From Chitinophaga pollutisoli (GTDB lineage Bacteria > Bacteroidota > Bacteroidia > Chitinophagales > Chitinophagaceae), in NCBI RefSeq assembly GCF_038396755.1, contig NZ_CP149822.1:2046001-2110000 (forward strand): a DNA stretch of 64,000 nucleotides. The letters run 5' to 3'. The notes beneath the pieces are model-generated. The model saw only the letters and a list, made by a program, of their open reading frames with translations, had not been told where the DNA came from and searched no databases. Numbering within the stretch: the first letter of the stretch is position 1; each line of letters starts with the position of its first letter. A program made the translations under genes and the position numbers. Shown here in pieces: positions 1 through 64,000 of this stretch.

Positions 1-1274
1 TCATTGCCCGTTTCGGGGATGTTCCTTTTATCACGGAGCCCCTGGCGCTGGAAGCGGCGGGCAATATCACCCGTACCAGCCAGGCCACGGTGCTCGCCTT
101 CATATTCAGCGAACTGGACTGGGCGGCTGAAAACCTGCCGCCGTCGTATGGAGCGGGAGAAGTGAAACGCCTGACCAAAGGCGCCGCGCTGGCCATTAAA
201 GCCCGTACGGCGTTGTATGCCGGGAAATGGGCGGAAGCGAAAGACGCGTCGGAGCAAGTGATGCAGCTGGCTAACGCAGGAACATACACGCTGGAAAGCA
301 ATTATGCGCAGTTGTTCCTGAAAGCTGGGGAAACCAGCAAAGAGATCATCATCAGCATCCCCCGCGACGAAAAGCAACAGGTTTTCAATGGCGCCGGCTT
401 TGTGCAGGATTACATCGCGCGTAACGCCGGCGGCTTCGGCGCCTGGCTGCCCACCCGCGACATCGTGGATGCCTACGAGTGTACCGATGGTTTGCCCATC
501 GATGAATCCAGCCGTTACAACCCGCTGTGGCCCTTCGAAAACCGGGATCCAAGGCTCACGATGACCATCGTGGAATTCGGGACCAACTGGCTCGGGTTTT
601 CTTACCAGCCCCATCCGGATTCGCTGACGGTGCGCAATTTCAAAACCGGCGGCATGGTCCAGAACTTCGATAACCGCGCTGTAAGGCCATTCGCCAGCTA
701 CACCGGCTTCCTGTGGAAAAAAGGGATCGACCAGACCTGGGCCGACCGCCTCGTGGAAGATAACGACGCCATTATTATCCGTTTCGCGGAAGTGTTGCTA
801 ACTTATGCGGAAGCCAAAATTGAACTGAACGAAGGCGACGCATCCGTGCGCGATGCCCTCAACCGCATCAGGGCACGTGCTTACGGTGTGGATCCCTCCG
901 CCACAGCTGCTTACCCCGCCGTTACCACTACCGACCCCGCGGCGCTGAAACAAATCGTGCGGCGCGAAAGAAGGGTGGAACTGGTAAAAGAAGGCCTCCG
1001 TTACATGGATCTCATCCGCTGGAAGCTCGCAGAAAAAGTGCTCACCCGCCCCGTGATCGGCCTGCCCGACCCTGCCAACCAGGACCGAGCCAAATGGCCA
1101 TTCCCTGGCGTTACCCCGCTGGATAACGACGGCATCGCCGACTATACCGTGTTTGGCGACGATGTGAAAATCCTGGTGGAAAGGAAATTCGACAAGTCGA
1201 AACAATACCTCTGGCCGGTGCCCGCCGTGGAAAGACGTGTGAACCCGAAAATCTCCCAGAACGACAATTATTGA
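1..1274 (+). CDS. SusD/RagB-family nutrient-binding lipoprotein, 3' part
   Basis: The reading frame is open from the first bases of the window (codons from position 3 read IARFGDVPFITEPL) and runs to the TGA at 1272-1274, so the 5' end including signal peptide and lipobox lies outside. The N-terminal piece RFGDVPFITEPL is the usual motif of the SusD TPR region, and the C-terminus has the typical RRERRVELVKEGLRYMDLIRWK helix region and ends with YLWPVPAVERRVNPKISQNDNY, the standard SusD ending. SusD proteins are outer-membrane lipoproteins that lid a SusC TonB-dependent channel and bind glycan or peptide. A GTG at 90 could be mistaken for the start but is internal. The gene is followed after 16 bp by the secreted protein at 1291, so both are probably co-transcribed; the partner susC should lie just upstream of the window. 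Confidence 0.93.
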   Translation, partial: IARFGDVPFITEPLALEAAGNITRTSQATVLAFIFSELDWAAENLPPSYGAGEVKRLTKGAALAIKARTALYAGKWAEAKDASEQVMQLANAGTYTLESNYAQLFLKAGETSKEIIISIPRDEKQQVFNGAGFVQDYIARNAGGFGAWLPTRDIVDAYECTDGLPIDESSRYNPLWPFENRDPRLTMTIVEFGTNWLGFSYQPHPDSLTVRNFKTGGMVQNFDNRAVRPFASYTGFLWKKGIDQTWADRLVEDNDAIIIRFAEVLLTYAEAKIELNEGDASVRDALNRIRARAYGVDPSATAAYPAVTTTDPAALKQIVRRERRVELVKEGLRYMDLIRWKLAEKVLTRPVIGLPDPANQDRAKWPFPGVTPLDNDGIADYTVFGDDVKILVERKFDKSKQYLWPVPAVERRVNPKISQNDNY

Positions 1275-1290
1275 TACAAAAATCGAATAC

Positions 1291-3690
1291 ATGAAGATAT
1301 CAGCAGTTTGTATGATGACAGTCCTTGCCGCGGGGCTCAGTGTAACAGCGGCGGCCCAGTCGGATAACGGGCAAGGGAAACACCTGCGGATCAGCGGGGT
1401 TTATCCCCACCTCACCGTCTTCAATGAAGGCGGCGGTTATCCCTGCGGCGGCAACGGTGGCGAAGGCGGGATTGGCGCCATCACACCCTGGGCGGGCAAA
1501 TTATGGATGGTCACCTATTCCCCGCATTGCCCGCTCGGCAGCTCCGACAAGCTGTACAGCATCGACGGCAATCTGCGGCTCACCATCCACCCGGAAAGCG
1601 TGGGCGGCACTCCCGCCAACAGGCTCATCCACCGTGAATCGAACCAGCTGATCACGGGTTCGTATTTTATCGACGACAAAGGGAAAGTGCGCGTACTGCC
1701 GCTTTCCACCATGCCCGGCCGTATGACCGCCACCGCGCGCCACCTCACCGATCCCGCCAACATGGTGTATTTCTACGACATGGAAGGGATGGTGTATGAA
1801 ACCAACGTACACACCCTGGCCGTGAAGAAGCTCTTCCACAAACCCGTACCCGGATGGCACGGCAAAGGCGCCTACACCGCGCAGGGAAGATTTATCATCG
1901 CCAACAACGGCGAACATAAGGTTTTCGATATCAAACAAAGCGACCTCCAGGCCGGCGGCGCTCCCAAAAACAGCGAAGAGATGGGCGTGCTGGCGGAATG
2001 GGACGGCAACAAATGGGAAATCATCGAACGGAAACAATTCACCGACGTCACCGGCCCCGGCGGCATCTACGGCGCGCCCGACGATAAGGCGCCGGCCTGG
2101 AGCATCGGGTGGGACAAGCGTTCCGTCATCCTCAAACTCCTCGACAACGGCAAATGGTTCACTTACCGCATGCCCAAAGCCACCCGCACCTACGATCATT
2201 GGGGAGGCTGGTACACCGAATGGCCGCGCATCCGGGAAATCGGTAACGGTAAAATGCTCATGGATATGCACGGCATGTTTTATGATTTCCCGAAAACCTT
2301 TTCCCGCGCCAACAGCGGCGGCGTAACGCCCATCGGCAGCCACCTGCGCTATATTCCCGATTTCTGCGAATGGAACGGGGAGCTGGTACTGGCCACCGAC
2401 GAAACCACCATTATGCAGAACCCTTACGCCGGCAGATCGCAATCCAATCTCTGGTTCGGCACCGCGGAAGAACTGAAGACCTGGGGCCCCGCTTCCGGTT
2501 GGGGCGGGCCATGGATGGGAGATACCGTTCAAGCCGGCGTCCCTTCCGACCCTTACCTGGCGACGGGCAGCGGAAAGAAAATCCTGCACCTCAGCCATCG
2601 CAACGGCAAACCCGTTACGTTCACCATTGAAACGGATATAACCGGCAACAACCAATGGACTGTATTTAAAAAAATAACGGCCGGCAAAAACGGGTATGCA
2701 TTTTTCATCTTCCCCGATCATTTCAAAGCCAGCTGGATCCGTATCAAATCCGATCAAAACTGCGTGGCCACGGCATTCCTCCATTACGGCGGCCAGCTCC
2801 ATCAGCAAGCGGATGCCATGTTCGCCTCGCTCGCGGGCATCGATGAAACCGGCGGTTTTGATGCACAGTTGATCAGACCAGCTTCTGGCAATAAAAACCT
2901 GCAGGTGCTGCGCATTGCGGGCGGCGAAAAACGATACGCGGAAATCGACGAGAAGCTGCAAAACGTGGCCGGTGTGGGCGACAGCACCGCGCGGATGGAA
3001 AAGATACTGGCGCTGAAACAGGATTTCAAAATAGATGAAGCTTCCGTCATCGTAACAGATACGACCGGCACGTTCCGCCTGCCTAAAACTTCGGCGCGGT
3101 ACGATGAACCCATGGCCTTCGGCTGGCCGCGCGGCGCGCGGGAAGTGGAGTCGGAAAGATACATGCTCAATGCGCATGGCACTTTCTATGAAATTGGCCG
3201 CGAATCGGGCTTCGCATCCATCCGGCCGGTAACCACGCACAAGCGCAAGATCGCGGATTACTGCACCTGGCGCGGGTTGCTGGTGATCAGCGGCACCAAA
3301 ACCAACGCCACGCCCGACGGCCACTATTTCAACACGAACGGTCCCGCCGGCGGTTTATGGTTCGGCGCCATCGACGACTTGTGGAAACTCGGGAAACCCG
3401 TCGGCGAAGGCGGATTATGGAAAAACATGCAAGTGAAAGCGGGCGAGCATTCGCTGCCTTTCCTGATGACGGGCTACGACCGCAAATCAGTGGCGCTTAC
3501 GGCGGATAAAACCGTCAACATCACGCTGCAGGTCAACACCGCGCTGGATGGCTGGCACGATTACAAGACCATCCGCGTAGCGGCGGGCCAAACTGTCCGC
3601 CATACGTTCCCCGAAGGCTACAATGCGCACTGGATCAGGGCGGTATCTGACAAAGACTGTAACGCCACGGTGTGGATGAAATACGAATAA
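1291..3690 (+). CDS. Large secreted protein with duplicated C-terminal module, function unknown
   Basis: 799 residues with a clear signal peptide (about 1-22, ending AAAQ), so it is exported to periplasm or surface. The first 320 residues are rich in WxxxY/GG repeats suggestive of a beta-propeller, which is inference. Two segments, roughly 326-497 and 628-799, share the same order of motifs: HGxFY, then an I.DxC.W.G.LV block, LWFG followed by a dLw/LktWG stretch, W..V.AG..S.P.L.TG, and a final WIR..SD..C.AT ending. They are an internal duplication. I do not recognise a characterised family or catalytic residues. It sits between a SusD gene and an MFS transporter gene (10 bp spacing to the latter), so a role in recognising or processing the imported substrate is likely. 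High GC like its neighbours; nothing points to recent transfer. Confidence 0.85.
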   Translation: MKISAVCMMTVLAAGLSVTAAAQSDNGQGKHLRISGVYPHLTVFNEGGGYPCGGNGGEGGIGAITPWAGKLWMVTYSPHCPLGSSDKLYSIDGNLRLTIHPESVGGTPANRLIHRESNQLITGSYFIDDKGKVRVLPLSTMPGRMTATARHLTDPANMVYFYDMEGMVYETNVHTLAVKKLFHKPVPGWHGKGAYTAQGRFIIANNGEHKVFDIKQSDLQAGGAPKNSEEMGVLAEWDGNKWEIIERKQFTDVTGPGGIYGAPDDKAPAWSIGWDKRSVILKLLDNGKWFTYRMPKATRTYDHWGGWYTEWPRIREIGNGKMLMDMHGMFYDFPKTFSRANSGGVTPIGSHLRYIPDFCEWNGELVLATDETTIMQNPYAGRSQSNLWFGTAEELKTWGPASGWGGPWMGDTVQAGVPSDPYLATGSGKKILHLSHRNGKPVTFTIETDITGNNQWTVFKKITAGKNGYAFFIFPDHFKASWIRIKSDQNCVATAFLHYGGQLHQQADAMFASLAGIDETGGFDAQLIRPASGNKNLQVLRIAGGEKRYAEIDEKLQNVAGVGDSTARMEKILALKQDFKIDEASVIVTDTTGTFRLPKTSARYDEPMAFGWPRGAREVESERYMLNAHGTFYEIGRESGFASIRPVTTHKRKIADYCTWRGLLVISGTKTNATPDGHYFNTNGPAGGLWFGAIDDLWKLGKPVGEGGLWKNMQVKAGEHSLPFLMTGYDRKSVALTADKTVNITLQVNTALDGWHDYKTIRVAAGQTVRHTFPEGYNAHWIRAVSDKDCNATVWMKYE

Positions 3691-3700
3691 ACCGGCAAGC

Positions 3701-4936
3701 ATGCAAACAGAAAAAACGACGCTTCAATATCTTTTCTCCGCCCCGGTGATCGTGGCCGCCCTCGGGTACTTCGTGGATATTTACGACCTGCTGTTATTCG
3801 GCATCGTGCGTATCCCCAGCCTCCGCGATCTCGGCCTGAGCGAAGCCGGCATCTCGCTGGAAGGCGCTTCCATCCTCAACTGGCAAATGACGGGGCTGCT
3901 GCTCGGCGGAATATTATGGGGCGTACTGGGCGACCGGAAAGGCCGGCTGTCGGTGCTTTTCGGTTCCATCATCACCTATTCCCTTGCCAATTTCGCCTGC
4001 GGCTTCGTGCAAGACGTGGACCAGTATAAGATCCTGCGGTTTATTGCAGGTGTGGGGCTGGCGGGTGAGCTGGGCGCGGGGATCACGCTGGTGTCGGAAA
4101 GCCTGCCGAAGCAACTGCGGGCGCTCGGCGCTTCGCTGGTAGCGGGTGTGGGGCTGTTAGGCGCGGTAGCCGCGTATTTCACGGTGGAACTGTTCAGCTG
4201 GAGAAACGCCTACTTCGCCGGCGGCGCGCTTGGCGCGTTGTTGCTGCTGCTGCGGATCGGGGTGTTTGAATCCGGGTTATATGTGAACATGAAAGACATG
4301 GCGCATGTCAGGAAAGGGAGCTTTATACAGTTTTTCACGCGGAAAGACAGGCTGATCCGCTATTTGAAATGCATCGGTATCGGTTTGCCCACCTGGTATG
4401 TGATCGGCATCCTGTCCACGTTCAGCAACGAGTTCGGGAAAGCGCTGGGGATCGTGGAGGAAGTGAAGCCCGGGCTTGCCGTGATGTGGTGTTACGTGGG
4501 CCTCGCGGGCGGCGACCTGCTCAGCGGGTACATCAGTTACCGCATGCAATCGCGCCGGAAAGCCGTGATGCTGTTGATGGGATTCACTTTCCTCGGGAGC
4601 CTCATCTTCCTGTATGCCGGCATCCAAACGGCCGCCATGCTATATTTCGCGACGTTGTGGCTGGGCTTCGGCATCGGGTACTGGGCCATGTTCGTGACCA
4701 TCGGCGCGGAGCAATTCGGGACCAATATCCGCGCCACCGCCGCTACCACCATTCCCAACATGGTGCGCGGAACCGTGGTGGCGATGACCATTTCCTACGG
4801 TTTCCTCAAGCCGCTGGTCAACGTCGTGAATGCCGCCGCCATCGTGGGCTTGGTGTGCTTCGCCATCGGGTTCTACTCCATTTTCACCATCGACGAAACC
4901 CACCACCGCGACCTGGATTTCGTAGAAGAATATTAA
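3701..4936 (+). CDS. MFS transporter
   Basis: 411 residues with about twelve hydrophobic segments and the MFS loop motif GDRKGRLSVLFGS after the second segment. The family moves small molecules across the inner membrane, usually with protons. The segment FIAGVGLAGELGAGITLVSE is typical of the sugar/organic-acid branch of MFS proteins, but the substrate cannot be read from sequence. It starts 10 bp after the secreted 799-residue protein and is the last gene of the SusD-led operon. The obvious inference is that it takes up the product generated by the upstream SusCD and secreted protein. A rho-independent-type hairpin follows at 4965. Confidence 0.9.
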   Translation: MQTEKTTLQYLFSAPVIVAALGYFVDIYDLLLFGIVRIPSLRDLGLSEAGISLEGASILNWQMTGLLLGGILWGVLGDRKGRLSVLFGSIITYSLANFACGFVQDVDQYKILRFIAGVGLAGELGAGITLVSESLPKQLRALGASLVAGVGLLGAVAAYFTVELFSWRNAYFAGGALGALLLLLRIGVFESGLYVNMKDMAHVRKGSFIQFFTRKDRLIRYLKCIGIGLPTWYVIGILSTFSNEFGKALGIVEEVKPGLAVMWCYVGLAGGDLLSGYISYRMQSRRKAVMLLMGFTFLGSLIFLYAGIQTAAMLYFATLWLGFGIGYWAMFVTIGAEQFGTNIRATAATTIPNMVRGTVVAMTISYGFLKPLVNVVNAAAIVGLVCFAIGFYSIFTIDETHHRDLDFVEEY

Positions 4937-4964
4937 CCATCATCCCGCATAAACATTCACCAGC

Positions 4965-5003
4965 CAGGGGCGGCCTTTCACCAGGCGGCCCCTGTTTGTT
5001 TTC
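4965..5003 (+). terminator. Terminator after the MFS gene
   Basis: CAGGGGC pairs with GCCCCTG (7 bp), then a G/G mismatch and GCC/GGC, with a TTTCACCA loop; the stem is followed by TTTGTTTTC. It lies 28 bp after the MFS stop codon. Confidence 0.7.
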
Positions 5004-5064
5004 GCACTAACCGGGCAACCCGACAGCGTAAAAGTAGGATTTGCATCGACGCGCCGGCAAAAAA

Positions 5065-5115
5065 TGGGGTGAAAGGATGACGTCTTGGGGTGACCGACGG
5101 AAAAAGCTGGGGTGA
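5065..5115 (+). repeat. Three TGGGGTGA repeats spaced 21-22 bp
   Basis: TGGGGTGA occurs at 5065, 5086 and 5108. The first and third are followed by AAGGA(T)GACG-like sequence. The 21/22-bp spacing is two turns of the helix and matches twice the 11-bp period of the arrays that start at 5132. The block stands in a non-coding stretch between convergent genes. Confidence 0.7.
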
Positions 5116-5131
5116 AAGGACGTTTCTCCGC

Positions 5132-5247
5132 TCATCCTTCGCTCATCCTTCGTTCATCCTTCGCTCAAACACCCTCAAACCCGCACCACGAGCGAACACG
5201 TTCGAAGGATGAGCGAAGGATGTCAGTAGGATGTCAGCAGGATGGGC
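5132..5247. repeat. 11-bp periodic inverted array, copy A
   Basis: Left arm: three 11-bp units TCATCCTTCGC/T/C at 5132, 5143 and 5154, then TCAAACACCCTCAAACC. Right arm: 11-bp units at 5204, 5215, 5226 and 5237 of the form GAAGGATGAGC, GAAGGATGTCA, GTAGGATGTCA, GCAGGATGGGC. The stretch 5133-5152 is the exact reverse complement of 5203-5222, giving a 20-bp perfect stem. It is not coding and shows no transposase. Function unknown; related copy B follows directly. Confidence 0.85.
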
Positions 5248-5263
5248 GGCTTCAAAATTCAAT

Positions 5264-5372
5264 AATCCTTCAATGATCCTTCAGTCATCCTTCAATCAAA
5301 CGCCCTCAAACCTAAGCCAGCGTTGGAGCAGCTTGAAGGATGATTGAAGGATGTCAGGAGGATGTCAGCAGG
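5264..5372. repeat. 11-bp periodic inverted array, copy B
   Basis: Same architecture as copy A but with different spacer bases: left units ATCCTTCAATG, ATCCTTCAGTC, ATCCTTCAATC at 5265, 5276 and 5287, then AAACGCCCTCAAACC; right units GAAGGATGATT, GAAGGATGTCA, GGAGGATGTCA at 5335, 5346 and 5357. 5276-5295 pairs with 5333-5352 with a single G-T wobble. Where copy A has CGC/GCG, copy B has CAA/TTG, so the pairing has been kept while the sequence changed. The CCCTCAAACC loop element is shared. Confidence 0.85.
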
Positions 5373-5390
5373 TTTTTCGGAAACAGCCAT

Positions 5391-5429
5391 AAAAAATGCC
5401 CGGACGGATCGCAAAATCCACCCGGGCAT
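5391..5429 (-). terminator. Terminator after the rhamnosidase gene
   Basis: On the minus strand ATGCCCGG pairs with CCGGGCAT and is followed by a run of T (5391-5396 read as A on the plus strand). It lies 13 bp beyond the stop codon of the GH78 gene. Confidence 0.8.
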
Positions 5430-5442
5430 GTGTGCTTCTCAT

Positions 5443-8172
5443 TTACTTCGAAACCGTAAACACATAATTTCCTGAACCGGTGGCAAACACGGCATAGCCG
5501 TTTTCGGTCCGTTGCGGCTGCAATAACTTCCCGCTTTCTTTCACCACCGTTCCCAGCTTCACCGGGATCATCACTTCCGCCGTTGTATTGGCGGGGATGC
5601 TGGTTTTCAGTGTAAAAACCCCATTGCCGATGCGCCAGTCGCTGCCGATGGCGCCGTACATGCTCTGGATATGTCCTTTCGCGAAAGTGAGATCCCCGGC
5701 GGGTTGCGGCTTGATGATGATCTTGCGGTAACCCGGCGCGCCGGCATTGATACCCAGCAGCGAACGGTAAAACCACTCCCCGACCGATCCGAACATCGGA
5801 TGGTTCTGCGAAAATGTATTATCCGAATACGCCCAGGTTTCCCACAGCGTGGTAGCGCCATTATCGATCATATACCCCCATCCCGGGAAACTGCGCTGAT
5901 CCGCTACCCGGTACGCCACTTCGTTCCGGTCGTGTTCGCGCAGCACGTCGAACATCATCTTGGTGCCGAAAATGCCAGTGGCGATATGCCCGTTCTTCTT
6001 GTCGATGGCGGCCTCCAGGGCATGGAGCGCTTTTTCCGCTTCGGCTTCGTCCAGGATGTCCATCCAAAGCCCCATGGCCTGGGCGGTTTGCGTACCGTTA
6101 CGGAATTGCCCGTTTGCCGGCTGATAGAATTTGTTTTTCACCGCCTGGCGGATGTTGTCCCGGATCGAGGCGTATTTGGCGGCGTCGGCGGGCTTATCCA
6201 CGATTGTGGCGAATTCCGCCATGGTCCGCACGGTCAGGTAATAGAAAAGGGATGCCGACAAGGGAATTTCCCGGTCGCCGAGCGCTTCGTGGTCGCCGAG
6301 GTCTTCCGCTTCGAACAGGTTGTTTTTTGCCTTTGCGTGCAGAAAATCGGTGAGCCGTTGCATCGAAGCATAGCTTTCCTCCACGATCCGTTTATCCCCG
6401 TAAAACGCATACATTCTCTTGATCAGGAACGGATAACCGGCCTGCCATCCCATCGGGCCGGAACCGTCGCCCGGACCGGCATCTGCAATCCCTACGAACG
6501 GCGCTGTTTCCGTAATGCCGCCCTGCGGGCGCTGCGCGTCTTCGTGGTCGCGGATGGTTTTGGTATAGAAATTCGGCATCTCGAAGCGATGCATGAATGC
6601 CCCCGCGCTGCAAAGGATATCCCCGGCATAAGCCAATTTTTCGCGGGCGGGGCAATCGGATTGCACGCTGAATACGTTGCTGAGAAAAGTCCAGCGGATG
6701 ACTTCATCCAGTCGGTTAAGCATGGTATTGGAGCTGGTGAAGCTGCCCGCGGCCGGCAGATCCGCGCTCAGGCGCAGCCCGTCGATATCCGCAACGCCCG
6801 GTTTGCCGGGCCAACCGGTGATTTCCACGTACCGGAATCCGTGGAAGGTAAAACGCGGGCTCCATGTTTCCCGGCCGTTTCCTTTCAGCGTGTAGCGGTC
6901 TTCCTGCCAGGCGATGCGCGGCGCCCCGGGGCCGCCGTTCCCGCCTTTGATCTGGCCGGCTACCGCCGTCATCACATTGATCTCCCCGTTTTTGAGCGTA
7001 TCTTCCCCATACCGCAATACTACCTGGTTGCCTGCCTTACCCTGAACGCGGATGCGCACGGTGCCGGCGAAGTTCTGTCCCATATCCACCAGGTAAGTGC
7101 CCGGTTTAACTTCTTTCACGCTCCGCGGACGGATGGTTTGGGTGATACGGATCGGCGGCTGCTGTTGCGTTTCCATCTTCCCTTGCGGCCCTTTCACCAC
7201 TACCGCGGCCTTCCAGTTTCCGGAAGGCTGATCCGCCGCCCAGTTGGCTATTTCGCGGCGCGCATCGTAATGTTCACCGAGGTAAACGCTATTGCGGACA
7301 ACCGGGCCCGGCGCGGCCTGCCAGCTGTCATCCGTAGCGATGGTTTCCGTTTTGCCATTTGTATAGGTGATACGGATCATGGCATTTGCGCAAGGGCGCC
7401 CCGTAACCAGGAAATCGCGCCAGTTGCGGGATCCCCACATGCGCAGCGGCAGCGGGTTGTACCAGCCGTTGCCCAGCATGATGCCAGCGGCGTTCCGGCC
7501 GTTTTTTAGCAGGGATGTGATGTCATGAACCGCGTATAGCACCCGTTTGCCGTAGCTCGTCCACCCGGGATCCAGCACCTGGTCGCCTACTTTCTTTCCG
7601 TTGATATATGCTTCATAATACCCGGCGCCGGAGATATACAACCGGGCTGACGCAACCACTCCGTTTGCCTGGAAAGGTTTGCGCAACAGCGGCATGGGAT
7701 CATCGCCGTAATGATCTTCTTCTTTTAAAACGGGGGTGCTGCCGTCGCCGATCCATTGGCCGGTCCATTCGCCGGGCAACAGCGCGCCGGTTTCGAACCA
7801 GGCGGGCACGCTCCAGGCGGAGGCTTTACCGTCTTTCCCGTACACCCTTACCCGCCACCAGTATCGCGTGAAAGATTGCAGCGGGGCGCCGGCGTAGGCG
7901 ATGTGAATATTTTCGCCGGAAGTGATCTTTCCCGATTTCCACGCGTCGCCATTTCCGTTGCGGGTGGTGCTCACGGTCACTTCGTAGGCCGTTTGCACCA
8001 GATCGCGGCCGGCGCCGCCGAGCGTCCAGCTCAGCCGGGGCGCGGGGGCATCGATGCCGAGGGGGTTTTGCCTGTATTCACAGCTCAGCCTTACAGGCGA
8101 AAGGGCGGGCGTTTGCGCCGACAATGCGTTGCAGCAAAGCACCAGCGCCAGTAACATCCATTTTGGTTGCAT
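5443..8172 (-). CDS. GH78 alpha-L-rhamnosidase, secreted
   Basis: 909 residues with signal peptide (LALVLCCNALSAQ). The order fits GH78: N-terminal Fn3-like region (LSCEYRQNPLGIDAPAPRLSW), the rhamnosidase N-terminal jelly roll (about 150-330), a concanavalin-like domain, the (alpha/alpha)6 barrel, and a C-terminal beta domain. At about residue 505 it has DCPAREKLAYAGD: the D, E and D at relative positions 0, 5 and 12 match the catalytic/binding acids known for GH78, with AY in place of the common GW. GATTLWETW near residue 779 carries the other conserved glutamate. It hydrolyses terminal alpha-L-rhamnose from glycans or glycosides, probably in the periplasm. It is monocistronic, divergent from the UbiD-family gene, and ends in its own terminator. 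Confidence 0.95.
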   Translation of the reverse strand: MQPKWMLLALVLCCNALSAQTPALSPVRLSCEYRQNPLGIDAPAPRLSWTLGGAGRDLVQTAYEVTVSTTRNGNGDAWKSGKITSGENIHIAYAGAPLQSFTRYWWRVRVYGKDGKASAWSVPAWFETGALLPGEWTGQWIGDGSTPVLKEEDHYGDDPMPLLRKPFQANGVVASARLYISGAGYYEAYINGKKVGDQVLDPGWTSYGKRVLYAVHDITSLLKNGRNAAGIMLGNGWYNPLPLRMWGSRNWRDFLVTGRPCANAMIRITYTNGKTETIATDDSWQAAPGPVVRNSVYLGEHYDARREIANWAADQPSGNWKAAVVVKGPQGKMETQQQPPIRITQTIRPRSVKEVKPGTYLVDMGQNFAGTVRIRVQGKAGNQVVLRYGEDTLKNGEINVMTAVAGQIKGGNGGPGAPRIAWQEDRYTLKGNGRETWSPRFTFHGFRYVEITGWPGKPGVADIDGLRLSADLPAAGSFTSSNTMLNRLDEVIRWTFLSNVFSVQSDCPAREKLAYAGDILCSAGAFMHRFEMPNFYTKTIRDHEDAQRPQGGITETAPFVGIADAGPGDGSGPMGWQAGYPFLIKRMYAFYGDKRIVEESYASMQRLTDFLHAKAKNNLFEAEDLGDHEALGDREIPLSASLFYYLTVRTMAEFATIVDKPADAAKYASIRDNIRQAVKNKFYQPANGQFRNGTQTAQAMGLWMDILDEAEAEKALHALEAAIDKKNGHIATGIFGTKMMFDVLREHDRNEVAYRVADQRSFPGWGYMIDNGATTLWETWAYSDNTFSQNHPMFGSVGEWFYRSLLGINAGAPGYRKIIIKPQPAGDLTFAKGHIQSMYGAIGSDWRIGNGVFTLKTSIPANTTAEVMIPVKLGTVVKESGKLLQPQRTENGYAVFATGSGNYVFTVSK

Positions 8173-8304
8173 GATGTATCAGTTTACCATTTCCGCCATT
8201 GACAGCGGTGGTTTGCGGGAAATTATAAAAAACGGGACAATAACCCATCCTGCCGCAGGGGCAGGACAGTTTACCCGCCGCCACCACTTCTGCCGAAACT
8301 TGTT

Positions 8305-8312
8305 TAATTTTG
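8305..8312 (+). promoter_or_regulatory. Possible -7 box for the UbiD-family gene
   Basis: TAATTTTG matches the Bacteroidota -7 consensus TAnnTTTG and lies 28 bp before the ATG at 8341. No convincing TTTG -33 box sits 19 bp upstream, so this is only suggestive. Confidence 0.35.
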
Positions 8313-8340
8313 ACAGGATTCAACATTACCGGAAATAATC

Positions 8341-10179
8341 ATGGGTTACAAGAGCTTGCACGACTGCATCACCGATCTGGAAAAGAACGGGCATTTGATT
8401 CGCATCAAACAGGAAGTGGATCCCTGGCTGGAAATGGCCGCCATCCACCTGCGGGTGTATGCGCACCAGGGGCCCGCGCTGCTGTTTGAAAATATCAAAG
8501 GCAGCAAGTTTCCGGCGGTGTCCAATTTGTTCGGTACGCTCGACCGGTCGAAGTTCATGTTCCGCGACACGCTGGAGAAAATCAAAACGCTCGTCGACAT
8601 CAAGGGCGATCCCGTCAAAGCCATCAAGCATCCGTTTAAATATCTGAATGTAGCCGCCACGGCTTTATCGGCCCTGCCGATGAAAACCGGCAAAGGCGCG
8701 CCCGTCAATTTCGGCCGCACTACGATCGCGGAGTTGCCGCAGATCGTAAACTGGCCGATGGATGGCGGTCCTTTCGTGACGATGCCCCAGGTGTACACCG
8801 AAGACCCGGACAAACCGGGCATCATGAATGCCAACCTGGGGATGTACCGCATCCAGCTGGGCGGCAATGATTATGTACAAAATGAAGAGATCGGGCTGCA
8901 CTACCAGCTGCACCGCGGCATCGGGATCCACCAAACGAAAGCCAATGCGAAAGGGCAGCCGTTGAAGGTGAGCATTTTCGTGGGCGGGCCTCCCTCCCAT
9001 CCGCTGTCTGCCGTGATGCCGTTGCCGGAAGGATTGTCGGAAATGACTTTCGCCGGCGCGCTGGGAAACCGGCGCTTCCGGTATTTCTACGACGATGAAG
9101 GATATTGCATCTCCGCCGACGCCGATTTCGTGATCACCGGCACGGTGATGCCCCACGAAAACAAGCCTGAAGGGCCTTTCGGCGACCACCTGGGTTATTA
9201 CAGCCTCACGCATCCTTTCCCGCTGATGAAAGTGAGCCGGGTGTATCACAAGAAAAACCCCGTGTGGTCGTTCACCGTGGTGGGCAGGCCGCCGCAGGAA
9301 GACACGAGCTTCGGCGCGCTGATCCACGAGATCACGGGGAACGCCATTCCGAAAGAAATACCCGGTGTGCGGGAGATCCACGCGGTGGACGCCGCGGGTG
9401 TACACCCGTTGCTGTTCGCCATCGGCAGCGAGCGGTACACGCCGTACCTGAAGGAGCGCAAGCCCCAGGAAATCCTCACCATTGCCAACCACATCCTGGG
9501 CAGCAACCAATTGAGCCTGGCCAAATACCTGTTCATTTGCGCGCAGGAAGACGATCCCTCGCTGCATACGCACGACATCGCGCATTTCCTCATGCATATG
9601 CTGGAGCGCATCGATCCGGCTCGGGATTTCCATTTTCATACCAACACTACCATCGATACCCTCGATTATACCGGCAGCGATCTCAACGCCGGCAGCAAGG
9701 TAGCCATCGCCGCGGCGGGCGACAAGCGCCGGGAGCTGTGGAAAGAACTGCCCGCAGGCTTCAGCCTGCCCCGTCCTTTCACGCAGTACAAAATGGCATT
9801 GCCCGGCGTACTGGCCGTGGAAGCGCCCCCATACGCCAACGAATCCGAAACAGCGGATCAAATCGCCATCCTCGACGGGCACTTAAAAAACGCGGACCTC
9901 AGCGGACTGCCGATGATCGTATTGTGCGACGATGCGGGCTTTGCGGCGGAGAACATCAACAACTTCGTATGGGTAACGTTTACGCGGAGCAATCCTTCCC
10001 ACGACATCCACGGAATCGGGAGTTTCATTAAAAACAAGCATTGGGGCTGCACCGGGCCGTTCATTATTGACGCGCGCATTAAACCCCATCACGCGCCGCC
10101 GCTCATTAAAGACGCAAAAGTGGAAGCGAAAGTAGATGAGATGGGAAAGAAAGGAGGCGTGCTGCACGGGATCATATAA
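8341..10179 (+). CDS. UbiD-family (de)carboxylase
   Basis: 612 residues spanning the whole UbiD fold. ENKPEGPFGDHLGYY at about 272-286 is the signature that contains catalytic glutamates of the family; the VIT.TVMPHENKPEGP context is also standard. UbiD enzymes use prenylated FMN to decarboxylate unsaturated or aromatic acids; in Bacteroidota such large UbiD proteins are usually annotated as menaquinone-pathway or general decarboxylases. The cofactor partner UbiX is not in this window. The gene stands alone, diverges from the rhamnosidase and converges on the lipoprotein operon with a shared terminator. Substrate is not predictable from sequence. Confidence 0.9.
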   Translation: MGYKSLHDCITDLEKNGHLIRIKQEVDPWLEMAAIHLRVYAHQGPALLFENIKGSKFPAVSNLFGTLDRSKFMFRDTLEKIKTLVDIKGDPVKAIKHPFKYLNVAATALSALPMKTGKGAPVNFGRTTIAELPQIVNWPMDGGPFVTMPQVYTEDPDKPGIMNANLGMYRIQLGGNDYVQNEEIGLHYQLHRGIGIHQTKANAKGQPLKVSIFVGGPPSHPLSAVMPLPEGLSEMTFAGALGNRRFRYFYDDEGYCISADADFVITGTVMPHENKPEGPFGDHLGYYSLTHPFPLMKVSRVYHKKNPVWSFTVVGRPPQEDTSFGALIHEITGNAIPKEIPGVREIHAVDAAGVHPLLFAIGSERYTPYLKERKPQEILTIANHILGSNQLSLAKYLFICAQEDDPSLHTHDIAHFLMHMLERIDPARDFHFHTNTTIDTLDYTGSDLNAGSKVAIAAAGDKRRELWKELPAGFSLPRPFTQYKMALPGVLAVEAPPYANESETADQIAILDGHLKNADLSGLPMIVLCDDAGFAAENINNFVWVTFTRSNPSHDIHGIGSFIKNKHWGCTGPFIIDARIKPHHAPPLIKDAKVEAKVDEMGKKGGVLHGII

Positions 10180-10190
10180 CTTCTTCTCAC

Positions 10191-10231
10191 AAAAAAAGGC
10201 TGATGCACAACGAGCGCATCAGCCTTTTTTC
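10191..10231. terminator. Bidirectional terminator
   Basis: AAAAAAGGCTGATGC at 10192-10206 pairs with GCATCAGCCTTTTTT at 10216-10230 around a short loop. A-tract and T-tract on opposite sides make it usable for both the UbiD-family gene (+) and the lipoprotein operon (-). Confidence 0.9.
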
Positions 10232-10247
10232 TAAACCTGTAAAGGGA

Positions 10248-10835
10248 CTAATCTTTCAGGTTGAGATATTTTTGTACGGATTTGTAGTTGCTCCAATCCA
10301 CACCTGAAGCTTTTCGGGCTGCCGTTCCACCGGGGATGAGGATATAACGGAATTGGCCGTATTTGACACCCTCATCTACAGCCGACGTCAAATCATAATT
10401 TGAAATCATATCGATGGCTCCTACCCGGTAAGACACGCTTACATTCACGACGGTGGGCGTTGGCAGATAGAATTCATATAATGGTAGCGGGAAGACCAGT
10501 GGTTCCGCAGTGGATCCAAAGTTCCAGTACACTTTTATTTCTCCCTGATTCAGCACTTCCGACGTTAGCTTCGCCGCATCGATAACGGCTGAAAATGCAA
10601 GCGTATCACCGGTTTCTTCGTCTTTAATCGGTACAAACTCAACATCCAGCCAATCCGAATAGATAACATTGGCAGTACCGGGCTCACCTGCGGGGCCAGC
10701 GGCGCCTCCGGGACCTTGCGGGCCAGCGGGACCTGCGGGGCCTGCGGGACCGGCATCGCCGTCTTTTCCGCAAGCGGCAACCAATAAGGCAAAAGCCATC
10801 AGGAAGTATAAAAACCGGGGCATGTTCGTTTTCAT
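10248..10835 (-). CDS. Lipoprotein with collagen-like repeat
   Basis: 195 residues. A lipoprotein signal (ALLVAAC, Cys about 22) is followed directly by eleven Gly-X-Y triplets (CGKDGDAGPAGPAGP and on, to about residue 54), then a 140-residue globular domain I do not recognise. Short collagen-like stalks after a lipobox are found in several bacterial surface proteins, where they act as rigid spacers; this role is inference here. It is the last gene of the operon that begins with the SusC at 17983, 45 bp after the DUF4302 lipoprotein gene. A terminator follows at 10191-10231. It may be a surface-exposed partner of the SusCD pair or of the metallohydrolase. Confidence 0.85.
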   Translation of the reverse strand: MKTNMPRFLYFLMAFALLVAACGKDGDAGPAGPAGPAGPQGPGGAAGPAGEPGTANVIYSDWLDVEFVPIKDEETGDTLAFSAVIDAAKLTSEVLNQGEIKVYWNFGSTAEPLVFPLPLYEFYLPTPTVVNVSVSYRVGAIDMISNYDLTSAVDEGVKYGQFRYILIPGGTAARKASGVDWSNYKSVQKYLNLKD

Positions 10836-10880
10836 AAAACTCAGATTTAGGTTATAAAATAGTTGAGAATACTTGGTTGT

Positions 10881-12188
10881 TTATCGCTGCCACGTAATCC
10901 AGGATTTTGCGTCCGATGCGCTCACCATGTCGTAACGGTTCTGCCCTGTTTGAACGAGGTAGAACCCGTTGGGATTGATCAGTGTTATGGCGGTATTATA
11001 GAATGCATCTTCTGCCTCAGGCGGTATCGTCCCCAAAACTCCATACTGCGGAAAAACGATCCGGCCTCCGGTAAATACCGGTGGGTAAGTGGCGAGCCCA
11101 TAGCGCAATTCCAGTCCGTTTCCGCCCAGAAAAACAAACCCGAATATATCGACTTCTACACCATCGACTTCTTCCCATTGTTCCAGGAAAGCCAGGTAAT
11201 AATAATCCTTCAGGTTTGCCAGTTTATATGCATTCCAAACGCCGTTTACCGTGAACCCTCCTACCGTTCTCCAGTAATCCTGCAGCCCCTCGTTCCACCA
11301 ACGCTCCGGCGCATTGGCGTCGTTGACGATCGGGGCAATGGCGCCCGCGATCCTGCCGGCCGTGTTATTATTTACGGTAAGGGTGAAAGCGGCAGTTCCG
11401 TTGTTCCAGGTCGCTGCGGACAGTGAAGTAATCGTATTGGCGCCATCCTGCAAAGGTTCGGTGAGTATCATGCCTTCCGCCGAGTAATTAAAGCTGGTCG
11501 TATGCCTTTGCGGGGTTCCGGCAGCGTTGCGCCAGGTAAACTCCAAAGTATGAAAACTGGGATCGATAACGATTTCGTACTGGCGCGTCCCGACTGTGAG
11601 CCGCTTCCAATAATTGAGGATCCGCTTGTTGATGCCCGCCAATACGCTGCCGCCGGCCCATTTGCCGGTTTGCCAGGCGTCTGCGTCCTGTGCGCTGGCT
11701 TTACGGAGAATCATCTTCGAACCCTGCTGGCGGCCGGTTAGCTTGATCAGGTCGGCCGACAATGAATCCAGCGAAAATTCGAAATCCGCGTTCAGCCCCA
11801 CGCCAACCGGTCCTCCGGAAATGGAATCCGCCGGGTCAGTCAGGATGTGGATGTAGGAATAGGTATCGAACAGGAGCGCGGGCTGTTGCAATGCTTTCAG
11901 CCGGTAGCTGCTTTCCTTGCGCACGGCCGCCGTTGTGCCGTCGAAATCGGAAAACATCTTTACCCGGTTGGATTTGTCGAAACTGAAATGAAATCGGTAG
12001 GTCACTTCGTTTTTCGTGGTCATCTCCGCGTTCCAGCCGTTTGGCGAGCTGGTCAGCGCGGCTTCGTATTCCGCCAGCACCCGGTTGATACGCTGGTCTG
12101 CCGTTTCGGAGAATACGGGATCATCTTCCTTACTGCAGGATGCGAGCAGTACGGCGGCCAGTATGATATATGAGAGGATGCTCTTCAT
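10881..12188 (-). CDS. DUF4302-type lipoprotein
   Basis: 435 residues with lipobox LLASC (Cys18). The segment RINRVLAEYEAALTSSPNGWNAEM and the following beta-rich sequence with FDKSNRVKMFSDFD are the hallmark of the DUF4302 family, which occurs next to SusC/SusD and zinc metallohydrolase lipoproteins in Bacteroidota. Molecular role unknown; it is expected on the outer membrane. The gene lies 11 bp after the metallohydrolase gene and 45 bp before the collagen-like lipoprotein gene, so it belongs to the same transcript. Confidence 0.85.
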   Translation of the reverse strand: MKSILSYIILAAVLLASCSKEDDPVFSETADQRINRVLAEYEAALTSSPNGWNAEMTTKNEVTYRFHFSFDKSNRVKMFSDFDGTTAAVRKESSYRLKALQQPALLFDTYSYIHILTDPADSISGGPVGVGLNADFEFSLDSLSADLIKLTGRQQGSKMILRKASAQDADAWQTGKWAGGSVLAGINKRILNYWKRLTVGTRQYEIVIDPSFHTLEFTWRNAAGTPQRHTTSFNYSAEGMILTEPLQDGANTITSLSAATWNNGTAAFTLTVNNNTAGRIAGAIAPIVNDANAPERWWNEGLQDYWRTVGGFTVNGVWNAYKLANLKDYYYLAFLEQWEEVDGVEVDIFGFVFLGGNGLELRYGLATYPPVFTGGRIVFPQYGVLGTIPPEAEDAFYNTAITLINPNGFYLVQTGQNRYDMVSASDAKSWITWQR

Positions 12189-12199
12189 GTTGCTTCTTT

Positions 12200-13105
12200 T
12201 TATTTGATCAATGCTACCAGGGCAGCGCGCGTCCGGGTTTGGAGGTTATAGAAATTGATGCCCCAGCTGTTGCGGTAGTATTCCACCACCATCGCCTCCT
12301 TCTGCCTGAGCACGGCGCGCGCCGTGGCGGCAGGGGTACCGTCGGCCCCGTCTTCAGTGATGTTGTTCACGATCCGGTCGAAACCGGCGCGCCCTTCCAT
12401 GAGCATCGTGGCGACCATCTCCACGAAATCTTCGTCGGACGACGACATGGCGTATGCCGTGGGAAATCCTCTGCGGTTGGCTTCCTGATCCGTGAAATTT
12501 ACCCAGTTGCCGGTGTATTTGCCTACGGAGATCCGTTTGAAATCCGGCGAGTAAGCAACCGTCTGGTTCATGATATGCGCGAATTCGTGCTGGATGGTGT
12601 GGAACATCATCTTTACGTTCGGCGAATCGGAGGGTACGTAGCCCGGCATCCAGTTCACCCGGAAATCGTTCAGGGTATACAGCTCGATGGTACGCCCGCC
12701 TTCGGCGGTTCCGAGTGTGATGGTGCCGTCCATATTATATTGCGAGCTGCCTACGAGTACGAAGTACTTGGGCGTGTAGCGTTTCACGAACAAATTCCCG
12801 ACTTCCTCCTCGAACGGTTTGATCCAGCCGCGGCGGATGGTGCTCAGCACGGGAATGATCTTGTCTTCGTGCGGGGGCACCAGCGCTTTGGTAGGATCCA
12901 GCTCGCCCTGCTCCCATTTGTATTTCACGGTCATGTTGTAGGTAGTGGTGAGGCTGTCCTCTATCCACTTGTCGACGGGGCCTTCCACCCATACGTCTCC
13001 GCCCAGGCCGGGGATTTCGTCCACGTTGCCGGGATCGTCGTCTTTCCGGCAACCGGCAAACAACGCGAAGATCAGAAGTGGTATCATTAAATGCTTCATA
13101 TGCAT
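12200..13105 (-). CDS. Substrate import-associated zinc metallohydrolase lipoprotein
   Basis: 301 residues, lipobox LFAGC (Cys19). The sequence HTIQHEFAHIMNQ near residue 172 holds the HExxH zinc site, and SSSDEDFVEMVATML downstream offers the third ligand region. This matches the family of HExxH lipoproteins encoded beside SusC/SusD pairs (TIGR04549-type). Expected location is the outer membrane; the likely role is cleavage of the substrate during or before import, with peptide or protein substrates favoured by the zincin motif. That is inference. A second ATG three codons downstream (MKHLM) is an equally good start. It follows SusD by 25 bp. Confidence 0.88.
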   Translation of the reverse strand: MHMKHLMIPLLIFALFAGCRKDDDPGNVDEIPGLGGDVWVEGPVDKWIEDSLTTTYNMTVKYKWEQGELDPTKALVPPHEDKIIPVLSTIRRGWIKPFEEEVGNLFVKRYTPKYFVLVGSSQYNMDGTITLGTAEGGRTIELYTLNDFRVNWMPGYVPSDSPNVKMMFHTIQHEFAHIMNQTVAYSPDFKRISVGKYTGNWVNFTDQEANRRGFPTAYAMSSSDEDFVEMVATMLMEGRAGFDRIVNNITEDGADGTPAATARAVLRQKEAMVVEYYRNSWGINFYNLQTRTRAALVALIK

Positions 13106-13130
13106 ATCTGTTCGGGTTTAAGCGTTTTGG

Positions 13131-14588
13131 TTAACGGGGATTTTGCGGAACGCCTGATTCCCCTGCCGACTGCGGTATCTGGAACAACCTGCGGGGATCG
13201 TTGGCGGTTAAAGTATACATGCTGCCGTCCTGTTTGAAATGCACCACTGGTATGCGGTAACGCAGGATATCGAACCAGCGCATCCCTTCGTGCATGAATT
13301 CCACGCGCTTGAAGTCCAGGATGGTGAGCAGCAGGCCGTCGCGGTCGTTGTTGGTGCCGTAATAATTCCTGATTCTGGGCATGGTGATCCGGTGCGTCGT
13401 CGCATTATATGGATCGAAGCGCACGCTCGCGAAAGTATTCAGATCGGCCACGGCGGCGGTCGTGTTGTTGAGATAAGCGTAAGCCTCCGCGCGGTTGAAC
13501 AATACTTCTTCGGTCGTGAACAGCGGCACCATGGCGTATCCTGTACCGATCTCCGCATTCACGCTGGTACGCACGAAGTACTCATATACTTTCGGGATAT
13601 ACACCGCGGTGGTGGAAGGCGAGCCAATGTAAGTCTGGTTCGACATCGCCCAGTTGGCGCCTACTACGTTCCAGTTAAAGATCTCCTGGAAAAGGTTCCG
13701 GTCCAGCCCGTACCGTCCGCTGATCTGGATGCGCATCCACCAGGAAGCGGTTTCGCAGAGCAGCAGGTTGGCCGCTTCGGTGGATTTGGCGTAGTTCACC
13801 CGCATTTCCTGACCGGTGTAGCTGAGGTAGCGGCTGTTCCAGGGTCTTAGCTTATCCACCACATTCCCGTCGATGAATACCTGTCCGGCGTATTGCAGTA
13901 CTTTGGTATAATCGCGCTTGAAAAGATAAAACCTCGTGGCAAATGCATTGGCGGCGGCTTTATTGAAATGGTAACGGGGAACGGTATAGGATTTTTCGTC
14001 GATCAGCGGCAAGCCGGCCAGCAGGTCCTTTTCGATCATTTCATAAACATGCGCCACGGTGCTGCGGTCATATTGTTTCACCACTTCTTTTTCCGGTTCG
14101 GTCACGTAAGGCACGCCTGGTTTGGAAGATGCCGTGGCGGGATCGTAGGTTTCGGCGAAGAAGGTCACCAGCATGAAATGCGCATAGGCGCGGCAGAGGA
14201 GCGCTTCGCCTTTCTGCGCGTAGTATGCGCCGGGATTGGCGGCTTTTTCACAAGCCTCCAGGGCCTGGTTGGCTGCGGCGATGGCGGAATAGCACGCGTT
14301 CCAGTAGTATTCCGGGGAATCCTGCTCTTCGCTGCGGACGTCCGTAAAGGTATATGGGTCCACCACCTCATTCCCCTGTTCTCCCTGTCCCCGGTCCGTT
14401 ACGTTGTCGGAAGCCAGTTCGGCGAATTGCACATAGCTGGCGCCCGGGTAAGCCGTAGCCAGGAGGCGCGACACCTGCTCCGGTGAGGTCAGCTGCGCCC
14501 TGTTGTCCGGCGGCTGCTCCAGGAATTTCTTACATCCCGCCGTAGTCAGCAGGGTGATCATCGCTAATATTTTCAAATGCTGTTGCAT
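13131..14588 (-). CDS. SusD/RagB-family lipoprotein
   Basis: 485 residues. Signal and lipobox TTAGC (Cys19) followed by KKFLEQPPDNRAQLTS, the usual SusD start. TPR-type region with YWNACYSAIAAANQALEACE and AEALLCRAYAHFMLV-like helices; the C-terminal part has RVEFMHEGMRWFDILRYRI, also typical. It is the substrate-binding lid of the SusC channel encoded 11 bp upstream. Compared with other SusD proteins the end is short and lacks the usual W.IP....NPN motif, ending QIPQSAGESGVPQNPR. Confidence 0.93.
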   Translation of the reverse strand: MQQHLKILAMITLLTTAGCKKFLEQPPDNRAQLTSPEQVSRLLATAYPGASYVQFAELASDNVTDRGQGEQGNEVVDPYTFTDVRSEEQDSPEYYWNACYSAIAAANQALEACEKAANPGAYYAQKGEALLCRAYAHFMLVTFFAETYDPATASSKPGVPYVTEPEKEVVKQYDRSTVAHVYEMIEKDLLAGLPLIDEKSYTVPRYHFNKAAANAFATRFYLFKRDYTKVLQYAGQVFIDGNVVDKLRPWNSRYLSYTGQEMRVNYAKSTEAANLLLCETASWWMRIQISGRYGLDRNLFQEIFNWNVVGANWAMSNQTYIGSPSTTAVYIPKVYEYFVRTSVNAEIGTGYAMVPLFTTEEVLFNRAEAYAYLNNTTAAVADLNTFASVRFDPYNATTHRITMPRIRNYYGTNNDRDGLLLTILDFKRVEFMHEGMRWFDILRYRIPVVHFKQDGSMYTLTANDPRRLFQIPQSAGESGVPQNPR

Positions 14589-14599
14589 GGTTGTTACTT

Positions 14600-17500
14600 T
14601 TAGATGCCTACTTTCAGGGAGAGCGTAAATTGTTTCTGCACGGGCTGGGCCACGCCGCCGGTATTGAAGAACTCCGGATCCTGGCCTCTCAGCTTCGGAT
14701 CGGCGTAAATCAGCCAGGGATTGATCGCCGCGGCTGTTACGCTGGCGGTTTTAAGGCCGATGCGCTTGAGCAAGGCAGGTTCCAGCAAGTAAGAAAGCGA
14801 TACTGTCTTCAACCGGATCATATCACCCTTGGCCACCCTTTCGGTGGAATAATTGTAGTTATTGTAAGGATATTCCCCGCTCAGCCCGCTCTTTTCATAT
14901 GCACCATAAATCGGGGGGACCCGGGTGTACTGCTCGTCTCCCGGCATTACCCAGCGGTCCTGGAATTCTTTCGGCGATGCGTCCAGGTCGGAGTAATCGA
15001 CGTGGAAGGCCGGGTAGAGCCGGATCATATTGCCTGCCTGGTAGGTCACGAAAACGTTCAGCGAAAGCGATTTGTAATTAAAAGTGTTGGAGAAGCCGCC
15101 TGCGATGGTGGGGTCCACCGGTCCCATATACTTCAGGAACCCGACGTTGTAGTCCTGCAGGTAAACGGATCCCGACACTTCTCCTTTTTCGTTTTGGAAC
15201 AGCGGCTTGCCCGTCCGCGGATCGAGGCCGGTAAATGGAATGGCGAAGAGCCCCCGCGCGGGGTACCCCTGCTGTGCGCCGCCTTCCGCCACCACCAGGT
15301 TGTAAATGCTCGGCCGGTTGCGCAGGCGCGTGATCTTGGTGGTGTTGTAGCCGAAGGTCAGGTTCGTTTTCCATCCCCAGTCCTGCTGCTTGACCACCTG
15401 CCCGCCTACCAGCACTTCGATACCCTGGGCGTCCATGTCGGCGTAGTTCGCCGCTTTGAGCGACTGCCCGCCTACGCCGGAGGTGCGTACCACGCTGATC
15501 AGGTCGAAGCTTTGGCGCATATAGGCGTCTACACTCACGTTCAGTTTTTTCTGGAAAAGGCCGAAGTCGAGGCCTATGTTGCTGGTGTAGGCTTTTTCCC
15601 AGGTCAGGTCTTCGTTTTCCAGTTCCGCCAGTACGATCACCGATTCCATTTCGTTGAGGAAAGGACGGTTGGTATTGATATTCCGGAGCACGATGGTCGA
15701 GTTCGTGGCCGGGCCCATGCTGGCCGTGAGGCCGTAGGATCCGCGTACCGTCAGGTAATCGATCCAGGTGAGGTCCTGCATGAATGGCTCTGCGTCGGCG
15801 TTCCAGGAGCCGGCGATGCTCCAGGTGGGGAGCCAGCGGGCGCGGGCGGAACTGCCCAGGCGGTTGGAGCCGTCGTAGCGGCCGGTGGCCGTCAGGTTAT
15901 ATTTCTGCTGGTACGAATAACCGGCCGATCCATAAAATGCCACGAAGCGGTCGTAATCGCGGCTCATTCCATAATACGGGAAATTCGCTTCCAGGGTTTG
16001 CTTCACGATGCGGTAATCAACGAAGGGTACGCCGCCGTTGCCGTATTGATAGCCGAACCCGGTGTTATTGGCGTTTTGGCGGTCGGTGGATTTCACCTGC
16101 ATACCGGCCAGGAGGTTCAGCGAATGTGTATTGTTGATGGTTTTGTTGTAATTGAGGCTGGGACGGATATCGTAGTTCACCATCTGGTCTTCGGTACGGT
16201 TGTAGAAACCGCCGTAAGGCAGCACAACAACAGGCTCCGCCTCGGGATCGTCGGGGTCGCGGTAGAGGAATTTATTGTTCTGCCGGATAATGGAATTGCC
16301 CGCGGCGCGGTAGGCGTTGGCCATATTGGCGCCTTCCTTGATCTGGTGCTCCATGGAGGATTTCACGTAGCGGAGTGCACCCACGAAATCGAGCTTCAGG
16401 TCGTTGGTGAGCTTGATAGAGAGATCTCCCTGCAGCCGGATATCAGCCACGTTGATATCGAGGTAGTTATTTTCCAGTTCAGTGAGGATGTTAAATGGTG
16501 CGTAGTTGCGCTGGAAGTATTCGCGGTCGCCGTTCACGTCATATGCCGTGAGGGTACGGCTGGAGTTGAGGGCGAAGTTGAACGGGTTGATGTCGAAGTC
16601 GCGGTCCATTTTGCCCTCCACCGGGTTGGGGTTCCGCTTCAGCGACCCCGGCGCCCGCTGCTGGCGCACGGAGGCCAGTGTGGAGAAACCCACGGTAACG
16701 CGGTCCGACAACTGGTAGTTGTTCCGGAAGTTCAGGGTGTAACGGTTGACGCGGTCGGCGATGGTCCAGCCATTGTCTCCGTAATAGCTGGTGGAGAAGT
16801 ACGACTGCGATTTGTCGGTACCGAACGAAAGGCTGAGGGAATGCTCCTGCATGAAGTTATTCTTAAACAGCAGGTCGTACCAATCGGTATTGGCGGCGGC
16901 GTACCTTTTGAGAAAATTCTCGCGGCCTTCCCGGGTATTGGGTATCTGGTAGTTGCCGTTGGCATCTGCCTGGAGGCCCTGGTACATTTTCCCGTACACG
17001 CCCCAGTTAGCGTTATTAAGGGTGGAAACGTTCAGGTAGCCTTTCCGTTCCAGTTCCGCGAGTACAGACATCTGTTCCCCTGAGTTCATGATGCTGTATT
17101 CTCCGTAGGAGGGCACCAGCTGGGTGCTGAAGTTGCCGGTATAATTCACGACGGGTTTGCCGATTTTACCTTTTTTGGTGGTGATGACCACGACCCCGTT
17201 CATGGCGCGGGCGCCGTAGAGTGCGGTGGCGGCGGCGTCTTTCAGGATGGCGTAGCTTTCGATGTCGTTGGGGTTGAGCCCTGCCACCGCGGACCCCAGC
17301 AAGGTGGTGGGGTCGCCGGAAGAGAGCTGGTCGTTGGAGATATTCACCATATCTTCCAGCACTACTCCGTCTACTACCCATAACGGTTTGTTGTCGCCGT
17401 TGATGGACGTGGCGCCGCGCACCCTGATTTTGGGCGCCGACCCGAAGGTGCTGGAAACGTTCTGGATGGTAACCCCGGCCGCGCGCCCTTCGAGGCTGCG

Positions 17501-17983
17501 GGTGATGTCGCTCAGACCGTCGATTTTAACGTCGTCGGCTTTCAGGGTGACGGCTGCGCCGGAGAATTTCCGTTTTTCCAGGTCCTGGAAACCGGTCACC
17601 ACCACTTCCGACAACTGTCCTTCCAGCTGTTGGAGCCGGACGTTGAGCATTTGCCCGCGGTAGATGTGCACGGAGGATTTTTTACCCAGGTAGGTAAAGC
17701 GGAGGCTGTCGCCACTGCGGGCGGCGAGGGCGAAGTAACCGTCGGCATCCGTCATGGCGCCCCTCCGGCTTACGAGGTTTTCGACGGTGACGCCGGGCAA
17801 GGGAATGTTTTCTTCCGCATCGATGACGCGCCCCCGGGCTGTGGGGATGGAATCCTGGTAAAAGGATGCAGGCGGGGCGGCTTCAGCAGGTTGTGGTGTA
17901 GCGGCTAATAGCGGTAATAGGAGGACTGCCGGGGACTTTTTGAGCCAATCCCGGACCACCATATAGGTATCCATCATATGCAT
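14600..17983 (-). CDS. SusC/RagA-family TonB-dependent outer-membrane channel (no STN domain)
   Basis: 1127 residues. Signal peptide near the N-terminus, a carboxypeptidase-regulatory-like domain (GRVIDAEENIPLPGVTVENLV, about 50-130), a plug with SDITRSLEGRAAGVTIQ and ESYAILKDAAATALYGARAMNGV, then the beta-barrel ending in FTLSLKVGI. It imports a large ligand across the outer membrane using TonB energy, together with the SusD next door. No STN domain and no ECF/FecR genes nearby, so regulation differs from the two modules further on. Start is uncertain among Met1, Met3, Met4 and Met8; position 17983 is the longest. It heads the operon running to 10248. Confidence 0.94.
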   Translation of the reverse strand: MHMMDTYMVVRDWLKKSPAVLLLPLLAATPQPAEAAPPASFYQDSIPTARGRVIDAEENIPLPGVTVENLVSRRGAMTDADGYFALAARSGDSLRFTYLGKKSSVHIYRGQMLNVRLQQLEGQLSEVVVTGFQDLEKRKFSGAAVTLKADDVKIDGLSDITRSLEGRAAGVTIQNVSSTFGSAPKIRVRGATSINGDNKPLWVVDGVVLEDMVNISNDQLSSGDPTTLLGSAVAGLNPNDIESYAILKDAAATALYGARAMNGVVVITTKKGKIGKPVVNYTGNFSTQLVPSYGEYSIMNSGEQMSVLAELERKGYLNVSTLNNANWGVYGKMYQGLQADANGNYQIPNTREGRENFLKRYAAANTDWYDLLFKNNFMQEHSLSLSFGTDKSQSYFSTSYYGDNGWTIADRVNRYTLNFRNNYQLSDRVTVGFSTLASVRQQRAPGSLKRNPNPVEGKMDRDFDINPFNFALNSSRTLTAYDVNGDREYFQRNYAPFNILTELENNYLDINVADIRLQGDLSIKLTNDLKLDFVGALRYVKSSMEHQIKEGANMANAYRAAGNSIIRQNNKFLYRDPDDPEAEPVVVLPYGGFYNRTEDQMVNYDIRPSLNYNKTINNTHSLNLLAGMQVKSTDRQNANNTGFGYQYGNGGVPFVDYRIVKQTLEANFPYYGMSRDYDRFVAFYGSAGYSYQQKYNLTATGRYDGSNRLGSSARARWLPTWSIAGSWNADAEPFMQDLTWIDYLTVRGSYGLTASMGPATNSTIVLRNINTNRPFLNEMESVIVLAELENEDLTWEKAYTSNIGLDFGLFQKKLNVSVDAYMRQSFDLISVVRTSGVGGQSLKAANYADMDAQGIEVLVGGQVVKQQDWGWKTNLTFGYNTTKITRLRNRPSIYNLVVAEGGAQQGYPARGLFAIPFTGLDPRTGKPLFQNEKGEVSGSVYLQDYNVGFLKYMGPVDPTIAGGFSNTFNYKSLSLNVFVTYQAGNMIRLYPAFHVDYSDLDASPKEFQDRWVMPGDEQYTRVPPIYGAYEKSGLSGEYPYNNYNYSTERVAKGDMIRLKTVSLSYLLEPALLKRIGLKTASVTAAAINPWLIYADPKLRGQDPEFFNTGGVAQPVQKQFTLSLKVGI

Positions 17984-18356
17984 GGGTGTACATGATTTTT
18001 ATAGTTACGATCTGGTTCTGGTTGATATGTCAGTAGCTCAAACCTTTATACTGCGCGGGGTGCTTCGACACAATGAGTGTAACAGACAATCATTGACGGT
18101 ACTGTTCCATAAGTTACACAATAATTGGCAGGAATGTTGAAATTGCGCGGCATTTTTGTTGTCCGGGATGAGCGACATGACAAGTTAGCTATATTCCTTA
18201 TACAACTTCCGGTATCAACGAATGGGACAGGCGCTGCCGTCGGGCCGTCGGGCTGCCGGGCGGGGCTTCATGGAATAGCTGCGCCAGCCGGCGCGGCACT
18301 GGATACGGGAAAAATGTCATAGGGGATTAGAATAGGGGCGCAAGTTAGCGCCAAAA
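17984..18356. other. Intergenic region between divergent SusC operon and Crp gene
   Basis: About 370 bp without a convincing gene. On the minus strand TATAAAGGTTTG (about 18044-18055) is a loose match to a -7 element for the SusC operon, but the spacing within it is not canonical. An open frame at 18125-18322 has no protein-like features. Confidence 0.4.
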
Positions 18357-18387
18357 TTTGACTTCCTCCGTATAGCCGTTATTTTTG
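18357..18387 (+). promoter_or_regulatory. Canonical Bacteroidota promoter for the Crp/Fnr gene
   Basis: TTTG at 18357-18360, exactly 19 bp, then TATTTTTG at 18380-18387, a full match to TTTG-N19-TAnnTTTG. The transcription start would fall about 18392-18394, only 6-8 nt before the ATG at 18400, so the mRNA leader is extremely short. Confidence 0.75.
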
Positions 18388-18399
18388 TCATCTTTATAT

Positions 18400-18963
18400 A
18401 TGCAACAACTCCTCGCGCATCTCGCCCGTTACCATCCCATCAGCCCCGCCGCGCGGCAGGCGCTGGAAGATTGCCTCACGGAATCCGTGCACGCCAAAAA
18501 CGAGCTGCTCATCGTACAAGGACAGGTTTGCCGGCGGCTGTACTTCGTGGAAAAAGGCTGCCTGCGCGGGTATTATCATTTGGACGGGAAGGAGATCACG
18601 CACTGGTTCGGCTTCGAGCAGGATTTCGTCACTTCCTTCCATAGCTTCACCACCGGCCAGCCCGCGATGGAAAACATCCAGCTGATGGAAGGTGCGGTCC
18701 TCTGGTCGGTTTCCCGGGAAGAACTTCTCCGGTTGCTGGACGCGCATCATGAACTGGAGCGGTTGGTGCGGATCGCGTATGAGAAATATTACCTGCGGCT
18801 GGAAGAGCGGTACGTCAACGCGCAGTTTAAATCGGCGGCGGAACGGTACGAACAGCTGCTGGAACAGGCCCCCTACATCCTGGAACGCGCCCCGCTGGGG
18901 TATGTGGCGTCTTACCTGGGGATTTCGCAGGAAACCCTCAGCAGGGTTCGCGGCCGCCTTTAA
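18400..18963 (+). CDS. Crp/Fnr-family transcriptional regulator
   Basis: 187 residues from the ATG at 18400; a TTG five codons earlier overlaps the -7 box and is unlikely to be used. An N-terminal cyclic-nucleotide-binding fold (about 20-115, with VQGQVCRRLYFVEKGCLRGYY) precedes a helical linker and a C-terminal winged-helix end, APLGYVASYLGISQETLSRVR. The CNB domain lacks the arginine/serine phosphate-binding cassette of true cAMP receptors, as is usual in this Bacteroidota group, so its ligand is unknown. It probably controls neighbouring or unlinked genes. The membrane protein gene at 19048 follows after 84 bp in the same direction. Confidence 0.9.
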   Translation: MQQLLAHLARYHPISPAARQALEDCLTESVHAKNELLIVQGQVCRRLYFVEKGCLRGYYHLDGKEITHWFGFEQDFVTSFHSFTTGQPAMENIQLMEGAVLWSVSREELLRLLDAHHELERLVRIAYEKYYLRLEERYVNAQFKSAAERYEQLLEQAPYILERAPLGYVASYLGISQETLSRVRGRL

Positions 18964-19047
18964 CATTTCCCCCGGCGTTTTTTGACGGATGTCAAAAGTT
19001 GGACGGAAGGGCGGATATATCTTGGCAGTATTAAATGCAACACCTTT

Positions 19048-19470
19048 ATGGAAACTGTCAAACAACAACAACCCTCCGCCGCCTTCGTCGCCGCTTCCTG
19101 GATCGCCCTGCTTGCCGGCGCCGTTGCGTTCAACATCGGCTTATGGAACGCCCCCATGCAGCTCAACGAGAAAGGATACTACTTCACCGTGCTCATGTTC
19201 GGCCTCTTCGCCGCCGTTTCCGTGCAGAAATCGGTGCGCGACCAGATGGAGGGCATCCCTGTTACCGCGATTTATTATGGACTGTCGTGGTTCAGTACAA
19301 TCCTCGCCGTGGTGCTGCTCACGGTCGGCTTGTGGAATGCCGAACTAACGCGCAGCGAGAAGGGGTTCTACGCCATGTCTTTCGTGCTGGCTTTGTTCGG
19401 CGCTATCGCCGTACAAAAGAACACCCGCGACGCGAAGGTTTTCCGCCGGGAAGAAGACGCCAAACAATAG
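19048..19470 (+). CDS. YiaA/YiaB-type inner-membrane protein
   Basis: 140 residues from ATG 19048 ([10 protein letters not shown]); an upstream in-frame ATG at 18982 would add a non-hydrophobic extension and is less likely. It has two copies of a two-helix unit: [25 protein letters not shown] with [21 protein letters not shown], then a second [18 protein letters not shown] with [21 protein letters not shown]. This duplicated pattern is that of YiaA/YiaB proteins. Location is the inner membrane; function is not established for the family. Confidence 0.85.
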
Positions 19471-19524
19471 CCCGGCCTGTCATCCATTTAACATTCCCCA
19501 TTACCAGGTACTTCTGTGAATAGC

Positions 19525-19552
19525 GAAAGCCCCCCGGGACCGGGGGGCTTTC
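19525..19552. terminator. Bidirectional terminator
   Basis: GAAAGCCCCCCGG at 19525-19537 pairs with CCGGGGGGCTTTC at 19540-19552, a 13-bp stem with a minimal loop, between the convergent YiaA-like gene and thioredoxin gene. Only short T runs follow, so efficiency is uncertain. Confidence 0.7.
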
Positions 19553-19569
19553 TGTTGTCATGCCGCTTA

Positions 19570-21078
19570 TTATTTATCCAGTAATTCGTTGATCATCAGT
19601 TCCAGGGTCCGCTGGTTGTGCCCGTCGGTCCGGAAGTTGGAGAAAACGATATTCCCTTCTTTGTCGATCAGGTAATTGGTAGGTGCGCCGCGGGCGATGA
19701 GGTTGCCGCGCTTTTCGGGCTCGTCGCGCACGGGTATAAATGAATATCCGCTCTGGTTCATGAAAGGTACCACGTAAGGATCTTGTTCGTGGGCGATATT
19801 GATACCCACGTATGCCAGCTGGTCCTTTCCGTATTTCCGTACCACTGCTTCGAAGTGCGGGAACTCGCCGCGGCAGGGGCCGCACCCGGGGAACCAGTAC
19901 GTTACCAGCACTACTTTCCCTTTCAGGCTTTCCAGGGAAGTTTTGCCTGCAGTCATATAGTTATCGAGAGAGAACGCCGTCGCGGGTTTGGATGCCGCTT
20001 TGCGGACATTCCAGACATCCGCCTGGATGGCCGCATCGTTCTTCCCCAGCTTTCCGCCGTATTGGGTCATGAAGCCGTACACTTCTTCCGTGGGCTCCAC
20101 TGCGTAATAACGGAGCAGGCTGTCGTAAGCCGCGGCCGTGTTGCCCATCGCGTGGCTGGTGATCGCTTTCTCTTTCAACAGCAAATATATGGTTGGACCG
20201 TACCGCATCCTGGGCGCGGCAGCCAGTTGTTGCATCGCTTCGGCATATTTTCCCTCCGCCGCCAAGGCGCGGCCGCCCACGATCGCATCGGCCACCGCTT
20301 TGTTCTGCAACCATTGCTGGCTGGAGCGGAGCGAATCGTTCCGTAACATTTCCGCAGCGAGCTCCTGCGCTTTCGGCGCATCGTTGGCGAGCAGGTAGCC
20401 GTAGTAATTGTTCATGGCGCTCATCGCCCAGCCATTTTTACCCGGATCGAATTGTTTGCGGGCCATTTCCCACACATCAGTTTTCACCTTCGGGTTCTGC
20501 GAACGTTGCGCCAGCCAGTACAGCGCCTGCGCGCCCCTTTCCGTGCCTGGGAAGCGCTTCGGTACTTCCAGCATCATATGGTGGTGTTTGGTGGAATCCG
20601 CTTCTGAAAAAGAGCTGGCGTAGTAAAAGGCGTAATTAGGGTTGGACGGATCGGCCTCGGTGGCCTTGCGGAGATATTCGCGCCCAGCGGCGAAGTCACC
20701 CCATCTTTCGGCATCGATCCACAACATCTGGTAGGCTTCGCCGTTTTGGGGATCAAGCTTCACCACCTGCTCCAGGTAAGGCTTTGCGGCGGGCAACTCT
20801 TTATCGTACAGCGCCGAAGCGAAAGCGAAAGGAATCGCCACGGAGCGGGGGTTCTTCCTGATCCATTTATCATATTGCGCCTGCACTTTTTTGCTTTCCG
20901 CGCCAGCCGCATAAATGTAATCTTCATGCGCCTTCGTGTTGTTGAAATCCTTCTTCACAGCCTTCCGCAGCGACTTGATTTCTTTAGGCGTGGCTTTCGG
21001 CTCCTTGCGCTGTCCTTCCTGGGCATAAGCGCCCAGGGTCAGCATGCCGGCGGCAAGCAGACAAATCAATTTTTTCAT
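19570..21078 (-). CDS. Secreted TPR-thioredoxin (TlpA-like) protein
   Basis: 502 residues. Signal peptide 1-19 (LTLGAYAQ), a long helical TPR-like region (about 70-330, for example AKPYLEQVVKLDPQNGEAY), and a C-terminal thioredoxin domain with the active site WFPGCGPCRGEFPHF near residue 396 and the cis-Pro region GAPTNYLIDKEG. It should act as a periplasmic thiol-disulfide reductase. It is the last gene of the ECF-FecR-SusC-SusD module, 42 bp after SusD; redoxins at this place are common in Bacteroidota, but their link to the imported substrate is unexplained. Confidence 0.9.
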   Translation of the reverse strand: MKKLICLLAAGMLTLGAYAQEGQRKEPKATPKEIKSLRKAVKKDFNNTKAHEDYIYAAGAESKKVQAQYDKWIRKNPRSVAIPFAFASALYDKELPAAKPYLEQVVKLDPQNGEAYQMLWIDAERWGDFAAGREYLRKATEADPSNPNYAFYYASSFSEADSTKHHHMMLEVPKRFPGTERGAQALYWLAQRSQNPKVKTDVWEMARKQFDPGKNGWAMSAMNNYYGYLLANDAPKAQELAAEMLRNDSLRSSQQWLQNKAVADAIVGGRALAAEGKYAEAMQQLAAAPRMRYGPTIYLLLKEKAITSHAMGNTAAAYDSLLRYYAVEPTEEVYGFMTQYGGKLGKNDAAIQADVWNVRKAASKPATAFSLDNYMTAGKTSLESLKGKVVLVTYWFPGCGPCRGEFPHFEAVVRKYGKDQLAYVGINIAHEQDPYVVPFMNQSGYSFIPVRDEPEKRGNLIARGAPTNYLIDKEGNIVFSNFRTDGHNQRTLELMINELLDK

Positions 21079-21120
21079 GTCGGGTTGATTTTGACGTTTT
21101 GTATAACGGGTGAAACTGGA

Positions 21121-22653
21121 TTAATACTTGTTTTGTTGGATTTGACCGTTGCTGGCGATGATCTCCGTTTGCGGGATCGGCGTGGCAAAGCGGCGGGAGT
21201 CTTTAGGCAGCGTGTACGTTTTCTCCGCTTCATTCGTTTGCACGGCGGCCGAGTTGTACGGGAAGAACGAACGGCTCAGCGATACATCGTCGTTCGGATA
21301 GTCGTTGCTGTTAAACCGGCGGATATCCATCCAGCGGTGTACGAATGGCATTTCGCGGCGGCGTTCCTGCAATACTTTGGCGATGGCGTCGTCGTTCGAG
21401 GTGGCGCTAAGGTTCACCCAGCTTCCCGGCTCCATGCGCTTGGCACGCAGCTGGTTGAGCGCGGCCATGGCATCGGCGGGCTTGCCGGACCGGGCCAGGG
21501 CTTCCGCTTTCGTGAGGAGCATCTCGGCTACGGTAGGCCCCGAAGGCATGCGATCCTTAAAAAAGAAAACATACCCCGGGTAATCATAACCGGGATTGAT
21601 CATCGAGCGATCGTACGAATACCCTTCCACCATATGATAGCGGTAGCGGAGATCATGGTCTTTGTCGTACAGGCTGAGGAGCGCCTCGCTCGGCAGGTAC
21701 CACCAGCTGTCGTGCGATAGCATGCGGAAATAGAGAAACTCTTTCCAGCCCAGCATATCCGTCTGGTCGATCTGGTTATCGTGCGTGTAGGGGTATTGCA
21801 GCACTACGGTTTTCACTTCCGGTGTACCGGGGTTCACGACCAGGCTCTGCGTTCTGCCATAGCGCATTTCGGTATTGTAATCCACCAGGGTGCCGTACTC
21901 ATCGAGGGCCGCCTGGGCGTATTTCAGGGCTTCGGCGTAATTGCCGCGGGTGAGGTAATAGCGGGCGGCGAAGCCTTTCACGCCGGTAGTACTGGCGCGC
22001 CAGTGGCGGGCGCGGCCGTTTTGCACGAGGGGAACAGTCGTCTTAAGTGCTTCCGACAGGTCGGATTCAATTTGCTGGTATACTTTTTCAAGGGGCGCGC
22101 GGGCCATGGGCTCGTCGAAGCTGGTCGACAGCTTGATAGGCACACCTGGTTCATTTTTGCTGGCGTCCGTGTAAGGGAGTGCATAAGTATTCGCCAGCTG
22201 AAAATAACTGTACGCGCGGATGAAATGCGCATCGGCGGTAAGGGAGGCTTTTTGCTCCGCAGTGCCGGATACGGATTCCACCAGGCTCAATACCATGTTA
22301 GCAGTGAAGATTTTCTTGTATTCGTTGGTCCAGAAGCCGTCGCGGGTATCGTCGGGCAGGTACCGGGTGTCCCACAACGCGCACTGGATGCCGGTGAGGT
22401 TGAACGGCGTACGGGCGGCCTTGTACATCTCGGCTTTCAGGCCGTAATCGTCTGTACTGTAAATCGCGTAACGGTTGCTTTCGCTGTAGAAGCTGGCATG
22501 CGCGTTGAGCAGGGCTTCCAGCTGGTCGGCGGTTTTCACTTCCAGCGCGGAAGTCTTGCTCGGGCGTTCTTCTAAAAATTTATCGCAGGAGGCGAAGCCC
22601 AGCGCGCCGCAGATGAAGGCGGTGCGGAATATATGTCTGAATTGGATCGTCAT
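21121..22653 (-). CDS. SusD/RagB-family lipoprotein
   Basis: 510 residues from the ATG at 22653 (MTIQFRH); the longer frame up to 22698 runs into the SusC gene and lacks a signal. Lipobox GFASC (Cys23), then DKFLEERPSKTSALEVKT. Typical SusD landmarks: LTADAHFIRAYSYFQLANTYALPY, AEMLLTKAEALARSGKPADAMAALNQLR, and ERRREMPFVHRWMDIRRFN. The end RFATPIPQTEIIASNGQIQQNKY is the usual C-terminal motif. It partners the SusC encoded 32 bp upstream. Confidence 0.93.
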   Translation of the reverse strand: MTIQFRHIFRTAFICGALGFASCDKFLEERPSKTSALEVKTADQLEALLNAHASFYSESNRYAIYSTDDYGLKAEMYKAARTPFNLTGIQCALWDTRYLPDDTRDGFWTNEYKKIFTANMVLSLVESVSGTAEQKASLTADAHFIRAYSYFQLANTYALPYTDASKNEPGVPIKLSTSFDEPMARAPLEKVYQQIESDLSEALKTTVPLVQNGRARHWRASTTGVKGFAARYYLTRGNYAEALKYAQAALDEYGTLVDYNTEMRYGRTQSLVVNPGTPEVKTVVLQYPYTHDNQIDQTDMLGWKEFLYFRMLSHDSWWYLPSEALLSLYDKDHDLRYRYHMVEGYSYDRSMINPGYDYPGYVFFFKDRMPSGPTVAEMLLTKAEALARSGKPADAMAALNQLRAKRMEPGSWVNLSATSNDDAIAKVLQERRREMPFVHRWMDIRRFNSNDYPNDDVSLSRSFFPYNSAAVQTNEAEKTYTLPKDSRRFATPIPQTEIIASNGQIQQNKY

Positions 22654-22685
22654 GTGTTCTGTTTTTTTGAATCGAAAAAACCGGG

Positions 22686-25600
22686 TTAGAGACTGCACTT
22701 GATACCGAGCGTCACGGTAGGTTGCGGGCGGAGGAAACCTTTCCGGAATTCCGGATCTTCCTTCGCGTTGTTGCCGTAAATGGTGAAGAGGTTATTTCCC
22801 TGTGCAAACACCTGTACGTGCTGGAAACCGATTTTCGCCAGTTTCGCCTTGTCGAGGTTATACGTCAGGTTCACTTCCTGCATCCGGATATGTCCGGCCT
22901 TTTCAACGAGATAATTCATGTAGGGGAAGAAGCGGTCCCAGAAATAGTAACGGTCTTCCACATCATTCTGCGGCAGCGGGATGATCTGTTGCATATCGCC
23001 GTTCAACACTTCCGAAATCTTCTCGTTCGGCAACACACGGGTAGACCATACGGCCGGGTAATTGAAGCCAAGCCGCTCGAACACATGACCGAACTTGCCT
23101 GTTACGATGAACGACAAGTCGAAATCATACACGCGGAGAGTGTTCATGAAGCCCAGGGTATAGGGCGCCACAGTGGTACCTGCGTTCTGCATGTAATTGC
23201 GGCCGTCGCCAGGGGTGAAGGTGAAGAAGTTGTATAACGTTCCTTTATCCCCGTACACCATCGGCTGCCCGTCGTGCACGCCGGCATAGCGGTAACGCCA
23301 GAGCGCGTCGGCATTGGCGCCCTGCACGTACGCCGCGGTGCCGCCGTTCGCCAGCGAATACGCCGCGTAGTTGGCGATGAACAGCTTCTCGATGCGGTTT
23401 TTGTTATATGCGAAATTCAGGTTGCCCTGCCAGCTGATGCGCCTGGCGATGCGCTGCGAAGTACCGATTTCCAGTTCGACGCCGCGGTTGCTGATCTCAG
23501 CGTTGTTCAGCTTCTGGGTGGTGGTACCGTTGATGGCGGGGATGGTCACCTGCGCGATCTGGTCCTTTCCATATTTATTATACAAATCGATCTTACCGAA
23601 TAATTTATTATCAAACAGGCCGTAATCCAGGCCGATGTTCCAGGTCGCCGTTTTCTCCCAACGCAGCGAAGGGTTGCCGAAGCTGGAGATCGTGGCGGTA
23701 TTATCACCGGTATACACATTCGAAACGGAGCCCAGCGCGATCAGCGGCTTAAACGAGGTCGTGCGGTCTTCGTTGCCGTTGTAGCCATATGTAGCGCGGA
23801 GGTTCAGGCGGTTGATGGTATTGTTATGCTGCAGGAAGCGCTCCCGGTGCATGGCCCATCCCAAACCAGCCGACCAGAACGGCGAATAGCGGTATTTCGG
23901 ATCGTCAGCGATGATATTAGAGGCATCGGTCCGGAAACTGCCGGATACGGTGTACTTGCCCAGGTAAGTATAAGCCAGGTTGGCGAAAGAAGAGAAATAA
24001 CGGTTGGTGTTGTAGGCGAACCCGTTCCCGTAGGGAATCGTGAAGTTGTTGCCCTGCCAGTTCTGGATCGTTTTGAATGTACCGCCCGGACCATTGGGAA
24101 GTATGCCTGAAGTCAGCGTTTCATCATTGTAACCATAAGTCAGCGGGTTGGCGAAGAATTCCGTCACCGCATTGGCGATCTCCACACCTGCGATGACATT
24201 CACTTCATGATCGCGGTGGAAGGTGTTGTTGTAGTTCACGGAGTTCCGCCAGTTGTATGCCTGGGTGCGGTAGCGTTGTTGTCCCAGTATGCTCCCTTTC
24301 GGAATATTGGGAGAAACGGCGCCGGTGGTTTGGTTCCAGGAAGCGCCCTGGTTCACTGTCTGCCGTACATAGAACGTTTGATCGTTGTAATAATTGCGGA
24401 CGTTATTATTGAAAATCTCGTACTGGAACTTACTGTCCAGCGTAAGGCCTTTCATGAGCTTGAGCGTGAGCCCGCCCATAAAGCGCGCGTTCAGATGCGT
24501 GCGGGTCAGTTTCCGGTTGTTGATCTCGCGCACGGGATTGTAGCTCCAATCGGCATACGGGAAGCGCCCGGTAGGGATGTGCCGGTCGAGGATCGGCATG
24601 TAATATTGTTGCAGGTTGGTGAGCGACCCGTCGGGGTTCTGCAGCATTTCGTAAGGAGAAATATCCTGGATATCCGCCAGCTTCAGGCCGCTGCTGTCTT
24701 GCTTGTTGTAATGCACCATACCGCCGATACTGAGGTCGAGCCATTTGGTGATATTGGCGACGGAGCGGAAGTTGAGGAGGTACTTCTGGTAACCGGTATT
24801 TTTAAAATTAGACTGGTTGTTTTCGAACAGCAGCGAAACCATGTTGGTCATCCGGCCGGTGGAGCCCGACAGGCTGAGGTTGTACTGCTGGGTGATGGGG
24901 TTGTCGAGCAGCAGGTCGCGGATTTGTTGCTTGTTGTTCTGGCGCGAGAGCTGCGCCAGAATGGCATCCCTTTCCGTTTCGGAAATGTAGCCGAGATAAT
25001 GCTCGTTGAGTGCCACGGTGGCCGAAGACCAGGCCAGGTCCGCGTCTTGCACGGAGCCGGGATTGGTCATGGCGCTCCATTTGTTGAAGGCGCGTTGCTC
25101 GTAATCCACGGTTTCGGCGGAGGTGGCCAACGGGTTGATATAATCGAGGTCCAGTTTGCCGGCCATCCGGGTGAAGGCGGAGAAGTCGATGCGCAGGGGG
25201 GTGTTGCGCTGGCCTTTCTTTGTTACCACTACGATCACGCCGTTGGCGGAGCGCGCACCCCAGATGGAAGCGGCGGCGGCGTCTTTGAGAATGGTCACGC
25301 TTTCCACGTCGTTGGGGTTGATGGTGGCGAAGTCGCCATTGATGGGGAAACCATCCACAACCACCAGCGGGGCTGCGGTGGCGTAGAGGCTCGATTTGCC
25401 GCGGATTTCGAAAGTGGGATTGCCGTCTACGTCCATTTTTGCCTGCACGCCTGCGGTGGTGCCGATGATGCGGCTGCCGATATTGGTGGACGGGCGGCCC
25501 AGTTGTTCCTTATCGATATAACCGAACGAGCCGGTCGCTCTTTCCTTGTTCAGTTGCTGGAAGCCTGTATTCACGACGGTAACGGTGCTGAGCTGGCGGG

Positions 25601-26147
25601 CGCCTTTCATTACTACATCCACCGACTTGCGGCCATGAAGCGCGACGATCTGGGTTTCAAGGCCCACGTAGCTAAAAACCAGTTCAGCGTTGGCATCGGG
25701 AACATTGAGTGCAAACTGTCCTTTGGCGCCGCTAAAAGTGCCGCCGCTGGCACCTTTCACGGAGATGCTCACACCTTCCAGCGGCTCACCGGCGGCATCG
25801 GTCACCCGGCCTTCGACGCGCACCATCTGGCGGATGGCGCTTTTATCGGCGACTACAATCATATCGTTCTCCAGCATTTTAAAATCGAGGTTGGAGCGCC
25901 CGAGCGCGTGGCTCAGCACTTCCGACACGGCGGTATTCTGTACTTCGATGCTCACCCGGAAATTGCGGGGAATGATATCATTGGAGAAAACGAAACGGTA
26001 TGTCGTTTTCTTTTCAATGGAATTGAACAGTTGCTGGACGGAAACATCGTTCAGCTTCAACGTAACCCGGGTGTCTTGCGAATAGGTGTTCGCACTTACG
26101 TGGATGCATGCCACCACGGTAAGTAGAATGGTTAGTTTCATAAACAT
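22686..26147 (-). CDS. SusC-family TonB-dependent receptor with STN domain (probable frameshift at N-terminus)
   Basis: About 1153 residues from ATG 26147 (MFMKLTILLTVVACIHVSANTYS, signal peptide). An STN domain follows (VTLKLNDVSVQQLFNSIEKKTTYRFVFSN, about 30-100), the part that talks to the FecR anti-sigma factor, then a carboxypeptidase-like domain (VEGRVTDAAGEPLEGVSISVKG), plug (RIIGTTAGVQ, ESVTILKDAAAASIWGARSANG) and barrel ending VTLGIKCSL. The true start is probably 26209: the paralogue at 31903 begins with the same AAAGTATGCAAA context and also has an extra cytoplasmic N-terminal stretch. One missing base, most simply in the A7 run at about 26200-26206, would join that start to this frame. 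Confidence 0.92.
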   Translation of the reverse strand: MFMKLTILLTVVACIHVSANTYSQDTRVTLKLNDVSVQQLFNSIEKKTTYRFVFSNDIIPRNFRVSIEVQNTAVSEVLSHALGRSNLDFKMLENDMIVVADKSAIRQMVRVEGRVTDAAGEPLEGVSISVKGASGGTFSGAKGQFALNVPDANAELVFSYVGLETQIVALHGRKSVDVVMKGARQLSTVTVVNTGFQQLNKERATGSFGYIDKEQLGRPSTNIGSRIIGTTAGVQAKMDVDGNPTFEIRGKSSLYATAAPLVVVDGFPINGDFATINPNDVESVTILKDAAAASIWGARSANGVIVVVTKKGQRNTPLRIDFSAFTRMAGKLDLDYINPLATSAETVDYEQRAFNKWSAMTNPGSVQDADLAWSSATVALNEHYLGYISETERDAILAQLSRQNNKQQIRDLLLDNPITQQYNLSLSGSTGRMTNMVSLLFENNQSNFKNTGYQKYLLNFRSVANITKWLDLSIGGMVHYNKQDSSGLKLADIQDISPYEMLQNPDGSLTNLQQYYMPILDRHIPTGRFPYADWSYNPVREINNRKLTRTHLNARFMGGLTLKLMKGLTLDSKFQYEIFNNNVRNYYNDQTFYVRQTVNQGASWNQTTGAVSPNIPKGSILGQQRYRTQAYNWRNSVNYNNTFHRDHEVNVIAGVEIANAVTEFFANPLTYGYNDETLTSGILPNGPGGTFKTIQNWQGNNFTIPYGNGFAYNTNRYFSSFANLAYTYLGKYTVSGSFRTDASNIIADDPKYRYSPFWSAGLGWAMHRERFLQHNNTINRLNLRATYGYNGNEDRTTSFKPLIALGSVSNVYTGDNTATISSFGNPSLRWEKTATWNIGLDYGLFDNKLFGKIDLYNKYGKDQIAQVTIPAINGTTTQKLNNAEISNRGVELEIGTSQRIARRISWQGNLNFAYNKNRIEKLFIANYAAYSLANGGTAAYVQGANADALWRYRYAGVHDGQPMVYGDKGTLYNFFTFTPGDGRNYMQNAGTTVAPYTLGFMNTLRVYDFDLSFIVTGKFGHVFERLGFNYPAVWSTRVLPNEKISEVLNGDMQQIIPLPQNDVEDRYYFWDRFFPYMNYLVEKAGHIRMQEVNLTYNLDKAKLAKIGFQHVQVFAQGNNLFTIYGNNAKEDPEFRKGFLRPQPTVTLGIKCSL

Positions 26148-26149
26148 AA

Positions 26150-26209
26150 TCAATTTGACAGGAGCCCACGGCTCCCCTTTCCCCAGCCTGGAAGTTGGTT
26201 TTTTTGCAT
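26150..26209 (-). other. Out-of-frame N-terminal segment of the STN SusC, or short leader ORF
   Basis: ATG at 26209 opens a 19-codon frame (MQKNQLPGWGKGSRGLLSN) that stops at 26150, two bases before the ATG at 26147. With one extra base in the A7 tract the reading becomes MQKKPTSRLGKGEPWAPVKL running into the SusC signal peptide, which resembles the N-terminal extension of the SusC at 31903. I favour a one-base sequence error or mutation; a translationally coupled leader peptide is the alternative. Confidence 0.6.
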
Positions 26210-26365
26210 ACTTTCGTACAGGTTTAAAGTGAATAAACAGGAAACAGGTTACCGTGTCAACAGAACCCTGTCTCCCAGCTTGAACCAAGGGGGAATGCGT
26301 CACCATTCTCCCTTTTTTATGTCACATGTGATGTGTCCGGAGCGCGTCACCGCTCTTTCTCTCAT

Positions 26366-27466
26366 CTACTGATGTAAAACCACGGTATGGTCGTTTTCGA
26401 ACCGGAATCCGAATGGCCTGGAAAGCTGCATCACTTCCAGTACCCGGTGGAGGGTTTCTTTGTTGAAATGCCCTGTAAAATGATACCCGCGCAGCGTTTC
26501 CGTTTCGAAACGGATTTGTACGCCGTACCATCGTTCCAGCTTCCGGGCGATGTCCCCGAAAGACTCATCGGCGAAAATCAGCCGGTTGTCGACCCATGAT
26601 AATTCAACAATGGCGCTGTCTTGTGGAATGTGTGTGAGAGAGTCGATAGCATATCCGCCAGGGGCTTTTCTCATGTCTGCCCGTTGCGGTTGTAATGGTT
26701 GAATATCTGATGATTCAGTTTGCCTGGCGATCACCAGTTTTTCTTTTGGTTGCAGATAGATCTGTTGTCCTGCGGGCATGTCGACCCGTACGCGGCCGCG
26801 GATCAATGCAGTTTCAACCGTTTGGTCGTCTTTATATGCTTTTACGTTGAAAGCCGTGCCCAGCACGGTGATGTCCATGTCTTCGGTATGAATGACGAAG
26901 GGGGCGGAAACGTCCTGAGCGATATCGAAAAATGCTTCTCCTTCCAGTGTCAGTTCGCGTTTGCCGTTGTGAAACCCGGGCTCGAGGCGTAAGGTACTGG
27001 CTGCGTTGAGGACTACTTTCGACCCGTCTGGCAGTTGGAAAGATTTCCGTTCGCCGGCTTTGCTGGCATACACGGGCATATTGCTTTCCGTTGCGGGTAC
27101 GTCTTTGCGCATCCAGATCATCGTTAACACGAGGCCGGTCAATGTGGCGGCTACGGCCAGCGCATACCACTTCCATCCGTTCTGCTTTACGGCCTGAATT
27201 TTCCTTTCCTGCATGCCAGGCCTGATCCCCCGGGCAAACAGGGCTTCGGTGAACTTGCGGTGGTGGGCCGCGAAGACGTCTGCATCGAGGCCGCCGTTGA
27301 GGCAGAGATACATCACTTTGGCCGTTTGCACGAGGTCCCGTTTCTCGGGGTGGGCCGCCTGCCACTGCTCCCAAAACCTTATTGCGGCCGGGTTGGTTCC
27401 CATGCAATACTGCTGGAAGGATTCATCCATCACCAGGTCTTCCGCCTTATGCCGCCAATAGTTCAT
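26366..27466 (-). CDS. FecR-family anti-sigma factor
   Basis: 366 residues: cytoplasmic N-terminal region, one membrane segment (about 97-117, WYALAVAATLTGLVLTMIW), a periplasmic FecR domain (KAGERKSFQLPDGSKVVLNAASTLR through GTAFNVKAY and ETALIRGRVRV) and a C-terminal DUF4974 domain (WVDNRLIFADESFGDIARKLERWYGVQIRF). It holds the ECF sigma factor at the membrane until the SusC STN domain signals substrate. The gene lies between the sigma factor gene (68 bp upstream) and its SusC target. Confidence 0.95.
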   Translation of the reverse strand: MNYWRHKAEDLVMDESFQQYCMGTNPAAIRFWEQWQAAHPEKRDLVQTAKVMYLCLNGGLDADVFAAHHRKFTEALFARGIRPGMQERKIQAVKQNGWKWYALAVAATLTGLVLTMIWMRKDVPATESNMPVYASKAGERKSFQLPDGSKVVLNAASTLRLEPGFHNGKRELTLEGEAFFDIAQDVSAPFVIHTEDMDITVLGTAFNVKAYKDDQTVETALIRGRVRVDMPAGQQIYLQPKEKLVIARQTESSDIQPLQPQRADMRKAPGGYAIDSLTHIPQDSAIVELSWVDNRLIFADESFGDIARKLERWYGVQIRFETETLRGYHFTGHFNKETLHRVLEVMQLSRPFGFRFENDHTVVLHQ

Positions 27467-27534
27467 CTCCTCGCTTTACAGTATAGAGCAGGCAGGAAAG
27501 CGGATTTACTATGAAATTGTTAATTTTTTCCCGT

Positions 27535-28152
27535 TTAATGCAAAATCAGCAGCAAAGCGGCGGAGATCAGGGTTTCGATGGGAAGGCCTGAAGATTGCAC
27601 GTGCCCTTTCAGTTCGAGTTTCAGTTGTTTGAGGGCGTCGTGTATAATATTATAGGCTGTTCTTTTGGTGATGCCGCAGGTGAGGGCGATATGGTCGTAA
27701 TCGAGGTCTTCGAAGAATTTCATACGCAGGAGTTGTTGCTGCCGCTGGGTAAGGCGGCGGAAAGCTTTCGCGAATACCTGGGTGAACGCGTCGTTCCCTT
27801 CGATGGCGGCGAGGTAATCTTCATGCGACCACTGGAGCTTCTGGGCCGAGGGGGCTTCCTGGTGGTGTTCCAGGCGCTTCTTGCCCGAGGCGATTTCGCG
27901 CAGCATGCGCCGGTGCAGACAGGTGATGAGGTACGCACGGACGTTGGACACCTCCGGCAGCGTATGCCGCCTCTCCCAGAGATCGAGCAATACCGCGGTA
28001 AAGCAGTCATTGGCCAGGTCGCGGTCGCCCGTGAGCTTAACGCCATAATTGATAAGGCCTGTATAATGCAACTGGTACAAAGCAGATAATGCATCCGTAT
28101 TTCCGTCCCGGAGCTGGCACCAATAATCCTGCGTGTGCAAATTCCCGTTCAT
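27535..28152 (-). CDS. ECF RNA polymerase sigma-70 factor
   Basis: 205 residues. Region 2 with ALYQLHYTGLINYGVKLTGDRDLANDCF and VLLDLWERRHTLPEVSNVRAYLITCLHRRML; region 4 with FRRLTQRQQQLLRMKFFEDLDYDHIALTCGITKRTAYNIIHDAL. This is the FecI/BT-type ECF group that activates one SusCD operon. The C-terminal tail (LPIETLISAALLLILH) is hydrophobic, as often seen in this group. It starts the module fecI-fecR-susC-susD-thioredoxin on the minus strand. A possible promoter (GTTG, 20 bp, TAACTTGG) lies upstream but is imperfect. Confidence 0.94.
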   Translation of the reverse strand: MNGNLHTQDYWCQLRDGNTDALSALYQLHYTGLINYGVKLTGDRDLANDCFTAVLLDLWERRHTLPEVSNVRAYLITCLHRRMLREIASGKKRLEHHQEAPSAQKLQWSHEDYLAAIEGNDAFTQVFAKAFRRLTQRQQQLLRMKFFEDLDYDHIALTCGITKRTAYNIIHDALKQLKLELKGHVQSSGLPIETLISAALLLILH

Positions 28153-28290
28153 GCTCGTTAGTTGGTTGATAAAGGGGCGGATGAATCACGTTACTGAAGG
28201 CATCCAAGTTAAGGCATTCCGCCGAAATTTACAACCCGCCCGGTATCCGGTGGTTCTGACTCCTTATTAAATGGCTCCCGGCCGGAAACG

Positions 28291-28318
28291 AAAAAGCCCG
28301 CGCACGGGGCGCGGGCTT
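28291..28318 (-). terminator. Terminator after the OmpA-family gene
   Basis: On the minus strand GCCCGCGC pairs with GCGCGGGC around a CCGT-type loop and is followed by TTTTTC (AAAAA at 28291-28295 on the plus strand). Confidence 0.85.
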
Positions 28319-28340
28319 CCATCCTTACTTATAAAAAAGG

Positions 28341-29252
28341 CTAACCTTGTGTCTGCGGTTGGGCAGGTTGTGCAGGTTGCGCTCCGGGAGCGGGTTCCGC
28401 GCTATCCGGCGCCTTGTCGATCAGCTCCATGAACTGGTCGAGTTTCGGTGTGATGATGATCTGGGTGCGGCGGTTGCGCGTTTTACCTTCAGGCGTATCG
28501 TTCGACGCGATCGGGTTGTATTCGCCGCGGCCACCGGCAGTGAGGCGTTTCGGGTCCACACCATAATTGTTCTGCAGCGATTGCACCACCGAAGAGGCGC
28601 GCAGGGTACTGAGATCCCAGTTGTTGCGGATATTCGGTTTGTTGATCGGCACATTATCCGTATTACCCTCGATCAGCACGTCGTAATCGCGGTAATCTTT
28701 AATGATCTTGGCGATTTTGCTAAGGGTTTCGCCTGCGGCGGGGGAAATTTCGTAGCTGCCGGATTTATACAGCATGTTGTCCGACAATGAGATATACACC
28801 ACGCCTTTCAGCACCTGCACGTCCACATCGCGCATTTCCTCGCGGCTCAGGGAGCGGGTCAGGTTGTTGGTGAGCACCATGTTGAGGGAGTCGCTCTTGT
28901 TCTTGGAATTCACCAGTTGCTGGATGTAGCGGTTGGAAGCGTTGATCTCGTCTACCAGTTTGGAAATATTCACATTACCCTGGCTGGAAGAGTTCAGGCA
29001 TTTGTCCAGCGCTTCCTGTAACGAACGGAGTCCCGCCCGTTGCGAAGCGATCTGTTCTTCGAGGCTGCGCACGCGGGTGGAAGATCCCGACATCTCGCGC
29101 TGGCAATCGTTGTACTTATCGGTAAGGGCTTTGTAATCGTTCTGCAACTCACCATAATTACCTTGCAGCGCTGCGAATTTCTTGTTGCTCACGCATCCTG
29201 TCCCCAGGATGGCCACCGCGAAAAATGCGGTTGATATTGCTATTATTTTCAT
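28341..29252 (-). CDS. OmpA-family lipoprotein with coiled coil
   Basis: 303 residues. Lipobox ILGTGC (Cys20), then a long heptad-rich helix (about 30-115, LQGNYGELQNDYKALTDKYND and LEEQIASQRAGLRSLQEAL) and an OmpA C-terminal domain (about 165-285) with the peptidoglycan-binding motif region NTDNVPINKPNIRNNWDLSTLRA and GRGEYNPIASND. It should tether the outer membrane to peptidoglycan. The tail is Pro/Ala/Gln-rich (APGAQPAQPAQPQ). It is monocistronic and stands between the two divergent SusCD modules. Confidence 0.92.
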   Translation of the reverse strand: MKIIAISTAFFAVAILGTGCVSNKKFAALQGNYGELQNDYKALTDKYNDCQREMSGSSTRVRSLEEQIASQRAGLRSLQEALDKCLNSSSQGNVNISKLVDEINASNRYIQQLVNSKNKSDSLNMVLTNNLTRSLSREEMRDVDVQVLKGVVYISLSDNMLYKSGSYEISPAAGETLSKIAKIIKDYRDYDVLIEGNTDNVPINKPNIRNNWDLSTLRASSVVQSLQNNYGVDPKRLTAGGRGEYNPIASNDTPEGKTRNRRTQIIITPKLDQFMELIDKAPDSAEPAPGAQPAQPAQPQTQG

Positions 29253-29256
29253 ATCA

Positions 29257-29286
29257 CAAAAGGATTAAGACTCATAGTGTTACAAA
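29257..29286 (-). promoter_or_regulatory. Possible promoter of the OmpA-family gene, start codon at or near +1
   Basis: On the minus strand TTTG (29286-29283), 18 bp, TCCTTTTG (29264-29257), one mismatch to TAnnTTTG. The start codon at 29252 lies 4 bp beyond, so a transcript from it would be leaderless. Confidence 0.35.
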
Positions 29287-29452
29287 GGTTGTACCATTAC
29301 TGCTCATTCGACTTACTTCATTAACAATCAATCAACAAGAAATGTTCATGCTGCTTAATGTGTTTACAGAAACGTTGAAATTCCGGAATGGATGGATGGA
29401 TGCGCGGGCTGATTTCACCGCAAATAGAAGATGTATGGCGTAGCAATAGTTG

Positions 29453-29833
29453 TCAGCCGTTCGTATCCGGCTGGCCGCTCACCCAGGCTTTCGCCATATC
29501 GAACCCCGAGAGCGGGTAAGCCCTGATTTCGCCATGGACCAGCGGGCTGAGGGTACGGTAAGCGATGCGGACCCAGCGCTCGTCCGACACGATGGCCATC
29601 CGCTCCCATTTGAAGAAATGTTCGAAGCTCACTTTGAGGTACTCCAGAAACGCTCCGATGCTGTAATTCCCCATGTCCGTCTCCAGCTTTACCAGGAAAT
29701 TGATGTGGCCGAATTTTTCCGCCACCTCATCCACCCGGCGCATGACCACGTCGCGGTATTCTTCTTTGCTGACAGCCCCGGAGGCGGCGTAAGCGGCTAC
29801 ATGCGCGGGGAAATCTTCCAACAGTTGTACCAT
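29453..29833 (-). CDS. STAS/SEC14-domain protein (SpoIIAA-like)
   Basis: 126 residues, no signal peptide or membrane segment. The pattern VVMRRVDEVAEKFGHINFLVKLE, followed by FLEYLKVSFEHFFKWERMAIVSDERWVRI and LSPLVHGEIRAYPLSGFDMAKAWV, fits the SpoIIAA-like STAS/SEC14 fold, whose members are small cytosolic proteins of unclear role, sometimes bound to lipids or membranes. The gene is isolated, 200 bp from the OmpA-family gene and divergent from the sigma factor at 29986. Confidence 0.8.
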   Translation of the reverse strand: MVQLLEDFPAHVAAYAASGAVSKEEYRDVVMRRVDEVAEKFGHINFLVKLETDMGNYSIGAFLEYLKVSFEHFFKWERMAIVSDERWVRIAYRTLSPLVHGEIRAYPLSGFDMAKAWVSGQPDTNG

Positions 29834-29985
29834 GATATTTATTTAATGAACCTGCTTCCATTTTCGTGCCTGCGCTTCCGGCGGGAGCTGCTGCTGCCGG
29901 GGCTTTGTTGGATGGACGGTTTCCGCTCCCATTAAAAAATGCGTATTTTGTCGCGTCAACCATAAACGGAGCGTAAATTTTAGAC

Positions 29986-30588
29986 ATGGAGGATCTCTGG
30001 GGAAATGATCCGGAATGGCTGATCCGGCTCTCGAAAGGAGATGAATCTGCTTTCAGGGACCTGTTCTCCCGGTATCACGATTTTATTTATTCTTTTGCGG
30101 AACGCATGACCGGATCCGGCGATATCGCCCAGGACGTAGTCCAGGAAGTATTCATCAAACTTTGGCTGCAGCGATCCGAATTGCCGCAGGTGCAGAACCT
30201 GGGCGGATATATCAACCGCCTCACGCGCAATCACATACTGAACGGCCTGAAGCGCATGGCCCATGAGGCCGCCATCCTGCAGGACATCCATCCTTCGATC
30301 GGTACGCAGCCCGCCCTGCCGGACGCCAGCGCCGAAGCGCGCGAGCTGGAAGGCTTGCTCAACGCCGCTCTCAGCCAGCTGCCTCCCCAACAGCAGCGCG
30401 TGTACCGGATGAGCCGGCAGGAAGGACTGAAACATGAAGAGATCGCTGCCGCGCTGGGCATTTCCCGGGAAACCGTCAAAAAGCACATGATGGCCGCGCT
30501 GCAAACCATCCGCGGATACCTGCTCCGCCATCACAAGATCCCCGCGTTTATCGCCGCTTTCCTGGCGGCGTGGCTTTTCCGGAAATAA
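29986..30588 (+). CDS. ECF RNA polymerase sigma-70 factor
   Basis: 200 residues. Region 2: FRDLFSRYHDFIYSFAERMTGSGDIAQDVVQEVFIKLWLQR; region 4: ALSQLPPQQQRVYRMSRQEGLKHEEIAAALGISRETVKKHMM. It is the FecI-type switch for the plus-strand module that continues with FecR, SusC, SusD and a TlpA-like protein. The C-terminus is hydrophobic (FIAAFLAAWLF). TATTTTG at about 29943 is a one-base-short version of the -7 box. Confidence 0.94.
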   Translation: MEDLWGNDPEWLIRLSKGDESAFRDLFSRYHDFIYSFAERMTGSGDIAQDVVQEVFIKLWLQRSELPQVQNLGGYINRLTRNHILNGLKRMAHEAAILQDIHPSIGTQPALPDASAEARELEGLLNAALSQLPPQQQRVYRMSRQEGLKHEEIAAALGISRETVKKHMMAALQTIRGYLLRHHKIPAFIAAFLAAWLFRK

Positions 30589-30664
30589 ATTTTCACGCGC
30601 CACTACCCCTCTCTTCCTTCCCGTTTGTCAAACTGTTTTATTCCACCCTCAAATACCAATTGGC

Positions 30665-31810
30665 ATGCCTTCATCCAGACTCGCGTACCTCGTGCGCCGA
30701 CATTACGACCAGCTGTGCACCGCCGCGGAAACCGCCGAGCTGCTGGCCTTGTTGCGGCGCGAGAACGTCGATGCCGAAATGGACGGCCTGCTGGCTGAAT
30801 TGATGGAGGAGCACCAGCCTCCGGCAGCGATGCCGGCAGCGCGGATGGAAGTGGCCTGGACCGGCTTCCGCCGCAAAACGCGCCCGGCCGTGTTGCGGAA
30901 AGTATGGCGTTGGTCGGCCGCCGCGGCTTTGCTGGCGGGCGTAGTGGCGGGAGGATGGATACTAGCGCGGAAGCCCGTTGCGGAGTCGCAGGTAATGGTG
31001 GCGGATATTGCGCCGGCCGCCGACAAAGCCGTACTGACGCTGGCCGACGGTTCCACCGTTTCGCTCGACAGCGCGGGAAGGATGCAGCTGCAGGAACAGG
31101 ACGCCAGCATCATTCAGCAGGGCGGGTTGCTGGAATACGCCGCAGACGCTGCATCAGGTGAGATCCGGTATAACACGCTGCGCACCCCGCGGGGAGGCAC
31201 GTTCCGGATTCAGCTTCCCGACGGCACGAAGGTTTGGCTCAACGCCGCCTCCAGCCTTCGCTACCCAACGGCGTTCAGTAATAAACTGCGCGAGGTGGAA
31301 ATGACCGGGGAAGCGTATTTCGAGGTGAAGACAGACGCGGCTGCGCCGTTCCGCGTGAAGCTCGCGGCGGGCGCGGCGGTGGAAGTATTGGGAACGCATT
31401 TTAATATAGCGGCATATGAAGACGTGCGGGATATGACGGCTACCCTGACCGAGGGGTCGGTCCGCGTTTCGCAGGGCGCGCGCAGTGTAATGCTGGCGCC
31501 TGACGAACAGGCGGTGATCAGCCTGGAGGGTGATGTACCTATCCGGGTGTTGCAAAACGCCAACACGGAACAGGTGCTGGCCTGGAAGAACGGGTTGTTC
31601 CATTTCGACAACGTCCCTTTTACCGATGTCATGCGCCAGTTGTCGCGCTGGTATGATGTGGATGTGGAATACAGGGGGGCGGTGCCAACCCGGATATTCA
31701 GCGGCGAGCTGCAGCGCGGGTTAAGCCTGCAGCAGATCCTGGAAATCATGAAAGAAATGAAAATCGATGTACGCCTGGAAGAAGGCAGGAAACTGGTCGT
31801 AATGCCATAA
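30665..31810 (+). CDS. FecR-family anti-sigma factor
   Basis: 381 residues. Membrane segment about 80-98 (WSAAAALLAGVVAGGWILA), FecR domain (RTPRGGTFRIQLPDGTKVWLNAASSLRYP to VEVLGTHFNIAAYED and LTEGSVRVSQG), DUF4974 at the end (FHFDNVPFTDVMRQLSRWYDVDVEY). It should bind the sigma factor encoded 77 bp upstream and respond to the STN domain of the SusC downstream. Start at ATG 30665 follows the family well. Confidence 0.95.
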   Translation: MPSSRLAYLVRRHYDQLCTAAETAELLALLRRENVDAEMDGLLAELMEEHQPPAAMPAARMEVAWTGFRRKTRPAVLRKVWRWSAAAALLAGVVAGGWILARKPVAESQVMVADIAPAADKAVLTLADGSTVSLDSAGRMQLQEQDASIIQQGGLLEYAADAASGEIRYNTLRTPRGGTFRIQLPDGTKVWLNAASSLRYPTAFSNKLREVEMTGEAYFEVKTDAAAPFRVKLAAGAAVEVLGTHFNIAAYEDVRDMTATLTEGSVRVSQGARSVMLAPDEQAVISLEGDVPIRVLQNANTEQVLAWKNGLFHFDNVPFTDVMRQLSRWYDVDVEYRGAVPTRIFSGELQRGLSLQQILEIMKEMKIDVRLEEGRKLVVMP

Positions 31811-31815
31811 AAGAA

Positions 31816-31833
31816 ACCCCGGCGGCAACCGGG
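31816..31833 (+). other. Stem-loop between fecR-like and susC-like genes
   Basis: CCCCGG pairs with CCGGGG around CGGCAA, just after the FecR stop codon. No T-tract follows. It could separate regulator and target transcripts or act in mRNA processing. Confidence 0.4.
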
Positions 31834-31902
31834 GCTCTGAGTGGCCTGGCATAACAAAAGTCTGACGGACTCATTATTAATCAACCAAACCATTGCAAAA
31901 GT

Positions 31903-34900
31903 ATGCAAATCGCTGCGCTTTGTAAAGGGCATGTCGTGCCCGTACCCCGAGGGGGATTTATTCATTCAGGAATCAAAATCTGGCGAGTCATGAGAATCAC
32001 CGCCTTTCTGATGTGCGTTTTCAGCCTGCAATTATCAGCCAGCAGCAGCGCACAAACCATCACCCTTACTACCCGTGAAACACCATTGCTGCAAATCTTT
32101 TCGGAGATCAAAAAGCAAACGGGGTATGTTGTTTTTTACCAGCCAAACGCTTTGCAGAAAACGGCGCCCGTGAGTGTTTCGGTAAGGCAGGCGCCGCTGG
32201 AGGCGTTTCTGCGGGAAATCCTGCAAGGGCAGGAACTGGATTTTTCCATTAAAAACCAAAATATCATCCTTCGCAAAAAGGATGCGCCGGTGTTTACGCT
32301 GCCCGCACTGCCGCCTCCCGAGATTACCGGACAGGTATTGGCGGAAGACGGCACCCCGTTGCCCGGCGCCACCATCCAGGTCAAAGGCACGCAGGTGCGT
32401 ACGATGACGGACGCAGAAGGAAAATTCAAGCTCGAAGCAGATCCCGGCGCCACCCTCGTTGTGACCTTCATCGGTTACCAGACGCAGGAAGTGCGCGTGG
32501 GCACCCGCAAAAGCGTCATGCTCTCCATGCCCCAGGCCGTCAGCGCCCTGGATGCAAGCATCGTGCAGGGATACGGGGTTACTTCCCGCCGGCTCAGCAC
32601 CAGCAACATCGCCAAAATCAGTGGCAAGGAACTGGAGATGACGCCCAACACCAACCCGCTGGCCGCATTGCAGGGCCGTGTTCCCGGTCTCATCATCACT
32701 GCCAACAATGGCTTGCCCGGCGCGCAATACAAAGTGGAAATACGCGGCCGCACGCAGGTAGAACGTTACGGCGGCGCGGATGATCAGCCGCTCTTCATCA
32801 TCGATGGTGTACCCATGGCTTCCAACAATGGGAACATTAACATGCTGCAATCCGCCATTTCAGCCAACAGCACCGGTGGCCTGAGTCCGTTCAGCGGCAT
32901 CAACACCGCCGACATCGAAAGCATCGAAATCCTCAAGGACGCCGACGCCACCGCCATTTACGGCAGCCGCGGCGCCAACGGCGTGATCCTGGTTTCTACC
33001 CGCCGCGCGAAAGCCGGCGCGCTGCAGTTCAACTTCAACGGAGCCACCGGCGCCAGCCGCGTCCGCATCCCGCATATGCTCAGCACCAAAGAGTATATGG
33101 CCATGCGCAACGAAGCCTTCGCCAACGACGGCATCACGCCGAACAAGACGAATGCATATGATATGCTCGTATGGGATGCTACCCGGGACAACAACCTCGC
33201 CAAACAACTGCTCGGCGGAACAGCCAGCTATACGAACCTCCAGGCAGCCGCCTCCGGTGGAACGCAAACATTGCAATACCGCCTCAGCGGGGGCTACAAC
33301 CGGCAAACCGATATCTATCCCGGTACCTTCCCCAATACCCGCTCCGCCGCCAGCCTGAGCCTCACCAGCCGCTCGAAGAACCAGAAGATTACCATGACCT
33401 TCAACGCCAACTATTCTTCCAACAAGAATACCAGCACTTCCTCCGACCTTGCCATGAAGCTCACCCTGCCTCCCAACTTCCTCATGTACGACGACCAGGG
33501 CAACATCGCGTGGAACGAAGGCGGCATCCAGACCGATCACCCGCTGGCCTATACTTTAAAAAAATACACCGCCATATCGGACAACCTGACCGGCAACCTC
33601 AACCTGTCCTACGCCGTGCTGAAGAATCTCATCGTCCGCGCGAACGTTGGTTACAACACCATCAAAACGGAAGAGCTGAGCCTTACGCCCAGGGCTTCCA
33701 TCAATCCGCTGGACAAAACTTCTGTCTCAAACGCCCAATTCGGCAACAATAACTTCAACAGCTGGATCTTCGAGCCGCAGGTGGATTACTTTACCTATAT
33801 CGGCAAAGGAAAACTCACCGCGATGGCAGGGGCAACTTACCAGAACCGGGAGAACAACGGTTATAGCTTCCGGGCGGAAGGTTATACCAGCGACGAATTC
33901 CTGGGCTCCCTCGTAGGCTTGCCGTCTACCGCGCTGAAAGTGATGAGCAGCCAGCAGACCCAATACAAATACCAGGCATTCTTCGGACGGCTCAATTATG
34001 TGCACGCTGAAAAATATCTGGTGAACCTTTCCGGAAGACGCGATGGCAGCAGCCGCTTCGGTCCCAACTATCGCTTTTCCAATTTCGGCGCGGCCGGCCT
34101 CGGGTGGATTTTCACCAGCGAGCCTTTCATGAAAGACCTCACTTTCCTGAGCTTCGGCAAGCTGCGCGCCAGCTATGGGATAACGGGCAACGACCAGATC
34201 GGTGATTACAAGTACCTGGATGCCTATTCCACCAACGCGTTCACGCCGACTTACAACGATTCCACCGCGCTTGTTCCCAGCGCCCTGTTCAAACCCGATC
34301 TGCATTGGGAAAAGAACAAAAAATCCGAGATCGGGCTGGAGCTGGGTTTCCTGAAAGACCGTATTTTGTTCAGCGCCGCCTGGTACCGCAACGTATCGAG
34401 CGATCCCCTGGTCAATTATCCCCTTCCTTCCACCACCGGCTTCACCACCATCACGGCGAACCTGGCCGGCGTACTCGTGGAAAACAAAGGCTGGGAGCTG
34501 AGCCTCGTGTCCAACAACATCGTTAAAAAAGATTTCAGCTGGACCACCAATTTCAACATCACCATCCCCAAAAACCAATTACTGCGCTTCCCGAATATCG
34601 AGCAAAGTTCCTATGCGCGTTCCTACCAGGTAGGCAGGCCGCTGAACGTGATCTTCGCCGCGCATTACCTCGGCGTCAACCCGCAAACCGGCCTGTATGA
34701 AGTGGAAGACACGAATAAAGACGGCGTCTACTCCACGCTGGATTTTCAGTTCACGAAAGACACCGATCCCGACTTCTATGGCGGTTTGACCAATACCATC
34801 CGCTATAAACAGTTCTCGCTCGATTTCCTCATCCAGTTCCATAAGCAGCTCGACCAGAACTGGCTGACGGCCATGACGAGCGGCTTCAGCCAGGTGCCCG

Positions 34901-35268
34901 TGGGTGGCATTCTCAATGTTCCTTACCTGGACATGCAGCCCTGGCGCAAACCGGGAGACATCGCACTGCTCCAGAAATACACCACCCGCTCTTCGGCCTC
35001 CAATTCCCTGCAGGGCAACTACGCGGCGGCTTTCTCTGACGCGAAGTATACGGATGCCGCATTCATCCGGTTAAAAAACGTATACCTGACTTACACCCTC
35101 TCCTCCGCCATTGCGAGAAAAATCAGGATGAATACCGTACAGGTGTTTATGCAGGCGCAGAACCTTTTCACGTGGAGCTCCCGCCCCGGCGCGGATCCGG
35201 AAACCGTGTTCCTTTCCAGGACGCCTCCCATGAAAACGGCTACGATCGGCCTCCAGCTCAATTTTTAA
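31903..35268 (+). CDS. SusC-family TonB-dependent receptor with STN domain
   Basis: 1121 residues. A 30-residue polar N-terminal extension precedes the signal peptide (VMRITAFLMCVFSLQLSASSSAQ). STN domain about 50-125 (TTRETPLLQIFSEIKKQTGYVVFYQPN), carboxypeptidase-like domain (ITGQVLAEDGTPLPGATIQVKG), plug (PLAALQGRVPGLIIT, ESIEILKDADATAIYGSRGANGV) and a barrel ending IGLQLNF. It imports a large nutrient with the SusD next door and signals through FecR to the ECF sigma factor. The start context AAAAGTATGCAAATC is nearly the same as at 26209 before the other STN SusC. Confidence 0.95.
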   Translation: MQIAALCKGHVVPVPRGGFIHSGIKIWRVMRITAFLMCVFSLQLSASSSAQTITLTTRETPLLQIFSEIKKQTGYVVFYQPNALQKTAPVSVSVRQAPLEAFLREILQGQELDFSIKNQNIILRKKDAPVFTLPALPPPEITGQVLAEDGTPLPGATIQVKGTQVRTMTDAEGKFKLEADPGATLVVTFIGYQTQEVRVGTRKSVMLSMPQAVSALDASIVQGYGVTSRRLSTSNIAKISGKELEMTPNTNPLAALQGRVPGLIITANNGLPGAQYKVEIRGRTQVERYGGADDQPLFIIDGVPMASNNGNINMLQSAISANSTGGLSPFSGINTADIESIEILKDADATAIYGSRGANGVILVSTRRAKAGALQFNFNGATGASRVRIPHMLSTKEYMAMRNEAFANDGITPNKTNAYDMLVWDATRDNNLAKQLLGGTASYTNLQAAASGGTQTLQYRLSGGYNRQTDIYPGTFPNTRSAASLSLTSRSKNQKITMTFNANYSSNKNTSTSSDLAMKLTLPPNFLMYDDQGNIAWNEGGIQTDHPLAYTLKKYTAISDNLTGNLNLSYAVLKNLIVRANVGYNTIKTEELSLTPRASINPLDKTSVSNAQFGNNNFNSWIFEPQVDYFTYIGKGKLTAMAGATYQNRENNGYSFRAEGYTSDEFLGSLVGLPSTALKVMSSQQTQYKYQAFFGRLNYVHAEKYLVNLSGRRDGSSRFGPNYRFSNFGAAGLGWIFTSEPFMKDLTFLSFGKLRASYGITGNDQIGDYKYLDAYSTNAFTPTYNDSTALVPSALFKPDLHWEKNKKSEIGLELGFLKDRILFSAAWYRNVSSDPLVNYPLPSTTGFTTITANLAGVLVENKGWELSLVSNNIVKKDFSWTTNFNITIPKNQLLRFPNIEQSSYARSYQVGRPLNVIFAAHYLGVNPQTGLYEVEDTNKDGVYSTLDFQFTKDTDPDFYGGLTNTIRYKQFSLDFLIQFHKQLDQNWLTAMTSGFSQVPVGGILNVPYLDMQPWRKPGDIALLQKYTTRSSASNSLQGNYAAAFSDAKYTDAAFIRLKNVYLTYTLSSAIARKIRMNTVQVFMQAQNLFTWSSRPGADPETVFLSRTPPMKTATIGLQLNF

Positions 35269-35289
35269 TGTCAATTCAAAGCAAGAACC

Positions 35290-36654
35290 ATGAAATCGAT
35301 TATACAATATGGAATAGCGCTGCTCCTGCTGTCGGGTTGCAACAAATTTGTGGATGTCCCCCTTCCCATCAGCCAGCTGAGCACGGCCACCACTTATGCC
35401 GACGATGAGAAGGCGGCGTCCGCGGTACGGGGAATTTACGCTTCTACGCAAAACGTGTGGGGAAGCGGTCCATTCAGCGGTACACTGAGCGCCAACGCAG
35501 GCATGAGCGCCGACGAGCTGATCCGGATCGCCTACAGCGCCGACCAGGATGCGTTTTTCCAGAACAACCTCACTCCTGCCACGCCCGCTATCGGGAACGG
35601 TATCTGGGGATCGTACTACAATATTATTTACCAGGCCAACAGCGCGGTGATGAACCTGGAGAAATCCCCCGGCGTAACGCCCGCCAAAAAACTGACGCTC
35701 ATCAGCGAAGCGAAATTCCTCCGCGCCATCTGTTATTTCTACCTCCTGAACCTGTACGGGGAAGTGCCGCTCACCACGAGCACCGATTACATGCAAAACG
35801 CCTTGCTATCGCGTACTGATACCGGTAAAATCTGGCAACAGATCGAAAACGACCTTCGCTATGCGGTCGCCAATGGCAGCACCTTGTATTCCGCCACGGG
35901 CACCCGCAGCAGGGCCAACAGCTACTCCGCTTCGGCGCTGCTGGCGCGCGTGCAGCTGTACCGCAAAAACTGGACTGATGCGGAAACGCTGGCCACCAAC
36001 GTGCTCGGCGGCCAGCTGTTTAAACTGGATACGCTGGGCGGCATCATGCTGACCACATCCACCGAACCTATCTTTTACATTTCCAACGCTGGCACCAACC
36101 TGTATGCCATCGAAGGCCAGCAATTGCACGGCGTCAGCCTGCAATACCGGATCAGTCCGGCGCTGGCGGCGGCGTTCGAACCGGGTGACCAGCGCTTCGC
36201 GCAATGGACGAAACCCGCATCCGACAACAAGCCCGCTTTGTCGAAATACAAAATCCTCAGCGGCTCAGGGGCAGGCGGTAAAAAAGAAGCTACCGTTGTG
36301 TTGCGAGTAGCCGAACAGTACCTCATTCGCGCTGAGGCCCGCGCCCAGCGCGACAACCTCGCCGGCGCCATTGCCGACCTGGATATGGTGCGCCAGCGCG
36401 CAGGGCTCCCGCTCATCGCCGACACAAATCCGGGCATTTCCAAATCCGATCTGCTCGACGCCATCTTGCACGAGCGCTTCGTGGAGCTGTTCGGCGAATT
36501 CGGCCATCGCTGGCTGGACGTGAAGCGCTCCGGCAAAGCGGACCTCATCTTCGGCGCCAATAAACCCGGCTGGGAAAGCACCGACGCGCTCTACCCCATT
36601 CCCCAGGGTGACAGAAACAACAATCCGAACCTCGGCCAGAACGATGGCTACTAA
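35290..36654 (+). CDS. SusD/RagB-family lipoprotein
   Basis: 454 residues. Lipobox LLSGC (about Cys17) followed by NKFVDVPLPISQLSTATTYADDEKAASAVRGIYAS. SusD helices LISEAKFLRAICYFYLLNLYGEVPLTTSTDY, AEQYLIRAEARAQRDNLAGAIADLDMVRQRAGLP and HERFVELFGEFGHRWLDVKRSG; C-terminal ALYPIPQGDRNNNPNLGQNDGY is the canonical ending. Partner of the SusC 21 bp upstream; the TlpA-like gene follows after 10 bp. Confidence 0.95.
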   Translation: MKSIIQYGIALLLLSGCNKFVDVPLPISQLSTATTYADDEKAASAVRGIYASTQNVWGSGPFSGTLSANAGMSADELIRIAYSADQDAFFQNNLTPATPAIGNGIWGSYYNIIYQANSAVMNLEKSPGVTPAKKLTLISEAKFLRAICYFYLLNLYGEVPLTTSTDYMQNALLSRTDTGKIWQQIENDLRYAVANGSTLYSATGTRSRANSYSASALLARVQLYRKNWTDAETLATNVLGGQLFKLDTLGGIMLTTSTEPIFYISNAGTNLYAIEGQQLHGVSLQYRISPALAAAFEPGDQRFAQWTKPASDNKPALSKYKILSGSGAGGKKEATVVLRVAEQYLIRAEARAQRDNLAGAIADLDMVRQRAGLPLIADTNPGISKSDLLDAILHERFVELFGEFGHRWLDVKRSGKADLIFGANKPGWESTDALYPIPQGDRNNNPNLGQNDGY

Positions 36655-36664
36655 AATTGAAATC

Positions 36665-37786
36665 ATGAAAAAATGGATACTGGCGCTGAGCCTCCTCCCC
36701 ATGGCGGCCACAGCGCAACAACGATTTACGATTGAAGGAAAAATCGCGGACTGGAAAGGGACCGACAGCCTGATGCTCATCCGCCACCTGGGCGCGGACT
36801 TCACCCAGGAGCGGGTGGTGGCTAAAGACGGCCATTTCACCTACACCGGCGAATTCACGACGCACGGCACCATCGCTTTCCGCCTCGATCATCCCGGCCG
36901 CCCGGATAGAAAAAATGTATCGCGCGACAATATCTCCCTTTGGCTGGAACCCGGGACGATTACCATTACCGGCCGCGATTCCCTGAAAACCGCAGCCATT
37001 AAAGGCGGGCAGCTCAACACCGATGCCGTGGCGCTCAAAAAGGCCACAGACCCCATCAGCGCGAAACTTAGCTCGCTGCGGATGAACGCCATGAAAGCCA
37101 CGGAAGAAGAACGCGCATCCCCTGCCTTCAAAAAAGTGGACGAGGAATATGCGAAACTGGTAGGTGAATTGATCGCAGCCAACGCGGATTTCATCCGTAA
37201 ACACCCCAATTCCCCCGTGGCCCTGGCGGCATTGAAACAGCTCGCCGGCCCGCGTATCGATTATGAAAAGATCGCGCCGCTGTACGAAGGCATGAGCGCA
37301 AAAATGAAAGCCAGCGCAGATGGGACAGAACTGGGAGAAAGGCTGCGCGTAGCCGCTCAAACCACGACAGGCGTCGTGATGCCCAACTTCGTTTCCTACG
37401 ATACGCTGCGCGCGCCGCTGGAACTGAAAACCGTGCTCGCCGGCAGCAAGCTCACACTCGTGGATTTCTGGGCGTCGTGGTGCGGCCCCTGCCGCGCTGA
37501 AAACCCGAACGTGGTAAAGGCTTTTGAAGCCTTCAACGCCAAAGGCTTCAACATCATCAGCGTATCGCTGGATGATAACGCCGGCCGCTGGAAAGCCGCC
37601 ATCATTAAAGACGGCATGCCCTGGTATCACGTTTCCAGCCTGCAGAAATGGGACGAGCCCATAGCCAAACAATTCGGCGTTAACGCCGTGCCGGACAACT
37701 TCCTGCTGGATGAAAAAGGTAAAGTAGTGGGCAGGGGATTGAAAGGAGAAGCCCTGTACAAGGCCATCGAGGCCCGGTTACGATAA
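36665..37786 (+). CDS. TlpA-like thioredoxin with DUF4369-type N-terminus
   Basis: 373 residues from ATG 36665 (MKKWILALSLLPMAATAQQ, signal peptide); the frame open from 36608 overlaps the SusD gene and is not the start. An N-terminal beta domain (FTIEGKIADWKGTDSLMLIRH, about 20-110, DUF4369-like) and helical middle lead to a thioredoxin domain with WASWCGPCRAENP near residue 270 and the cis-Pro loop GVNAVPDNFLLDEKG. It is a periplasmic thiol-disulfide reductase, last gene of the plus-strand ECF/FecR/SusCD module. Confidence 0.93.
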   Translation: MKKWILALSLLPMAATAQQRFTIEGKIADWKGTDSLMLIRHLGADFTQERVVAKDGHFTYTGEFTTHGTIAFRLDHPGRPDRKNVSRDNISLWLEPGTITITGRDSLKTAAIKGGQLNTDAVALKKATDPISAKLSSLRMNAMKATEEERASPAFKKVDEEYAKLVGELIAANADFIRKHPNSPVALAALKQLAGPRIDYEKIAPLYEGMSAKMKASADGTELGERLRVAAQTTTGVVMPNFVSYDTLRAPLELKTVLAGSKLTLVDFWASWCGPCRAENPNVVKAFEAFNAKGFNIISVSLDDNAGRWKAAIIKDGMPWYHVSSLQKWDEPIAKQFGVNAVPDNFLLDEKGKVVGRGLKGEALYKAIEARLR

Positions 37787-37806
37787 AACGGTATCCATGA
37801 ATATCC

Positions 37807-37840
37807 AACGGACTGTTCTCGCAAGCGGCAGTCCGTTTTT
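37807..37840 (+). terminator. Terminator after the plus-strand SusCD module
   Basis: AACGGACTG at 37807-37815 pairs with CAGTCCGTT at 37829-37837 and is followed by TTTCTTTT. Confidence 0.85.
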
Positions 37841-37843
37841 CTT

Positions 37844-38736
37844 TTACCGCAACGGGAAAGGGTTCACAGCCATGTACTCCGCCAGGTATGCCCGGGGCGA
37901 AACGCCCTTCACGCTTTTGAACACGCGGTTAAAATTGGTGAGGCTGTTGAATCCGGCTTTGTAGGCGGCGCCGGAAATACCATCGGGCTTATCGGAATGC
38001 GTCAGGCATTTGCAGGCCTCGTTGATGCGCACTTCGTTGAGGAACGTCACGAAACTCCGGCCGGTGTGCTTTTTAAAATAGCGGCAAAATGCCTGCGGCG
38101 CCATACAGGCGACGGCCGCTGCTTCGTCGAGGGTGACCTGCGTATGGTAGCGCTGCATCACAAAACCTAATATTTTACTGAGGCGCATGCCTTCGCTTTC
38201 GGACAGGTCCGCCGAATAATCGGTGGGACACAAGGGCCCGGTGTGCCTGAGCCCGGGCAGGGATTGCATCGTTTCGAGAAAGCGTTGCAGCGCATCCAGC
38301 CCCGTTGCAGCGTGTACTTCCCGCATCCGGATCGCCAGCGTCTGGTTATACAGGGCATCCGTTTTGAAACCATGCCGCACGGATTGCAGGTAGGTTTTCA
38401 ACAATTTCATTTCAGGAAGATTGAAAAGCCCGCTCATCGTGCCTTTAACATTGAAATACAACGAAAGCGCCTTGATGGATTTGCGGCTTTTCGGCGCGAA
38501 ATAAGCAGGATTGCTTTTGAACAGATGCGGAAGATTGCTACCGATGAAGAAAATATCGCCCGCGCGGAAAGCATGCATGTCATTCCCCGCCAGCAACATC
38601 CCTTCCCCCTTTCCACCAACGTGAGCTGGCATTCGTCGTGGCGGTGCAGGTAAGGATAAAAGTGCGGCTGCTCGATCTGCTCGGCGATCACGCTTTTATC
38701 ATCAGGGTACAATATGGTAAACGGCAGGACTTTCAT
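37844..38736 (-). pseudogene. AraC-family regulator, interrupted by a one-base frameshift
   Basis: Two overlapping frames make one protein. The upstream frame (from ATG 38736) gives MKVLPFTILYPDDKSVIAEQ and on to HRHDECQLTLVERGKG; the downstream frame continues with GKGEGMLLAGNDMHAFRAGDIFFIGSNLPHLF, the AraC cupin, and ends with two HTH motifs (VTLDEAAAVACMAPQAFCRYFKKHTG; PDGISGAAYKAGFNSLTNFNRVFKSVKGVSPRAYLAEY). The break lies in GGAAAGGGGGAAGG at about 38603-38614; one more A would restore VEKGEGMLL. About 297 residues if repaired. It lies beside the hydroxyproline genes and shares operator-like repeats with them, so it is their likely activator. Sequence error and true inactivation cannot be told apart here. 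Confidence 0.85.
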
Positions 38737-38799
38737 AACCGGCGGAGCTTTCCATAATTTACGGTATTTACCCCAATCATTCCTTCAAAAAGTCAATTC

Positions 38800-38834
38800 G
38801 GGTTAAAATCCGGTAAATACTGGTCAAAATCCGG
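38800..38834 (-). promoter_or_regulatory. Operator-like direct repeats before the AraC gene
   Basis: Minus strand: CCGGATTTTGACCAG (38834-38820) and CCGGATTTTAACCCG (38813-38799), two half-sites 21 bp apart, that is two helical turns, as AraC-type dimers favour. They lie 65-100 bp before the AraC start codon. The same motif stands before the DapA-family gene at 42123-42163. Confidence 0.6.
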
Positions 38835-38882
38835 CGGGCTCAAAAGCATGCTGGCTGGATGAATAGCAACAATTTTGCGGGT

Positions 38883-40127
38883 TTACATGCGATCGGGAGA
38901 AAAGGGAGCGGGATCGACGGAAGGCTTCCGCCCTGCGATCAGCTGGCTGACAAGCAGGCCGGTGGCGGGCCCCAGGCTAAGGCCCATCATGCCATGGCCG
39001 GTGGCGACCATAAGATTATTCAATTTCCGGGAATAACCGATGTAGGGTAATCCATCCGGTGAGGAAGGCCGGTATCCGTGCCAGACTTCTACCGGCGAAG
39101 GCATGGCGGTTGACAGGTTGGGGAAGTAACGGGGGATGGATGACACGATGCCTTCGACGCGTTTCATGTTGATTTTATCATCCATCCGCCCCAGCTCCAT
39201 CGTACCGCCGTAGCGGACCTGATCGCCCATGGGCGTCACGGCGACGCGGGCCTCGCAGAGCAGCGCGGGAATGGTGATGGCTCCGCCGGGATTTTCCCGC
39301 AGGAAGGAATAACCTTTCCCCGGCATCACCGGAATCTTCAACCCCAGTTTTGCCGCCAGCCCCTGCGACCAGGAGCCCGCGGCCAAGACAAAATGATCCG
39401 CAGCAAACAATTGCCCTCCGGCGGTTACGGTACGTATGGCACTATCGCTTACAGTTGCCGTCGTTACTTCATGGCGGGAAAAAATCATCACGCCGTTTTG
39501 CAGCAGGTGGGTGCGAAGGGCGTCCATGAGCGCCATGGGCGTGAGATGGCTGTCGCAGCGGTAATGCACGGCGCCGAGTACATCGAGGGCGAGCCCGGGC
39601 TGGAGGGCCTGGCACTCCGCCGGGCTCAGCACGGCCATGTCGAGCCCCAGGGCTACGGCGTCTTCCACCAGTCCCAATTCCTCTTCCGCGGCTTCTTCCG
39701 TTTTGTAAAAGGCAAGAATCCCTCCGTGCCGCAAACCCACGTCAAACCCGGGCTGCGCCGCCAAATCGGTATACAGCCCGCGGCTCAGCAGCGACAGGTC
39801 GCGCAGCGGTACGGCGGACGCCTGCACATGCCGCGCATTGGCATGCCGCATGAATTCCCAGCCCCAGCCGATGAGCGCCCGGCCGAGCGATGGCCGCACG
39901 TAAAAAGGGCTTTTACTGTTGAACATCCAGCGGATGCCCCGGCTGATCATGCCCGGCGAAGCCAGCGGCACGAAGTGGCTGGGTACGATCATCCCGGCGT
40001 TGCCGTAGGAACAGTTCCCGGTGATGTCGCCCTTGTCGAGCACGGTAACGCAGTGTCCGTCGTGAAGGAGAAAATATGCGGCGCTCAGCCCAATGATGCC
40101 GCCGCCGATGATGACGATGTCTGCCAT
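38883..40127 (-). CDS. FAD-dependent D-amino-acid dehydrogenase, probably cis-4-hydroxy-D-proline dehydrogenase
   Basis: 414 residues, DadA/DAO fold. The N-terminus VIIGGGIIGLSAAYFLLHDGH is the FAD dinucleotide motif, followed by NCSYGNAGMIVPSHFVPLASPGM, typical of DadA-like enzymes, and a C-terminal FAD segment GLPYIGYSRKLNNLMVATGHGMMGLSLGP. In hydroxyproline catabolism such an enzyme oxidises cis-4-hydroxy-D-proline to a pyrroline. The neighbours (epimerase 9 bp upstream, DapA-family deaminase before that) fit this role. Last gene of the catabolic operon. Confidence 0.9.
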   Translation of the reverse strand: MADIVIIGGGIIGLSAAYFLLHDGHCVTVLDKGDITGNCSYGNAGMIVPSHFVPLASPGMISRGIRWMFNSKSPFYVRPSLGRALIGWGWEFMRHANARHVQASAVPLRDLSLLSRGLYTDLAAQPGFDVGLRHGGILAFYKTEEAAEEELGLVEDAVALGLDMAVLSPAECQALQPGLALDVLGAVHYRCDSHLTPMALMDALRTHLLQNGVMIFSRHEVTTATVSDSAIRTVTAGGQLFAADHFVLAAGSWSQGLAAKLGLKIPVMPGKGYSFLRENPGGAITIPALLCEARVAVTPMGDQVRYGGTMELGRMDDKINMKRVEGIVSSIPRYFPNLSTAMPSPVEVWHGYRPSSPDGLPYIGYSRKLNNLMVATGHGMMGLSLGPATGLLVSQLIAGRKPSVDPAPFSPDRM

Positions 40128-40136
40128 GTTTCGCTG

Positions 40137-41141
40137 TTAAATAACCTGGAATCCGAATGCGTAGGGGTCGTCGTTTTCGTCGATGCGGATGGTATTGTAA
40201 CCGTACACCCGCGCCCAACCTTCGATGCTGGGCACGATCGCTGTTTTTCCCGCGAGTTCCGTCACGCCTTCCACCCTGCCGGTGAACTTGCTGCCGATGA
40301 AGCTTTCATGCACGAACGCTTCGCCTTCCCGCAGTTTTCCTTTGGCAAACCATTGGGCCATGCGGGCGGAGGTCCCCGTCCCGCAAGGAGAACGGTCGAT
40401 GGCTTTATCGCCGTAAAAGACCGCATTGCGGCCCGTGGATGCAGGATCGAGGGGCGCGCCGGTCCACTGGACGTGGCTGCACCCCCGGATCGTTTCGTCG
40501 AGCGGGTGGATGAATGTGTACGCTTCGTTGATCCGCTTACGCACCACCTGGCTCCAGGCGATCAGCTGCGCGGCGGTGTGGTGCTCCAGCCCCCGGAAAT
40601 TTTCCTGCGGGTCGATGATGGCGTAGAAATTCCCACCATAAGCCACGTCGAAGCGCAGCGTGCCAAGACCGGGGCAATCCACTTCCAGATTTTCGGCCGC
40701 GAGGTAAGCAGGTACGTTCTTCAGCTTTACCGATTTCACCTTTCCGCCCACCTGCGCATATTCGATGAGAATCAGTCCTGCCGGCGCTTCCATCCGAACG
40801 ATCCCCGGCGTTTTCGGCAGCAGCAACCCTTCTTCGATGGCGATGGTAATGGTGCCGATGGTGCCGTGGCCGCACATCGGCAGGCAACCGCTGGTTTCAA
40901 TAAACAGCACCGCCACGTCGTTTGCGGGATCATGCGGCGGGTACAGGATACTGCCCGACATCATATCATGCCCCCTCGGCTCAAACATCAAACCGGTCCG
41001 GATCCAGTCGAATTCCCGGAGGAAATGCTGGCGTTTTTCGCTCATATTGCTTCCTTCCAGCGTCGGCCCCCCGCCGGCCACCAGCCTCACGGGATTGCCG
41101 CAGGTATGGGCATCGACGCAAAAGAATGTTTTCGCTTTCAT
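40137..41141 (-). CDS. 4-hydroxyproline 2-epimerase (proline-racemase superfamily)
   Basis: 334 residues from ATG 41141 (MKAKTFFCVDAHTCGNPVR); the frame stays open upstream but that part overlaps the preceding gene and is not protein-like. Both catalytic cysteines of the epimerase/racemase mechanism are present: PMCGHGTIG (about Cys89) and SPCGTGTSA (about Cys251), so it is not the Thr-variant 3-hydroxyproline dehydratase. It converts trans-4-hydroxy-L-proline to cis-4-hydroxy-D-proline in the cytosol. Its ATG overlaps the stop of the DapA-family gene (ATGA, 41138-41141), indicating translational coupling. Confidence 0.93.
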   Translation of the reverse strand: MKAKTFFCVDAHTCGNPVRLVAGGGPTLEGSNMSEKRQHFLREFDWIRTGLMFEPRGHDMMSGSILYPPHDPANDVAVLFIETSGCLPMCGHGTIGTITIAIEEGLLLPKTPGIVRMEAPAGLILIEYAQVGGKVKSVKLKNVPAYLAAENLEVDCPGLGTLRFDVAYGGNFYAIIDPQENFRGLEHHTAAQLIAWSQVVRKRINEAYTFIHPLDETIRGCSHVQWTGAPLDPASTGRNAVFYGDKAIDRSPCGTGTSARMAQWFAKGKLREGEAFVHESFIGSKFTGRVEGVTELAGKTAIVPSIEGWARVYGYNTIRIDENDDPYAFGFQVI

Positions 41142-42073
41142 ACACTGGCATTTGCAGGGAGGTGAAGGTATTCCGGGAGTTGGGGGCGCGTTTCCAGCGC
41201 GTCGCCGATCACCTTTTGCACGGCGGCGCGTTCTTTTCCTTCGAGCGGCAGGCGCGGCGCGCGCACATGTTCGGAACCTATCCCGGTGGCGGTAGCGGCC
41301 AGTTTGATGTATTGCACGAGTTTGGGATGAATATCCAGCTCCAGCAGGGGCATGAACCAACGGTAAATTTTCAGCGCGGCGGCGATGTCGCCGGATTTGA
41401 CGAGCCGGTAAATGGCGACGGTTTCCCGCGGGAAGGCGTCCACCAGTCCCGCTACCCATCCGTCTGCGCCGAGAACGAGGCTTTCCAGCGCGAGGGGGTC
41501 CACCCCGGTGAGGATTTTGTAGCGGTCGCCGAAGCGGTTGATCATCCGCGTGATGTTGATTACATCGCGGGAGGATTCTTTCACTGCCTGGATATTCTCA
41601 TACGGCAACAGCGCGTCGAACATCTCCAGCGTAATATGAATTTTATAATCCACCGGGTTGTTGTACAGCATGATGGGCAAGCGCGTGGCACCCGCAACGG
41701 CTTTGAAGAACGCCAGCGTTTCCGCGTTATCGGCGTAATAGCGCATGGGCGGCAGGAGCATCAGTCCGCTGGCGCCCCAGGACGCCGCCGCGGCTGCCAG
41801 GGCAACCGCGTCGCGGGTGGTTTGTTCGGCGATATTCACGATAATGGGGAAACCCTCCGGCAGGCATTCCCTCGCCGCATCGTACAGTTGCTTTTTCTCG
41901 GCGTTGGTAAGGGTGCTTGCTTCGCCGAGGGAGCCACCAATGATGATCCCATCGACCCCGGCATCCAGCTGCGCGGCCAGGTTGGCTTTGAAAAGCGCCA
42001 GGTCTGGCGTGTCGTGGGCGGTGAAAGGGGTCAGCAGTGCGGGGTAGACGCCTTTCCAGTTCAAATGTTGCAT
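41138..42073 (-). CDS. DapA-family lyase/deaminase, probably pyrroline-4-hydroxy-2-carboxylate deaminase
   Basis: 311 residues from ATG 42073 (MQHLNWKGVYPALLTPFT); a longer frame from 42118 runs into the regulatory region. TIM-barrel of the DHDPS family with GGSLGEASTLTNAEKKQL, the LYNNPVDYK tyrosine (about 136) and the Schiff-base lysine in QAVKESSRD (about 164). In hydroxyproline pathways the family member deaminates delta1-pyrroline-4-hydroxy-2-carboxylate to alpha-ketoglutarate semialdehyde. The next enzyme, a semialdehyde dehydrogenase, is not in this window. It heads the three-gene operon under the operator-like repeats at 42123-42163. Confidence 0.9.
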   Translation of the reverse strand: MQHLNWKGVYPALLTPFTAHDTPDLALFKANLAAQLDAGVDGIIIGGSLGEASTLTNAEKKQLYDAARECLPEGFPIIVNIAEQTTRDAVALAAAAASWGASGLMLLPPMRYYADNAETLAFFKAVAGATRLPIMLYNNPVDYKIHITLEMFDALLPYENIQAVKESSRDVINITRMINRFGDRYKILTGVDPLALESLVLGADGWVAGLVDAFPRETVAIYRLVKSGDIAAALKIYRWFMPLLELDIHPKLVQYIKLAATATGIGSEHVRAPRLPLEGKERAAVQKVIGDALETRPQLPEYLHLPANASV

Positions 42074-42122
42074 AACGGAAATTTGTCTAAAGTTACCGGA
42101 TGCAACAGCCTGCGGCATTACA

Positions 42123-42163
42123 GGATTTAACCGGTTCTTGCCGGATTTTGACCAGAATACCGG
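42123..42163 (+). promoter_or_regulatory. Operator-like direct repeats before the hydroxyproline operon
   Basis: Plus strand: GGATTTAACCGG at 42123 and CCGGATTTTGACCAGAATAC from 42141, then CGG. Half-sites are 20 bp apart. Fifteen consecutive bases (CCGGATTTTGACCAG) are identical to the site before the AraC gene at 38820-38834. The block ends two bases before the SSS gene stop and lies 50-90 bp before the DapA-family start, so the operon likely has its own AraC-controlled promoter. Confidence 0.65.
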
Positions 42164-42164
42164 A

Positions 42165-43793
42165 TCACCAGAATACCGTGTACAACGCCGCCAGGATACC
42201 TAGAATAATCACCGCCCCGATTTTGAATGCCGTGGTCGTCCTGAACATCGAGCTGTCGATTTCGATGGGGGAACCCGCATCGTCTTTCGGCCGCAGCAGG
42301 CTCATCACGATCATCACCGCAATCAACAATCCAAATGTGATGGACATCCGGTCGAGGAAGGGAAAGTCCGGGAACGCCCCGTTCGTCCATTCCGGCAAAA
42401 ATTTCAATACCGTGGAGATGGGAATAGTCAGCAAAGCGCCCGCGAGCGCGGCGGAAGCCGTCGTGCGCTTCCAGAAGAAGCCCAGCAGGAAGATGGCCAG
42501 CACGCCGGGAGAAATAAACCCGACGTACTCCTGGATGAACTGGTATGCCTGGTCGAGGGATCGCAACGCCGGGGTCACCAGCGCGGCGATGAGCATGGAT
42601 ACGATCACCGCCCATTTCCCGGCCCGCACCAGTTGCCGTTCCGTTGCTGACTTATGAAAGAATTTCTGGTAAATATCCAGCGAGAAAATCGTGGAGATAC
42701 TGTTGGCCTTTCCTGCCAGGGATGCTACGATGGCTGCGGTCAGCGCCGCAAACGCCACGCCTTTGAGCCCCGGCGGAAGGAGGTTCATCAGCGTAGGGTA
42801 GGCATGGTCCGGTTTGACCTGTCCCGCCGCATCCTGCATTTCCTGCTGAAACATGCCGTTTTTATGCAGCACGTACATCACGATGCCCGGCAATACGGCG
42901 ATCACCGGCACCAGGAGCTTCAGGAAAGCCGCGAAGAGGATCCCATTGCGGGCCGTTTTCAAATCAGCCCCCAAAGCCCGCTGCGTAATGTACTGATTGC
43001 ATCCCCAATATGCCAGGTTGTTGATCCACATACCGCCCACCAACACGGAAAGTCCGGGCAGATCTTTGTAATAAGGATTGCTTTCATCGAAAATCATGTG
43101 GAAATGCGACGGCGCCTCCTTCCGCAAAACCGTCAGCCCCTGCCAGATATTCCCGTCATACCCGAATTTTTCCGATAACAGCGACAACGACAGGTAAGTG
43201 GTCACCAGTCCGCCCACAATCAGCACCAGCACCTGCACCACATCCGTATACCCGATGACCTTCATCCCGCCCAGCGTCACGATCACCGCGAACAGGCTCA
43301 GCCCCGCGATGCACCATTCAAAAGGCAATGTCGAAATGGATGTGATGGCCAGCGCTCCGAGATAAATGATCGACGTGAGGTTCACGAACACATACACCAA
43401 TAGCCAGAAAACCGCCATCACGGTACTGACCTTGTCGTTATACCGCTTCGCCAGGAACTGCGGCATGGTGTAGATCTTGTTTTTCAGGTAAATCGGGATC
43501 AGCACCACCGCCACAATAATCAACGTGGCCGCCGCCATCCACTCATACGTGGAAATGGCCAGCCCCAGCGCAAACCCCGAGCCCGACATCCCGATGAAAT
43601 GCTCCGCCGAAATATTGGAGGCAATCAGGGATGCCCCGATCGCCCACCAGGTCAGCGAGCCTTCCGCGAGGAAAAAATCCTTCGAGCTGGCGTCCGCGGA
43701 ACGTTTCCTGCGGTAGATGTAATATCCGTATGCGGCAACAATAAAAAAATAGATAAAGAAAACTACATAGTCGGCTAGCTGCAGTTTATTCAT
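42165..43793 (-). CDS. SSS-family sodium:solute symporter, SGLT-type (probable inositol/sugar transporter)
   Basis: 542 residues with about 14 membrane segments. N-terminus ADYVVFFIYFFIVAAYGYYI, then SADASSKDFFLAEGSLTWWAIGASLIASNISAEHFIGMSGSGFA, the diagnostic segment of vSGLT-like sodium/sugar symporters including the sodium-site helix 1. It lies 34 bp after the myo-inositol oxygenase gene on the same strand, so myo-inositol is the most likely substrate (inference). A 91-bp gap with operator-like repeats separates it from the hydroxyproline genes, which makes transport of hydroxyproline less likely though not excluded. Confidence 0.92.
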   Translation of the reverse strand: MNKLQLADYVVFFIYFFIVAAYGYYIYRRKRSADASSKDFFLAEGSLTWWAIGASLIASNISAEHFIGMSGSGFALGLAISTYEWMAAATLIIVAVVLIPIYLKNKIYTMPQFLAKRYNDKVSTVMAVFWLLVYVFVNLTSIIYLGALAITSISTLPFEWCIAGLSLFAVIVTLGGMKVIGYTDVVQVLVLIVGGLVTTYLSLSLLSEKFGYDGNIWQGLTVLRKEAPSHFHMIFDESNPYYKDLPGLSVLVGGMWINNLAYWGCNQYITQRALGADLKTARNGILFAAFLKLLVPVIAVLPGIVMYVLHKNGMFQQEMQDAAGQVKPDHAYPTLMNLLPPGLKGVAFAALTAAIVASLAGKANSISTIFSLDIYQKFFHKSATERQLVRAGKWAVIVSMLIAALVTPALRSLDQAYQFIQEYVGFISPGVLAIFLLGFFWKRTTASAALAGALLTIPISTVLKFLPEWTNGAFPDFPFLDRMSITFGLLIAVMIVMSLLRPKDDAGSPIEIDSSMFRTTTAFKIGAVIILGILAALYTVFW

Positions 43794-43827
43794 ACGCGTG
43801 GAATGGATTTTGTAGTTGCGGCAGCAA

Positions 43828-44715
43828 TCAGAATTTCAGGGTGGCGGGCAGGTATTTGGCCACCAGGTCTTCGTAATACGGCCGCAGCTTTTTCCAATCC
43901 GGCGGTTCGGGGTTCTTGGAATATAAATCGTAAGGATTGAACAGCTTCACCCAGCGCAGCATGTCGCGGTCGTGATCGTCGAGCAGCTCGCCGTACGCGC
44001 CTTCGCGGTGCCAGGCGTAGAAGGAATGATACCGCAACATATACAGCCCCTGCTCCGGCAGGTAATCTTTCATCATCTGGTACACGTATTCGTCGTGCCC
44101 CCAGGACATATGCACATTCCGCAAGCCACAGCCTTTTTCGTATACGCCGGTGGGCGACTGGAAGCGCTGATCGGTAAAATCCGGGTTGTTTTTGAAAAAT
44201 TCAGGATACACCACTTTATCGGAATACGCGCAGCCCACGGGGAAGGTATCCCCTACCACGGCCCATTGCGGCTCACCGAACAGGCACAGCACTTTTCCCA
44301 TGTCATGCATCAGCCCCACAAGCACCATCCAATCCGGGTGCCCGTCGGCCCGGATGGCTTCGGACGTCTGGAGCAGGTGCTGGAACTGGTCGAGGTCTGT
44401 ATCCGGATCGGAATCGTCGACCAGCTGGTTCAGGAAATCGAAGGCCTGCCATACGGGCATTTCTTTTTTATCGAACCGCAGGTAATGCGCTCTTTTCTCC
44501 TGGACGAAATCGTAGGTCTGGTAAGTATGGTTCAGGCGGTAGAATTCGCGGACGGTATCCCGCTCGGGCGTATCGTAGTTGCGATAGGCGTCGGTGGATT
44601 TGTCTTTGGCGATGCTATCCGGATCCGGGTACCGGTTGAGCACGGCGTCTTCCCATTCATCCAGGGAGTTGAGGGGATTGATTTCCGAGGGTTTAAATGA
44701 ATGTTGGGTAGCCAT
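43828..44715 (-). CDS. myo-Inositol oxygenase, eukaryote-like
   Basis: 295 residues, same length class as animal MIOX. It shows all parts of the HD-type diiron site: RNYD near residue 46, then the FDFLNQLVDDSDPDTD region, GLMHDMGK (His-Asp), WGHDEY (His), RYHSFY (His) and FNPYDLYSK (Asp). The stretch LFGEPQWAVVGDTFPVGC is almost identical to mammalian MIOX as I remember it. The enzyme splits myo-inositol with O2 to D-glucuronate in the cytosol. It begins the pair with the SSS symporter and is divergent from a LacI regulator, which probably represses it. Confidence 0.95.
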   Translation of the reverse strand: MATQHSFKPSEINPLNSLDEWEDAVLNRYPDPDSIAKDKSTDAYRNYDTPERDTVREFYRLNHTYQTYDFVQEKRAHYLRFDKKEMPVWQAFDFLNQLVDDSDPDTDLDQFQHLLQTSEAIRADGHPDWMVLVGLMHDMGKVLCLFGEPQWAVVGDTFPVGCAYSDKVVYPEFFKNNPDFTDQRFQSPTGVYEKGCGLRNVHMSWGHDEYVYQMMKDYLPEQGLYMLRYHSFYAWHREGAYGELLDDHDRDMLRWVKLFNPYDLYSKNPEPPDWKKLRPYYEDLVAKYLPATLKF

Positions 44716-44802
44716 GGCAATTTTTTTGTAGTTTAAATGAGTGGAATCTGCTCTATAATTTCGGTTATTCCGCAGATATTGGTAATGATTTCCCTTCCTT
44801 TA

Positions 44803-44824
44803 TTTACGAAACCGGTTTCGTAAA
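44803..44824. promoter_or_regulatory. Perfect 22-bp palindrome, LacI-type operator
   Basis: TTTACGAAACC followed by its exact reverse complement GGTTTCGTAAA. The core GAAACCGGTTTC with central CG is the classic LacI/GalR-type operator. It ends 3 bp before the LacI start codon and lies 88 bp from the MIOX start, so it could control the regulator itself and the divergent operon. Confidence 0.85.
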
Positions 44825-44827
44825 AAC

Positions 44828-45829
44828 ATGCGGCAGGTCACCATAAAAGCCCTTGCCCGGGAGCTACGGCTCTCGGTATCAACGATCTCGAAAGCGTTGC
44901 GGGACAGCCATGAGATCAGCGACGCCACCAAGCGCAGGGTCCTGGAACTGGCCGCGCGGCTGAACTACTCCCCCAACCCTTACGCCAGCAGCCTCCGGGG
45001 CCGCAAGAGCCGGAACATCGCCATCGTGATCCCCGAAGTGGCGGACAGCTTCTTCTCGCTGGCGATCAACGGCATTACTTCGGTGACGAAAGAGAAGGGG
45101 TACCATTCCATTATTTGCCTGACGCATGAAGATTACAAAGACGAGCAGGATATCCTGAAAGCGTTCCATAACGGGCGCGTCGACGGTGTGCTGATATCGG
45201 TTTCCGGTACCACGGAGTCCGGCGCGCATATCCGGGGACTGATGGACCAGGGCGTACCCGTCGTGCTTTTCGACCGCGTGCTGCCGGACGTTCCCGCGCC
45301 CAAAGTCGTTACCGACGATGCCGCCAGCGCCCGCAACGCCACGCAATTGCTGCTGGACCACGGCTGCCGCCGGATCGCTTTCCTGGGGCTTTCCCCGCAG
45401 TTGTCGATCAGCGCCGACCGGTTGGCCGGTTACGAAGCCGCGCTCCGGGAGAACCACTATCAGCCCAAAGCGAAAGACATCCTTTCCTGCGGTGCAGGCC
45501 AACAGCAAAACCTGCTTGCCATTAAAAAACTGCTTCGCCAGAAAGACCGTCCGGATGGCATCGTGGCGGCCGTGGAGAAATTAGCGCCCCTCGTATACCA
45601 GGCCTGTAACGAGCTATCGCTGCGCATCCCGGAAGATGTAAAGTTAATCTGCTTTTCCAGTTTGGAGATCGCGGGAATATTGCAGCCGTCGTTGTCCACC
45701 GTCACCCAGCCGGCATTCGAAATGGGAGCGAAGGCGGCGGGATTGCTGATGAAGCTGATGGCGGGGAAGCGTGCGGAGATGGAAGTGGTGGTGAGCGCTG
45801 AGCTGACGGAGCGGGTATCGAGCGGTTGA
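44828..45829 (+). CDS. LacI-family transcriptional regulator
   Basis: 333 residues. HTH at the very N-terminus (VTIKALARELRLSVSTISKALRDSHEISDATKRRVLELAARLNYSPN) with hinge helix NPYASSLRGRKS, then a periplasmic-binding-protein-like effector domain (RNIAIVIPEVADSFFSLAINGI). The start is fixed by the HTH, so the palindrome at 44803-44824 leaves no room for a ribosome site. Effector is likely linked to inositol or glucuronate (inference). It converges, with a 3-bp gap and no terminator, on the glycosyltransferase remnant. Confidence 0.94.
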   Translation: MRQVTIKALARELRLSVSTISKALRDSHEISDATKRRVLELAARLNYSPNPYASSLRGRKSRNIAIVIPEVADSFFSLAINGITSVTKEKGYHSIICLTHEDYKDEQDILKAFHNGRVDGVLISVSGTTESGAHIRGLMDQGVPVVLFDRVLPDVPAPKVVTDDAASARNATQLLLDHGCRRIAFLGLSPQLSISADRLAGYEAALRENHYQPKAKDILSCGAGQQQNLLAIKKLLRQKDRPDGIVAAVEKLAPLVYQACNELSLRIPEDVKLICFSSLEIAGILQPSLSTVTQPAFEMGAKAAGLLMKLMAGKRAEMEVVVSAELTERVSSG

Positions 45830-45832
45830 ATA

Positions 45833-46290
45833 TCAGGGATGCGGCCATTTACCGTCAAACAGCACATTATCGACGCCGGTTGTGTGATGCGGTGTGTGAA
45901 TGAATGAACTGTTGGCTTTCTTCAACCGGAAAACCAGTAAAAACGTGAGGAGCATCGCCCAGGGCAGATAGCACACCGCGCGGAACAAGAACCGCGTATA
46001 AAATTTCCAGGGCAGCGGCAGCAGCAAACTGAGGCAGCACATGCCCAGCAAAGTTAGCCAGTAATAATAATGAATGGTGAACCAGGTACTGAAAACCAGG
46101 TATAGCGCAGCGATCAGGAAGGTGGCGAGCAGCAGCAGCAACCGAGGGAACAACAGGTTTTGCCAGACAGAAATATACCAGTAATCGATTTTGGCGATTT
46201 TCTCGTCGAAGATCAGGGCGGATTCGAGGTAATGGATACGGTACCCTTTTTCAGCTGCCTGCCGGAATCCGCGCCTGGAATGCGGCGGGC
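45833..46290 (-). pseudogene. C-terminal remnant of a family-2 glycosyltransferase
   Basis: An open frame with no plausible start runs from about 46290 to the stop at 45833. It reads AAEKGYRIHYLESALIFDEK, then KIDYWYISVWQNLLFPRLLL, three to four membrane segments, and KANSSFIHTPHHTT near the end. GYRIHY...ALIFDEK and the final FIHTPH-type motif are known from membrane-bound GT2 proteins of Bacteroidota. The catalytic N-terminal half (DxD, QxxRW) is missing; the frame upstream runs into the terminator of the MFS gene. It is therefore a 5'-truncated leftover. The membrane part from 46153 could still be expressed but would have no catalytic centre. Confidence 0.7.
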
Positions 46291-46295
46291 GCTGT

Positions 46296-46329
46296 AAAAT
46301 ACAGCGGCCCGCGCAATGCGCGGGCCGCT
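46296..46329 (-). terminator. Terminator of the seven-gene sugar operon
   Basis: On the minus strand AGCGGCCCGCGC pairs over 12 bp with GCGCGGGCCGCT around an ATT loop, followed by GTATTTT. It is 32 bp after the MFS stop codon. Confidence 0.85.
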
Positions 46330-46360
46330 CAAATATCAGATAGCCTTATAACCGGGAAGC

Positions 46361-47595
46361 TTAATGATGCGCCGCGGGTTGTGCTGCGGATTTCGCTGCA
46401 GGTTTGCTCCGCTTCACCCAGAACCAGAGCAAGGTGAACAACACGATCAACACAGCCGGGAAGATGATCATGTATTTCATGGTTTCCTGGCCTGCGGCCA
46501 GTTCCAGCTCGGCGCCGCTCAATCCGTTGGCCGCCGCCCTCACCCGTCCTTCGTCGATCCATCCGCCGATCACGGGGTTCCACATGGAGGTGGAGAACAT
46601 GCCGAAGGCACCTACTACAGACATGCCGAAGGCACCGCTTTTGGGGATTTTCTCGGCAACGAAGCCAATCATATTCGGCCAGAAATAACAAACGCCCACT
46701 GCAAAGAGAATCGCTGCCACATACACCATGCCGCCGGTTACCGTACTGAACAGGTAGATGCCGATGGTGGTGAAGATGGCGGAACCCAGGAGCACGCCCG
46801 TTTGGTCGAACTTGCCCACGATCCCTCCGCCAAAATATCTTCCTACTGCCATCAAACCCGTTACCAGCGCCAGGATCACCATCGGTTCGGCACCGCTGGA
46901 TGCCATGATGATGCCGGTCCATTGTTGGGGGCCGAATTCACTGATGGCGGTGAGCGTCATGCAGGCGGCGATAAAAATGAAAAGCGGCGTGGCCATTGCT
47001 TTCAGGTTCTCTACCACCGAAATGCTCTCCTTGTGATGCGGCTTCGGAAATTCCTGGCCATAGAACAGCCAGGCATACACTAAAGTCGGCAACAGGATGA
47101 TCCATATTTGTGCTTCCCATCCCAGGTTCAGGTTTGTCATGCCCAGGGACACCAGGCTCCCGATCACGATCCCCCCGGGAACCACATATGGAACCGGTTC
47201 AGCAGGGTATTCATCTGCCTGCCGGTATAACTGTCCGCAATCATGGGATTACACGCCGCTTCGGTACAACCGTTCCCTAATCCCAGCAACAGCGTGGAGA
47301 TCAACAACCCGGTATATCCCCCGGAATAAATTGTGAGGAGGATACCCAGCGTATGCGCGAAAAAAGCAAAGATCATGATCCGCTTGGGCCCTATCTGATA
47401 ATAAAAAAGACCACCGATAACCATGGAAATCGGGAAGCCCAGGAACCACATCGAATTGATGAAACCCAGCTGCGTGGCGTTCAGCTGGAAGGTTTCCGCC
47501 AGCTGCGGGAGGATACCCGCCCTGATGCTGAATGAAAATGCAGTAGTAATGAGGGCAAAACAACTGCCATAAAACAATCTTAGTTTGTTGTTCAT
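46361..47595 (-). pseudogene. MFS permease (fucose/hexose type), one-base frameshift
   Basis: The N-terminal frame (47595-47164: RLFYGSCFALITTAFSFSIR, four membrane segments) ends NRFHMWFPGGS-stop; the C-terminal frame (47185-46361: VPGGIVIGSLVSLGMTNLNLG, eight membrane segments) continues the same protein. One more G in the G6 run at about 47171-47176 gives HMWFPGGIVIGSL and a normal 411-residue, 12-segment MFS permease. The segment LGLGNGCTEAACNPMIADSY is typical of FucP-like and related sugar permeases. It is the last gene of the operon beginning at 55250. The break sits in a homopolymer, so sequence error is likely. Confidence 0.88.
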
Positions 47596-47628
47596 AACGC
47601 TGAAATTTTAGATTTAGGCCAATTACTC

Positions 47629-50600
47629 TTATTGCATAGGGTGTTCTTTGAGCAATTGCGTTGTGGAATATAAATCTTTTTTATTTTCCGTGGCCTTTCT
47701 AATCTTTTTTACCTGTTCTACCGTGATGCTTCCCCCGCTATTGCCGAATGAATTCCGGACGTAAGTCAGCACCGCCGCCACCTCATCATCTTTCAGTAAA
47801 CCGCCGAAAGGCGTCATGGGCACCTGGCCGGGGTATTGCTTGCCTTTCACGAAAATGGGCCCTACCAGTCCCTTGAGCACCAGCTTGATCAGCCGCTCAT
47901 CGTTCCCGTTCACCCAGGCCGTGCCACCCAGCGGCGGGAACCCCGCAGCCACAAGCCCCTTCCCATCTGCCTGATGACAGGTAACGCAGTAACCTTCTTT
48001 ATTGTAAATCAATTTTCCCTTGTTGAACATGGCCAGCTCCGCGCCCTGCAGGGCTGTTTTCTTTTTCACCTCCACTTCTTTGGGAACGTTCAGCCCTTTC
48101 AGGTGCGCAACGGCCGTTTTATAGGCATGGATCGTCCATTTATCCATCTGGAATTTCCCGGCTGCCGTCAAAATGGGCAATCCCGCTTCCTTACTCATCC
48201 ACGATGCCGCCACGATGGCGGACAAACGGACGCGGCTGTGCTGGTCCCTGGCGGCCGCCATCATCAACGCCGCCTGGTCCGGGATCTGTTGCCCGACATA
48301 GCGCAATACCTGTACCGCCGCGGCCCTTACATGATAGTCTTTCGCTTTCAGGGACCGTTTCAGCAACTGCTGGTCCACTTTCCCCGTTCCCTGACTTACC
48401 CACAGCGCTTCCAGTATATGGTGCTCGTATCGCGGGTCCTTCGCATCCAGGCTGGCGGCCCAGGGACCGAGTTTGGCCCGGACGGCGCTCACGTCCCTTC
48501 CCCGCAGTTCCCGGCGGGTCCTGTAACGGGTACGGTACTCCGGCAGTTTCAGGTTTTCCAGCAGTTCGTCGATTTCGGCACCGTCGATGTTCGCCGGTTT
48601 CACCAATGGCCGGGAAGGATATGTGATGCGGTAAATCCTGCCATGCGAGTGGTCGCGCAGCGGATCGCGCGCGTTATGCTGCATGTGCCCGATGAGGATG
48701 TTATGCCAGTCCACCACGTACAAAGAACCGTCCGGCGCAAACTCCAGGTCTACCGGCCGGAAATTCGGGTCATCGCCTTTCAGCAGATCCATCCGGAAAC
48801 GGCTTTTGTAACCCGTACCGGCATCCTGCATGGTGTGTTGTTTGATCCCCAGGAACCCGATGGTATTGTTGATCAGCAGGTCGCCCTGCACGCTGTCCGG
48901 AAAGTGGCGGCTGGAAACGAATTCGATCCCCGATGTGGGGCGCACCAGGTGCTTCTCTTCGACGAGCTGTTCGGATTTATGCGTGGCCTGGCCATATCTT
49001 GGCAAAATCGTTCCGGGCAGCATCCAGCGCACATCCGGCGACGACGTTTCGGCGAAAAAGGGTTGCCCCCAGTCGTCGAAAGCGATGCCCCAGGGATTGG
49101 GGATGCGCAGCTGCGCCGTACGTTCCAGCTTCATGCGCAGCGGATCGTACCGGTAAAAACCACCATTGGTCGCGTAAATTGGACCATAAGATGTTTCGAT
49201 GTTCGAGCTGAGGAATACCCCTTCACCCGAATAAATCGCACCGGAACCATCCGTCGTAAATGCGTGATTGCCGTGGTGCGAATCATGATCATCGAATCCG
49301 CTGAGCAGAATTTCCTTCTTGTCGGCCTTGCCATCTCCATCTGTATCTTTTAACAATACCAGGTTGCTCCCCTGCCCCACGTACACCCCTTCCGACGCCA
49401 TTTCAAATCCCAGCGGCAGATGCAATCCGTCGGCGAAAACCGTTTGTTTGTCGGCCTTTCCGTCGTTGTCGGTATCTTCCAGGATGATGATTTTGTCGTT
49501 GGGTTTGGGATCGCCGGGTTTGTATTGCGGATAGGTAGGCATCGTGGCCACCCACAAACGCCCTTTATTGTCGAACGAAAGCTGCACGGGTTTCGCCAGT
49601 TCGCTGAATTCCGATTCCGAAGCGAAGAGGTCCACCTTATAGCCAGGTGGCACTTTCAGGGTGCTTACGGCGTCTTGCCCATAACGGTAAGACAGGTTTC
49701 CGTTCTTGTTATTGTCGGTGTAGTTGGTTTTGATTTCCGGGAGAACGGTGGTGTGTTTATCCGCCGCTTCCAGGTCCATTTTCTCACCTTTGGAAGCCGC
49801 CAGCCAGATCGCGGTGTCGCGGATAGCGGTGAGCTCGCGGGTCTTTTTAATTTCCGCAGGGAAGTTGTCCGGTCCGTAAGGCTGATACCTGCGGCCATAG
49901 ACGTGGACGCCGTTGGGAACTTTATAATCGTACAGCCACATCCAGTTCTTTTCCGCCACCGCATCGTTCACCAGTTGCCTGTCGGCGCCGGCCCTGGGGT
50001 TCCCTTCCCCGAAAATGGCATCGGCCAGGAAGGTGGAAAGTTTTTGATATCCGGCTGCATTCAACTGGGAGCCGTCGATAGTCAGCGGTGATTCGGACGC
50101 GTCGTACCATTTGCGGGAAGGATTGAACACGTCCACGAACAGCACTTTGTTCAGCGCCGCGATTTCCTTCATAGCGTTGGCGTACAGCGCGAGGTTTTTA
50201 TTTTCCTTGCGGCCATCCGGGAGGTCGCGGGTATCCGACAGGTTTTCGAATGCAATGGGAGAAACGAGCACGAGCTGCGGGGCGGAAACGCCGTTATAGC
50301 GTTGTTTCAGCGTCCATTTGACGAAGGCGTTGAGTTCCGCTTTGAAGTTGGCGAGGCCGGCTTCTCCGGAGAACGATTCATTAAACCCGAAAAAAGAAAT
50401 GATCACATCCGTTTTCAGGCGGGTGAGCCATTCGTCGGGTGTTTCGAAAGTGCCTTCGCCGGGGTGGTTTTCGTTCAGTTCCAGTTTTCCCGGTTCGGTT
50501 TTGCTTTTGATGAGGTTGGCCCTTTGCACCTGGAATTTTTCGGCGCCGGGAAAAGCAAATGGCGACACGCGGCCCGAATGCGGCCGGAAGCCAGGTGTTT

Positions 50601-50835
50601 CTCCCGCGTCGCACATATTGCGGATAAACAGCTCATGCGCCGGGAAGCGGAGCTGCAGTTCCGTTTCCAGGTTATCGAAATAGATCATCCTGGCACCCAG
50701 GTTATTACCGATCATCGCGATGCGGGCGCCCTTCGCGAGCGGCAGCGCGGCAGGCTGTTTGGTTCTGAATGCGTTTAATATTACGACAGGCGTTACCGCC
50801 AGTAATAACAGTACGCTGATTTTGAGTAATCTCAT
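47629..50835 (-). CDS. PVC-type heme-binding CxxCH protein with N-terminal SGNH-like domain
   Basis: 1068 residues, N-terminal membrane anchor/signal (LLKISVLLLLAVTPVVILNA). About 30-270: SGNH-hydrolase-like domain (IAMIGNNLGARM, FFGFNES, DGSQLNAAGYQKL). About 390-760: beta-propeller of the membrane-bound dehydrogenase-like family (PPGYKVDLFASE, KPVQLSFDNKGRLWVATMPTYPQY, DTDNDGKADKQ, LEFAPDGSLYVVDWHN). About 770-930: HEAT-like repeats. Near 948: cytochrome c motif CVTCH with NGNDERLIKLVLKGLVGPI. Such proteins are common in Planctomycetes and Bacteroidota near sugar genes; an oxidative step on carbohydrates is presumed. It lies 17 bp after the ThuA gene, mid-operon. Confidence 0.92.
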   Translation of the reverse strand: MRLLKISVLLLLAVTPVVILNAFRTKQPAALPLAKGARIAMIGNNLGARMIYFDNLETELQLRFPAHELFIRNMCDAGETPGFRPHSGRVSPFAFPGAEKFQVQRANLIKSKTEPGKLELNENHPGEGTFETPDEWLTRLKTDVIISFFGFNESFSGEAGLANFKAELNAFVKWTLKQRYNGVSAPQLVLVSPIAFENLSDTRDLPDGRKENKNLALYANAMKEIAALNKVLFVDVFNPSRKWYDASESPLTIDGSQLNAAGYQKLSTFLADAIFGEGNPRAGADRQLVNDAVAEKNWMWLYDYKVPNGVHVYGRRYQPYGPDNFPAEIKKTRELTAIRDTAIWLAASKGEKMDLEAADKHTTVLPEIKTNYTDNNKNGNLSYRYGQDAVSTLKVPPGYKVDLFASESEFSELAKPVQLSFDNKGRLWVATMPTYPQYKPGDPKPNDKIIILEDTDNDGKADKQTVFADGLHLPLGFEMASEGVYVGQGSNLVLLKDTDGDGKADKKEILLSGFDDHDSHHGNHAFTTDGSGAIYSGEGVFLSSNIETSYGPIYATNGGFYRYDPLRMKLERTAQLRIPNPWGIAFDDWGQPFFAETSSPDVRWMLPGTILPRYGQATHKSEQLVEEKHLVRPTSGIEFVSSRHFPDSVQGDLLINNTIGFLGIKQHTMQDAGTGYKSRFRMDLLKGDDPNFRPVDLEFAPDGSLYVVDWHNILIGHMQHNARDPLRDHSHGRIYRITYPSRPLVKPANIDGAEIDELLENLKLPEYRTRYRTRRELRGRDVSAVRAKLGPWAASLDAKDPRYEHHILEALWVSQGTGKVDQQLLKRSLKAKDYHVRAAAVQVLRYVGQQIPDQAALMMAAARDQHSRVRLSAIVAASWMSKEAGLPILTAAGKFQMDKWTIHAYKTAVAHLKGLNVPKEVEVKKKTALQGAELAMFNKGKLIYNKEGYCVTCHQADGKGLVAAGFPPLGGTAWVNGNDERLIKLVLKGLVGPIFVKGKQYPGQVPMTPFGGLLKDDEVAAVLTYVRNSFGNSGGSITVEQVKKIRKATENKKDLYSTTQLLKEHPMQ

Positions 50836-50852
50836 GGTCTCCGGTGATTTAT

Positions 50853-51707
50853 CTATTTAGCAACCCGGTAAGGAACCTGGATGTCCATTTTACCTTTCCA
50901 TTTCTTCGGCACCTTGAGGCCCAGCTCATCGTGAATGGCATTGATCACGAGGCGCTGAAAGGACTCAACCCTGAAATCTTCAGGATGGCCAAGCGTGGTC
51001 ATAAAAATTTTTCCGCCGAAGGAATTGGTGCCGGTCCAGGCCACGGGATTTTCCACTGCCATTCTTTCCGGGTTCACCGCTTTGCCCGTCAGCAGGGTTG
51101 TTGATCCTTTGACCGGGTAATCCGGCACCACGTGATAGAGCCAGGAGCGCACGTGCCAGTCTTTCGACACGCCCGTCAGAATAGGATTTGCCGCTTCAGC
51201 GGGTACGATGCTCACATCGGTGCTGCTGCTGTGGCCGTAGTGCGTATGTTTGGCTTTGCCTCCCCAGCCCGGAGGGGTGTTCAGGGCGAATTCGCCGAAG
51301 GCGTTCCATTTTGCACTGGGGTGGCCGGCGGGAAAATTGAAAGCATGCGTAGTGGTGCGGAAGCCCATCACGGGTTTACCGGACTTCAGATAAGCATCGA
51401 TATGCGCCAGCTGATCAGCCGGCAGCCTTCTCCATCGCAGGTAGAACACCGCCAGGTCCGCATCCTTCAAGGCTTCCAGCCCGGGGATGTTTTCTTCGCT
51501 GTTGTGATCCGGGGAAGATTTGAGCACGATGGTTCTCATGCCGTAATTTTTCTCCAGCTCCGCCGCCACGATGGGCAGGGTTTCTTCGCCACTATATTCA
51601 TGGTCTCCGCAGACAAACACGACCAGCGGCTTTTTAGCTTTCTGGGTGGGTTCGGAGCAGAACAAACCTCCCAGTGTCAATAATAATCCAAAACAGAAAG
51701 TATTCAT
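50853..51707 (-). CDS. ThuA-domain protein, secreted
   Basis: 284 residues with an N-terminal signal (MNTFCFGLLLTLGGLFCSE, possible lipobox GLFC). The ThuA-type glutamine-amidotransferase-like fold is seen in VVFVCGDHEYSGEETLPIVAAEL, DADLAVFYLRWRRL, GKPVMGFRTTTHAF and a late W..TLGHPEDF. ThuA proteins act in sugar metabolism, for example with 3-keto-sugars, but the reaction is not firmly known. It is placed between the 2-hydroxyacid dehydrogenase and the PVC-type cytochrome genes; ThuA plus PVC-type protein is a recurrent pair. Confidence 0.9.
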   Translation of the reverse strand: MNTFCFGLLLTLGGLFCSEPTQKAKKPLVVFVCGDHEYSGEETLPIVAAELEKNYGMRTIVLKSSPDHNSEENIPGLEALKDADLAVFYLRWRRLPADQLAHIDAYLKSGKPVMGFRTTTHAFNFPAGHPSAKWNAFGEFALNTPPGWGGKAKHTHYGHSSSTDVSIVPAEAANPILTGVSKDWHVRSWLYHVVPDYPVKGSTTLLTGKAVNPERMAVENPVAWTGTNSFGGKIFMTTLGHPEDFRVESFQRLVINAIHDELGLKVPKKWKGKMDIQVPYRVAK

Positions 51708-51728
51708 TTTAACAGGGATTTATGGTTA

Positions 51729-52679
51729 TCATACAAACGTGTTTCTATTGAAAACGCTTTCCTTTTCCGGTTCCCGGCCGGAAAGGAGCGCTATTACATT
51801 GTTTACCGTGGACAGGCACATTTTCCGGTAAGTGGTGGCGGTCAGGCTCGCGGAATGCGGCGTTACCAGCACACGGGGATGCCGTACCAGTGCAAGATTC
51901 TGTACCGGCGGCTCATCGGGTAGCACATCCGCCGCAAAACCGGCGATGGCTCCTTCGTTCAAGGCTTCCAGCAGAGCGGCATGGTCTACCAGCGCGCCCC
52001 TGGCGGTATTCACGAGCAAGGCGCCGGGCTTCATGGATGCCAGCTCCGCCTTTCCGATCAGGTTGCCCAGCCCGCTTTCCAGCGGAAGATGGAGGCTGAT
52101 TATATCCGATTGCCGCAACACTTCCTCCAACGGCAGATACTGGTAAGGCAGGTCCTGCGCCGACCGGCTCCAGTACACGACTTCCATCCCGAACGCGCTG
52201 GCCAGGCGGGCCACGCGCTTCCCGATATTACCCATGCCGAGGATGCCGAGCGTTTTGCCATCCAGCTCATCGCCTGCGTATTGATTGCGCCAGTTCCAGT
52301 CTTCCTGCTTCACCTTTTCTACCGACGTGTAAAGATCACGCCTGAGCATCAGCATGAGCGCGAGCGTATGTTCCGCGATAGTGCCCGCATTGCTCCCCGG
52401 CGCGTTGATCACGCGGATTTTCCTCGCCGAAGCGGCGGACACATCCACATTATCCAACCCCACTCCGCAGCGGGCCACTGCTTCCAGGTGCGGACAAGCG
52501 GCCATCAGCGCATCGTCCACCTTCATCTTCCCCCGGGTGATAACGGCATGGATATCCGCCTCCGCCACAACAGCGTCGCGACTGGCTAGGTCATACCCGG
52601 TGAATACGTTCACATGTTCGTGCAGCACGGCCAAAGCAGCTTCGGCGACGGTCTCCAGCAGCAATACGTTTTTCCTCAT
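51729..52679 (-). CDS. D-isomer 2-hydroxyacid dehydrogenase
   Basis: 316 residues. NAD-binding motif LGILGMGNIGKRVARLASAFG (about 146-166) and the catalytic Arg-Glu-His triad in NTARGALVD, VLPDEPPV and TPHSAS. The N-terminal half has CGVGLDNVDVSAASARKIRVINAPGSNAGTIAEHTLALML as in SerA/hydroxypyruvate reductases. It probably reduces a 2-keto acid from sugar-acid breakdown. Its ATG overlaps the stop of the VOC gene (ATGA at 52676-52679). Confidence 0.92.
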   Translation of the reverse strand: MRKNVLLLETVAEAALAVLHEHVNVFTGYDLASRDAVVAEADIHAVITRGKMKVDDALMAACPHLEAVARCGVGLDNVDVSAASARKIRVINAPGSNAGTIAEHTLALMLMLRRDLYTSVEKVKQEDWNWRNQYAGDELDGKTLGILGMGNIGKRVARLASAFGMEVVYWSRSAQDLPYQYLPLEEVLRQSDIISLHLPLESGLGNLIGKAELASMKPGALLVNTARGALVDHAALLEALNEGAIAGFAADVLPDEPPVQNLALVRHPRVLVTPHSASLTATTYRKMCLSTVNNVIALLSGREPEKESVFNRNTFV

Positions 52680-53167
52680 GGCTGTTTATGGTATAAAGTG
52701 GCGTCGTCGGACCGGTCGCCCCGGAAATCGTTCCGCCCTGAAACATACAAACCTTCCTCATACAGTTCATCTTTGAAAATAGCCGGATCGATTGCAGCGC
52801 CCGGCGCGGAAGAAAGCTCCACCAGGTTGCCGGCGGGGTCGCGGACGAACATCTGCATCGCGCCATCGGGCAGCTTGCGAACCTTGCCCCAGGGGTTCAC
52901 ATCGATCACCCCCAATTCCTTCATACGGAAAAAGATGCGGTTAAAATCATCCACCTGCACACAGATGTGCCCGCGGAAAGAGGTGCGGTCGTCCCACTCC
53001 GAGAGGTGCAACTGCTGCTCGTCGTTGAACTTGAAAAACATTACCGGGTAATCGAACCGGAAAGCGGGAAGCTTCTCCAGGCCCAGTTCCTGCTCATAAA
53101 ATGCACCTGCTTTTTCGAGGTTGTCCACAATCAGTGTAACGTGGTTAATTTTGATTGCCTTAGCCAT
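52676..53167 (-). CDS. VOC (glyoxalase/bleomycin-resistance) family protein
   Basis: 163 residues from ATG 53167 (MAKAIKINHVTLIVDNLEKAGAFYEQEL); a longer frame to 53215 overlaps the upstream gene. One VOC unit with metal-ligand candidates in NHVTL (His), QLHLSEW, FRGHICVQVDD (His) and NLVELSS (Glu). Substrate unknown; in this context a lyase or epimerase step on a sugar-acid intermediate is plausible. It lies 11 bp after the enolase-superfamily gene and is translationally coupled to the dehydrogenase. Confidence 0.88.
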   Translation of the reverse strand: MAKAIKINHVTLIVDNLEKAGAFYEQELGLEKLPAFRFDYPVMFFKFNDEQQLHLSEWDDRTSFRGHICVQVDDFNRIFFRMKELGVIDVNPWGKVRKLPDGAMQMFVRDPAGNLVELSSAPGAAIDPAIFKDELYEEGLYVSGRNDFRGDRSDDATLYHKQP

Positions 53168-53178
53168 AAAATATTTTT

Positions 53179-54345
53179 TTAAACGCCCTGTTTGAATTCG
53201 CGTACAAAATCCCAATCCGGGGTCATGCCCAGGCCAGGTGCCGTTGGTGCGGCGATTGATCCGTTGGTGACGGTAATTTTTTCTTTGACAAGATCATACA
53301 TCATCGGGTTTCCGCCCAGCGAGAACTCGATGATGGTGGCAGACGGGGAAGCAAATGCCACGGTCAGCCCCGCCATGAAGGAAAAGGCGGAGCCCCAGCA
53401 ATGCGGCGCCAGTTCCACCTGGTGCGCGCAAGCGAGGTGCCCGGCGCGCATAGCTTCCGAAATACCGCCGATGATGGCCGCATCCGGCTGGATCACATCC
53501 ACCGCCCGGATCTGCAACAGGTCGTGGATATCGAAACTGGTATATTCACTTTCTCCGGCAGCGATGGGGATGCAGGTAGACGCTCTCACTTCGGCGGTTC
53601 CCTGTTTGTTATCCGGACTGATGGGCTCTTCGAACCAGTAAACGTTGCAGTCTTCCACGCCTCGGCAGAACTGCTTGGCTTCGGGCACGCTGTAAGTCCC
53701 GTGTGCATCCACCATCAGCTTGATATCCGGTTCGAGCACGGCCCTGGCGGCTTTCACCCGGTCGATGCTCTTCTGCACGCTGTCATCCATCACCCCTACC
53801 CGCATTTTCACGCCACGGAAACCTTTGTCCACATATCCTTTCAGCTGCGCCCCGATATTATTGACATCCGCCCATCCGCCGCTGGCATATGCCGGCATCT
53901 GATCGCGACAGGCGCCGCCGAGGAGATCGAGGACAGGCACGCCCAGCATTTTCCCTTTCAGATCCCACAGCGCGGTGTCGATCCCGCTCATGGCGGAAAC
54001 GGTGAGGCCGCGGCGGCCGAGGATGGGGAACTTCCGGCCTCTCGACAAAGCATAATGGTCGCGGGTGCCGTTGTACATTTCTTCCCAAAGGCGGGTGACG
54101 TTGTTAACGGATTTACCCACCAGCAAGGGCTTCAGTTCATTTTCCACACAATTTACAATGGAAGCGCAAACGCCTGAGGAGCCTACCGCCGCTTTGGCTT
54201 CGCCAAAGCCCTGGAGGCCTTCGTCTGTCGTAATCACGACCAAAGTCATATCAAAATTCGTCAGCAGGCCATAATCCGAGGCATGCTGCTTCTCTTTAGG
54301 AATGGGACAGCGTAACCAAAACGCTTCTACGTTCGCAATTTTCAT
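53179..54345 (-). CDS. Mandelate racemase/muconate lactonizing (enolase-superfamily) sugar-acid dehydratase
   Basis: 388 residues with capping domain and barrel. VKMRVGVMDD carries the Lys-x-Arg position, metal ligands lie in VDAHGTY, WFEEPI and AAGESEY, and PHCWGS carries the catalytic histidine. This arrangement fits acid-sugar dehydratases (galactonate/fuconate type). It would convert an aldonate or related acid to a 2-keto-3-deoxy acid in the cytosol. Second gene of the operon, 20 bp after the TIM-barrel isomerase; substrate cannot be named from sequence. Confidence 0.9.
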   Translation of the reverse strand: MKIANVEAFWLRCPIPKEKQHASDYGLLTNFDMTLVVITTDEGLQGFGEAKAAVGSSGVCASIVNCVENELKPLLVGKSVNNVTRLWEEMYNGTRDHYALSRGRKFPILGRRGLTVSAMSGIDTALWDLKGKMLGVPVLDLLGGACRDQMPAYASGGWADVNNIGAQLKGYVDKGFRGVKMRVGVMDDSVQKSIDRVKAARAVLEPDIKLMVDAHGTYSVPEAKQFCRGVEDCNVYWFEEPISPDNKQGTAEVRASTCIPIAAGESEYTSFDIHDLLQIRAVDVIQPDAAIIGGISEAMRAGHLACAHQVELAPHCWGSAFSFMAGLTVAFASPSATIIEFSLGGNPMMYDLVKEKITVTNGSIAAPTAPGLGMTPDWDFVREFKQGV

Positions 54346-54365
54346 GTATTGGAATTAACCGCTTT

Positions 54366-55250
54366 TTAAATAAGTTTTGATAATGTATTGTAAGATTCGC
54401 GGGTGAGCATGGAATAAAATTCTTCCGTCACGGAAGAGCTGCCATGGTCGACCAGGAATTTCTCCTGTTCAGGGGAAAGGTTTTCCGGCATTTCGTCGAT
54501 GGAGCCGGGGAAAGGATTGGCCGGCGTCCTGTCGAGCGGGGCGCAGAACTCAACCGACAGCACTTTGTCGTAGTTGACTTCCCGGAGGGTTTGGACAATT
54601 TTTTGCCAGTCGAGGTTCCCCATGCCCGGGGCCATCCTGTTATTGTCGGCCACGTGGAAACCGGCCAGTTTGGGCGCGGCGTTGCGGATGGCGGCGAACA
54701 TGTCAACTTCCTCGATATTCATATGGAAGGTATCGAGGCATACGCCGCAATTGGGGCCGGTGGCGGCGGCAAGCGCCAGCGCCTGGTCGGCCCGGTTGAT
54801 GAAGTAGGTTTCGAACCGGTTGATGGGCTCTATCCCCAATACGATCCCTACCGATTCGCTGTAGGCGTAGATTTCCTTCATAGCATCCACAGCCCATTGC
54901 CATTCTTCCTCGGGCCGGCCATCCGGTACGAGCTTCCCGACGGTACCAGGCACCACGGACACCATCTGTCCATCCAGTTCCTTCACCATTTTCACCACAT
55001 CCTTTACATATTGCACCGAGGCGGCGCGCTGGGCTTCGTTTTTGGCGAGCAGGTTGCGCTGCCCCAGCATCAGGGTCACGGAACCCCAGCAGCGGACATT
55101 ATTTTCCTTCAGCAGTTTGCGGACTTCCGTGGTATCGTATTGCTCGGGGCTGCCGGCAATTTCAAAGCGGGTGTACCCTTGCGCGGCGATTCTCCGGATT
55201 GTGGTGGCAATCGTTTCTGCGCGCATCCAATTGTGTATCGCAAGTTCCAT
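54366..55250 (-). CDS. Xylose-isomerase-like TIM-barrel sugar isomerase/epimerase
   Basis: 294 residues, AP-endonuclease-2/IolI/3-epimerase fold. Metal ligands are placed as in D-psicose-3-epimerase relatives: Glu in GIEPINRFET, Asp in CLDTFHMNIEE, His in GFHVADNNR, Glu in VLSVEFC. It probably epimerises or isomerises a free sugar or inositol derivative. First gene of the seven-gene operon, 77 bp after a good promoter and divergent from the AraC regulator at 55446. Confidence 0.9.
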   Translation of the reverse strand: MELAIHNWMRAETIATTIRRIAAQGYTRFEIAGSPEQYDTTEVRKLLKENNVRCWGSVTLMLGQRNLLAKNEAQRAASVQYVKDVVKMVKELDGQMVSVVPGTVGKLVPDGRPEEEWQWAVDAMKEIYAYSESVGIVLGIEPINRFETYFINRADQALALAAATGPNCGVCLDTFHMNIEEVDMFAAIRNAAPKLAGFHVADNNRMAPGMGNLDWQKIVQTLREVNYDKVLSVEFCAPLDRTPANPFPGSIDEMPENLSPEQEKFLVDHGSSSVTEEFYSMLTRESYNTLSKLI

Positions 55251-55326
55251 AGCGGGTTGTATAAAGTGAGTTTGATGGTTTCGTGGATTATTACCGTGTT
55301 GACTGTCAGGCGTAAAGCTATTATTA

Positions 55327-55357
55327 CAAACTTATCCCGGATACCGTTGAAATAAAA
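55327..55357 (-). promoter_or_regulatory. Promoter of the seven-gene sugar operon
   Basis: Minus strand: TTTT (55357-55354, 3 of 4 bases of the -33 box), 19 bp, TAAGTTTG (55334-55327, full match to TAnnTTTG). Start of transcription would be near 55320, about 70 nt before the ATG at 55250. Confidence 0.6.
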
Positions 55358-55445
55358 GTACTTCATTTGCCAATTTTCGATACTATATTTACTTTAATCG
55401 GATTTTCATCCTTTAAAAAACGATTATTGTACTAAAATAGGCCAG

Positions 55446-56345
55446 ATGAAAGTTTCTTACCGGCATATATCCACTTCGGAGGATGCCAGTTTCGGCATCA
55501 AGGAATTCTGCCAGCCGCATTTCACCAATACTTTCCATTTCCATCGGGGTTATGAAGTTACCCTGATCGTCAAGAGTTCCGGGCAGGTGTATGTGGGCGA
55601 CAAGATGTTGAATTACCGGGAAGGCGATATTTTCATGTTCGGTCCTGGCCTGGTGCATTGTTTTTCCAACAACCAGTTACCGCCCGGCAAGGGGGAAAAT
55701 GTGCATGCCATCGTGGTGCAGTTTGAGGAAGATTTTATGGGGAAGGATTTCTTCGGGACGCTGGAGCTACGGAATATAAAAACGCTCCTGCAGCGGTCAG
55801 TATATGGTATCCGGTTCGGCGGTAACCATCAGGCGCTCAGCCAGCTTTTCCTGCGCTTTCAACCGAACCAGCAGATGAAAAACCTCATCGTGTTGTTGCA
55901 GATCCTGGAGGAGTTAAGCCAGCACGTAAAGGAACAAACTGCGACAATTACCGACGACAGCCGGAAGATCCAGTATAAGGAAAGCGACGCCGAGAAGCTT
56001 TCTTCCATATTTAATTATGTATTCGAGAATTACCGGCTCGGCGTGGATATACAAACCGCCGCGTCACTGGCATGCATGAGTGAAGCCGCTTTCTGCCGGT
56101 ACTTCAAAAGGAACACCCATAAAACGTTCTCGCAGTTCGTCAATGAGATCAGGATCAGCCATGCTACCCGTTTGCTGATCGGGAAAGACGACAGTATCAC
56201 GGATATTTGTTATGCCTGCGGGTTTGACAATGTTTCGTATTTCAACCGCCAGTTCAGGATCCACCAGGGCATGACGCCGCGGGATTTCCGGAAAGTGTTT
56301 ATCGTCAGCAATGCGGACGCGCCGTTTTTGCGGGCCGCGGATTGA
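55446..56345 (+). CDS. AraC-family transcriptional regulator
   Basis: 299 residues. N-terminal cupin (FHFHRGYEVTLIVKSSGQVYVGDKMLNYREGDIFMFGPGLVH), C-terminal double HTH (VDIQTAASLACMSEAAFCRYFKRNTHKTFSQFVNEIRI; DDSITDICYACGFDNVSYFNRQFRIHQGMTPRDFRK). It is transcribed away from the sugar operon with a 195-bp gap and is the natural candidate for its activator. Similar in layout to the frameshifted AraC at 37844 but not a close copy. Confidence 0.94.
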   Translation: MKVSYRHISTSEDASFGIKEFCQPHFTNTFHFHRGYEVTLIVKSSGQVYVGDKMLNYREGDIFMFGPGLVHCFSNNQLPPGKGENVHAIVVQFEEDFMGKDFFGTLELRNIKTLLQRSVYGIRFGGNHQALSQLFLRFQPNQQMKNLIVLLQILEELSQHVKEQTATITDDSRKIQYKESDAEKLSSIFNYVFENYRLGVDIQTAASLACMSEAAFCRYFKRNTHKTFSQFVNEIRISHATRLLIGKDDSITDICYACGFDNVSYFNRQFRIHQGMTPRDFRKVFIVSNADAPFLRAAD

Positions 56346-56461
56346 GCCAAGTATACATCGCCCGTTTTATCCGATGATTCCAATCATCCAGCTATCTGAT
56401 TTCATAACAACTACTTACGATGTATTTTATCTAGCTTTAAGTAGATCAAAACAATAGTGTT

Positions 56462-56815
56462 ATGAAGTTTAGAATCGAGTCGCCCGGACATAAAATCAGT
56501 CCTTCCTTAAAGGCATTTATTACTTTGAAGCTCGGAGATCTTGACAAATACTTTAAAGATTTGCAGGAAGTGGAAGTGACGATCGAAAGCAAGCCGCGCG
56601 GGACGCGGGAGAATATCATCTGCATATTGAACATGCGGATTCCCGGAAAAGACGAATATGTGAAAGCCAATTCCTTCATTTTTGAAGACGCCATATTGAA
56701 AGCGGCAGACGCGGCGAAAAGCCGGTTGAGGATACGGAAGACGCAACTGCAGAAATCCAAACTGCTGAAAATACCCAACAGGACAGTTACGGCGAGAAAA
56801 GCCGGTAAACTGTAA
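56462..56815 (+). CDS. hpf: Ribosome hibernation factor, HPF/RaiA family (short form)
   Basis: 117 residues, FRIESPGHKISPSLKAFITLKLGDLDKYFKDLQEVEVTIES and the ANSFIFEDAILKAADAAKSRLRIRKTQLQK end match the beta-alpha-beta-beta-beta-alpha HPF/RaiA fold. No C-terminal dimerisation domain, so it is the short type. It binds the 30S decoding region to silence ribosomes in slow growth. Its TAA stop codon (56813-56815) is inside the stem of the following terminator. Upstream TAGCTTTA at 56432 is near the -7 consensus. Confidence 0.88.
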   Translation: MKFRIESPGHKISPSLKAFITLKLGDLDKYFKDLQEVEVTIESKPRGTRENIICILNMRIPGKDEYVKANSFIFEDAILKAADAAKSRLRIRKTQLQKSKLLKIPNRTVTARKAGKL

Positions 56816-56853
56816 ACAAAAAGCCACGCAGGGTTGCGTGGCTTTTTGTTTAC
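56812..56853. terminator. 19-bp perfect hairpin terminator after hpf
   Basis: GTAAACAAAAAGCCACGCA at 56812-56830 is the exact reverse complement of 56835-56853, loop GGGT. T-tracts lie on both outer arms, so it could stop transcription in both directions. The hpf stop codon is part of the left arm. Confidence 0.9.
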
Positions 56854-56922
56854 GGCATGGCTTACCTGCTACTGGTTTCTATGGATGGGGAGGATTGGGT
56901 GAAATTGACGTACTTTTGCCGG

Positions 56923-58245
56923 ATGAATCCATCTTCTTTCTCCGTTTCCGATGCCCTGGCGCATTTGCAAATCAAGGCATTGAACGAGATGCAGCAGGCA
57001 TCGCTGGAAATAAACAAGACGGCAAACGACGTGGTATTGCTGGCCGACACCGGTTCCGGCAAAACGCTGGCCTTCCTGTTGCCTGTGGCGCTGTTGCTGA
57101 AAGAAAACCAGCCTGTAAGCCAGGCAATGATCATTGTTCCTTCCCGCGAACTGGCGTTACAGATTGAACAGGTTTTCAAAAAAATGAAGACGGGTTTCAA
57201 AATCACCTGTTGTTATGGCGGGCATTTGCGGGAAACGGAGGAAAACAATCTGAAGCAGGCCCCGGCGCTGATCGTGGGGACTCCGGGCCGGTTGGCCGAC
57301 CATATCCGCAGGGGGAATATCCAAACCGGGCATATCGAAACATTGGTGCTGGATGAATTTGATAAATCGCTGGAAGAGGGGTTTGAAGAAGAAATGGCTT
57401 TCATTATCGGTTCCCTTCCCGTTCTGAAGAAACGAATCCTCACGTCGGCCACGGAAGCCTTGGAAATCCCGGCGTTCGTAGGCATGGGGCAACCGGCTGA
57501 GATAAACTTTCTGAAGGGGGAGCAGTCGCTCGCCCTGGCGGTTAAAATGGTGCGGAGTGAAGATGAAGACAAATCCAACACCCTGTTCAGGCTGATTTGC
57601 GCGTTGGGCAACCGTTCCACCATTATTTTCTGCAATCAGCGGGAATTTGTGGAGCAGGTAAGCGCTTACCTGAAAAATGAAGGCATCCCGAATGTGTTTT
57701 ATCATGGCGCGCTGGAGCAACAGGAAAGGGACGTTGCGCTATGCAAATTCCGCAACGGCACGTCCAATATTCTCGTGACCACCGACCTGGCGGCCCGCGG
57801 GCTGGATATCCCCAACATCCGGTATGTGATCCATTACCAGCTTCCCCATACTCCCGAAACGTTTACCCACCGCAATGGCCGCACTGCCCGGATGGAAGCC
57901 AGCGGTACCGCCATCCTGATACTGGCGCCGCACGAAACGGTCCCCTCTTTCATCTCACCCGAGCCAGAAATCATCAGCCTGCCGGAGAAAGCAGTATTGC
58001 CGCAAAAACCGGATTGGACCACCCTGTTCATCGCAGCGGGCAAAAAAGATAAAGTGAACAAAGTGGATATCGTCGGTTTCCTTTCGCATAAAGGGAAACT
58101 GAAAAAGGAAGATATTGGTATCATAGTAGTGAAAGACTTCTTTTCATTCGTAGCCATTCGCAAATCGAAAGCCGGTCCCGCCCTGCAACTGATTCAATCC
58201 GAACGGATCAAGAATAAGAAAGTGAAAATTAGTATTGCGAAATAA
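56923..58245 (+). CDS. DEAD-box RNA helicase (DEFD variant)
   Basis: 440 residues from ATG 56923 (MNPSSFSVSDALAHLQI); the in-frame ATG at 56857 would start in the terminator region. Motifs in order: Q (KALNEMQ), I ADTGSGKT, Ia PSRELALQ, Ib GTPGRL, II DEFD in place of DEAD, III TSAT, IV IIFCN, V TTDLAARGLD, VI HRNGRTAR. The C-terminal 80 residues look like a small RNA-binding domain of the DbpA type (KKDKVNKVDIVGFLSHKGKLKKEDIGIIVVKDFFSFVAI), which suggests a role in ribosome assembly. TACTTTTG at 56911-56918, only 4 bp before the ATG, is a full -7 match but lacks a -33 box. Confidence 0.93.
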   Translation: MNPSSFSVSDALAHLQIKALNEMQQASLEINKTANDVVLLADTGSGKTLAFLLPVALLLKENQPVSQAMIIVPSRELALQIEQVFKKMKTGFKITCCYGGHLRETEENNLKQAPALIVGTPGRLADHIRRGNIQTGHIETLVLDEFDKSLEEGFEEEMAFIIGSLPVLKKRILTSATEALEIPAFVGMGQPAEINFLKGEQSLALAVKMVRSEDEDKSNTLFRLICALGNRSTIIFCNQREFVEQVSAYLKNEGIPNVFYHGALEQQERDVALCKFRNGTSNILVTTDLAARGLDIPNIRYVIHYQLPHTPETFTHRNGRTARMEASGTAILILAPHETVPSFISPEPEIISLPEKAVLPQKPDWTTLFIAAGKKDKVNKVDIVGFLSHKGKLKKEDIGIIVVKDFFSFVAIRKSKAGPALQLIQSERIKNKKVKISIAK

Positions 58246-58270
58246 AACGATACCAGTTGGCGGTCATGCG

Positions 58271-58675
58271 TTATCCTTTTATCATCTCATCGATTTTGTA
58301 CACTGCAAAAAAGACGAAAAGCATCAACAGGATGGTGAAAACGAGCATTATCCAATAACCTCTTTCCTTTTCCACGACAATTTTATCGGGCTTTTCATGA
58401 AGATACTTTACCGGAACAGCTTGCCCTGATCGGTATTTCCCATGCTTCGATACGAAGAACGCAGTATGGTATTGACCGGATATCCTGCTGTCGTACCGGA
58501 CATATACCCTGTCTGTCGCCGGGCCACGCGGGTAACGGTTAGTTTGGACGTAGGTAACGGTTCCGGTCGTTGCATTCCCGTGACGCCGGATTCGTTCTTC
58601 TAGCCAGACATAGCGGATCGTTATCCAGAGCGGGATAGCGCTGATTATAATGATTAGTAGGTAAAGAATGATCAT
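58271..58675 (-). CDS. Small membrane protein, DUF3592-like
   Basis: 134 residues with a membrane helix at each end (IILYLLIIIISAIPLWITIRYVW; WIMLVFTILLMLFVFFAVY) and a soluble middle, NATTGTVTYVQTNR ... GQYHTAFFVSKHGKYRSGQAVPVKYLHEKPDKIVV, which has the look of DUF3592 proteins. Function unknown. Its ATG overlaps the stop of the truncated frame upstream (ATGA at 58672-58675). Confidence 0.7.
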   Translation of the reverse strand: MIILYLLIIIISAIPLWITIRYVWLEERIRRHGNATTGTVTYVQTNRYPRGPATDRVYVRYDSRISGQYHTAFFVSKHGKYRSGQAVPVKYLHEKPDKIVVEKERGYWIMLVFTILLMLFVFFAVYKIDEMIKG

Positions 58676-58818
58676 GATGGGGTAATTGGGGTTATAGTGT
58701 GAAGTTGTATCTTCTCCGGGTACTTTTTTAAAAACCGCTTCACCTCTTCATTAATGCTTTTGATGTAAATCGAGGTACAGTTGTCTATTGCTGTCGATTC
58801 ATAGAATGGTATTTCAAC
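58672..58818 (-). pseudogene. C-terminal fragment of an unidentified protein
   Basis: A frame without start codon (stop codon just upstream) reads VEIPFYESTAIDNCTSIYIK, SINEEVKRFLKKYPEKIQLH, TITPITPS and ends in TGA overlapping the ATG of the DUF3592-like gene. Its composition is protein-like and the ATGA overlap suggests it was once an operon partner. I cannot assign a family. It adjoins the HNH endonuclease remnant and may derive from the same decay event. Confidence 0.45.
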
Positions 58819-59018
58819 TTATCGCCAATTTCCGATCTGATGCCCGACGCAATCTTTCTTATTCGGGAACATTAGATTTAAACTAATCGAACAGTCCACC
58901 ATCAAGTTTGGATGCTCTGCTCATTCCCTTTCCGTTATAAGTTACTTCCTCTTTCCGGAGAAAAGTATAAATCAAGTGCTAAGATGATTTCATCCTTATG
59001 CCATGCGGGATTCTTCAT
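58814..59018 (-). pseudogene. HNH endonuclease remnant
   Basis: From ATG 59018: MKNPAWHKDEIILALDLYFS, the typical N-terminus of a group of HNH restriction-type endonucleases. Then the frame shifts and a stretch of about 50 family residues is missing; the next frame reads TYNGKGMSRASKLDGGLFD, stop (58885), FKSNVPE, stop (58861), ERLRRASDRKLAIS. The order NGKG.SRASKLDG.LF.EF is as in the family. Two stops, one frameshift, an internal deletion and no HNH motif: a clear pseudogene at the edge of the AT-rich island. Confidence 0.7.
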
Positions 59019-59498
59019 AGCAAAAATTAAACATGGGAAATAAAACTATTTACGAAGGTTATGCAACTCCAAATATAATAGAATGGACTTAATTATCCGG
59101 AGCTTGCAGGGGAACTCGACTAAATACTAGACTAAAACAGAAAACCCGCGCCTAGCACGGGTCTCAGAGACTATTTGCGGGCTGAGCGGGGGTGTACTCG
59201 AACCCCTCATAAGAATATTATCAATAATAAATATATTTAAATAGTTGTCTCTGCGATTAATTAAGTTAAAATAACTAACTATCCTTTTAATACACCTTTC
59301 GTAAATGGCATCCCCTAATGCCAATTACACAGCAAAAAAGAATTCGAGAACATCTAAGCAAATATTGGATGGGATTCACTCGAACACTCATTTCTTAAAA
59401 ATGAAAACAACCATCATCATCTAATACAATTTGCGTCCCAATAGTCTGTGTGGACAAATTCTTTATCGCTTGGGCGCTGATATGATTAATCAATAGGC
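59019..59498. other. AT-rich non-coding stretch with a tRNA-3'-end-like fragment
   Basis: No convincing gene. TTTGCGGGCTGAGCGGGGGT followed by GTACTCGAACCCC (about 59175-59206) resembles the reverse complement of a tRNA acceptor/T-arm (TTCGAGT loop), but the stem does not pair properly and no tRNA body follows. Such fragments mark integration sites. A small plus-strand frame (59318-59398, MPITQQKRIREHLSKYW) is too short to judge. Confidence 0.3.
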
Positions 59499-60404
59499 TT
59501 ATTTAATCATTTCTATCAAACTATTTGATTCTTCTATAATCCATTGATTATTCAGAATCAGCTCTTTTATAAGTTCCATTTGGTCGTGACTTAATAGAAA
59601 GTCTATATTTCTGCTGTTATTAATCCATTTACTATTATGCTCAGTTTCGTCAATATCTTTCGGGGTACCGTTTGGTGTAAGAAGTTCAATTGTTGGTATC
59701 TTTTCTTTCACCAATGGATAAATGATAAATAGACCGTCAAAATCCCAGTCACAAGAGTAATAAATTGGCAATCCTCTAGTATCTACGTAGTCCAACTTGC
59801 CTATATTTTTACCACCTGCATACCATAACTCTATATTATTAGCTCTGGCCAATATAGGGCGCTTCAAAAAGTCAATATTTTCACAAAGGACGATACACTT
59901 AGGATTGTTGCATTCTAGCACATATTTGTATTGTAAATCTTTATCATCCGCTAACTCCTCAATTTGCAAAAGTGTTTTTACAGCATTGATTAAAGCCTCC
60001 TTTCCCAATAGATACTTTTCATTTTTGAAAAACATAAGGGATACAATTCTAACAGTTGCTTCCTTTTTGATTATCTGCTCCCTGAGTGGCAATAAGTTGC
60101 CAGTATCCATATCCTCTTTTATCCCCATCAATACTTTAATATCGGACTCTTCAAAACGAAGCTGATGTTTTAATAGTTCATTATCTGATAAAAAGGCTTT
60201 ATAGTGGTTGTACTTTTCCAGATAATCTTTTTCATATATCTCAGTAAAGCCGTATAAAATGAAGAGTTTATTGTGTGATCTATCAAGTATCCGAAGTGAA
60301 TTAATCAGATAATTGATTTCACCACTTTTTTCCAAGGTATCATTCAGCCTTACCTCACCTGTTATATATAGATTATTTAATGCCCTCAACTCAATCCAAT
60401 TCAT
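59499..60404 (-). CDS. JetD-like Toprim protein of a Wadjet-type system
   Basis: 301 residues. The C-terminal half has the Toprim layout: CIVLCENIDFLKRP with the acidic Glu near 174, a strand-turn LWYAGGKNIGKL, and YYSCDWDFDGLFIIYPL with the DxD near 218-220. In Wadjet, JetD is the nuclease that cuts plasmid DNA after loop extrusion. This protein is shorter than usual JetD, and its N-terminal half (about 1-160) does not show the standard DUF3322 motifs, so it may belong to a separate branch. Its ATG overlaps the SMC stop codon (ATGA, 60401-60404). AT-rich, unlike the core genome. Confidence 0.7.
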   Translation of the reverse strand: MNWIELRALNNLYITGEVRLNDTLEKSGEINYLINSLRILDRSHNKLFILYGFTEIYEKDYLEKYNHYKAFLSDNELLKHQLRFEESDIKVLMGIKEDMDTGNLLPLREQIIKKEATVRIVSLMFFKNEKYLLGKEALINAVKTLLQIEELADDKDLQYKYVLECNNPKCIVLCENIDFLKRPILARANNIELWYAGGKNIGKLDYVDTRGLPIYYSCDWDFDGLFIIYPLVKEKIPTIELLTPNGTPKDIDETEHNSKWINNSRNIDFLLSHDQMELIKELILNNQWIIEESNSLIEMIK

Positions 60405-63400
60405 TTTGCAATTCTGTTTATATAGATGTTCAGATCTTCATTGCTATCCTTTGTCTTAAAATAAGAAGCTGAAGGGCAGTAATTAATATTATCATCTTCT
60501 TTTCCCTTGATCAAATGATGAGCATACCACTCATCCGACAATCCGATATTGAACGTATGAGGAGCCATTGTCACAATCTGATATTGGAACTCCTCCGCAA
60601 TAGCAGGAAAAGTATTAAAGTTAGTGTTGTCCAAACTTCCCAATTCCTCCAAAATAATAAACCTTAAACCATTACGCTTTTCTTTTTGTACAGCAGAAAG
60701 TCTTGCAATGCCCAGTAGCGCAATAGCAGAATAGGTTTCTCCGGTACTGCCAGGAACCTCTGTTCCAAACTGGTCCGTGAGTTTAGCTGACAGCTCGAAA
60801 TATGTTTTTGGATTTAGCAATTTATCGATCGGTATTTTGTCTTTGATCTTTGCTTGTTTCTTAAAGAAATCTTCAATAAAGTCAACTATAGATTGTCCAA
60901 AGTGTAATTCACCTTTTGTTGCAGTATTCCGAACTTCATAGGCCATCTGTTTGATATAATCAATCTTTATTTCTTTATTACCATCAAATTCGAGTTTGAA
61001 ATAAAACTTCCCGCTGATCTTCCGGTCAACAAAAAACGCGTTTATCCTCTTTACCTGATCATCATATTTATCGTATCGCTCAGTAGTTTTACTGAATATC
61101 TTAATCATATTGTCCCTGATACCATTGGCGATGGTCGTTCGAGTTTGATTAGCCTCCTGTAAAGCTGTAGCGATATCATCGGTAGATCTAATTTTGCTTC
61201 CCAACAATGCTTCTTCCAAAACTCTGAATGAAAAACCCTGATCTTTAATTGCTAATTGCACGGCTGGGTTCTTTTCATTACTCGTTTCTTCAAATGAATT
61301 GGAAATGCCTATAAATGCTGTTTTATATTCTTCCCATAACTCATTGTAGTTGCGTCCCAATGCTTCAATATCCTTGGGTGTTGAAGAAGGAAAGTTTTCT
61401 ACGTTTTCTTGAAAATCTTTGTAGTAAGCACTATTGAGCGTATTAAATTCTGTTTGCTTTTTAATTAGGTTGTCAATGATTGTCTGTAAATCCCGTTTAT
61501 CACGCTGTATCTTGCTTTCCAAAGAGTCGAGCTTTGTTTGCCTAGCTCCTTTTTGTTCATAAAACTTATCTTTCTTATCGCTCCATTCTTTACGAACTTT
61601 CAACAATTCCTTTTTTACAACTTCAGGCTCATCATATGCAACCTTAAACCTGTTTTTAATTTCCAATAATTCCTCTTCCTCTCTTTTCTTTTGTGATCGC
61701 AATTGTGATATCTTTTCATCAATCTGTAAGATACAGGCTACCGCACTTTTTAATTTTTCGATATTACTGCTTTCGACAAGCGATATATCAAAGGAATGGT
61801 CAAAAAGGCTGGTATCATAAGGCTTTCCATCTGTGATATGCTCCAATGCTTCTATCTTGCTATTTATCGAGCTAACTTCTGCATTCAGTTTATGCATTAA
61901 TTGTTGAACCGATTGCTCCAGATTTGCCCTGTCTCCCAATAACGCTGCATCAGGATTAAATTGGATAAACTGGTGTAATGCGCCTAATTTTAGCCAAATC
62001 CCTTTCGAAGATGAGTTGGCCTTAAAATCCCTGATCAGTTCATCAGGATTAACGTATTGAGCTGAATTGTCTGGGGTAGTAACTTCAGAAACAGGTGTGG
62101 TTGCATAATATAAAACGGCCTGTAACTGTTCGTTGTCTAACACTGGCAAATTCTTGATATACCAATATAAAAGGCCATTTTCATCTTTATTCCATAATAA
62201 CGACAGCAGCTTTTCTTTGACCGATTTTTCCTTTTTTAAAGATGATTTTAATTCATCCAAAATCTCCAATTGTTCCTTTCTAATTCGGACAATGTTTTCG
62301 AGTGTTCTATACTTTTCTAGATAAGGTTTCGCAAATGCGATTTCCTTTTTTATATCTTGATTATACCTGCTTAAAATATCAATTTTTTGTATCTCATTGT
62401 TCCAGCTACCAGCTATTTCAGGAAGTATAAACATTTTAAGCTCGTTGATATCTTCGCCCAACTTTTCTATGCTGGTGGTTAATGTTTCATAACGGTTGAA
62501 CATATTAAAATTTGCATCTGCTTCCTCGTAACCCTGTTTTATTACTTTTTCTTCCGCCGGAAGATTTTCGATGGCTGTTTTAAGTTCATCAAGTTCAATT
62601 TGATGGGTTGCTATCGCTGCCTTGCCTTCTGCTTCTCTATCCTGTAGTTGCTTTAATTCTATATACGCGTTATGTAATTCTGCTTCTTTAAATGATTTGA
62701 ATTTTGCTTTATGAGACTGCTCCAATTCCCTTAAGCTGATTAACCTTTTTTGCTTGTTGGATAGGTTCTGAATATCCTTATTCAAGCTTTCATATTCTCG
62801 CAAAATCTTTTCAAGCTCGGATTGCTCTTTCTGAAAGTTGGAAAGAATATCTTCATCGGATTCTTCAAAGAGAAATTCTTTTAAGTTTCTGGAAGCTTGG
62901 TTGCCACTCAAATTCAGTGTTTTAGCTTTTGAAAAGGATTGTATTACCTTAGCAAAGGCTTTTAGATTTTTATCCTGGCTGAGATTCAGAGGAAGGATAT
63001 TTTTATCATAAAGAAATTTATAGTACGTGTTGGCGCTTTCATTATTACCGAAGAAGTTGAGCCGAAGTCCCTGTTTTTCGTAGAGGAATGTTGCTAACTC
63101 CTGTATGTCAACTATTTCTTTCTCTCCTGACTCTTTTTCTTTCAATAGGTCTCTGGCGAAGATTAGCCCTTCTTTTTCAAGCACCAGTTCATTTATTTTC
63201 AGGTTCATATCTGCCTGCTTGGTGACAACAAAAGGAATAATACGTTTGCCTTTCTGACTGTTTATTTGTATTCCTATAGTTATAAATTTTCCTGTGTCAA
63301 CTTCGATATTCAAAAAGCAATAGGCGTATTTAGTTTTATAGGGAAGCGTACTGATTTGTCGTTCTTCTTTTTTTACACCATCAGTCCCGAATTTGATGAG

Positions 63401-63565
63401 ATCCTTATCATATACAAATACCATTTGGAGTAAATCTGCAATAATGGATTTCCCTACGCCATTGGAGCCAACAAAATCTGTTCTTGTCGGATGAAAGAGG
63501 TAATCGTGTACATAATGCTTCAGAACACCTACGGTGGATAAGGAGTAGATTCTTGGATAACTCAT
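60401..63565 (-). CDS. SMC/MukB-like ATPase (JetC-like)
   Basis: 1054 residues. Walker A GSNGVGKS at 33-40, preceded by YSLSTVGVLKHYVHDYLFHP rather than the NWGTF-type strand of textbook JetC. Long coiled coils at about 225-440 and 560-770 flank a hinge-like middle. Signature-like GSTGETYSAIALLGIARL near 950 and Walker B RFIILEELGSLD near 968, with a D-loop SLD. This is the head-coil-hinge-coil-head layout of SMC motors that extrude DNA loops. ATGA overlaps join it to the genes on both sides. The unusual N-terminus and STGE signature suggest a divergent Wadjet/MukB subfamily. Confidence 0.85.
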   Translation of the reverse strand: MSYPRIYSLSTVGVLKHYVHDYLFHPTRTDFVGSNGVGKSIIADLLQMVFVYDKDLIKFGTDGVKKEERQISTLPYKTKYAYCFLNIEVDTGKFITIGIQINSQKGKRIIPFVVTKQADMNLKINELVLEKEGLIFARDLLKEKESGEKEIVDIQELATFLYEKQGLRLNFFGNNESANTYYKFLYDKNILPLNLSQDKNLKAFAKVIQSFSKAKTLNLSGNQASRNLKEFLFEESDEDILSNFQKEQSELEKILREYESLNKDIQNLSNKQKRLISLRELEQSHKAKFKSFKEAELHNAYIELKQLQDREAEGKAAIATHQIELDELKTAIENLPAEEKVIKQGYEEADANFNMFNRYETLTTSIEKLGEDINELKMFILPEIAGSWNNEIQKIDILSRYNQDIKKEIAFAKPYLEKYRTLENIVRIRKEQLEILDELKSSLKKEKSVKEKLLSLLWNKDENGLLYWYIKNLPVLDNEQLQAVLYYATTPVSEVTTPDNSAQYVNPDELIRDFKANSSSKGIWLKLGALHQFIQFNPDAALLGDRANLEQSVQQLMHKLNAEVSSINSKIEALEHITDGKPYDTSLFDHSFDISLVESSNIEKLKSAVACILQIDEKISQLRSQKKREEEELLEIKNRFKVAYDEPEVVKKELLKVRKEWSDKKDKFYEQKGARQTKLDSLESKIQRDKRDLQTIIDNLIKKQTEFNTLNSAYYKDFQENVENFPSSTPKDIEALGRNYNELWEEYKTAFIGISNSFEETSNEKNPAVQLAIKDQGFSFRVLEEALLGSKIRSTDDIATALQEANQTRTTIANGIRDNMIKIFSKTTERYDKYDDQVKRINAFFVDRKISGKFYFKLEFDGNKEIKIDYIKQMAYEVRNTATKGELHFGQSIVDFIEDFFKKQAKIKDKIPIDKLLNPKTYFELSAKLTDQFGTEVPGSTGETYSAIALLGIARLSAVQKEKRNGLRFIILEELGSLDNTNFNTFPAIAEEFQYQIVTMAPHTFNIGLSDEWYAHHLIKGKEDDNINYCPSASYFKTKDSNEDLNIYINRIAK

Positions 63566-64000
63566 GGCGCTTCATCATTTTTAAGTTGCTGGCTAAATGC
63601 ACTAAAATCCTGAAGCTCCTCCTGGTACAGTTTGGCCAAACGGTGAATGGCCGGTCTTAACTCAAAAACCAGGTCTTCGTTCCTTCCCGATTGTCTTTCT
63701 ACCCAGCCTAACTTATCAAAATTCTCTATCGTCTTGCTGAATCTTGTATGCACTTCATTCCATTCCTTCTCATCATAAGACGCTCTGATGTCATTGAACA
63801 AAATCCGTTTGTAGGCTTCCTGATGATCACTCTCTAATATTTGTGTTTTGATGTCATTCCAGTAAATAACCTTTTCTTCGTCAAAATACTTCTGGTAGTA
63901 CATATCCAAAAGCGTCAATCCAATTAGTGTTTGTAATTCAGTGAGTTCTTTATTACGGCTTGCATCACTTAATTTCCCCTTCCCGTTTTCTGTGAAGTCG
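63562..64000 (-). CDS. JetB/MukE-like protein, 5' end cut by window
   Basis: The frame is open from the window edge (codons from 63999: DFTENGKGKLSDASRNKELT) to the stop at 63562; 145 residues visible. The TTG at 63918 is internal. Helical, with a winged-helix-like ending: FSKTIENFDKLGWVERQSGR, then NEDLVFELRPAIHRLAKLYQ, as in MukE/JetB accessory subunits of SMC-kleisin complexes. By gene order (kleisin, MukE-like, SMC, Toprim) a JetA/MukF-like gene is expected just beyond 64000. Stop codon overlaps the SMC start (63562-63565). Confidence 0.65.
   Translation of the reverse strand, partial: DFTENGKGKLSDASRNKELTELQTLIGLTLLDMYYQKYFDEEKVIYWNDIKTQILESDHQEAYKRILFNDIRASYDEKEWNEVHTRFSKTIENFDKLGWVERQSGRNEDLVFELRPAIHRLAKLYQEELQDFSAFSQQLKNDEAP

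Follow-up and report, generated by a model that had tools for sequence, protein, structure and literature searches.

A divergent Wadjet-type SMC nuclease cassette as a probable exchangeable module of defence operons

A four-gene cassette encoding a kleisin, a KITE protein, an SMC ATPase and a Toprim protein in Chitinophaga pollutisoli is probably, at about two chances in three, a divergent Wadjet/MksBEFG-type machine that serves as an exchangeable module, usually the last, of polycistronic defence operons. The cassette runs across the end of a window of 64,000 nucleotides (contig NZ_CP149822.1, positions 2,046,001 to 2,110,000). The original prediction of a divergent Wadjet/MukBEF-type operon was upheld by the kleisin, by the JetD-like Toprim protein and by weak PADLOC matches to Wadjet models.

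Organization of the operon

The operon lies on the minus strand in the order SF2 helicase, UG5 reverse transcriptase, nitrilase-like protein, kleisin, KITE, SMC and Toprim. Positions beyond the window are given in coordinates of locus L001, to which 55999 is added to obtain the window position. The Toprim gene, at the 3' end of the operon, occupies window positions 59499–60404 (301 aa), and the gene for the SMC/MukB-like ATPase occupies 60401–63565 (1054 aa). The KITE (MksE/MukE-like) gene is truncated by the window end, its 3' part lying at 63562–64000; the full frame of 224 aa (L001 7563–8237, window 63562–64236) runs 236 bp past the window. These three genes and two ATGA overlaps had been predicted, and both overlaps, of 4 bp each, were confirmed on the minus strand at 60401–60404 (Toprim/SMC) and 63562–63565 (SMC/KITE). 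Extension past position 64000, proposed at the time as a search for a kleisin, placed such a gene directly beyond the window, in three frames at L001 8213–9569. The predicted extent did not stand, as the operon is longer and is headed by the genes for the helicase (L001 12920–16171, 1083 aa; PF04851, 1.7e-23), the reverse transcriptase (L001 10820–12913, 697 aa) and the nitrilase-like protein (L001 9597–10820, 407 aa).

The reverse transcriptase carries YVDD, as read in the sequence, and was assigned to the UG5 clade by PADLOC. It and the nitrilase-like protein matched the PADLOC RT_UG5-nitrilase models at 1.7e-113 and 7.3e-107, respectively, with Pfam values of 1.3e-7 (RVT_1) and only 0.26 (CN_hydrolase); the stand-alone RTasNitrilase model in PADLOC was matched at 2.9e-31. 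By PADLOC match both proteins resemble those of UG5/DRT reverse transcriptase-nitrilase systems (and DRT1), but here the nitrilase is not fused to the reverse transcriptase: the two are encoded by adjacent, separate genes with a one-base overlap, with the helicase gene ahead and the SMC cassette behind.

The G+C content of the operon is 35.4%, against 55.6% for window positions 1–57000. A serine recombinase gene (L001 16781–18247, plus strand, 488 aa) adjoins the operon, and a tRNA-Asp gene was found at L001 18681–18755 (minus strand). Comparison of the two ends of the island for attachment-site repeats returned only two 12-bp matches. Only one weak pattern was obtained when a Bacteroidetes-type promoter was sought before the helicase gene, and the search for a terminator 3' of the Toprim gene gave one pattern on the operon strand against 0.8 expected by shuffling.

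The kleisin is a single frame of 420–480 aa in 61 of the 64 retained loci. Its division over three frames in the window strain means that the copy found there may have lost its activity or contain sequencing errors, and this weakens the preferred reading. A decaying, inactive cassette in this genome is given odds somewhat below even. A core gene is split at 8 of 68 loci (L001, L038, L039, L094, L096, L101, L103 and L106), which is in keeping with decay; against it, both kleisin frame changes lie close to single-base runs, where long-read assemblies err, and full-length open frames are kept by the remaining three core genes and by all three partner genes.

Occurrence and sampling

Among 73 loci fetched around SMC relatives, the window's included, kleisin, KITE, SMC and Toprim genes followed in the same order on one strand in 70, a recurrence that exceeds chance. 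Loci L044–L046 (the same places as L033, L035 and L036) and short search loci lie outside this set. Counts over 68 loci leave out L095, L126, L132, L025 and L134, which are duplicates or short fragments, and retain near-copies; lists of 64 loci further exclude L038, L039, L101 and L106 for broken genes. The cassette was rare and patchy, being present in 3 of 395 genomes of the phylum sample, including the window's own. Searches of viral_contigs with the patterns used and, at E<=1e-10, of the plasmid collection found no relatives, and a viral or plasmid home was rejected on these grounds. No published description of the cassette was found in the part of the literature that was covered.

Proteins of the cassette

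The gene order of kleisin, KITE, SMC and Toprim nuclease is shared with Wadjet/JetABCD (also MksBEFG and EptABCD), as are the sporadic occurrence, a JetD-like Toprim fold and TopoVI-type acidic residues. The PADLOC Wadjet models were matched weakly (JetC1 at 4.5e-6 in the window, JetD1 at 8.1e-7 at L053), and the JetA and JetB models gave no matches at E<=1 among the kleisins and KITEs scanned.

JetD was the best PDB match of the Toprim model in Foldseek, and the predicted fold resembles both JetD and TopoVI-A, which bears out the structural check proposed for this protein and gives no support to an OLD or primase identity. The alignment with 7til spans 393 columns with a poor full-length superposition (rmsd 13.7, TM 0.38), and that with 8b7f takes in model residues 60–301. 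The acidic residues are E175, D219 and D221; those predicted to be catalytic are the same in all 65 aligned rows. A JetD-type Toprim domain with predicted catalytic residues was thereby recognised in the cassette; the window protein itself lies below Pfam thresholds and gave no match at E<=1 to Pfam, PADLOC or NCBIfam models. The description "short JetD-like" proved apt, since the intact proteins have 301–328 aa against 380–403 aa in 19 of 20 canonical control loci. JetD_N/DUF3322 was absent from the three families listed for 56 Toprim members, and no profile confirmed a JetD N-terminal domain (CAP/DUF3322); this and the poor superposition on 7til count against the preferred reading.

The SMC protein has the Walker A motif GSNGVGKS, the signature GSTGE and the Walker B motif IILEE, in which Glu replaces Asp. 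Its N-terminus matched Pfam MukB at 1.4e-7, above the cut-off, and a Rad50 or RecN identity was not supported. As originally described, SLSTVG precedes Walker A and the signature reads STGE; within the family these features are partly typical: the Gly-Ser of the signature is invariant in 61 of 61 SMC rows, followed by T in 47, G in 49 and E in 31 at the next positions. The NWGTF motif, invariant before Walker A in seven canonical control JetC sequences, was not found in the cassette SMC.

The KITE matched Pfam MksE at 9.1e-25 in the window genome and, as a family profile against the PDB, MukE at 9.2e-15; a kleisin model from an intact relative matched the fold of MukF at 2.2e-5. PDB sequence searches with the SMC and Toprim profiles gave nothing meaningful. 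Against the canonical Wadjet counterparts hhalign gave 88% for both Toprim and KITE, a weak 50% for SMC and nil (0.4%) for the kleisin; that no more than two of the four proteins, Toprim and KITE, match clearly weakens the preferred reading.

A MukE-like KITE, a MukF-like kleisin and a MukB-like SMC N-terminus are shared with MukBEF/MksBEF. A rival reading is a chromosome-organising condensin with a domesticated Toprim partner and no role in defence, in favour of which the KITE and kleisin are closer to MukE and MukF than to JetB and JetA. MukBEF is not known to include a Toprim nuclease. In 70 of the 73 loci the SMC gene is followed by a Toprim gene, so that a three-gene condensin without a nuclease is not what was found; MksBEF, according to the review PMC10586767, lacks a Toprim nuclease. 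The invariant acidic residues of the Toprim partner, the rare and patchy distribution, the foreign base composition, the adjoining serine recombinase and the defence neighbours all argue against a chromosome-organising role, which is regarded as highly improbable.

Partners of the cassette

A neighbouring gene of at least 150 aa at a gap of at most 100 bp was taken as a co-operonic partner. At 28 of 68 loci an operon containing a defence protein recognised by PADLOC ends within 68 bp upstream of the cassette, on the same strand, an arrangement that sets it apart from Wadjet. The earlier reading had overlooked that the cassette is a probable exchangeable module behind many unrelated defence systems. 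About a dozen kinds of partner were seen, including UG5 or UG10 DRT, Gabija, Hachiman, Lamassu, Avs2, Avs3, Tmt, RADAR and SIR2–HerA. Under this rule no partner was present on either side at 35 of 68 loci. At L034 a HerA gene is joined to the next gene solely via a 70-aa frame. At L094 a UG9 reverse transcriptase falls outside the 29 loci with an upstream partner owing to intervening small frames.

Upstream gaps were -8 to 68 bp at these 29 loci, and 77 to 940 bp separated the cassette from the neighbouring gene at 31 loci without a co-operonic upstream gene; the remaining eight had small frames, gaps of 119–146 bp or a degraded region. The tight spacing suggests co-transcription. The two ranges also speak for a functional coupling in which the partner would switch on the cassette as a downstream effector or amplifier, for example through DNA structures that every partner generates (ends, single strands or replication intermediates), with both halves needed for defence. 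Recruitment of the cassette by many unrelated systems is in line with this, and precedent is offered by the nuclease-protease pairs (HamM/Avs1a type) that, according to PMC12799240, Hachiman, Avs, Lamassu and DRT have repeatedly taken up, activation being conserved in both tested cases. The pairs described there are alike in that one effector module is common to unrelated defence systems, but consist of an MBL nuclease with a fused protease, where the present cassette is a four-gene SMC motor-nuclease. Coupling is nonetheless unlikely: about half of the cassettes have no co-operonic partner, no protein common to all partner operons was seen, and joint inheritance of cargo and cassette was not observed on the tree. 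Cargo presence or absence required 12 changes on the tree against a shuffled mean of 19.7 (0 of 500 shuffles as low); this clustering indicates that part of the pattern is inherited, which counts against the preferred reading. In this test L021 was labelled cargo-less though Gabija lies downstream, and L094, L101, L103 and L106 were lost for want of a long SMC frame.

Defence genes also occur downstream of some cassettes, instead or additionally (Gabija at L021, Shedu at L151, and at L100 and L144). Such cases, and the tendency of defence systems to accumulate in islands, would fit a cassette that merely lands near defence genes, its adjacency being functionally meaningless. Canonical Wadjet loci served as a weak control, drawn from a pool of 43 genomes with JetD_C other than the window's; 20 loci were picked by hand, and JetA and the upstream side were visible in 11 from a simple ORF list. 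Three of the 11 had an upstream gene by the same rule (L184, L183 and L196). At L184, the one of the three taken through PADLOC, a type III restriction system (methyltransferase, 2.7e-135) precedes the canonical JetABCD at a distance of 41 bp; an arrangement behind another defence operon is not unique to the cassette branch, which speaks for crowding and weakens the preferred reading. The upstream genes at L183 and L196 are of 157 aa and 182 aa; at L191 a PDC-S01 candidate lies 116 bp away.

Chance crowding is judged quite improbable, because same-strand neighbours at short gaps lie mainly upstream (29 of 68 loci, against 8 of 64 downstream; 27 of 61 against 8 of 57 with seven near-copies removed), although strand alone is similar on the two sides (41 and 39 of 64). 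Different partners are carried by cassettes up to 91% identical in DNA. DNA homology starts no more than about 80 bp from the beginning of the kleisin gene. The mosaic breaks coincide with gene ends, and in helicase-bearing loci the swapped part is flanked by the helicase block and the cassette; these two features likewise argue against crowding.

Discussion

The best reading of these sequences is that the cassette may be a self-contained loop-extruding DNA nuclease serving as an exchangeable add-on. The kleisin would join two SMC motors, the ATPases would extrude loops of DNA, and where extrusion stalls, as on DNA that is small and circular or foreign in some other way, the JetD-like Toprim protein would cut. 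The cassette would act by itself; recombination at the cassette edges would let partner systems acquire it or be exchanged around it, and a single promoter would thereby give them an additional defence against a different class of invader. In this genome the partner would be the UG5 reverse transcriptase with its separate nitrilase and the helicase, of which the reverse transcriptase, by analogy with DRT1, may make untemplated DNA controlling a growth-stopping nitrilase. A broader claim is that the four-gene machine is a general SMC motor-nuclease add-on, recruited by unrelated sensors (reverse transcriptases, Gabija, Hachiman, Avs, RADAR, Lamassu and others) as a common second stage and reacting, jointly with the cargo, to a shared DNA intermediate that arises during infection; this is considered doubtful.

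The findings name a branch of SMC nucleases that PADLOC detects weakly, and close cassettes with different partners supply matched pairs for experiments. They raise the testable question of whether one effector serves many sensors or independent layers are stacked under one promoter, and suggest that the immune operons of Bacteroidota are apparently built from blocks, of which a loop-extruding nuclease would be one.

Operon structure

The original prediction of three genes joined by two 4-bp overlaps was confirmed, all on the minus strand: Toprim (59499-60404, 301 aa), SMC (60401-63565, 1054 aa) and KITE (from 63562, 224 aa in full). The genome is a single contig of 6.08 Mb, of which the window covers bases 2046001-2110000. 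In the extended locus L001 (window position = L001 + 55999) the minus-strand operon reads helicase, reverse transcriptase (RT), nitrilase-like, kleisin, KITE, SMC and Toprim, the last four forming a cassette of the divergent Wadjet/MksBEFG type. The SF2 helicase gene (L001 12920-16171, 1083 aa) heads the operon and is followed by the UG5 RT (697 aa) and nitrilase-like (407 aa) genes, with gaps of 6 bp (helicase-RT), −1 bp (RT-nitrilase-like) and 27 bp (nitrilase-like-kleisin); the kleisin and KITE genes overlap by 25 bp. Beyond the operon head lie a divergent serine recombinase and then tRNA-Asp. Since the G+C content of the operon is 35.4% versus 55.6% for window positions 1-57000, the operon was taken to be an acquired island.

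The kleisin gene (L001 8213-9569, minus strand) is spread over three frames in the window's genome; single-base runs lie close to both frame changes. Kleisin was a single frame of 420-480 aa in 61 of 64 retained loci (exceptions L001, L103 and L141), and this copy may be decayed or mis-assembled. Some cassette gene was split over frames in 8/68 loci (L001, L038, L039, L094, L096, L101, L103 and L106), suggesting cost, decay or assembly errors.

Relatives and conserved motifs

SMC relatives were gathered from 23 named loci and from whole-genome searches. Matches were obtained in 13/198 relatives' genomes (E<=1e-3) and, at E<=1e-20, in 3/395 genomes across the phylum and in 19/320, 12/399 and 16/349 genomes of the family sets f24, f23 and f25; the window's own genome is counted in the first two tallies, and some genomes occur in more than one of the five. 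Neighbouring genes were tabulated for 68 cassette loci.

Walker A (G..G.GKS) and the catalytic Glu of SMC were invariant across 61 rows. The Walker B residue preceding that Glu (residue 973 of the window's SMC) was Glu in 34 rows, including the window's, and the usual Asp in 27, and the deepest split of the midpoint-rooted SMC tree separates these two sets exactly. The STGE signature of SMC is presumably MukB-like. Toprim residues E175, D219 and D221 were invariant in 65/65 rows.

Partners of the cassette

A same-strand gene of >=150 aa ending within 100 bp of kleisin was present upstream in 29/68 loci (gaps −8 to 68 bp). By the same rule a downstream neighbour was found in 8/64, and 35/68 cassettes had neither. 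A defence protein recognised by PADLOC, by direct scan or by homology to a scanned protein, was present in 28 of the 29 upstream operons; the sole exception was L146, whose neighbour lay outside the scanned set. Partners were UG5 (L001, L023, L029), Gabija of several subtypes (L024, L027, L033, L037, L092, L143, L144), Tmt (L026, L043), Hachiman with HerA-DUF4297 (L028, L129), Avs2 (L032), Avs3 (L050), Lamassu (L022, L101, L106), PDC-M62A (L100, and L103 with Lamassu genes further up), HerA (L034 with SIR2, L131), RADAR (L041), UG10 (L097), PifA/Qat-like (L053, L054) and Ppl-like (L148). Matches to RdrA (4.3e-32), RdrB (6.2e-33) and Ppl (5.4e-24) were modest. Seven of the eight downstream neighbours were scanned (L130 was outside the scan); four were defence genes (Gabija L021, PifA-like L100, PDC-M62A L144, Shedu L151), and none was detected in L097, L142 or L143.

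L034 (6949-7980) and L131 (8701-9726) encode, between the HerA genes and the cassette, a protein of 341-343 aa that L146 (7820-8845) has directly before the cassette; the N-termini are alike by eye, and the L034 copy had no PADLOC match. In L022 the Lamassu genes are preceded by a protein of 350 aa (1958-3010) that has a 98-bit relative (L094 4781-5773) ahead of a UG9 RT; inspection by eye makes the 350-aa protein a candidate for the MBL-type nuclease in the known nuclease-protease pair.

DNA comparison and SMC tree

Thirteen loci were compared using blastn (78 pairs), and the 71 pairs remaining after removal of seven with the same upstream cargo were analysed. Cassette homology began −60 to +82 bp from the kleisin start and stopped −160 to +191 bp from the Toprim stop. 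Mean identity of the segments reached 91% (L024 Gabija versus L028 Hachiman; L024 versus L029 UG5). The helicase gene formed a second common block in seven different-cargo pairs of helicase-bearing loci (88-94% DNA identity), and the end of this block fell no more than about 5 bp from the helicase stop codon. Because helicase and cassette are separate homologous blocks, the swapped part in helicase-bearing loci is the middle, flanked by both. The helicase block at the operon head is conserved on its own in L001 (12920-16171), L023, L024, L029 and L043.

On the SMC tree of 61 rows, a quick build with long-branch warnings, the 25 cargo-bearing rows (12 cargo labels) required 17 changes, Gabija alone requiring 6 for 7 rows. 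Cargo presence or absence was more clustered than in shuffles.

Canonical Wadjet control

JetD_C loci of the same phylum (43/326 genomes) served as control; 20 were fetched, of which 11 had JetA and a visible upstream side. By the same rule, 3/11 had an upstream gene. One, in L184, was a recognised defence gene, encoding a type III methyltransferase and accompanied by the gene for its restriction partner; the other two were small and outside the PADLOC scan. The association with upstream defence genes is therefore not confined to the window's cassette branch but looks stronger within it, the control being small. The better control within the 68 loci is the downstream side. In L184 (4096-15643) the canonical JetABCD operon lies 41 bp behind the type III restriction-modification pair. 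JetD_C was common in one family (f38), where many genomes had it and some had several copies.

Literature and proposed mechanism

No such cassette turned up in the literature searched, passages of PMC8934634, PMC10952713, PMC12839542, PMC10853773 and PMC12799240 included, although a published description may exist. PMC8934634 names SMC_prok_B among occasional neighbours of RTs. For Wadjet, the review PMC10586767 gives a proposed model in which DNA extrusion by SMC motors linked through kleisin activates JetD when the DNA is a small circle; in DRT1, untemplated protein-primed DNA synthesis controls a nitrilase (PMC13275509). The many copies without a partner argue that the cassette acts alone, and the short gaps argue that it lies under the partner's promoter. 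Partner and cassette may be coupled through a common DNA intermediate.
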